A stretch of DNA of 24,407 nt, taken from the IMG/VR virus record IMGVR_UViG_3300042924_003509, positions 1 through 24,407 of that record; one strand, 5' to 3'. Below, one piece after another: positions 1-24,407 of the stretch (positions within the stretch are counted from its first letter, which is position 1; each line of letters opens with the position of its first letter). The notes under the pieces were generated by a model that did no database searches, was not told where the DNA came from, and saw nothing but the letters and a program-made list of their open reading frames with translations. The DNA comes from a virus. A program made the translations under genes and the position numbers.

Positions 1-36
1 AACCAGCCGTTTTTCTGTGCGGTCACCTACAGCCAT
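1..36 (-). CDS. Start of a downstream virion gene (truncated by window edge)
   Basis: An ATG at 36-34 on the minus strand opens a frame reading MAVGDRTEKRLV before the window ends. It begins directly after the TAA of the fibre gene (37-39), with no intergenic space, which is the spacing seen throughout this virion operon. Only 12 residues are visible, so no function can be assigned. By position it is the next gene of the tail/fibre block. Confidence 0.5.
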   Translation of the reverse strand, partial: MAVGDRTEKRLV

Positions 37-1713
37 TTATGCTCCTACGTCGGTCGTGATAATTGCCGTGAACTTCGGGTCGTTCATCGGGTCGGTTGAT
101 GCGGTCGTGTTGACCCACTTGCTGATAGCTGCATTGTAAACAAGTGCCTGGCCTGTCTGCGGCCCGCTGATCGTCACGTCGGTTGCGGCGGCGAGCGTTG
201 TGAAACCTTGAGGACCTTGCGCACCTTGAGGGCCCTGCGATCCTTGCGGACCTTGCGCCCCGGTGGCACCTTGCGGACCTTGAGGGCCGACGTCGCCCTG
301 CGCTCCTTGTGGGCCCGTTGCACCTTGTGGCCCTTGTGCACCTTGGACGCCTTGTGGGCCTTGAGCACCCTGGGCTCCTTGCGCACCGATCAAACCCCAC
401 CAGCCTGAGCTGGTTGCAGGGTTGTTGTTGGTGTTGAAGTAGTTCAGGGAGACGTACGACGACCCGTTGTATTCGACGACGTCGGCGTAGGTGTAGGTGG
501 TGCCTGGCGACCAACTACCGACGTAGTTCCATTGCGATCCCTGCGGGCCTTGGGCTCCTTGTGCGCCCTGGGCCCCTTGTGCTCCTTGGAATCCTTGTGG
601 GCCTTGGAAACCTTGGAATCCCTGGGGGCCGATGTCTCCTTGGGGGCCTTGGGGGCCGACCTGCGTGTACATGACCTGTACGGCGGTCACGATGATGCTG
701 GGGATCGCAGGCGCGGGTGAAATCGCAGGCGTGTACTGCAACGACAGGTCGGTGTCGGTTGTCTGCCAGTAGAGCTCGATGTAGTCGTTGGCTTGCAGCG
801 AGAGGACGAAGTTGACAGTGCCGATGGCGTGGCCGTCTACGCCGCCGTGGGATTCGACGACGCTCCATTTGCTGTCGGAATCTGCGAGGTTGCTGCCGTT
901 GAGTTTCAGCCAGATGTTTGCGTCTTCGATCTGGTTGTTTGCGTTGACCCATTGGACTGAGAACGTGATGGAGTAGACGCCCTGATACCCGAACGTGATT
1001 CGGCTGTTGCTGACAATGCTGACACCGTTGGAGTTCGGGTCGGTGTTGTTCAGCGTGATTGCGTAGCCGGTGTTGATCGCGGCTGCTGTCTGGTCTTGCG
1101 TTGACCAGAACGAGCCCCAGTAGCCGAGGGCTCCGCCAGCTCCTTGGCTTCCTTGTGAACCTTGGGCACCTTGCGCCCCTTGAGGGCCTTGGAAGCCTTG
1201 AGGCCCCTGAGTGCCTTGAGGACCCTGGACTCCTTGCGGGCCCTGCGTCCCTTGCGGGCCTTGTGCACCCTGAGGACCGATGTCCCCTTGCGGGCCTTGG
1301 GAACCTGTCGCGCCTTGGACCCCCTGAGGGCCCTGAGCGCCTTGGGCACCTTGGAAACCCTGGGGCCCTTGAGCACCTTGCGAGCCTGTCGCGCCTTGGG
1401 GGCCCTGCGTTCCCTGCGGTCCTTGGAACCCCTGCGGTCCTTGCGCTCCTTGGGGACCGGGGACAGTTGACTGCGCCCCTTGTGCACCTTGGGCTCCCTG
1501 CGAACCTTGTGGGCCTTGCGGGCCTTGGGACCCTGTGGGCCCCGGAGGGCCGAACGAGCCCGTGGACGTAACGAGGATTTCGGGCTGCTCGACGATGACG
1601 ACCCGTTCGTTCATCGCCCCGATTGCGCCTGGGGCGGCAATGATCGACTGGTCGATGATTGTGGCGGTGACGGGGGTTTCCGTGATGATTACGGAAATGG
1701 CTTCACTGGCCAT
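37..1713 (-). CDS. Collagen-repeat tail fibre / receptor-binding protein
   Basis: The 558-aa product alternates Gly-X-Gln collagen-like blocks with globular domains. Residues 1-52 are a hydrophobic, non-repetitive N-terminus, probably for virion attachment. Collagen-like GPQGAQG-type triplets fill about 54-193, 353-393 and 443-503. Residues about 194-352 (YWGSFWSTQ... to VQVMYTQ) are beta-rich and resemble the C1q/TNF-like jelly-roll heads of phage and bacterial collagen-like proteins. Residues 395-441 ([28 protein letters not shown]) match the CBM5/12-like carbohydrate-binding pattern. The C-terminal 505-558 carries the [24 protein letters not shown] motif common at phage fibre ends. The start is the ATG in a TAATG overlap with the preceding stop. 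It probably forms a trimer and binds host surface glycans. The repeat, carbohydrate-type domain and position support the role; the exact receptor is unknown. Confidence 0.88.
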
Positions 1714-2063
1714 TACGGCCTCGTGACGTCAGCGATGATTGGCTGGGTGATCCCTGAGATGATCGTCGTTTTGTTGCTGGCTGTGTCGGTCATCTGGACG
1801 TCGTAGTAGTACGACGTGTTGGATGTCAGGGTTGCTGCGTCGGCTGCGGCCAGTGTGGCGGTGAAAATGCCGTTGACGCCGCTGGTGATCGCACAGGTGA
1901 AGGCGACGGAGCCTGCCGCGTCCGGGCTGGTGCGCAGCTGCATGGCGAAACTGTAACCCGTGATATTGATCGGGTTCGTCCCGTCAGTCAGGGTGAACGT
2001 CAGGATCGTGGTGTCGCCACGGACAAGTGACAGTTCGGGACACAGTTTGCCGGGTGTAGGCAT
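1713..2063 (-). CDS. Ig-like/BppU-type virion protein
   Basis: The 116-aa product has the beta-sandwich pattern seen at the N-terminus of BppU-like baseplate proteins and related small virion proteins: [34 protein letters not shown], then alternating short strands ([25 protein letters not shown]). No membrane or catalytic motif is present. It ends in a TAATG overlap with the fibre gene, implying translational coupling, so it is probably an adaptor or attachment protein for the fibre. The Shine-Dalgarno sequence before the 2063 start is weak, and the upstream stop is only 12 bases away. Family likeness is from pattern recognition only. Confidence 0.72.
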
Positions 2064-2075
2064 GATCCGAGATTA

Positions 2076-2375
2076 TCAGATCAGGGAAATCGAAACGATG
2101 GGTGTCCCCGTAGCGATGACCTTGACGACTGCACCGTTGCCGCTCCACGGCAAATCAAACGCGTCGTAAGCAGACATGACGACGTAGCAGTCGTCGCCTT
2201 TGTCGGTCGGGGTGGCGGGGGTGCCGCCGGGCTGCGCGACGGCGAAGCTGACCGGCACGGTCGTCGAGTTGCTTTGGACGCGGATGGTTGTACCGACGCC
2301 CGAAAGGGTGATGGTGTCAACCTGGCCGCTGACGAGCGTGATGGTCTTTGTCGTGTTCGCGGTGTAGTTGGCCAT
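2076..2375 (-). CDS. Small beta-rich virion protein, unknown
   Basis: The 99-aa product (MANYTANTTKTITLVSGQVDTITLSGVGTTIRVQS...) is rich in Thr, Ser and Val in alternating strand patterns, has no cysteine cluster and no signal peptide, and looks like a small decoration or tail-associated protein. Its ATG overlaps the preceding TAA in a TAATG junction, so it should be translationally coupled to the 144-aa gene. I do not recognise a named family. Placement between the head genes and the fibre supports a structural role. Confidence 0.7.
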   Translation of the reverse strand: MANYTANTTKTITLVSGQVDTITLSGVGTTIRVQSNSTTVPVSFAVAQPGGTPATPTDKGDDCYVVMSAYDAFDLPWSGNGAVVKVIATGTPIVSISLI

Positions 2376-2809
2376 TACTTGCCTTTCGTGTAGAGCGAGG
2401 TGTGGCGGTGGGTGCCGCCCTCAAGGTGTCCGACGTCCTTGATGATCGCCCAGTGGAGCTTGTCCGCGATTTCGCGGCGCTTGTCTTCCTCGGCGTCAAG
2501 TTGGGCCTGACGGGCATCTCGGTTCTTCTTTTGGATCGCTTCTAGAAGTTGACGGCCTTTCTGCCAGTCGCCTTCGATCAGCTTCAGGATGAGGCTGTGG
2601 TCGCATTTGTCGGATGTAGCCGCGATGTACGGCACGTTCATCCCATCGACCATCCAGACCTCAAACTTGTTCGTGAACGGATTGTGCATGAGGGACGCGC
2701 TCGGGTCTCCTCGCCAGCCGCTTTCGTCACCTTCCCGTATTCGGGTTGCGATGTCGTAGACGTCGGTGGTGATTTCTGCGAACTGCGTGTACTCGGGTGC
2801 GCCCCTCAT
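2375..2809 (-). CDS. Conserved phage protein, unknown (GWRGDP motif)
   Basis: The 144-aa product has an N-terminal half (residues 10-65) with the pattern YDIATRIREGDESGWRGDPSASLMHNPFTNKFEVWMVDG. I recall this from proteins encoded among head genes of many actinophages and environmental phages. The C-terminal half is charged and helical (QKKNRDARQAQLDAEEDKRREIADKL). Start ATG is preceded by GGAGGAGC. It is the first gene after the capsid-unit hairpin at 2833-2863. A minor virion or head-completion role is an inference from position only. Confidence 0.72.
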   Translation of the reverse strand: MRGAPEYTQFAEITTDVYDIATRIREGDESGWRGDPSASLMHNPFTNKFEVWMVDGMNVPYIAATSDKCDHSLILKLIEGDWQKGRQLLEAIQKKNRDARQAQLDAEEDKRREIADKLHWAIIKDVGHLEGGTHRHTSLYTKGK

Positions 2810-2832
2810 GCTCCTCCTTCAGTTGGGGTGAC

Positions 2833-2863
2833 GGCCCGGCGCGTGTGCGTTGCGCGCCGGGCC
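2833..2863 (-). terminator. Strong hairpin after the capsid transcription unit
   Basis: A perfect 11-bp inverted repeat has arms GGCCCGGCGCG (2833-2843) and CGCGCCGGGCC (2853-2863) with a 9-nt loop. It starts a few bases after the stop codon of the small head protein gene and lies before the ribosome-binding site of the next gene. The minus-strand sequence after the stem (GTCACCCC) has no U tract. It may therefore be a partial terminator or an mRNA 3'-end stabiliser that sets capsid expression apart from the genes beyond. Confidence 0.65.
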
Positions 2864-2869
2864 ATCAGA

Positions 2870-3190
2870 TTAGGCTCCGAACGCGATGAACGACACCGTG
2901 GCCGTTGAAAGGTCCGTTGTCGCAGTCACTTCGACCTGCGGAGCGCCGTCTGTGGTTGTGTCAACCCAGAACATCTTGATTTTGGGTGCTGTGGTCGAGG
3001 CGTTCCACGTTGGCATGTAGCCACCGTTGGGCGCGACGAACAGCGTGTCAAGACGCGTGAGGCCAAGGTCAACCAGCGAGATTGCCTCGCCACCGGTCGG
3101 GTACGAACTGTCGAACGTAACCGTACCGATGACGATCTTGCGGTTGCCAGGGACTTCCGGGCCAGTAGCGATGCTGACCGATGCCGCCAT
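2870..3190 (-). CDS. Small head-associated protein next to the capsid gene
   Basis: The 106-aa product (MAASVSIATGPEVPGNRKIVIGTVTFDSSYPTGGEAISLVDLGLTRLDTLFV...) is a compact, beta-rich, cysteine-free protein. Phages often carry such a small decoration or head-stabilisation protein directly after the major capsid gene. It lies 1 nt after the capsid stop codon, in the same promoter-hairpin unit (promoter 4609-4637, hairpin 2833-2863), so it should be made in amounts similar to the capsid. I do not recognise a specific family; decoration protein is an inference from size and position. Confidence 0.75.
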   Translation of the reverse strand: MAASVSIATGPEVPGNRKIVIGTVTFDSSYPTGGEAISLVDLGLTRLDTLFVAPNGGYMPTWNASTTAPKIKMFWVDTTTDGAPQVEVTATTDLSTATVSFIAFGA

Positions 3191-3191
3191 G

Positions 3192-4460
3192 TTAGATGCT
3201 CACCTCGGTGAGGTCCTTGATGACGAAGTGGGTGTTGCGCTGCTTGCAGGCAAGCTCCATGTAGCTGAACAGCGTCGCCTCGTATGCGTCGAGGTCGGGC
3301 TTACGGTTCATCACCGCGCCGTCCATGTCCATGAACTGCCAGCCTTCGCCAACCTGGTGGAGCACCAGCGAGTCGGTGTGGACACCGTACAGGCTGTTGC
3401 TCGGGCAGTCGAAGTCGCAGTAGAGCACCGTCGGACCCTCGTCGCCCTTGCCCGAAACGGACGGAGCGAAGTATTGGATTCCGGCGTAGCCGCCCTTGAG
3501 TTCGGTCTGCTCCATGTTGCGCTTCAGCGACAGGAGGAGGTTCGCCACGCTCATGTGGACACCTTCAGCCGAGACGAGAAGGTTGACCTTCTTGCCCGAG
3601 TTGGTGAGGCCCTTCATAATCGAGCCGGTGATGAGCGTCTCCGAGACGGCGCGGTTGGTGCCGCTGTTGGAGTTGACGTACGCCTTCCAGTTCGGCTGGC
3701 TCGACGGGTTGATCGTGTGCAGCACGGCCGAGTCAGACACGATGGTCTGCATACCCGTGAGTTCGATCTGGCCGTCGCCAGGTGCGCCGCTGTTGTTCGA
3801 TGCGCCGCCTGCGCCCGTACGGAAGACGAAGTGGCTGGACGAGGTCGTGACGGCTGCGCCGCTGATGACCATCGTCTTGGCCGAGTTGTCAACCGAGGTG
3901 ACGGTGCGTGCCGAGGCAACGGTCGTGGGCGATGCCACGGTGCCGATGTCAACGACCATGCCGCCGTCGTTGTACAGCTGGCGGAGAGCCGCCGAGCCGG
4001 TGTTGGAGGCGAGAACGACGGTCGTTGCCGACGACGTGGTGCCGCACTGTGCGATGACGCCGTTTGACTGGCCCCAAAGCTGACGGTTGACGTCCTTCAT
4101 GGCGTCGTTGCGGATGCCCTGCATTTCGGCGTCAAGCGCGTCGATGAAGGCTCCACGGTCGGTGGTGGCCTGACGGATCGTCGGGCCGCTCAGCTGGATA
4201 CGTCCGTAGACGTAGCGAACCGGGACCGGGACGGTGGCGTATGCCTGGTTTGCGGCGGTCGGGAGCGTGCCACCTTCAGCGCGAGCACCAACGCCGGACG
4301 AACGTCCGAGGTGGATAGCGTGGCGGGCGATACGGCCGACAACCGTGTCCTTGCGGGTCTCAACCTGCGAGGTGAGAAACAAGGCGTTGTTGAGCTGGTC
4401 GATGTAATCCTTGTAGTCGTCCTTGAGGATTGCATCCACCGTTGACAGACTTGCTGGCAT
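3192..4460 (-). CDS. Major capsid protein (HK97-fold type)
   Basis: The 422-aa product is the shell subunit. The N-terminal region (LSTVDAILKDDYKDYIDQLNNALFLTSQVETRKDTVVGRIARHAIHLGRSSGVGARAEGG) has the helical arm and glycine-rich pattern of environmental-phage capsid proteins. Residues 80-115 (VPVPVRYVYGRIQLSGPTIRQATTDRGAFIDALDAEMQGIRNDA) fit the long spine-helix region of the HK97 fold. Residues 140-240 are Ser/Thr-rich beta sequence suggesting an inserted domain. Start ATG follows AAAAGGAACCACACA. Order is right for a head operon: portal, scaffold, capsid, small head protein. It has its own strong promoter about 150 bases upstream. Length is normal for this class. Confidence 0.87.
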   Translation of the reverse strand: MPASLSTVDAILKDDYKDYIDQLNNALFLTSQVETRKDTVVGRIARHAIHLGRSSGVGARAEGGTLPTAANQAYATVPVPVRYVYGRIQLSGPTIRQATTDRGAFIDALDAEMQGIRNDAMKDVNRQLWGQSNGVIAQCGTTSSATTVVLASNTGSAALRQLYNDGGMVVDIGTVASPTTVASARTVTSVDNSAKTMVISGAAVTTSSSHFVFRTGAGGASNNSGAPGDGQIELTGMQTIVSDSAVLHTINPSSQPNWKAYVNSNSGTNRAVSETLITGSIMKGLTNSGKKVNLLVSAEGVHMSVANLLLSLKRNMEQTELKGGYAGIQYFAPSVSGKGDEGPTVLYCDFDCPSNSLYGVHTDSLVLHQVGEGWQFMDMDGAVMNRKPDLDAYEATLFSYMELACKQRNTHFVIKDLTEVSI

Positions 4461-4608
4461 TGTGTGGTTCCTTTTGTGAGAGTGGTTGAAAGGGAAAACG
4501 TTTCCGCGATCATTCCTTCGGCTTTGGCGTCCCGCCTCTGCCGCTCTCGGTTCCCCGAGGTAGAACTAGCGAATTGGTGCCGACAGCCTTCCAGCGGCCG
4601 GTGTATTC

Positions 4609-4637
4609 ATTATTCAGTATTCGCCTAGTTCTGTCAA
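4609..4637 (-). promoter_or_regulatory. Near-consensus housekeeping promoter for the capsid gene
   Basis: On the minus strand, TTGACA (4637-4632) is followed after exactly 17 bp by AATAAT (4614-4609): a perfect -35 and a 5/6 match to the TATAAT -10. It sits just beyond the scaffold stop codon (4644), in the only gap of more than 100 bases in the head operon, so initiation near 4602 would give an mRNA with a leader of about 140 nt before the capsid ATG. Local AT content is far above the surroundings. An imperfect inverted pair AGAACTAG (4562-4569) / CTAGTTCT (4625-4632) flanks the start region; its role is unknown. Confidence 0.8.
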
Positions 4638-4643
4638 CGAGTG

Positions 4644-5381
4644 TCAGAGACCGTGCTGGTTGAGGCGCGCCATTGCGCGTTCGCGTGGCGATGAGCCGGG
4701 GGCGACGATGCCTGCGGTGCCGTTGGGTGCGGCGGTCGGCATTGCTGCGCCTGCGGAACGGCGACGCTCAACGATGGCCTGTGCCTGTTGGAGGATCTGG
4801 TTCTCCATGTCGGCGTATGCGGCTTCAAGGCTGAGGTCTTCGCGGTTGGTCGCGGCGAGGATCACGGCGTGGGCGAACGGCGTTTCGGGCTCGAGCCCGA
4901 GGTTGCGGATCGTCTGGTCAATTTCGACCGTGTACTGCTCGATCTGCTGCTGCTCTTGGTATTGAGCGATCTGCTGTTGGACGAGCTGCTGAACGGCTTC
5001 AGGGGTGAGTCCTGCGGCCTGCCCCTGCGCGACGGCGTTGTTGACGACCTGCTGCTGGCCTTGGATGTATTGGCTGAAGTTGTCGCCTGCGAGACTGCGC
5101 GCGTTGTCAACCATCCAACGGATCGCGGATTCCTGGTCGCCCGAGGCCCATGCCTGCGCGAACTGCTGTACGGCCTGTGCGTCGTCGGGGTGCATCCCGT
5201 CAAAGACCTGCTTGATCGGCTTGTACCGTTCGCGTTCACGGATGCGGTCCTGCACTTCTGCGCGGTAACGCTCCTCCCAGTTGACGTCGCCTGCGGGGGC
5301 TTCGGTCGCGGGTGCTTCGGTGCTGATTTCGGCGCTGAAATCAAGGCTTTCTGCTGCCCCGATGTCTCCGATTTCGCTCAT
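4644..5381 (-). CDS. Probable capsid scaffolding protein
   Basis: The 245-aa product is acidic at the N-terminus and rich in Gln, Glu and Ala. It has a long helical/coiled-coil centre (about 105-155, including LTPEAVQQLVQQQIAQYQEQQQIEQYTVEIDQ) and a basic C-terminus (residues 205-245, ERRRSAGAAMP... and PRERAMARLNQHGL). That layout, acidic helical rod plus basic tail, is usual for scaffolds that bind the inside of the coat. It sits between portal and capsid, overlapping the portal stop by 4 bases (ATGA), with an AGGAGG ribosome-binding site. No protease motif is visible. The function is inferred from composition and position. Confidence 0.78.
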   Translation of the reverse strand: MSEIGDIGAAESLDFSAEISTEAPATEAPAGDVNWEERYRAEVQDRIRERERYKPIKQVFDGMHPDDAQAVQQFAQAWASGDQESAIRWMVDNARSLAGDNFSQYIQGQQQVVNNAVAQGQAAGLTPEAVQQLVQQQIAQYQEQQQIEQYTVEIDQTIRNLGLEPETPFAHAVILAATNREDLSLEAAYADMENQILQQAQAIVERRRSAGAAMPTAAPNGTAGIVAPGSSPRERAMARLNQHGL

Positions 5382-7387
5382 CCCATTCCTCCTGTGGGTA
5401 GTTGTGGCTGCGTCGGTGCCTCCGGCGCGGCCTGCTGCTGTCCAGCAACATTGTTAGAGAACCCCGGCTGGGCTCCGACGAGGGCTTCCGCCGCTTGTCC
5501 AGAGAGCCCGCCGCCGAGGGTCATGGCCTGCACCGCGTTGGGTTGCTGGCCTGCGTTCATGGCTGCTTGCGCGTCAAGTGCTGCTTGCGTGTCGCCCATC
5601 ATCATTCTTTGGTGGGCCATGACGTGAAGATCAATAATTTCCTTGACGGCAGGGTCAGCAAGTTCATATGCCGGGGACTTTCGTTCCCGGTTGTGAATGT
5701 TGATATGGACGTCGTGAAGGTCAAAATCTTCTGGGACAACTGGGACGCCCTGCATAAGAAGGCCATTTTCCCATTGAGCCTTAGCAGCGTCAGGGTCAAT
5801 CTGAGTGAGGTAGCCCTTGGGATCGGGGAGGTCGAGCATCCTCGCCAGAGCCAGCGGGTCAATGCCTTGGAAGGCTTGCGGGACGCGGTCTGCAAGAGCT
5901 GTGAGGACAGACTGCGTAGCGAGTTTGCTGCGCGGAGTAGTCGCATCCAGCGGGACCACAACTTTCGGCTTTTCATCAATGTCGTCTGCTCCCCATGAGA
6001 TGTCGAGCGGTTGCCCGTGTTCGTTGATTACGGTCATGCGGCGCTTGGTGCCCATCATGTCCGCGTTCATACGATACAGCATTAGCGTCATCATTGCAAT
6101 ATGAGCCCAGCCTTTGGCCTGGTCACGGGCCATCGGCCCGAGCGGGGTGTCGTCCTTTTCGGCGAGCAGCGACAGCGCCAGACCCGAGTTGCGGTCACCG
6201 GGGGCTTGGCCTCGACTGACGGAGTGGGTGTGGAAGATGTCGTCCAATTCCATCTCAAGCGCGGCAGCTTCGTTACTGATCCAACGCGGGACGTCAGGTG
6301 CGGTCTGCCAGTGCGGTTCGCCCAGCTCGGCGTTGTATTCCAGCGTGTCGCCGGGATCGGTGGTGACAATGTCGGCGTCGTCAATTGACCCCGACGGGAT
6401 CATCAGGCGCGCGTTCGCGGCCTTACGCATGTGCTCCATGATGGTTGAGCGGGCACGGTTGTAGGCGTACTGGATGTCGCGCGCAGGGGTGAGCAGGGTG
6501 TGGCCGACCCAAGTGTTCGGGATCTTTTTCTGGCGGAACAGAACAAGGTTCAGGCTCTTGAACGGGTACGGCCAGACATCCTCTTGGAGGACGACCTTGC
6601 TGTTGACGACGTGAACGATGCAGCCGGGGGTTTCCATCGTCGGGCGCTCGTAGTAGACGTAGACCATCGTCGTCTTGGGCGGCTGGTTGCCAGGGCGACG
6701 CATCAGGATTGACCGTGCGCGCGACGTCATCATCGCTTCGGCGTCGGGCGTCGGCGTCCAATCAAGGTTGTAGCGTTCCTTGACCTGCTGGGGCGGCAGG
6801 CTGGTCGCCTTGATCCACCAGCGTGCATCGGCGGGGTCTTGGGTGCCGGGCTCAAGGGTGAATTCGTTGATGCCGAGCGGGGTGAGGCGTACGCCGCCGT
6901 CGGGGATCGAGATACCGCTCATGGGGTCAACGTAGAAGTCTTCGCCCATGTCGGGGTCCCATTCGACGCAGACTGCGGCCGCGCCGCCGAACAGGGTTTG
7001 GAGCATCGCCATTTCGCGGGTCTGTTCCCAGTCGCGCTGATGCTGTTCGCCGATCAAGAGTTGCTCTTGGAGGCGCTGCTTGCGCATCGAGGCGTCGTCG
7101 GTGCCTTGCGGCTGGACCTCAAAGGTCAGCTCCGAGCGGATCATGCGGGCCAGAAGCGATCCGACGCGGGGACCGTACTTGTCTACGGTGATCCGGCTGT
7201 CCTTCTCGGCTTCGGTGCGGTAGTCAAGGTCTTGGATCAGGTTGCGGGTCGAATCCCACCAAATCCACTGCTGCCCAAGGTAGTAGGAGCCGTTCAGCCA
7301 GTAGTCGCGGCGCTCCTTGACCAGATACGAGTCAGCGTCCAGCCAAAGGTTGAGCACCTTCGCTGGTTCAGGCGGCATCCAAGTCAC
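5378..7387 (-). CDS. Portal protein
   Basis: The 669-aa product is the dodecameric DNA-entry ring at one capsid vertex. The N-terminus (ADSYLVKERRDYWLNGSYYLGQQWIWWDS), the RITVDKYGPRVGSLLARMIRSELTFEVQPQG segment, the GGAAAVCVEWDPDMGEDFYVDP stretch and the region around 275-330 (TWVGHTLLTPARDIQYAYNRARSTIMEHMRKAAN) follow the wing/stem order of large podovirus-like (P22-type) portals. The C-terminal 120 residues are Gln/Ala-rich (QAALDAQAAMNAGQQP), as in portals with a barrel extension. The start is GTG at 7387 behind GGAG; an ATG three codons later is possible. It overlaps both neighbours by 4 bases. Position after the large terminase gene supports the call. Confidence 0.87.
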   Translation of the reverse strand: MTWMPPEPAKVLNLWLDADSYLVKERRDYWLNGSYYLGQQWIWWDSTRNLIQDLDYRTEAEKDSRITVDKYGPRVGSLLARMIRSELTFEVQPQGTDDASMRKQRLQEQLLIGEQHQRDWEQTREMAMLQTLFGGAAAVCVEWDPDMGEDFYVDPMSGISIPDGGVRLTPLGINEFTLEPGTQDPADARWWIKATSLPPQQVKERYNLDWTPTPDAEAMMTSRARSILMRRPGNQPPKTTMVYVYYERPTMETPGCIVHVVNSKVVLQEDVWPYPFKSLNLVLFRQKKIPNTWVGHTLLTPARDIQYAYNRARSTIMEHMRKAANARLMIPSGSIDDADIVTTDPGDTLEYNAELGEPHWQTAPDVPRWISNEAAALEMELDDIFHTHSVSRGQAPGDRNSGLALSLLAEKDDTPLGPMARDQAKGWAHIAMMTLMLYRMNADMMGTKRRMTVINEHGQPLDISWGADDIDEKPKVVVPLDATTPRSKLATQSVLTALADRVPQAFQGIDPLALARMLDLPDPKGYLTQIDPDAAKAQWENGLLMQGVPVVPEDFDLHDVHINIHNRERKSPAYELADPAVKEIIDLHVMAHQRMMMGDTQAALDAQAAMNAGQQPNAVQAMTLGGGLSGQAAEALVGAQPGFSNNVAGQQQAAPEAPTQPQLPTGGMG

Positions 7388-7599
7388 GGACCTACTCCTT
7401 CATTCGGGTTTCGCCATGTATGGTACGTCTTTTCTTCTACGGTTTCAGTAGATGCCTTCTTCTTGCGTTGCGCCTTCTCAATGTTGACGAGGTCGCCTGC
7501 ATGGCGGGCTATAACGCCGTACGTTATACGACGGTTTTCGTACACCAGATAGGCGGCGAGGGCCGTGTTGGCGACGGCGACGAGGGCGAGGTAGATCAC
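7384..7599 (-). CDS. One-TM membrane protein in the packaging operon
   Basis: The 71-aa product starts with a hydrophobic helix (residues 2-20, IYLALVAVANTALAAYLVY) followed by a basic, polar tail with a KAQRKKK cluster. The arrangement suggests a single-pass membrane protein with a cytoplasmic C-terminus. GTG start overlaps the upstream TGA (GTGA) and its own stop overlaps the portal start (GTGA), so it is translationally coupled on both sides. It could be a holin-like or spanin-like lysis factor, since no holin sits beside the lysozyme gene, or a small virion membrane protein. No family recognised. Confidence 0.65.
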   Translation of the reverse strand: MIYLALVAVANTALAAYLVYENRRITYGVIARHAGDLVNIEKAQRKKKASTETVEEKTYHTWRNPNEGVGP

Positions 7600-8015
7600 T
7601 TTTTCGACTTCGGCTTGTCGGGGTCGGGGACGACGGTGAACGGCGTGACGTCAATCTGCGGGTCTACGGTGACCGTCGGGGCTGAGAGTGTGCGCATGGT
7701 TGTCAGCGCCTGCTCCAGTTCGGTGATCCTGTTCATGGCGAGGGTGTTCTTCTGGCTGAGTTGCTGGTTCAGGTTCTCGAGCAGTTCGTAGTTTTGCGCT
7801 GGTTTGACCTCGATGCCGCGCGATTCTTTGACCATCTGGGCAAGGTTGATGCAGCAGTCGGCGCAGATGTAGAGACGCCGGTTCGCTGACGGGTTCGGAT
7901 CTTCGGGGCTGTTCGGCCAGTCCAGATCGACGTTTGTGTCCACGGTCGGCAGGTTGCTGGATCGGCAGAGAGTGCAGGACCCCGGCAGGTAGTGGTAGTG
8001 GTCTACAACGAGCAT
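7596..8015 (-). CDS. Zinc-ribbon / coiled-coil protein, unknown
   Basis: The 139-aa product has a CTLC pair (C14, C17) and a CADC pair (C51, C54), which together form a likely four-Cys zinc ribbon in the first 60 residues. A helical stretch follows (about 77-108, YELLENLNQQLSQKNTLAMNRITELEQAL) with coiled-coil spacing, then a Pro-rich C-terminus ending in KPKSKK. The ATG is preceded by a good GGAGG. It lies between large terminase and portal. It may be a packaging or head-assembly accessory; this is inference only. Confidence 0.68.
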   Translation of the reverse strand: MLVVDHYHYLPGSCTLCRSSNLPTVDTNVDLDWPNSPEDPNPSANRRLYICADCCINLAQMVKESRGIEVKPAQNYELLENLNQQLSQKNTLAMNRITELEQALTTMRTLSAPTVTVDPQIDVTPFTVVPDPDKPKSKK

Positions 8016-8018
8016 GTG

Positions 8019-9623
8019 TTACCTCCATCTGGGCCGACGGGCCTTGCCCTGTCGGTCTAGTTTTTCCATGAATTTCTGTACGCGGCCTTCGGCCCCTGCG
8101 GCGTATTGCTTGCGTTCCTTGCGTCCCAGTTCGTACGGCCTGCACCCTAGCAGATACCGTAAAGCGTCAACGGCGTGGTCTTCGTCGCGGCTATCTAGGT
8201 CTTCTGGGTTGGTTTGGTCGTGGCGCATCAGCGGGATGGTGCGAATCAGGTTTTCGCAGTTGCGGAAGATTTTCAGCTTGACGTCGCCATCTACCGGGTG
8301 GGGCATCAGGTAGCGGCGCATGTTCTGCCAGCCGCCGACGCGCTGGTTCTTTGCTTTCACAACGACGACGCCCTGGTTGTTGTATTGGCTGGCCACGGTG
8401 GTGCCCAGACCGGCGACGTTGGAGAACGTGGACGGGTCAATGACGGTCATGGAAATGCTTTCGGGGCGACCGTTCTCCAGGACGCTCAGTTTCTTGACGA
8501 GGCGCGCCTGTTCGGCAGTCGTCAGGTTCTTTTGGTACGCCTCGCGGTAGATGTACATCGTGTTGTCTGCCGGGTCAAGGGCCCCCCACAGGCAGCAGAA
8601 CGGGTTCGCTGTACCGAAGTCAATACCCCTGAAACGGGTCCATGTTTCGGGGATGGCGAACGGTTCGACAACGTGGCGAGAGCGGTCAAACTCTTGGAAA
8701 TACTGGCCCGTAAAGGTGTCCCAGTCGCCGAGGAGCTTTTGCCGGCGTTCGACCTCGGGGAGCATGGATAGGTGCTTGCGGTAGGTGGGGTCAATGAACG
8801 GGTTGTCAATGACCGTGGACGGGACGAACGCGACAACGAGATGGTTGTCGGGGTCGTGGTCAATTTCGACTGCGGCCAGTTCGCCAAGGTCGTCGGGCAG
8901 CTCCACGCTGCGCACGATGTCGGGGTGCTCAAAGCCGTCGGAAACATCGTAGACGATGGCCTTGTTACCGTAATGGGTGGGTGTAACAAGCATCTGGTAG
9001 AGGAACTGGTGGCCTTTGTCGCCGGGGTTGGTAGCGAACATGACGTGGGTTCGGACGCCCGCTGCGGCCTGTTTGCGGCTGGTACGGAGACGGCCCGAAA
9101 TCATCAGCATCTGGTAGGCCGAGAACTGGGTGGCTTCGTCAAAAGCGATGAAGTCGTACTCGGCCGACATGAACTGGCTGACGTCTTCGTCGCGGGCGCA
9201 GTAGCCGTATTCGATGATCGAGCCGTTCTCGTACCACCAGGCTTTCATGTTATCCACCGAGCGCAGCTGGGCTTTGACTTTGAGCTGGGCGTAACGCACC
9301 TGAGTACGGATGATGAGCGACCGGCGCAGCTCGGGCAGGCTGGTTCGGATCAGCAGGCTGCGGTGGCCGGGGTACATCATCGAGAGTTGGTGGGCGTGGT
9401 AGGTGATGAGTTCCGACTTCCCACCACCTGCCGCGCCCCCATAGAGCAACCAGTCCACCTTTTGCAGGAGGATGTTCGCTCTGCTCTGCCGGTCATTCCC
9501 TACAAGCGACCAGGCAGAGAGGTCTTCTTCTAAAAGTTGAAGGTATTCGTCTTGTTCGGCCGCTGACAGGGCGGCGAATTCTTCGTCGGTGAGGAGCAGC
9601 GACTTGTCAACGGTGACGCTCAT
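8019..9623 (-). CDS. terL: Terminase large subunit (ATPase and nuclease)
   Basis: The 534-aa motor packages phage DNA into the prohead through the portal. The ATPase has a Walker A loop at 62-70 (GGAAGGGKS), a Walker B at 158-163 (FIAFDE) and a coupling motif MFATNPG near 195-201. The C-terminal nuclease of RNase H fold shows FRGIDFG (Asp335), MTVIDPS (Asp396) and EDHAVDALRYLLG (Asp482 and Asp486). Length and domain order are normal for TerL. The ATG overlaps the stop of the probable small-subunit gene by 4 bases and the zinc-ribbon gene follows, an ordinary packaging operon. Confidence 0.95.
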   Translation of the reverse strand: MSVTVDKSLLLTDEEFAALSAAEQDEYLQLLEEDLSAWSLVGNDRQSRANILLQKVDWLLYGGAAGGGKSELITYHAHQLSMMYPGHRSLLIRTSLPELRRSLIIRTQVRYAQLKVKAQLRSVDNMKAWWYENGSIIEYGYCARDEDVSQFMSAEYDFIAFDEATQFSAYQMLMISGRLRTSRKQAAAGVRTHVMFATNPGDKGHQFLYQMLVTPTHYGNKAIVYDVSDGFEHPDIVRSVELPDDLGELAAVEIDHDPDNHLVVAFVPSTVIDNPFIDPTYRKHLSMLPEVERRQKLLGDWDTFTGQYFQEFDRSRHVVEPFAIPETWTRFRGIDFGTANPFCCLWGALDPADNTMYIYREAYQKNLTTAEQARLVKKLSVLENGRPESISMTVIDPSTFSNVAGLGTTVASQYNNQGVVVVKAKNQRVGGWQNMRRYLMPHPVDGDVKLKIFRNCENLIRTIPLMRHDQTNPEDLDSRDEDHAVDALRYLLGCRPYELGRKERKQYAAGAEGRVQKFMEKLDRQGKARRPRWR

Positions 9624-10138
9624 CCGGCGTCGCCAGCAATGGCACGAAGACCGCCCTCCACGCGGCGCTTCGCCTCAAGCTTCAACTCCTCAAAGCGGTT
9701 CTTCCGCTGGTCGGGGCTTTCCGATTCCTGACTGGACGAGATTGTCGTCGGTTCGCCCATCTCCAGGCGGAAGATGTCGTGCCAGACCTTGCCGATCTTG
9801 GTGGCTTCTTCAGCGGATTTGATTTCCCATTCGCCGCCCAAGACCCGCAAACCGTGGTCAGCGATGATCGACAGGGCGATCTGGGGTAGCTGGTCGCGGT
9901 CCACGTCGGGCATGACCTTGGTGAGACCGAGCTTAGCGATCTGGTCTTGGCGCTTCCGATATTCCTCGGTTGCTTCCAATTTGACGATTTTGCGCTCCAC
10001 AGCGGCCTTTTCCCTGACAACGGTGCCTTTTGCTTGGGCTGCGGCCGCGTTCTCTTTGGTGAATTGGTACTGCTTGAGCACATGCTCGACTGGCACCGGG
10101 TCGGCGACGGGTGCAGTTTCGGTCTTTTTCTTGGCCAT
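9620..10138 (-). CDS. Probable terminase small subunit
   Basis: The 172-aa product starts MAKKKTETAPVADP. I chose this ATG (10138) over one ten codons upstream because it has CGGAGG directly before it and lies beyond the WhiB-like stop. Residues 20-65 form a charged helical region (ENAAAAQAKGTVVREKAAVERKIVKLEATEEYRKRQDQIAK). The middle (LPQIALSIIADHGLRVLGGEWEI) is more globular, and the C-terminus is basic (NRFEELKLEAKRRVEGGLRAIAG). It overlaps the terL start by 4 bases. Position is the main evidence for a small terminase; no clear helix-turn-helix is seen, so this is inference. Confidence 0.6.
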   Translation of the reverse strand: MAKKKTETAPVADPVPVEHVLKQYQFTKENAAAAQAKGTVVREKAAVERKIVKLEATEEYRKRQDQIAKLGLTKVMPDVDRDQLPQIALSIIADHGLRVLGGEWEIKSAEEATKIGKVWHDIFRLEMGEPTTISSSQESESPDQRKNRFEELKLEAKRRVEGGLRAIAGDAG

Positions 10139-10148
10139 GATCCTCCGA

Positions 10149-10859
10149 TCAGGTATCCAGTTTGGCATTCATCGCGTGATATTTCCATACCTGCATAGCG
10201 AGTTCAGCGACGCCTTGGACGGCCGCGTTCTCCTGTGCGGTCAGGACGCCGTTCTCGACGCCTTGGCGGGCGAGTTCCGCAACGTAGGACGCGCCCATGA
10301 AAAGCGCGGCCGCAGTGCGGGCCTCCATCGGGTCTTCCCACCCGGCCATAATCATCGCCGCCAATGCCTGTGCGGTTAGCTGGCTTGCCCCCAATGTGGG
10401 GGTTACGTCCATGACGAGTTGGGTTTGTTTTGGAATTTTCGTGTTTTTCAACTTTATTGGCTTTCTCCGTAGGGCCAGTTCTTCCCAGTCCGGGGCGTTC
10501 CGTACCATAAATTGTTGTACGACTCGCCGAGAGGGCGGTATTTCGACCTTTTGTAGTTTTTCGGCGGCTCGGCTTGCTCGCGTATTGATCTCGTTGAGGG
10601 ATGTGTCCATCGGATGTTGCCCTTCACGGATGCGGTTGCGTTCTTTGGGGGTGAACCCTCCGTACATGCCGAATCGGTCTTCGTCGGGATCGATAGAAAG
10701 GGCTTCTTCCAAGCACGGACCGCGTACTGGACACCTTTGGCAGTAGCTGCGAGCAACAGCAAAGTAGTCACGGCCTTGCGGCCTTTCCGGGAACCAGATG
10801 TTTGCGTCAAGGCCCTTACAGACGGCATGATCCCACCACCTAGAACGGTTCTTCGTCAT
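10149..10859 (-). CDS. WhiB-family Fe-S transcription factor with long C-terminal extension
   Basis: The 236-aa product begins with a WhiB domain: Cys14, Cys40, Cys43 and Cys49 (AVCKG ... YCQRCPVRGPC) are the four 4Fe-4S ligands. GMYGGFTPKERNRIR at 64-78 is the G(V/I)WGG turn plus basic DNA-binding helix, with Trp replaced by Tyr. WhiB proteins act with the actinobacterial principal sigma factor. The remaining 160 residues are unusual for a family that is typically about 80-130 aa: a polar helical linker, then a hydrophobic Ala-rich helical part (QLTAQALAAMIMAGWEDPMEARTAAALFM). The chosen ATG at 10859 overlaps the SSB gene by 20 bases; longer in-frame sequence upstream is SSB-coding shadow. 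It may regulate host or phage promoters and points to an actinobacterial host. Confidence 0.88.
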   Translation of the reverse strand: MTKNRSRWWDHAVCKGLDANIWFPERPQGRDYFAVARSYCQRCPVRGPCLEEALSIDPDEDRFGMYGGFTPKERNRIREGQHPMDTSLNEINTRASRAAEKLQKVEIPPSRRVVQQFMVRNAPDWEELALRRKPIKLKNTKIPKQTQLVMDVTPTLGASQLTAQALAAMIMAGWEDPMEARTAAALFMGASYVAELARQGVENGVLTAQENAAVQGVAELAMQVWKYHAMNAKLDT

Positions 10860-11229
10860 CGAGCGCCGGTGCCTGCTGCTGTTGGCCCCGCTTGCCGGGC
10901 TTGGACACGTCGCAGACCTGGAATCGGAGGTTGACTCCGACTTCGTCGGCGATGATCTGGTTGGCGTAGCCGGTGGTGCCGTCGCGCTTCTCGTATTGGC
11001 GGTTTTCCCAGCGGCCGATGACGACGACGCGGGTGCCTTTGGCGAGGGATTCGGCGCAATGTTCGGCCATGTCACCGAAAACGGCGATGTTGTGCCATGT
11101 GGTTTCTTCTTCGCCGTTCTTTTTCTTGTGGTTTGTGGCCACAGAGAACTTGCAGACGGGCATTCCGCTGTTGTTGTAAGCCAATTCGGGTTCTTTTCCG
11201 AGGCTCCCGGTGATTGTGATGCTGTTCAT
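10840..11229 (-). CDS. ssb: Single-stranded DNA-binding protein
   Basis: The 129-aa product has the OB-fold order of bacterial-type SSB: MNSITITGSLGKEPELAYNNSGMPVCKFSVATN, then EETTWHNIAVFGDMAEHCAESLAKGTRVVVIGRWENRQYEKRDGTTGYANQIIADEVGVNLRF. The C-terminus is an acidic tip LDDEEPF, equivalent to the DDDIPF peptide that recruits replication and repair enzymes. It coats single-stranded DNA in replication and recombination and may cooperate with the RecT-like protein. The ATG at 11229 overlaps the upstream TGA by 4 bases. The C-terminal domain after residue 108 is shorter than in host SSBs. Confidence 0.93.
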   Translation of the reverse strand: MNSITITGSLGKEPELAYNNSGMPVCKFSVATNHKKKNGEEETTWHNIAVFGDMAEHCAESLAKGTRVVVIGRWENRQYEKRDGTTGYANQIIADEVGVNLRFQVCDVSKPGKRGQQQQAPALDDEEPF

Positions 11230-11567
11230 TGCGCTAACTCCCAAACGGTTGTCAGTCTTTTCGACTGGGTTTTCTCTTTGACACCGCTGTCGCGGAGCAG
11301 GCCGAGTTCGACGAGCTCTTTGCGGCGGCTTCGGCACCCCGAGGGGCTCAATTTGAGCCCGAGGGCGGCGACTTGGGCGATGAGTTCGTCGTCGGTCATG
11401 CTGTTTCGCACCCGATACGCGCTCATTACGATCTTTTGGCCTTTGGTGAGGTCTACGGTCGCGGCCGCAAGCAGGCTTGTCGCCGGATCGGACCAGCGGG
11501 TCATCTGTTTCGGGGCTTTGTAGAACGTGGAGCGGCCTTCGCTCCACAGCATCGGCTGGTCACTCAT
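11226..11567 (-). CDS. Winged-helix DNA-binding protein
   Basis: The 113-aa product carries a C-terminal winged-helix domain (about 55-112): NSMTDDELIAQVAALGLKLSPSGCRSRRKELVELGLLRDSGVKEKTQSKRLTTVWELAQ. Here SPSGCRSRRKELVELGLL is the recognition-helix region and the following strands form the wing. This pattern is common in small actinophage proteins. The N-terminal half may mediate oligomerisation. The start at 11567 (MSDQPM) follows GAGG; 22 further codons upstream are open but overlap the neighbour heavily. It is directly upstream of ssb with an ATGA overlap. Role (replication regulator or repressor) unknown. Confidence 0.75.
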   Translation of the reverse strand: MSDQPMLWSEGRSTFYKAPKQMTRWSDPATSLLAAATVDLTKGQKIVMSAYRVRNSMTDDELIAQVAALGLKLSPSGCRSRRKELVELGLLRDSGVKEKTQSKRLTTVWELAQ

Positions 11568-11769
11568 GCTCAAACCTCGCCCCATAGACCCGGTTGACGG
11601 CCTCGCAAAACGACTCCAGTTCGTGAAGGTCAATATTTCGGTGGTTCAACAAATATTCGTAGGTTTCGCGTGCTTCTTCACCCTGTCTCAAATAGTTAGC
11701 GAGTTCATACGCCTGGCGGGTGATCTCGAGAAACATCTTGATTTCGGACTGGTCAGGCAACGAACTCAC
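11560..11769 (-). CDS. Small helical protein, unknown
   Basis: The 69-aa product (MSSLPDQSEIKMFLEITRQAYELANYLRQGEEARETYEYLLNHRNIDLHELESFCEAVNRVYGARFEHE) is almost entirely charged amphipathic helix. The GTG start at 11769 overlaps the exonuclease stop by 17 bases and the end overlaps the winged-helix gene by 8, so translation should depend on coupling. No family is recognised. Coding is supported by the overlaps with genes on both sides and by normal protein composition. Confidence 0.65.
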   Translation of the reverse strand: MSSLPDQSEIKMFLEITRQAYELANYLRQGEEARETYEYLLNHRNIDLHELESFCEAVNRVYGARFEHE

Positions 11770-12436
11770 CGACTTTCGGGTTCAGTTTGTCGTGGTAGCC
11801 CTGCTCGTCGCGGTTGGAGAGCAGATCTTGGAGGTCTTGGGCGGCGGCGTAGGCGTCCCAGAAGGCGTGGTGGGGGACTTGGGACTGGTTTGCCCGCTTC
11901 TGCCTGACCCATTCCCAGCGGTCGCCGTCGGCGACGCCGAAACCCATTGATCGGAGGCACAGGGTGCGGTAATCAAACGGCGACGGCAGGTTGTATGGGG
12001 CGAAAAGCGCGCTGATCCATGCGTAATCGAACGTCACCGGGTTGGCGACGAACACCGGCTTGAGTCGGGCGTCGAAAGGTTCGGAGTATTTCGCGCCCAT
12101 TGAGATGACCCATTGCCAGAAATAGTGGGCGACGTCGCGTTCCATGTCGCCCCGTTCGATGCCGCCGCGCCATGCGGCCTGCTGGACCTCGAGCGGCTGG
12201 GTCAGCCACCAGGACAGTGTGGATTTGGGGTCGTAGATCGTCTCAAGCCAGGTGCTGTCGGTGATTTTCGTGGTTTGGTCAATGCGCTGGTAGAAGTATT
12301 CGTTTTCGATCGTCGCAAGCTCGTTGTCGTATGTTACGACACAAGCGCCGATGGTGAAGATGAAGCCTTCCGCCGGGTCGGTGTGGGACGTTTCGACGTC
12401 CACGACGATGAATGTTTCACGGGAAACATCAGTCAT
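11753..12436 (-). CDS. DEDDh 3'-5' exonuclease (Rv2179c/ExoX-like)
   Basis: The 227-aa product has the DEDD nuclease signature: Asp13 and Glu15 in VVDVETS, Asp147 in VTFDYAW, and His199/Asp204 in HHAFWDAY. A TLSWWLTQP motif (83-91) and the FDYRTLCL segment place it near the Rv2179c-like 3'-5' exoribonuclease family (PF16473) and T4 DexA-type enzymes. It would remove nucleotides from 3' ends of RNA or single-stranded DNA using two metal ions. It sits in the ssb-winged-helix operon and could process ends for the RecT-like protein, which has no RecE partner here; that pairing is inference. Its N-terminus VSRET is encoded by a parS-like sequence (12413-12428). Confidence 0.87.
   Translation of the reverse strand: MTDVSRETFIVVDVETSHTDPAEGFIFTIGACVVTYDNELATIENEYFYQRIDQTTKITDSTWLETIYDPKSTLSWWLTQPLEVQQAAWRGGIERGDMERDVAHYFWQWVISMGAKYSEPFDARLKPVFVANPVTFDYAWISALFAPYNLPSPFDYRTLCLRSMGFGVADGDRWEWVRQKRANQSQVPHHAFWDAYAAAQDLQDLLSNRDEQGYHDKLNPKVGEFVA
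12413..12428. promoter_or_regulatory. parS-like centromere site inside the exonuclease start
   Basis: The plus strand reads TGTTTCACGGGAAACA, which differs at one of 16 positions from the bacterial chromosomal parS consensus TGTTTCACGTGAAACA bound by ParB. The outer TGTTTC/GAAACA arms are perfect. It lies in codons 4-8 of the exonuclease gene. No other close match was seen in this window and no ParB gene is visible, so any ParB acting on it would be the host's. Confidence 0.6.
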
Positions 12437-12548
12437 GGTCCACCAGCTTTGCGTAGTGGGCCCAGACGTCCACGGTCATGTCGTCTTTTTCGGTTTCTGC
12501 GGCCGCGACGCGTGCGCGCAGGTGGTCAAGTAGGGTTTGTCCATCCAT
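12429..12548 (-). CDS. Very small protein (39 aa), unknown
   Basis: The frame reads MDGQTLLDHLRARVAAAETEKDDMTVDVWAHYAKLVDHD. It overlaps the exonuclease start by 8 bases and starts 13 bases after the preceding gene's stop, filling an otherwise empty slot in a compact operon. The composition is helical and charged with no motif. The ribosome-binding site is weak (CAAGGC). Longer in-frame sequence upstream lacks a better start. It could equally be a leader for the exonuclease. Confidence 0.5.
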   Translation of the reverse strand: MDGQTLLDHLRARVAAAETEKDDMTVDVWAHYAKLVDHD

Positions 12549-12561
12549 GCCTTGTATGGTA

Positions 12562-12864
12562 TCAGGCACGGTGTTGGGTTGCAAGTTTTTCTTCCCACTC
12601 GGCCGAGAACGCATCGATCACCTCCGGGTGGTTGTTCCGTACCCAGGTGAGCGCTGATTGGCGCATGAAGTTGTTGCGGGACGCAGCTCGACGCGAAGCG
12701 TCACGGCCTCGATCGCTCGCCCTGTAGGTTGCGGTGTAGTCCCGTTGTGCTTGGCAGCAGTCGCTGCACCGGCAACGCTTCGTGATGTACCCGTGGAGGG
12801 TGCCGTGGTAGTCGCCGGACGCACGGCGGGGTTTGGGCTCTTGGGCAACATGATCGGTCTGCAT
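12562..12864 (-). CDS. Cys/His zinc-site protein of the HGT...CRC..C type
   Basis: The 100-aa product contains HGTLHGYITKRCRCSDCCQAQRDYTATYRASDRGRD (residues 20-54), a pattern I recognise from small actinobacterial and actinophage proteins. Cys31, Cys33, Cys36 and Cys37 with His20/His24 probably bind zinc, followed by an Arg-rich helix. The C-terminal half is helical (MRQSALTWVRNNHPEVIDAFSAEWEEKL). I chose the ATG at 12864 because AAGG lies 2-5 bases upstream and a TATCGT -10 box precedes it; the longer frame runs through the promoter region. It is the first gene of the 12.9-10.1 kb operon and is divergent from 12938. Probably DNA-binding; function unknown. Confidence 0.7.
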   Translation of the reverse strand: MQTDHVAQEPKPRRASGDYHGTLHGYITKRCRCSDCCQAQRDYTATYRASDRGRDASRRAASRNNFMRQSALTWVRNNHPEVIDAFSAEWEEKLATQHRA

Positions 12865-12872
12865 AGCCTTGG

Positions 12873-12878
12873 ACGATA
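12873..12878 (-). promoter_or_regulatory. -10 box of the leftward operon (12.9 to 10 kb)
   Basis: The minus strand reads TATCGT eight bases before the ATG at 12864, matching the actinobacterial TANNNT -10. It lies within GTGGTATCGTCC, which recurs with one change (GTGGTATCTTCC) upstream of the 17829 gene. No good -35 is seen at 16-18 bp. The position implies a very short leader. Confidence 0.45.
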
Positions 12879-12902
12879 CCACCAGACTTTTGTGGGCGCT
12901 AC

Positions 12903-12931
12903 AAGACACTGGGAAAGAAATGTGTTATCCT
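12903..12931 (+). promoter_or_regulatory. Promoter of the divergent 54-aa gene (leaderless type)
   Basis: AAGACA (12903-12908, 4/6 to TTGACA with GACA kept) is followed after 17 bp by TATCCT (12926-12931). The start codon is six bases further on, so the expected transcription start falls on the ATG itself. No Shine-Dalgarno sequence is present. Confidence 0.55.
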
Positions 12932-12937
12932 CAAAGC

Positions 12938-13102
12938 ATGGGTAGAAAGCTCGGAACATCAGGACGGGTCGTCAAACGACGCGATCTGAAACCCAAGCGC
13001 GCCCAAAGCGACGCACAACTCCTCGCCTCCGCGACCAGAGCAGCAGAAGCCTGGCAAGAAAGGTTGACGAAGGAACGTCGAGCGGCTACAGTGCCCCGCT
13101 AA
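12938..13102 (+). CDS. Small basic protein on the opposite strand, probably leaderless
   Basis: The 54-aa product (MGRKLGTSGRVVKRRDLKPKRAQSDAQLLASATRAAEAWQERLTKERRAATVPR) is strongly basic, with a disordered Lys/Arg-rich first half and a helical second half, suggesting binding to nucleic acid or to a polymerase. It is one of only two plus-strand genes in the window and is transcribed divergently from the 12.9-10.1 kb operon. The TATCCT box ends six bases before ATG with no ribosome-binding site, a leaderless arrangement. A short GGGG/CCCC stem-loop followed by TATTTG near 13177-13195 might end the transcript. No family recognised. Confidence 0.6.
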   Translation: MGRKLGTSGRVVKRRDLKPKRAQSDAQLLASATRAAEAWQERLTKERRAATVPR

Positions 13103-13481
13103 CACAACCCAGCGCAAGTTCAAGCGCCAGACCCAGCCCGCAAGTGACGTAGAGCTGGAAGGCGAAAAGTGGCCGGAAACGGGGACTGACCCCTATTTGT
13201 CAAGAAACGCCGCTGTGCAACCAGCGATACGTCAAGGGGTTCGAGAGTTCTATTGAGAATGGGTGTCGGCTAAAACGCTTGGCTACGGCCACCCTTGCAC
13301 TAGCCATGTGCAAAAAGCGTGGGGGGAGCTGAAAACCCCAGGTCGCAACAAACGAGGCAAACAAGCTGCCGCCCTCGCTACGCTCGGTTGCCCTCAAAGC
13401 AGGGACAGACACCCCCCGGACAGCTCGACACCCCACACCCTCAAGAGCAACAGCGACACGCAACGAAACACACCCAAAGCC

Positions 13482-13502
13482 TGTGAACAAACCTGTGTAC
13501 AA
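13482..13502. promoter_or_regulatory. Tandem DnaA-box-like 9-mers
   Basis: TGTGAACAA (13482-13490) and TGTGTACAA (13494-13502) stand 12 bases apart in the same orientation. As reverse complements they are TTGTTCACA and TTGTACACA, each one base from the actinobacterial DnaA box TTGTCCACA. A related TATGCACAA lies at 13570-13578. An AT-rich stretch begins about 34 bases to the right. Confidence 0.45.
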
Positions 13503-13631
13503 CCAACACGCGTGAGCAACCAAAAACGAGCAAGCCCAAAAAATTTTAACCCAAACGTACGGGGACGGGTATGCACAAATACCCACGGGGGTCCCCCCCA
13601 CGGGGCCGGGGGTGGCCGCGCGTGGGCACGG

Positions 13632-13776
13632 GCACGGGCTGCGGCTTCGGTGGTGGGTCTGCGCTGCCGCGTCTGGCCTGCCGCGTCGCCGTCGGCGGGT
13701 GGGTGCGTGGGTACGACGTGGGCACCGGGCTGCGTCGGTCGATCTCCGGCGGGCCAGTGCACCGGGCTGCACCGGG
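13632..13776. repeat. Short direct repeats GCACCGGGCTGC
   Basis: The 12-mer GCACCGGGCTGC occurs exactly at 13722-13733 and 13759-13770, with a one-base-shorter relative GCACGGGCTGC at 13632-13642 and a partial copy GCACCGGG at 13769-13776 overlapping the end of the second. They lie in the gene-free region beside the DnaA-box-like sites. They could be iterons, or chance in very GC-rich DNA. Confidence 0.4.
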
Positions 13777-13966
13777 TCGGGCAGTGGGCTCGGCTGCGGG
13801 ATGTCGGCAAGCGTCGCCGGGCGTGAGACTGAGAACCATTCTTATGCCACACTGTAGGCGCGCCCGCATATCTTCGCCGCCTCGGTGTGCAGTCCCTTTG
13901 GGCGTGTCGCGTCGTGTCGCCTGTCTGCGGGCCTTGTGCGGCCTTGTGGTGGGCGTCGGGACGTGA

Positions 13967-14002
13967 AAAGGCCCCGCGCCGGGGGATCGACGCGGGGCCT
14001 TT
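13967..14002 (-). terminator. Intrinsic terminator after the 14.0-15.1 kb genes
   Basis: A perfect 12-bp inverted repeat has arms AAAGGCCCCGCG (13967-13978) and CGCGGGGCCTTT (13991-14002) with a 12-nt loop. On the minus strand the stem ends in CCTTTTCACG, a short U tract, and it lies 25 bases past the stop of the 14027 gene. It isolates the gene-free region from leftward transcription. Confidence 0.8.
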
Positions 14003-14026
14003 GTGCAGGTGGCTGCGGGCTGCGGG

Positions 14027-14419
14027 TTAGTCGATCGCGACTCCTACGGCGTCGGCCCATGTGCGCACGGCGTCGGTGAGCCCGGTGGCCTGCAGATACG
14101 CCCAGTCACGGGGAAGGACGTCGGCGGGGTCGTAGTCCCCGGTGCCGAGTTGGGCGACCATCGCGAGCAGGTAGCGCGCGATCTCGTGGCACGTCATCGC
14201 GAGATCAGCGGCGAGCGGGTCGCCGGTTCCGGCCTCGACAATGGCGCGCACGTCGTCGGTCATCTCGTCAGCCCACTGCACCCCGGCGGCGTAGTAGTTC
14301 GTCGGGATCGAGTTCAGCGCGCAAACCGGGCAACCTTCGCGGCGGTCGTCGGGCCACTGTGCAGCCCCGTCCCACTGGTGCCCGTAGGTGCAAACGTGAG
14401 GCCAGCGCGCGCCGGTCAT
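14027..14419 (-). CDS. Small protein with a CCHC-type zinc site, unknown
   Basis: The 130-aa product starts MTGARWPHVCTYGHQWDGAAQWPDDRREGCPVCAL. Cys10, His14, Cys30 and Cys33 can form a zinc knuckle in the first 35 residues, and the rest is helical and acidic (ADEMTDDVRAIVEAGTGDPLAADLAMTCHEIARYLLAMVAQLG). The ATG overlaps the ParA-like stop codon by 4 bases, so the two are coupled. It could be the partner of the ParA-like protein, in the place where a ParB would normally be, but it has no ParB features. No family recognised. Confidence 0.68.
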   Translation of the reverse strand: MTGARWPHVCTYGHQWDGAAQWPDDRREGCPVCALNSIPTNYYAAGVQWADEMTDDVRAIVEAGTGDPLAADLAMTCHEIARYLLAMVAQLGTGDYDPADVLPRDWAYLQATGLTDAVRTWADAVGVAID

Positions 14420-15105
14420 CGTGTACCGCCCCGGATGGCGTCGGCGTGCGTGTAAAGCGGCGCACCAGGCGCGAACAGTTCGCCGAGCGTCCCGAACGCT
14501 TCGCGCAGGTCTGCGGGCCCGTCGGCACGTCCGGCGCGGTCAAGCAGCAGCCCCGCGTCAATCAACCGCGCGAGGATGTCCGTCCGGGGGATGGTGAGCG
14601 TCTCGCCGGTGCCGCCGACGATGGTTGCGACGTCGCGCGGCGTAATGGCCCGGTCAGCCTCGGCGAAGGTGACAACGTGGGTGCGGGGACGTGCGCCGCA
14701 TTCGTTCGCGATCGCGCGCACCGTGCGACGCAACGCGACGTAATGCGGGCGCACGACGACGACGGGCACCACGTCGAAACCGACGCGGGCGAGATCCTCG
14801 CAAGTGGGCGCGTGATCGAGATCGAGCACAACCAGCGCGGGCCGGTCGGCCCCGTGGATGCCCGCATACGTCGCGACAACATCCGCGCCGGTGGCGGAAC
14901 CGACAGTGCGCAACGTCAGCCAGTCGGCGGGATCAGTATCCGAGGACGAAACACCGAGCGTTGCGGCGATGTCGTCACTGTCAGAAATGACGACGGTACG
15001 CCCGAAGTCTCCGCGCGCGATGTCGGCGCGGGCAAGTGCGGTGAGCGCAGCGGCGACTGTGCGCCCCTGACCCCCCGCGTAGGACGTGAATCTAACGAGT
15101 TTCAT
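14416..15105 (-). CDS. ParA/MinD-like protein with a degenerate P-loop
   Basis: The 229-aa product resembles SIMIBI-class ParA proteins: an N-terminal strand and loop MKLVRFTSYAGGQGRTVAAAL, VVISDSDDIAATLG (38-51, where ParA has the DxDPQ motif) and ALVVLDLDHAP (90-100, Walker B-like). Both hallmark lysines of the deviant Walker A (KGGxxK[T/S]) are absent: residue 10 is Ala and residue 15 is Arg. ATP hydrolysis is therefore doubtful. Family members act in DNA partition or protein positioning. The ATG has an AAAGGGTCAC ribosome-binding element, a leader hairpin at 15127-15146 and a TACGAT -10. It could be a non-hydrolysing decoy or a divergent GTP/ATP-binding protein. Confidence 0.62.
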   Translation of the reverse strand: MKLVRFTSYAGGQGRTVAAALTALARADIARGDFGRTVVISDSDDIAATLGVSSSDTDPADWLTLRTVGSATGADVVATYAGIHGADRPALVVLDLDHAPTCEDLARVGFDVVPVVVVRPHYVALRRTVRAIANECGARPRTHVVTFAEADRAITPRDVATIVGGTGETLTIPRTDILARLIDAGLLLDRAGRADGPADLREAFGTLGELFAPGAPLYTHADAIRGGTR

Positions 15106-15108
15106 AGT

Positions 15109-15118
15109 GTGACCCTTT
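15109..15118 (-). promoter_or_regulatory. AAAGGGTCAC ribosome-binding element (one of four)
   Basis: Four starts in the 15-18 kb block carry the same element instead of a plain Shine-Dalgarno sequence: 15109-15118 (gene 15105), 15719-15728 (gene 15716), 15963-15972 (gene 15958) and 17835-17845 (gene 17829, as AAAGGGGTCAC). The GGG lies 6-9 bases before each start codon. The TCAC part is not needed for 16S rRNA pairing, so its conservation suggests a shared regulator or recent common descent of the leaders. Confidence 0.6.
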
Positions 15119-15126
15119 CGGAAGTT

Positions 15127-15146
15127 GGCGGGCCGAATTGCCCGCC
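15127..15146 (-). promoter_or_regulatory. Leader hairpin before the ParA-like gene
   Basis: A perfect 7-bp inverted repeat has arms GGCGGGC (15127-15133) and GCCCGCC (15140-15146) around a 6-nt loop. It sits in the expected 5' leader between the -10 (15153-15158) and the ribosome-binding element (15109-15118). It may stabilise the mRNA or insulate the start from upstream structure. Confidence 0.45.
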
Positions 15147-15152
15147 GCGTTT

Positions 15153-15162
15153 ATCGTACACA
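15153..15162 (-). promoter_or_regulatory. Extended -10 promoter for the ParA-like gene
   Basis: The minus strand reads TGTGTACGAT, a TANNNT -10 (TACGAT, 15158-15153) with an upstream TG dinucleotide. It lies immediately after the 15168-15203 terminator, so it would restart transcription for the two genes to its left. A similar TACGAT box precedes the 20847 gene. No -35 consensus is visible. Confidence 0.45.
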
Positions 15163-15167
15163 AAAAG

Positions 15168-15203
15168 AAAGAGCCCGCGCGAGTTTCCCCGCGCGGGCTC
15201 TTT
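15168..15203. terminator. Bidirectional intrinsic terminator
   Basis: A perfect 14-bp inverted repeat has arms AAAGAGCCCGCGCG (15168-15181) and CGCGCGGGCTCTTT (15190-15203) with an 8-nt loop. T-rich runs follow on both strands (minus strand CTCTTTCTTTTTG, plus strand CTCTTTTC). It lies 25 bases beyond the stop of the 15228 gene and just upstream of the ParA-like promoter, so it ends the 17.8-15.2 kb operon. Confidence 0.88.
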
Positions 15204-15227
15204 TCGACGTCTCGCGACGCAGCGCAC

Positions 15228-15716
15228 CTACTTGCGGAACACGTCCCGCAGCGCGTCGGCGAGAGGCCCGCCCGGCGTCCCGTCGTCGAAGGTCTCGCCG
15301 TTGTCGGGGAACGTGCACCGGCCTGCGAGGTTGCCGCCGTTGTCAATCGTCGCCACCAGGCGCACCCGCCTGCGCTGCGGATGTTCTGCGGGCGTCCCGC
15401 CGCCGAGCGTCTCGACGGGTGCCGCCCAACCCCAGCACACGACCGCGACCGCGTACACGTCCGAAGGCGTGCCGCCTTTGCGCGCGAAATCTGCCGCGGC
15501 GCGGTAGGTCTCGATGACCTGATACGGATCGCCCGCACTGGTGAACAGTTCACAGGCGGTGCCGTAAAGCCCGCCGGGGATCTCGCGGTAAGAGTACGTC
15601 CACAATTCCGCCGGGGCCGTCTCCCCCGTCGCACCTGCAGAGACATCCCACCCGCGCGAGATGTCGAGAAGATCGACCAGCGCGCCGCCGGTGATCTGGT
15701 TCGTTTCTGTCTTCAC
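15228..15716 (-). CDS. Hypothetical protein (162 aa)
   Basis: The product starts at a GTG (15716) that overlaps the preceding stop in a GTGA junction and has the AAAGGGTCAC element upstream; the longer frame runs through the neighbour. It reads (M)KTETNQITGGALVDLLDISRGWDVSAG..., with a hydrophobic core VYAVAVVCWGWAAPVETLGGG (83-103) and an acidic C-terminal part (FPDNGETFDDGTPGGPLADALRDVFRK). It has the mixed strand and helix character of a soluble protein. I recognise no family. It is the last gene of its operon, followed by a strong terminator. Confidence 0.6.
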   Translation of the reverse strand: MKTETNQITGGALVDLLDISRGWDVSAGATGETAPAELWTYSYREIPGGLYGTACELFTSAGDPYQVIETYRAAADFARKGGTPSDVYAVAVVCWGWAAPVETLGGGTPAEHPQRRRVRLVATIDNGGNLAGRCTFPDNGETFDDGTPGGPLADALRDVFRK

Positions 15717-15958
15717 TTGTGACCCTTTCGATAGGTGACGCGTCGCCCATTGCGGCGCGTCGGAATTGAGAGTACCAGACAAGCGAGCCCGAGCACGACA
15801 ACCAGCGCAACGACCGACGCGGTAGGCGTCGCGTAGGGCTGCGCCTGCATTGCGTCGAAGTGTTCCCGGCCCACGTTGCCGCCGATGATCTCGGCGCACG
15901 CCTGCGGGGTGCACGGTTCGTCCGGGTAGGGGAACGGCCCGTAATTGGTGGATGACAT
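15713..15958 (-). CDS. Small one-TM protein
   Basis: The 81-aa product has a polar N-terminus with one CxxxxC pair (PDEPCTPQACAEIIGG), then a clear transmembrane helix (about 49-67, ASVVALVVVLGLACLVLSI) and a short strongly basic tail (PTRRNGRRVTYRKGHK), indicating an N-out, C-in single-pass protein. The ATG has the AAAGGGTCAC element upstream, part of which overlaps the stop of the gene before. It could be a membrane-acting accessory such as an exclusion or lysis factor; no family is recognised. Confidence 0.62.
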   Translation of the reverse strand: MSSTNYGPFPYPDEPCTPQACAEIIGGNVGREHFDAMQAQPYATPTASVVALVVVLGLACLVLSIPTRRNGRRVTYRKGHK

Positions 15959-15971
15959 AGCGGTGACCCTT

Positions 15972-16172
15972 TCAGTAGATGAGAACCGAACAATACGCGC
16001 CGAGGATGGCGCGCGCGTGGATGCCCAAACTAGGGGAAAAGTTCGCGCCCGCGACGGTGGCGGCGTCGCCGCCGACGTGATCGACGCAGCCCCGCCGGTG
16101 CACCGCGTTGCCCGCGACGCCCGGCGAGGATGACGGCCCACATACAGCGACGACACCACCCGCCACAGTCAC
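15972..16172 (-). CDS. Small overlooked protein (66 aa), possibly secreted or membrane-associated
   Basis: A GTG at 16172 overlaps the TGA of the Gp88-like gene in a GTGA junction, the coupling used elsewhere in this operon. The frame reads (M)TVAGGVVAVCGPSSSPGVAGNAVHRRGCVDHVGGDAATVAGANFSPSLGIHARAILGAYCSVLIY. Nearly all third codon positions are G or C, as in neighbouring genes, and the stop codon abuts the ribosome-binding element of the next gene. Without it the operon would have a 210-base hole. Hydrophobic ends and three Cys suggest a membrane or exported peptide. No family. Confidence 0.52.
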   Translation of the reverse strand: MTVAGGVVAVCGPSSSPGVAGNAVHRRGCVDHVGGDAATVAGANFSPSLGIHARAILGAYCSVLIY

Positions 16173-17134
16173 ACCCCACGACGCAGCGCGAGCCGCTGCC
16201 ACACTGCCGCCGAGCCCGCGCCACCGTGACGAATGAAACCAACGTCCCGCACCGCCGCGCCCGGCAGACACGCAGCACACGCCACACACGCACCCGACAC
16301 GCGACCCGGCGCAACCGAAACCCGCCGCCCGTCGCGGCCCGAGACGTACGAAGGCCCGAGGCCGTCGCCCTTCCACACACCCCCGGCGGGACAGATCACC
16401 CGAGGCAACACACTCCCGCGCATTTCTTCGACCGCCACACGCAGGCGCGCAAGTTCGCCGGATGTCGCCGCCAGGTAGGCGCACGGCAAACCCCATCGGG
16501 CAGCGGCCTTCCCGTGGGTGCGCACGTTGTCGGCGTCCACGCTCACGAACCAGCGCGCGTTATCAGGGAGACCGTCGCCGATGAGGTGCCGCAGGTACCT
16601 GACCGACCGCGTATAGCCCCAAAACGTCACGCCAGGCCGGGCCCGCTGCACTTCGCGCACCACCACAGCGAACCACGGCGCGAAGATGTCGCCGGACGAC
16701 ATCCAGCGGAACGAAGGCGACGCGACGCCCGCAGCGATCTGCAGCGCGGCGGAACGATCCACCAGCGCGCAGAGCGCATCCACGGCGGCGCGCTTGCCGA
16801 CCTTGTGCAGCGCGTTGAGCGTGTCGAGGTTGCGCACCGTGACGCGCGCAAATTCGGCGAACGGCCCCGACTCCAGGCGCGCCGCGTAGCACGCTTGGCA
16901 GGCGTTCGGGGAAAGTTGGGGGCACGTCCCGCCGACGTCGAGCGGGCCCGAAGGCAGCGCGAAGGCGTTCGGGATCACCGCCACGGGACGCCGATCCCCG
17001 GCCCAGTGGGCTAGCGGGGTGGTTTTGGCGTCGGCGTGAAGTTGCAGCGGCCCGGCGTCGGTTTCGTGACGCAACCTAATGGGGCGGTCTGAGAGAGGCG
17101 CGGCAGCGACGTGCACGCGCACCGCGGCGGTCAT
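16169..17134 (-). CDS. Gp88-like Cys-rich phage protein (possible Fe-S enzyme)
   Basis: The 321-aa product resembles the phage Gp88 family. PSGPLDVGGTCPQLSPNACQACYAARLE (61-87) carries Cys71, Cys79 and Cys82; FRWMSSGDIFAPWFAVVVREVQRARPGVTFWGYTRS (142-177) holds the SGD and GYTRS motifs; and VICPAGG plus ACVACAACLPGA supply Cys248, Cys283, Cys286 and Cys289. Family proteins are of unknown biochemistry; the Cys clusters and barrel-like strand/helix order suggest a metal or Fe-S site. The ATG at 17134 overlaps the upstream gene in an ATGA junction; a longer open frame is the neighbour's shadow. Very GC-rich. Confidence 0.68.
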   Translation of the reverse strand: MTAAVRVHVAAAPLSDRPIRLRHETDAGPLQLHADAKTTPLAHWAGDRRPVAVIPNAFALPSGPLDVGGTCPQLSPNACQACYAARLESGPFAEFARVTVRNLDTLNALHKVGKRAAVDALCALVDRSAALQIAAGVASPSFRWMSSGDIFAPWFAVVVREVQRARPGVTFWGYTRSVRYLRHLIGDGLPDNARWFVSVDADNVRTHGKAAARWGLPCAYLAATSGELARLRVAVEEMRGSVLPRVICPAGGVWKGDGLGPSYVSGRDGRRVSVAPGRVSGACVACAACLPGAAVRDVGFIRHGGAGSAAVWQRLALRRGV

Positions 17135-17829
17135 TGCGCACCGCCTTGCGGGTTGAAGTCTTCGACAACGCGACCCGACGCCCGCACCAGGGCGGCGATC
17201 GTGTCGCACGTCTCCGGCCCCCACTCGAAGCCACTGAGAACGGCGGCAATACTCACGATTAGAGCCCCGTCGTCGATCGACGAGCCGCACGCCTCGCACG
17301 GGCGCGTTAGTTCGTGCACTGGCAGCGTTGTCACTTCGTCGGGGTTCTCCGTCACGACGTGCGCGCCGGTGAACACCGTCTCGCCTTCCCAGCACAACAG
17401 CGCGCCGGTGCCGCTGATCGTATGCCGCCACACTTCGCCGCCTTCGCCGCGCCACTCAAGCCACGACGACCGCAGGCAGTAGGGCGCAATGGCCGCGAGA
17501 AATAATTCTTCCTGGCCGATTTTCGAGTCGTAGCCGCAAAGGTGCACGCCCTCGCCGTCTTCGACGACGGAAAACCCGAGAGCCTCGAAAACTTGCGCGA
17601 GCGTGGCGCACTTCGCGGGGTAGTTCGCGTCCATCCACGAGAACCACCGCCCCGGATGGTGATCGAGCCCGGCAGGCCGCGGGGTAGTGGCGTCGGCGTC
17701 GCCGCCCCACGTCCCGCCGCTTTTCAGCTCGTCGCGTTGATTCAGTGCGCACACTGCCGCATACGCGGCGCGCTCACTGGCTTTGGGCACGGTAAACGCG
17801 CCTTCGGTGATGTAGACGTAGTAACCCAT
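17131..17829 (-). CDS. Conserved phage protein with YITEGAF / GQEELFLAAIAP motifs
   Basis: The 232-aa product opens MGYYVYITEGAFTVPKASERAAYAAVCALNQRDELKSGG and continues with RWFSWMDANYPAKC, then YDSKIGQEELFLAAIAPYCLRSSWLEWRGEGGEVWRH (109-145). I recall this set from conserved proteins of unknown function in many actinobacterial phages. The C-terminal part adds TRPCEACGSSIDDGALIVSIAAVLSGFEW, with a CxxC that may bind metal. The ATG at 17829 has the AAAGGGGTCAC element and is the first gene of the 17.8-15.2 kb operon; the longer upstream frame crosses the promoter. No enzyme motif seen. Confidence 0.72.
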   Translation of the reverse strand: MGYYVYITEGAFTVPKASERAAYAAVCALNQRDELKSGGTWGGDADATTPRPAGLDHHPGRWFSWMDANYPAKCATLAQVFEALGFSVVEDGEGVHLCGYDSKIGQEELFLAAIAPYCLRSSWLEWRGEGGEVWRHTISGTGALLCWEGETVFTGAHVVTENPDEVTTLPVHELTRPCEACGSSIDDGALIVSIAAVLSGFEWGPETCDTIAALVRASGRVVEDFNPQGGAQ

Positions 17830-17876
17830 TAGGTGTGACCCCTTTATGATCCGTCGCCCGTAGGCGAGGTGCTCGG

Positions 17877-17882
17877 AAGATA
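17877..17882 (-). promoter_or_regulatory. -10 box of the 17.8-15.2 kb operon
   Basis: The minus strand reads TATCTT inside GTGGTATCTTCC, the same 12-mer (one change) as before the 12864 gene. It would give a leader of about 40 nt that includes a small TCGCC/GGCGA stem and the AAAGGGGTCAC element. A T/G-rich tract lies upstream, but no clean -35. Confidence 0.45.
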
Positions 17883-17972
17883 CCACAAAAGAACCACCAG
17901 CAAGCGCACCAACGCAAACAAACAAAACCCCCAAACCGTGCGCGGCGATGGCGCAGCCCCGTGCCCGGCGCA

Positions 17973-17978
17973 TAAACT
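17973..17978 (+). promoter_or_regulatory. -10 box of the 87-aa gene (leaderless type)
   Basis: TAAACT (17973-17978) fits TANNNT and ends exactly six bases before the GTG at 17985, the same spacing as at the other plus-strand gene. No Shine-Dalgarno sequence is present and the -35 is weak, so a leaderless mRNA starting on the GTG is expected. Confidence 0.5.
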
Positions 17979-17984
17979 CGCCGC

Positions 17985-18248
17985 GTGTCGTTCACCATCG
18001 AACGCCCCAACGGCGACCACCGCAACACCACCACCCCAAACGCGAGCGACTTTCTCGCCTTCCTTGACGCCAACCCCGGACTATGGGCCGTGTACCACCG
18101 CTACCCCACGTCCAACCCGGCACGCCAGAAGGCGAAGCGACTGCGACACACACACTCGGCACGCGGCTACGAGTTCGCCGTTCGAGCTACCGACGGGCAA
18201 CACACACTTTACGGTCGCCGAGTTGCGCCAACACACACACAGTGCTAG
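17985..18248 (+). CDS. Small basic protein on the opposite strand, probably leaderless
   Basis: The 87-aa product (MSFTIERPNGDHRNTTTPNASDFLAFLDANPGLWAVYHRYPTSNPARQKAKRLRHTHSARGYEFAVRATDGQHTLYGRRVAPTHTQC) has a strand-rich, Arg/His-rich composition. WAVYHRYPTSNPARQKAKRLRHTHSARGYEFAVR looks like a small alpha/beta unit seen in actinobacterial and phage proteins of unknown function. The GTG start follows a TAAACT box by six bases. It is divergent from the 17829 gene and ends 24 bases before a bidirectional terminator. It may bind nucleic acid; this is inference. Confidence 0.68.
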   Translation: MSFTIERPNGDHRNTTTPNASDFLAFLDANPGLWAVYHRYPTSNPARQKAKRLRHTHSARGYEFAVRATDGQHTLYGRRVAPTHTQC

Positions 18249-18271
18249 ATTCCGCCTGCTTCCAAGCGTCT

Positions 18272-18312
18272 AAAAGCCCGAGTCGCGAGTGACCCCGCTG
18301 ACTCGGGCTTTT
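18272..18312. terminator. Bidirectional intrinsic terminator
   Basis: A perfect 13-bp inverted repeat has arms AAAAGCCCGAGTC (18272-18284) and GACTCGGGCTTTT (18300-18312) with a 15-nt loop. The plus strand continues TTTTGATTTTAC, and the minus strand exits through CTTTTAGACG. It ends the plus-strand 87-aa gene and the minus-strand operon arriving from 18372. Confidence 0.88.
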
Positions 18313-18333
18313 GATTTTACTACGCTTAACCCG

Positions 18334-18370
18334 GCTGGTCGTCGCCCTCCTCCATCGGGTGACGACCAGC
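18334..18370 (-). terminator. Long hairpin directly after the 18372 gene
   Basis: GCTGGTCGTC (18334-18343) pairs with GACGACCAGC (18361-18370). The stem extends through a G-T pair and three further C-G pairs to about 14 bp with a 9-nt loop. It starts 1 base after the minus-strand stop codon and has no U tract. With the 18272-18312 terminator it forms two hairpins in series. Confidence 0.65.
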
Positions 18371-18371
18371 T

Positions 18372-18581
18372 TCAACTAAACGTCGAACCTTCTTCGCGTT
18401 CAACGGCTCGTCGTTCAATTTCGTCGTGATACGGGCGCACAACCGCGACACACGGATCGCCACCTTCGCCAAACTCGTCTTCCTCCTCGACTGTCATAGG
18501 AACGCTGTCATGCGTAAAACACACGACATTGCTGCAATAGCCGTTGTCTATGCCGTACTGCAACCATTCGGTCCTAGTCAC
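18372..18581 (-). CDS. Conserved small acidic phage protein
   Basis: The 69-aa product (MTRTEWLQYGIDNGYCSNVVCFTHDSVPMTVEEEDEFGEGGDPCVAVVRPYHDEIERRAVEREEGSTFS) matches a short protein I recall from many actinophages: EWLQYGIDNGYCS..VC.THD.VPM...EE.EF..GGDPC. Three Cys and a His could bind a metal. GTG start overlaps the upstream stop (GTGA), with GGAGG 12 bases upstream. It is the last gene of the 24.4-18.4 kb operon and is followed by two hairpins. Function unknown. Confidence 0.75.
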   Translation of the reverse strand: MTRTEWLQYGIDNGYCSNVVCFTHDSVPMTVEEEDEFGEGGDPCVAVVRPYHDEIERRAVEREEGSTFS

Positions 18582-19186
18582 CCGGCGACCTCCGTGATCG
18601 TGTCATCAAACTTGTTCGCGACATCCTCCGGGAACCAATAATGGGTATTCACCCGGTACTCAGGCCGTTGGCCCCACGGCGGCATCTTCGTCGTAAAGCT
18701 CGAGTCGCTGAACAGCAGCCGGTTGCCGGGCAAACAGGCGAGCGCCCCACACTCAAGCCACACAAAGTTGAAGTGCTTGTGCTGGTCGGGGGTCATCGAG
18801 AAGTAGTCGTCGTAGGGTGCAGCGGTGAACCAGTAACGGCCCGCTTCCCACGTCCCGTCGCCGAGGTAGGCGCGTACGGGCATTTCGCGTAACGCGTCGT
18901 ATTCGTGGCTGGCGAAGTTTTGCCCGTAGCACGACCAGACCTGAAGATCCGACAGCGCGTGATAGTGGTCGTGTTCGTCGTCGCCGTGAAGATTGAACGC
19001 GTGCACCGGCAGGTGCTGGAAAATGGCACCGTTGTCCATCATCGCTGACAGGCCCCATGCGCGCCCCGGCAACGCCGACAGGCCATAGATCAGGCACGAC
19101 GTCCACGCACTATGGCCACCGTTCAGGTAGTAGGTATTGACGTAGGCGTAGTGCGGGCGAGCTACATCTCCAACATGGGTAGCCAT
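18578..19186 (-). CDS. Conserved phage protein, unknown (YWFT motif)
   Basis: The 202-aa product is aromatic-, His- and acid-rich. Its second half (MPVRAYLGDGTWEAGRYWFTAAPYDDYFSMTPDQHKHFNFVWLECGALACLPGNRLLFSDSSF) follows a pattern I associate with conserved phage proteins of unknown role. The first half has HSAWTSCLIYGLSALPGRAWGLSAMMDNGAIFQHLPVHAFN. The ATG is preceded by GAAGGA. It overlaps the neighbouring gene by 4 bases on one side and 25 on the other. No catalytic signature recognised. Confidence 0.7.
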   Translation of the reverse strand: MATHVGDVARPHYAYVNTYYLNGGHSAWTSCLIYGLSALPGRAWGLSAMMDNGAIFQHLPVHAFNLHGDDEHDHYHALSDLQVWSCYGQNFASHEYDALREMPVRAYLGDGTWEAGRYWFTAAPYDDYFSMTPDQHKHFNFVWLECGALACLPGNRLLFSDSSFTTKMPPWGQRPEYRVNTHYWFPEDVANKFDDTITEVAG

Positions 19187-19422
19187 ACACGATCCTTCAT
19201 GTGTTGTCGGTATGCGCGGCGAGCGCGGCGGGTTTTGCCTTTGCCAATGAGGTAGGCGATCTGGAACGCGCTGTTCCGTATCTCCTCTAGTTCTTCGACA
19301 ATGACGTTGTAGTGGTGAACGAGCATCTCGTTGTGCTCCATCATCCGTTTCACGTCGGCCATGAATTCGGCCGCGACGTCGGGGTCTTGGAGCATTTCGT
19401 ATCCGAACGGGTCATCGGCCAT
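19162..19422 (-). CDS. Small helical protein, unknown
   Basis: The 86-aa product (MADDPFGYEMLQDPDVAAEFMADVKRMMEHNEMLVHHYNVIVEELEEIRNSAFQIAYLIGKGKTRRARRAYRQHMKDRVWLPMLEM) is acidic and helical at the N-terminus, with a basic KGKTRRARRAYR cluster near residue 62. It looks like a small coiled-coil or nucleic-acid-associated protein. The ATG lies inside the end of the RecT-like gene (11-base overlap) with no Shine-Dalgarno sequence, so it is probably reached by re-initiation. No family known. Confidence 0.65.
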   Translation of the reverse strand: MADDPFGYEMLQDPDVAAEFMADVKRMMEHNEMLVHHYNVIVEELEEIRNSAFQIAYLIGKGKTRRARRAYRQHMKDRVWLPMLEM

Positions 19423-20323
19423 AGCTGTAATTGAACTGCTCGGCGACCATGTTGTAAAGGACGTCGTTGCCGACTAGGTCTTCGATGCTTTGCGGCACCG
19501 GGAGTTTGTGGCCGCGAGCGAGCGGCACGGCGACGGCGCGCACCCGATTCCAGACGCCCCATTTCTTGATCTGGGCGCGGCGGTCAGCGAGAACTGCGTC
19601 GTCCACAATCTCGCCAACGGCAACGTCGTCGTCCAGCAGCGTGGTGCCGGGGAACGCTTCCATCACAAGGGTGATGGGGTCGGAGCCCGAGGACGCCCCA
19701 ACAGCTTGCTCGGGCTCCGACGACTCTGCATGGGGAACAGTGTCGGCCTCAACAATATCAGCTTCCACAATGTCTTCCACGAGGGGTGCCGGGCTCTCCT
19801 CAGCTTGGCGACGCGGCGGGGTCACAATCCCCGCGTCGTTGATGCTTTCCACCTCCTCTGGGGTGTAGGAGAGCCCAGCGATCACGTCGGGGAACAGCAA
19901 CCGGCACAGCTCCGAGGTTGCGCGCGCGGCGAGCATGGCCCTCGGGTATTTCTTCCAGTTGTCTTTCCCTGACAAGTTTGCGTTCTTCGCATCGTCCAGC
20001 GTCCAGCGCACGGTCGCCTCAGCGCCAGTGTCCACGCGAGAGCCTTTCATTGTGCAGGCGGTGTTGGTATTCTCGGTGACGTCGATGCGGTGGCCAGCCT
20101 TGGCGACGAGGGCACGCATCAGTTCAGGGCTGGCCGCTGCTCGACCCTCGATGATGTGGATCGAGTTGAGGGACTGCATCGGTCCGAGGCCAAGCTCGTT
20201 GCCGTACAGCACGCAGGCCAGGACGTGTTCGGGTTTGCCTTGCATGGCCTTGGGCACGAACGGCGTCTGGTGGACGCGGCTCGCCAGCTTCCAAGTTGAT
20301 TCGTAGAGTTCCATTTCGCTCAT
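19412..20323 (-). CDS. recT: RecT-like single-strand annealing protein
   Basis: The 303-aa product has the RecT family order: WKLASRVHQTPFVPKAMQGKPEHVLACVLYGNELGLGPMQSLNSIHIIEGRAAASPELMRALVAKAGH (11-77), then the annealing core EATVRWTLDDAKNANLSGKDNWKKYPRAMLAARATSELCRLLFPDVIAGLSYTPEEV (102-158). Residues 165-235 are an acidic, low-complexity linker (VEDIVEADIVEADTVPHAESSEPEQ), and a separate C-terminal domain of about 65 residues follows. RecT anneals complementary single strands for recombination-dependent replication. No RecE is next to it; candidate helpers are the upstream 173-aa protein and the exonuclease at 11753. ATG at 20323 is 2 bases after the upstream stop. The internal linker is longer than usual. 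Confidence 0.85.
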   Translation of the reverse strand: MSEMELYESTWKLASRVHQTPFVPKAMQGKPEHVLACVLYGNELGLGPMQSLNSIHIIEGRAAASPELMRALVAKAGHRIDVTENTNTACTMKGSRVDTGAEATVRWTLDDAKNANLSGKDNWKKYPRAMLAARATSELCRLLFPDVIAGLSYTPEEVESINDAGIVTPPRRQAEESPAPLVEDIVEADIVEADTVPHAESSEPEQAVGASSGSDPITLVMEAFPGTTLLDDDVAVGEIVDDAVLADRRAQIKKWGVWNRVRAVAVPLARGHKLPVPQSIEDLVGNDVLYNMVAEQFNYSYGR

Positions 20324-20325
20324 GT

Positions 20326-20847
20326 TTATTTTCCAATCGTGACGGTGAGACGGCCAGGGGTTGTTTCGGAGAACAGGTCCACTGGCATGTTGAGTTCTTT
20401 GAGTGCGGTGACGCGCCAGCCGAGGCTTGCGGTGAACGGGATCGCCTTTTTCAGGGCTTCGATGAGGTCCCACATGCGGTCGTAATTGACTTCGCCGGTA
20501 TGGTCGGGGTCGAGGACGTCGCGCACCATGTATTGCAGCAGACCTTCGGAATCCCAGCGGCGTTGGTTCGCTGCGCGGCGCTCAAGAAGTCCGACGCCTT
20601 CCAGCGGGATCTTCTTCTCTGGCATGTGGGCCGCGACGTCGTCTTCAACTGCACGGATCACGATGTCAAGATTGGCTTTGAATTCGCGCAGGGCTTTGAG
20701 GCCGTGGGCGAGGCTTTGCCAGTCCCGGTCGTCGGCCAGCTCTGCTCGGCGAGCGTCCACTTGGACGAGCACGTCGTTCATCGCAGCCATAACGTCTAGG
20801 CCACCAAGGGCGACGGGGACTGTTGGGGTCTTTTCTAGTTCTGTCAT
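20326..20847 (-). CDS. Partner protein upstream of RecT-like gene, unknown
   Basis: The 173-aa product is mostly charged helix (MTELEKTPTVPVALGGLDVMAAMNDVLVQVDARRAELADDRDWQSLAHGLKALREFKANLDIVIRAVEDDVAAHMPEKKI), then a short basic segment (GVGLLERRAANQRRWDSEGLLQYMVRDVL) and a C-terminal half with alternating strands. The ATG has GGAGG and a TACGAT -10 upstream, so it may head the RecT transcript. It is separated from the RecT-like start by 2 bases. A recombination accessory is likely from position; no fold recognised. Confidence 0.68.
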   Translation of the reverse strand: MTELEKTPTVPVALGGLDVMAAMNDVLVQVDARRAELADDRDWQSLAHGLKALREFKANLDIVIRAVEDDVAAHMPEKKIPLEGVGLLERRAANQRRWDSEGLLQYMVRDVLDPDHTGEVNYDRMWDLIEALKKAIPFTASLGWRVTALKELNMPVDLFSETTPGRLTVTIGK

Positions 20848-20865
20848 TGTTCCTCCATCGGTTCT

Positions 20866-20871
20866 ATCGTA
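20866..20871 (-). promoter_or_regulatory. Possible -10 for the RecT transcript
   Basis: The minus strand reads TACGAT (20871-20866) in TGTGATACGATAG, close to the box before the ParA-like gene. It sits in the 29-base gap between lysozyme stop and the 173-aa gene start, with GGAGG downstream. No -35 match is visible. Confidence 0.35.
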
Positions 20872-20876
20872 TCACA

Positions 20877-21299
20877 TTAGTTGTTCCAACTGCCACTACT
20901 TGAGGTGCGCCATTGGTGCCACGGGCTGTACCCCTTCGACTTGCTGTAGTCGTAGAGCGCCTTGGCTGCGCGCAAGTTAGTGCGCGGGTGTAACAGGTCG
21001 TCGGAATGTTTGATGATCCCAAGGTTGCGCAGGTAGGTGACCCAGCTGTAGTTATTTATCTGACTGAGGCCAATATCGGTAGACCAGACGGTGCCATCGG
21101 CCCGCTTGTTGTAGCCCTTCGCAGTTTCACGGCACCTGGACTCGCGCCACAGGATCGCGTCAAGGCGAGGCCAGTCGGCCCTCGTGAACCCGACTTCGCG
21201 GGCCAGCTTCTGCCATTGGGGACACTTCCACTTTGACTCGGCGTGCGCCGGGGTGGCGACCGATAACGCTGCAAGGGCAGCAATAAGTATGCGTTTCAT
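20877..21299 (-). CDS. Secreted lysozyme / lytic transglycosylase
   Basis: The 140-aa product has a Sec signal peptide (MKRILIAALAALSVATPAHA, cleavage probably after Ala20), then a lysozyme-like domain: ILWRESRCRETAKGYN places the catalytic Glu at 53, and STDIGLSQINNYSW (73-86) is the GLxQIN motif of the SLT/transglycosylase fold. DDLLHPRTNLRAAKALYDYSKSKGYSPWHQWRTSS completes the domain. It cleaves the glycan strands of peptidoglycan. The ATG overlaps the 58-aa gene stop by 4 bases. A signal peptide suggests Sec-dependent export rather than holin release, though a virion-associated muralytic enzyme is also possible. Confidence 0.85.
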   Translation of the reverse strand: MKRILIAALAALSVATPAHAESKWKCPQWQKLAREVGFTRADWPRLDAILWRESRCRETAKGYNKRADGTVWSTDIGLSQINNYSWVTYLRNLGIIKHSDDLLHPRTNLRAAKALYDYSKSKGYSPWHQWRTSSSGSWNN

Positions 21300-21472
21300 T
21301 TGGAGTCCTTTCGTTGGAGGCGCTCGACGGGGAAGTCCCGGAACGCCTTGCGGTAGACGGGCCCGCCGTAGCAGCAGACCGAGCCGTCTTCATTGACCTT
21401 CTGTACGATCCATTCACCGGGCAGGTCCTGTATACGGACGCGTAGCCCAAACTCGATTTCGTTGTGTTCCAT
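21296..21472 (-). CDS. Small protein coupled to the lysozyme gene (58 aa)
   Basis: A short frame reads MEHNEIEFGLRVRIQDLPGEWIVQKVNEDGSVCCYGGPVYRKAFRDFPVERLQRKDSK. GGAGG lies 6 bases before the ATG at 21472 and its TGA overlaps the lysozyme start (ATGA), so the two should be translated together. The sequence has the strand-turn-strand pattern of a small beta barrel (GEWIVQKVNEDGSVCCYGG). It has no signal peptide. It might modulate the lysozyme or be an unrelated operon member. Unknown family. Confidence 0.7.
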   Translation of the reverse strand: MEHNEIEFGLRVRIQDLPGEWIVQKVNEDGSVCCYGGPVYRKAFRDFPVERLQRKDSK

Positions 21473-21523
21473 CAACGGCCTCCAAGCGTTTTTGGTATGT
21501 GGGGGACAACCCTACCCCAGATC

Positions 21524-21548
21524 AACCCTCAAGGCAACCTTTAGGGTT
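21524..21548 (-). terminator. Weak hairpin after the first ADP-ribosyltransferase-like gene
   Basis: AACCCTCAAGG (21524-21534) pairs with CCTTTAGGGTT (21538-21548) with one mismatch and a 3-nt loop, overlapping the minus-strand stop codon (21547-21549). There is no U tract, so it may pause or partly terminate transcription before the 58-aa and lysozyme genes. Confidence 0.35.
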
Positions 21549-22470
21549 AGGGACCAAACATGGCGTTCATAGCTTCAAGGCGACGCCGTTGCTGTTCGGC
21601 CAACTGCCGAGCGGTAGGCATTGTTCCTAAAGATGCCTGACCCGCCATCCGCCTACGCTCCAGCGGGGTCATCGCAGAAACCATTGCGTCCCTCATTTGG
21701 CTTTCGACGGTCTCAAATGCTTCCGGCCGCAGTATGTCGCCGGGCAGGAACATGTCTGGGGAAAGTTTTACGGAACCAACGACGCGCCCTGGCTCGCGTG
21801 ACATGTTCGGGCGCACGGAACTGAACGAGCCGCCTTCGGCCAAACGCTTCCCAAAATCTTCGTTGACAGCCCCTCGGGGGAAACGCGCTACATAAACTTC
21901 GCCGTCGCCCGTCGCGTATTGTCGCGCCTTGTTGAAGGCATCTATCGGGTCATAGCCTGATGTTTGCGTGTCCCAAAACCACGCAACTGATTGGTCTGGT
22001 TCGTAATTTGACCCGAGAAAGGGTTTGATTTCTCGCAGGCCCTGCGTCGGGCTCCCATGGATCCCAAGCACCCCGCGATACTTTGCCCCGCCACCAGACG
22101 CGGCATACCGCGCCACTTCATCGTCCAGCATCCGTTCCATCGCTTCGCGGTACAAAGCCTGCTCAGGCACCGGCGTCAGCACATCCGCCGCATAAAGCGC
22201 GCTCTCCGCGAGCCCCGCAGCCCGTTCGACTGGCGACGCGCCGCTTGACGGGTCTACAGCCCGCGCGAACCTCTTTGACGGATCGTAGAACGTCTCCTTA
22301 GCGACGCGCCCAAGTTGCTTGGCGGTGCCAACCGGGTCCTTGATCGCGTTCACGGCCTGCTCAAACCCAGACGGAGACTCGAGTGCGGCCGACGCTCTCT
22401 GCGTTTTCTCGGCCTTCTCGCGCTCGGCCTTCTTACGAGCGAGGTCTTCTGCTAACGGCTTCGGGGGCAT
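21547..22470 (-). CDS. ADP-ribosyltransferase-like protein, copy 1
   Basis: The 307-aa product starts at MPPKPL (22470); a GTG three codons earlier is possible. The ATG overlaps the copy-2 stop (TAATG). Residues 1-16 (MPPKPLAEDLARKKAE) are identical in both copies. Then comes a helical region ending VERAAGLAESALYAADVLTP (81-100), and a core GVLGIHGSPTQGLREIKPF (133-151), SVAWFWDTQ (161-169), KARQYATGDGEVYVARFPRGAVNEDF and RVVGSVKLSPDMFLPGD. The HGS, aromatic/Tyr and strand order resembles mono-ADP-ribosyltransferase folds, in which His binds NAD. If active it would modify a host protein, as phage T4 Alt and Mod do. A catalytic Glu is not obvious. Homology to copy 2 is clear; the enzyme assignment is tentative. 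Confidence 0.6.
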   Translation of the reverse strand: MPPKPLAEDLARKKAEREKAEKTQRASAALESPSGFEQAVNAIKDPVGTAKQLGRVAKETFYDPSKRFARAVDPSSGASPVERAAGLAESALYAADVLTPVPEQALYREAMERMLDDEVARYAASGGGAKYRGVLGIHGSPTQGLREIKPFLGSNYEPDQSVAWFWDTQTSGYDPIDAFNKARQYATGDGEVYVARFPRGAVNEDFGKRLAEGGSFSSVRPNMSREPGRVVGSVKLSPDMFLPGDILRPEAFETVESQMRDAMVSAMTPLERRRMAGQASLGTMPTARQLAEQQRRRLEAMNAMFGP

Positions 22471-23321
22471 TACTTCCACTCCGTCTCAGCCAAACGGCGC
22501 ATAACACCAATTTCACCCAACGCTTGCGCGCGCTCTGCAATCTTCTCCGCATCGGGAACTGATCGTGAACGCAGGCCGTAATGGCGAAGCGCCTTCCTCA
22601 TCGCCTCCGGATCGTCAATAAACGAAGTCAAATCCTTAACAACTGGCAGCGACCCCTCAACACGGCGAGCAACAGTGCCGGGGACATTCATATCCTCGAG
22701 CACGCGGCCAGCGGGCGTCCGCACCAAGTAGGCCGACGGCGTCGCGGAATAAAACTCTGCGGGTTCAGCAATAGCGTCCACCCGCCTCCACAAAGCATTG
22801 TTCCACTGAAACGGAATTTGATCTACCGCTTTAGTCATGTCTCGGCCTTCACCCGCCCAAAAATACGCCGACCCTGGGATCGCATCCAAAGCTGTTACTT
22901 GGTTGCCAACTTGGCTCGGGCGGATTGTGGCGAGCCCCGGCGTCAATGAATGATGGATGCCGTATTGCATGGCGGGCGACGGATTCGCTTTGACCGCGCG
23001 GTCCATTGCCCGGCGGCGCAAACTGTTGGCCATCGCACCTTCCGGTACGCCGGGGGTCAGCATGTCGGCCGCGTATAGAACACCCTCCGCGATCCCGGCG
23101 GCGCGCTCCATTGCAGTGCCGGATTCGTACGGGTTAACGGCCTTTTGCGCGCGGTTTAGCGGATCAAACAGCGTTTCCTTCGCGGCGTTACCCACGCCTT
23201 TAACTGTGTTAATCGGGTTGGCGATCAAGTTGCCGAACCAGCCCCAGCCACCACCAGACTCTTTCTTGTCCTTCTCGGCTTTCTTGCGCGCCAAATCCTC
23301 AGCTAATGGCTTCGGCGGCAT
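22470..23321 (-). CDS. ADP-ribosyltransferase-like protein, copy 2
   Basis: The 283-aa product is a tandem paralogue of the next gene. It shares the identical first 16 residues, the AKETLFDP and MERAAGIAEGVLYAADMLTP segments (47-54, 71-90), and the GIHHSLTPGLATIRP (121-135), SAYFWAGEGRDMTKAV (151-166) and PSAYLVRTPAGRVLEDM (195-211) core. The ATG overlaps the upstream TGA (TGATG). The conserved N-terminus in two otherwise diverged proteins could be a virion-loading or targeting signal. The core lines up with an ADP-ribosyltransferase-like pattern, but copy 2 has changed the HGS motif to HHS, so activity or substrate may differ. Tentative. Confidence 0.6.
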   Translation of the reverse strand: MPPKPLAEDLARKKAEKDKKESGGGWGWFGNLIANPINTVKGVGNAAKETLFDPLNRAQKAVNPYESGTAMERAAGIAEGVLYAADMLTPGVPEGAMANSLRRRAMDRAVKANPSPAMQYGIHHSLTPGLATIRPSQVGNQVTALDAIPGSAYFWAGEGRDMTKAVDQIPFQWNNALWRRVDAIAEPAEFYSATPSAYLVRTPAGRVLEDMNVPGTVARRVEGSLPVVKDLTSFIDDPEAMRKALRHYGLRSRSVPDAEKIAERAQALGEIGVMRRLAETEWK

Positions 23322-23590
23322 CAGCAGTCCCACTTTCGCAGGGCCTTGTTAATCCTCGAATTCGGATCACGGCGCGTCTTCTCGCTGGCCAGTTTGCGCT
23401 TGGCACCCTCCATACGGGCGCAGAACGATTTACGGCGGGATGCTGCCTTCGGGCTTGACTTAGCCTGCTTCGCGCTCACCGGCGGCTTCAGCTTTCCACC
23501 AGTCTGGCGGGCATAGGAGGCTCGCCCCTTGGCGTTCAATCCGCCTTCGGGGTTCTGCCCTTCCTTGCGCTGCCAAGCTGGGGTTGCCAT
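23321..23590 (-). CDS. Conserved basic phage protein (PEGGLNAKGRAS)
   Basis: The 89-aa product (MATPAWQRKEGQNPEGGLNAKGRASYARQTGGKLKPPVSAKQAKSSPKAASRRKSFCARMEGAKRKLASEKTRRDPNSRINKALRKWDC) matches a family I recall from very many tailed phages (DUF6321-like): PEGGLNAKGRAS, GG.LK.PV, RR.SFCARM.G.K and DPNSRINKALRKW are all present. It is strongly basic and probably associates with DNA or a packaged nucleoprotein. Function unknown. It overlaps genes on both sides by TGATG junctions. Confidence 0.82.
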   Translation of the reverse strand: MATPAWQRKEGQNPEGGLNAKGRASYARQTGGKLKPPVSAKQAKSSPKAASRRKSFCARMEGAKRKLASEKTRRDPNSRINKALRKWDC

Positions 23591-23745
23591 CAGCGGGACT
23601 TGAGTCTGTGGGCGCGCCGTTCCGCGCGGGCTTCCGACCAGCCCTCGTTCTCTTTGCGGGTTTCTTCACGCTCGACGTACGAACTTTCGCGCTCCTCGTG
23701 GCGGGCATTGGCCTTCTTCTTGGCCAGACGTTGCTTCGGTGTCAT
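23590..23745 (-). CDS. Small charged protein (51 aa)
   Basis: A short frame reads MTPKQRLAKKKANARHEERESSYVEREETRKENEGWSEARAERRAHRLKSR. It is almost wholly charged helix, basic at both ends and acidic in the middle. GAGGAAG lies directly before the ATG, and the TGA overlaps the next start (TGATG). It sits between the resolvase and the conserved basic protein. Likely a nucleic-acid-associated or packaged peptide; no family known. Confidence 0.68.
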   Translation of the reverse strand: MTPKQRLAKKKANARHEERESSYVEREETRKENEGWSEARAERRAHRLKSR

Positions 23746-23769
23746 TTCTTCCTCGCTACTGCTGCGTTA

Positions 23770-24276
23770 TCAACCAAATTCGGGTACGGACGACCGGCGG
23801 CTTTTGCCCGCTTTTTTGCCGCCAGCTTTTGCGCGGGCGTGAGACGCCGCGACTTGGACTTCGGGTTCTTCGTCTCCCAAAACGGTTTCCTCACCGGGCA
23901 CTCTGCTTTCTAACGCGATCACAGTCAACTTTAGTCCAGGCTGCTTGCCAAGAATAGGGCGCTTGAACGTGATCGTCGGCAGGATGTCGGGGGTGTCATC
24001 GTCCAGGACGCGGGCGTCTACTAGGCCGTCAATCGCAGCCTTTGCCGACGGGAAACAGGCGGCGGTGTCCTGCCAATTGCGGGTATTCAGGATCGGCTGC
24101 ACAACAATCTCGGCCGCGACAAGGTGGGGCATTCCCGCCTCAAGCGCAGCCCATGCGAATCCTTCCCGCCACCATTTCGTGTCCTCGACCCGCTTGCGGA
24201 AATGCTGGTTCCGTTCCTGGTTGAGGCTAATCGGCCTGCGGCCCATTAAGGACAATTCGACGGCGTACCTAGTCAC
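23770..24276 (-). CDS. RusA-like Holliday junction resolvase
   Basis: The 168-aa product has the RusA pattern in the variant used by many actinophages: RNWQDTAACFPSAKAAIDGLVDARVLDDDTPDILPTITFKRP, with Asp70, Lys79, Asp83 and Asp92/Asp93 as candidate metal-binding and catalytic residues. The second Asp of the E. coli DxD pair is Ala72 here. Residues 16-60 supply the N-terminal dimer part. It would resolve branched recombination or packaging intermediates made by RecT. The C-terminal 40 residues are a basic extension (ASHARAKAGGKKAGKSRRS). The GTG at 24276 follows CGGAGG; an ATG ten codons on is possible. It overlaps the upstream gene by 8 bases. Confidence 0.82.
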   Translation of the reverse strand: MTRYAVELSLMGRRPISLNQERNQHFRKRVEDTKWWREGFAWAALEAGMPHLVAAEIVVQPILNTRNWQDTAACFPSAKAAIDGLVDARVLDDDTPDILPTITFKRPILGKQPGLKLTVIALESRVPGEETVLGDEEPEVQVAASHARAKAGGKKAGKSRRSSVPEFG

Positions 24277-24406
24277 TCAAAGCCTCCGCGCGCCGCTGCT
24301 CAAGCTCGAACGCTTGCAGGCGCTGACGCCCGACGCGCTCAAACTGTTGCTTTTCTTCCTCGGTCATTGTCGGCAGGAACGGCAACGTCAGCAGGCGGGA
24401 CGCTGC
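24269..24406 (-). CDS. C-terminal end of an upstream gene (truncated by window edge)
   Basis: The last 45 codons read AASRLLTLPFLPTMTEEEKQQFERVGRQRLQAFELEQRRAEALSD and end in TAG at 24271-24269. The visible part is a charged helix. It overlaps the resolvase start by 8 bases. An internal ATG (MTEEEK) has no strong ribosome-binding site, so I treat this as the end of a longer protein that begins outside the window. No function can be given. Confidence 0.55.
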   Translation of the reverse strand, partial: AASRLLTLPFLPTMTEEEKQQFERVGRQRLQAFELEQRRAEALSD

Positions 24407-24407
24407 G

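Follow-up and report, generated by a model that had tools for sequence, protein, structure and literature searches.

A conserved structured RNA gene beside a putative replication origin in an uncultured actinophage

Gene neighbourhood of the locus

The window, by which we mean the whole stretch of DNA analysed here, is a virus record of 24,407 bases (G000). The genes that could be named lie on the minus strand on both sides of a gap, within which a small open reading frame sits on the plus strand:

Left of the gap, minus strand: genes for tail fibre, major head protein, portal, terminase, WhiB, SSB and exonuclease
8019-9623: the terminase gene, 3.5 kb away from the RNA described below
12938-13102, plus strand: open reading frame for a basic protein of 54 amino acids, upstream of the RNA, with the promoter of the RNA within its last codons
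Right of the gap, minus strand: genes for Gp88-like, ferredoxin-like, RecT-like and lysozyme-like proteins

The 54-residue protein starts MGRKLGTSGR; of 94 upstream segments, 12 (counting the window's) encode a relative. On the left side, the conserved product is that of the frame 12562-12909, as judged by eye from a comparison with positions 2551-2886 of a related record (L002); the minus-strand frame 12618-12959 was dropped as left neighbour, since searches with its product gave neither a family match nor relatives. Searches of viral contigs with the products of 12618-12959 and of 14416-15105 gave no useful relatives, and the latter protein had no convincing match in database searches. It and the protein of L002:301-1017 (plus strand; the window's frame is on the minus strand) share a glycine-rich start, SYAGGQGRT and SHTGGQGRT, respectively, which recalls a ParA-type Walker motif. 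The GC content of the window climbs from about 0.58 to 0.69 near position 13,500; a chimeric contig was ruled out as the source of this jump, given that L002 and the window remain colinear through this transition. Whole-window megablast against GenBank phages returned no match.

We examined 26 large records, of which seven were selected for their head protein, 17 for the RNA motif and two for a conserved DNA block. WhiB, an actinophage marker (PMC6802176), is present in 25 of the 26, and we took these phages as actinophages for this reason.

A structured RNA gene supported by covariation

Comparison of the gap with related records points to a conserved RNA encoded on the plus strand, with the following parts:

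13064-13092, plus strand: sigma-70-like promoter TTGACG-17-TACAGT, directly before the RNA
13107-13333, plus strand: conserved core of the RNA, which scores 171 bits with covariance model R1 (built from 24 sequences that include the window's own)
13125-13127 / 13162-13164, plus strand: outer helix CGC/GCG, double changes in two of three pairs
13133-13137 / 13154-13158, plus strand: stem CCAGC/GCTGG, double changes in all five of its five pairs
13145-13148 / 13199-13202, plus strand: pseudoknot TGAC/GTCA, only 4 bp in the window itself
13173-13182, plus strand: hairpin CCG-GAAA-CGG with a GNRA-type loop, 100% of cells paired, double change in one of three pairs
13189-13193 / 13236-13240, plus strand: helix 4, ACCCC/GGGGT, the weakest helix, with 80.8% of cells paired
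13207-13209 / 13230-13232, plus strand: helix 5, ACG/CGT, enclosed by helix 4
13261-13294, plus strand: most conserved hairpin, GGTGTCGGCTAAAA..TTGGCTACGGCCACC
13290-13317, plus strand: single covarying pair C13290-G13317, which spans a variable hairpin (13295-13313)
13319-13326, plus strand: GTG and then a G-run, which closes the fold on its 3' side

The promoter is the sole promoter-like site on either strand in 12850-14030, where shuffled sequences yield 0.1 on average; a simple consensus scan of the same interval found no minus-strand promoter-like site for an antisense RNA, and no plus-strand terminator-like site was listed there. Promoter counts across the class (sense 71 of 94, antisense 42 of 94, control 32 of 85) were not clean and are not used as evidence. 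The RNA is probably transcribed, with a true 5' end that would lie near 13098, and its conserved tail reaches approximately position 13390.

Support for the fold comes from an alignment of 24 window-type sequences, retained from 29 after removal of near-duplicates. In this alignment 20 of the 35 named pairs have double changes and 92.8% of cells are paired, a value that none of 500 shuffles equalled; controls in which the structure was slid along the alignment had 32.8-41.9% paired, a comparison that favours the structure because it was read off that same alignment. RNAalifold alone recovers most of the named helices. It pairs the conserved G-run (13321-13325), however, with the CCCC strand at 13190-13194, whose partner is otherwise GGGG at 13236-13239, and so outlines a possible switch. 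Model R1 finds more distant members at E-values of 1e-18 to 3e-7 and matches all 95 of the 95 loci supplied, every one of them preselected for the motif. When the 95 members were fitted to R1, 91.4% of cells were paired, again with 0 of 500 shuffles as good on that measure, and 26 of the 35 pairs showed double changes; the GNRA-type hairpin at 13173-13182 is 98.9% paired in the family alignment. The most conserved hairpin, at 13261-13294, says little for or against structure because most of its pairs barely vary.

Two tertiary features were assessed separately. The pseudoknot joins the loop of the second helix to the strand preceding ACG/CGT, and the longest complementary stretch averaged 6.33 when each sequence was compared with itself and 4.75 when partners were permuted, with 0 of 2000 permutations as high. 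A tertiary pair between the bulged base of ACGGC[X]ACC and AA[Y]NGTG obeys Watson-Crick rules in 92 of the 97 instances that were parsed (98 were given, and the parser missed one), against a mean of 41.2 and a maximum of 56 in shuffles. The G-run comprises five to seven G in all 97 parsed instances, for which the parsing pattern itself demanded at least three. The window RNA taken alone folds no better than shuffled sequences (z -0.44), and the case therefore rests on covariation. On these sequence comparisons, a structured RNA gene at this locus is close to certain. It is the main feature of the region and was overlooked in an earlier note on this DNA, which had described the gap as gene-free; this gene and the 54-residue open reading frame contradict that description.

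Distribution of the RNA and comparison with known RNAs

A pattern search of IMG/VR with the first motif found the RNA core in at least 119 stretches; the instances number 119 by one duplicate key, 114 by a stricter key and 98 with near-duplicates removed. The gap was also compared by blastn with 32 of 81 records picked by their SSB or head protein, and 19 of the 32 gave matches at E-values up to 1. The stronger matches fell in two separate noncoding blocks, the motif GGTGTCGGCTAAAA..GTGGGGGGAGC and then CAAACGTACGGG with a GGGGTCCCC repeat, in an order that is constant where the blocks lie close together. A covariance search of the 26 large records gave one clear RNA match in 23, one weak match (14.7 bits) in G006 and none in G003 and G007; no record among the 26 carries two copies. 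Among 46 whole contigs (within L115-L192), 15 end within 500 nt 3' of the RNA, where 3.3 would be expected, which perhaps reflects assembly trouble or physical ends.

At many of these loci the RNA adjoins a terminase gene. The representative of the neighbouring terminase cluster matches phrog_38, and the window terminase and a second cluster match phrog_979; both families also have phrog_2 matches, so that we call them different and not unrelated.

Neither the window nor 12 relatives had a match in Rfam 15 at the gathering score, and the gap gave only two matches there, both far below the gathering scores (E-values of 1.7 and 4.3). Nothing similar was found by blastn against 50,697 GenBank phage records (two queries) or 72,556 PLSDB plasmids (one query), and R1 gave no match over 396 Actinomycetota genomes under stricter filters, in a run that had no positive control. 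No paper in the literature searched was seen to describe the RNA or contains the letters of its core. A catalogue of candidate structured RNAs in viruses has reportedly been published, and the RNA may be an unnamed entry in it. The ornate RNAs GOLLD, ROOL and OLE are linked to phages and lakes. Like the RNA described here, they are large structured RNAs of bacteria and phages (PMC12286853); unlike them, our RNA is tied to an origin-like element and had no Rfam match in the window or the 12 relatives scanned.

Conserved DNA downstream of the RNA

The RNA is followed by a series of DNA elements:

13370-13390, plus strand: CGCCCT..CGGTTG element, which runs into the degenerate DnaA-like 9-mer TTGCCCTCA (to 13396)
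13482-13502, minus strand: tandem DnaA-box-like 9-mers, one mismatch each
13538-13543, plus strand: A-tract, then the conserved block CAAACGTACGGG at 13552-13563
13567-13608, after the block: inverted repeats GGGTAT/ATACCC and GGGGGTCCCCC

The earlier note had proposed a replication origin here, and several of the features it listed are present. Two 9-mers, each one mismatch from TTGTCCACA, lie on the minus strand at 13482-13490 (TTGTTCACA) and 13494-13502 (TTGTACACA); the A/T tract is AAAAAATTTTAA at 13538-13549; and the two small palindromes are CACGCGTG at 13507-13514 and GGGTAT/ATACCC at 13567-13584. The terminator-like inverted repeat bounding the gap, at 13967-14002, is 93% complementary, and the switch in strand bias can be seen in the AT skew, which is positive in 12501-13500 and 13001-14000 and slightly negative in 13501-14500. 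The third DnaA-like box could not be confirmed: no further 9-mer with at most one mismatch occurs in 13103-14026, and the best candidate, TTGCCCTCA at 13388-13396, has two. Across the whole window, one-mismatch DnaA boxes show no excess (six found, 4.73 expected), and TTATCCACA occurs twice where 2.13 copies are expected; two boxes within 15 bp of each other inside the gap have a P of about 0.005 by dinucleotide shuffles. The evidence first offered for an origin is weak in itself. What makes an origin plausible is the clusters of DnaA boxes and the T-runs at loci that share the RNA, together with the single copy of the RNA per record and the lack of matches to DNA polymerases A, B, C or DnaB in the 26 large records.

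In these relatives, exact DnaA boxes are concentrated 70-350 nt downstream of the motif, with 10 in 25,454 bp where 0.27 would be expected and nine in 862,258 bp elsewhere, and the looser pattern TTGNNCACA occurs 25 times against 2.63 expected; the corresponding Poisson P values are too small because related loci were counted as independent. The exact boxes are confined to eight of 93 usable loci. The window's two degenerate boxes have no counterpart in G002, its nearest relative over the RNA, and a box with at most one mismatch is absent from eight of the 11 other loci that bear the CAAACGTACGGG block. The CGCCCT..CGGTTG element was found at 37 of 93 loci and in none of 1864 control windows. 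The CAAACGTACGGG block accompanies 12 of 114 RNA instances, including the window, and an A-tract of at least five bases is present in 11 of these 12. A longer exact pattern for the block matched L002 only, and a block scan of the genome contigs gave three matches, two of them in genomes without an RNA match. Farther downstream, where GC-rich DNA separates the block from the right-hand genes, a motif ACAGTGTG, possibly an operator, appears by eye to be conserved at window 13841-13860, L002 about 1758-1771 and L088 about 1385-1400.

At 40 of 98 loci a run of at least six T lies downstream of the RNA, and its median distance from the core is 185 nt. An intrinsic terminator was rejected as their cause for most loci, since the 40 nt before the T-run are on average no more stable than random 40-mers, and for the same reason the T-run suits a strand-opening element better than a terminator; the exceptions are L209, L242 and L196, where a strong hairpin precedes the T-run. 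Averaged over loci, the sense strand is rich in C 100-300 nt downstream (GC skew of -0.18 and -0.15), with GGGG in 46 of 83 loci and CCCC in 72, and an R-loop is disfavoured because of this composition.

Cumulative GC skew, which the earlier note had put forward as a check, gave a divided result. The raw minimum falls no more than 600 nt from the RNA, and so favours an origin there, in five of 15 genomes (G033, G034, G038, G039 and G043) and elsewhere in the other 10, in a sample in which nine of the 15 genomes lack an end overlap, so that their ends are uncertain. The 10 include all five of the tested genomes that bear the CAAACGTACGGG block (G002, G010, G017, G019 and G048), and in these the check speaks against an origin at the RNA.

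At two loci a different sequence takes the place of the RNA. R1 matches neither L002 nor G003, and in both another conserved sequence (type B), perhaps a second and apparently unrelated RNA, occupies its position. It comes with TTGACG as a promoter-like site, with a G-run and DnaA boxes that are exact or nearly so, and with the CAAACGTACGGG block known from the window. This noncoding type B sequence was located at L002:1990-2620 (minus strand) and L090:700-1600, with a promoter-like site, a G7 run and exact DnaA boxes; a pattern search for type B found only its two source records.

Replication proteins of the related phages

Searches for PolA, PolB, the PolIII alpha subunit and DnaB_C gave no match in the 26 records, with the named control genomes positive, and none of the larger G019 proteins scanned matched a polymerase. 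An AAA ATPase of G019 (13568-14338) has its best match to an ATPase family and weak matches to clamp loaders and DnaC-like loaders, and at six of 114 loci a protein matches the beta clamp of DNA polymerase III below threshold. Given these weak loader-like and beta-clamp-like matches, the phages may have some replication proteins of their own.

Proposed role and alternative explanations

A place for the RNA at a replication origin is the best-supported role, one that we consider somewhat more probable than all others together. The gap would then be a host-dependent origin of an uncultured actinophage, centred on a dedicated structured noncoding RNA. The RNA would be transcribed from its own promoter (13064-13092), fold into a conserved, multi-helix, pseudoknotted domain that closes with the G-run, and be transcribed in the direction of the downstream element of DnaA-like boxes, A-tract and CAAACGTACGGG block (13370-13600), the putative origin proper. 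Through an action in initiation or priming, the transcript would most likely help to open the downstream origin and might possibly prime it, as RNA II does in ColE1; in this way a phage that encodes neither a polymerase nor a DnaB helicase might recruit the replication proteins of the host.

Like the phage RNA, RNA II of ColE1 has a G-run, and it has an A-tract. In the ColE1 scheme (PMC5043065), a pre-primer transcript starts at a promoter that lies several hundred bp before the origin and runs into the origin. The window has a comparable layout, in which a promoter-like site precedes the putative origin by a few hundred bp and a structured noncoding RNA would be transcribed toward it, and no polymerase or DnaB was found in the 26 phage records. 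Unlike RNA II, however, the RNA is found in actinophages, has no known sequence similarity to it and is accompanied by no visible promoter for an antisense RNA I; the DnaA boxes and T-runs of relatives and the C-rich downstream sense strand also differ from ColE1. We regard the resemblance as one of layout only and do not class the RNA as a member of that system, and priming is putative. That priming proceeds in the manner of RNA II is a tentative hypothesis, which we rate as somewhat doubtful.

In an alternative scenario, replication would start at a conventional DnaA-dependent origin downstream, and the RNA would not prime but would act as a separate regulator or only contribute transcriptional activation. 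This is rather unlikely in our assessment, although it accounts for the DnaA boxes and T-runs downstream of the RNA and accords with a C-rich sense strand that disfavours an R-loop. A subset of the relatives does resemble bacterial DnaA-dependent origins in having DnaA boxes beside a T-rich tract; those origins differ in that here a conserved RNA gene lies directly upstream and the window's boxes are degenerate. The G-run is conserved, however, and type B keeps the promoter-like site, the G-run and the downstream block, which suggests that the RNA itself is used.

A trans-acting regulatory RNA at a transcription junction, directed for example at host RNA polymerase or at early/late switching, with the enrichment of DnaA boxes coincidental to a shared intergenic region, appears improbable. 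At many loci the RNA does lie between a divergent terminase gene and small genes on its own strand, and the distribution is host-linked (again, WhiB in 25 of 26 records); yet the five block-bearing genomes keep the RNA though nearly all of their long frames are on the opposite strand, and conserved DNA elements follow it. Least probable, and in our view very improbable, is a packaging RNA akin to the phi29 pRNA and made beside the terminase gene, for although the RNA is likewise a structured phage RNA often adjoining a terminase gene (divergent and beside it in 69 of the 84 loci whose 5' flank is 2.2 kb or longer), we rank this reading low because each RNA subtype is found with each terminase cluster (15 RNAs of the window type and 74 others with the phrog_38-like cluster, 10 and three with the phrog_979-like one), and, further against it, the window terminase is 3.5 kb from the RNA and no match at the gathering score was found in Rfam, which includes a pRNA family.

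Returning to a role at the origin, we can extend the proposal, with less confidence than we attach to that role itself, to a widespread group of actinophages in which the RNA would be transcribed into the origin, prime or open it by means of host enzymes and replace an initiator protein, and in which the type B RNA would substitute for it in some members. The analysis contributes a covariation-supported structured RNA, present in more than a hundred viral stretches and without a match in Rfam. Its position suggests a concrete, testable way in which small actinophages that lack a recognisable polymerase or DnaB may begin to replicate; should the RNA prime or open the origin, these phages would have their own version of the ColE1 strategy, built on an independent RNA.
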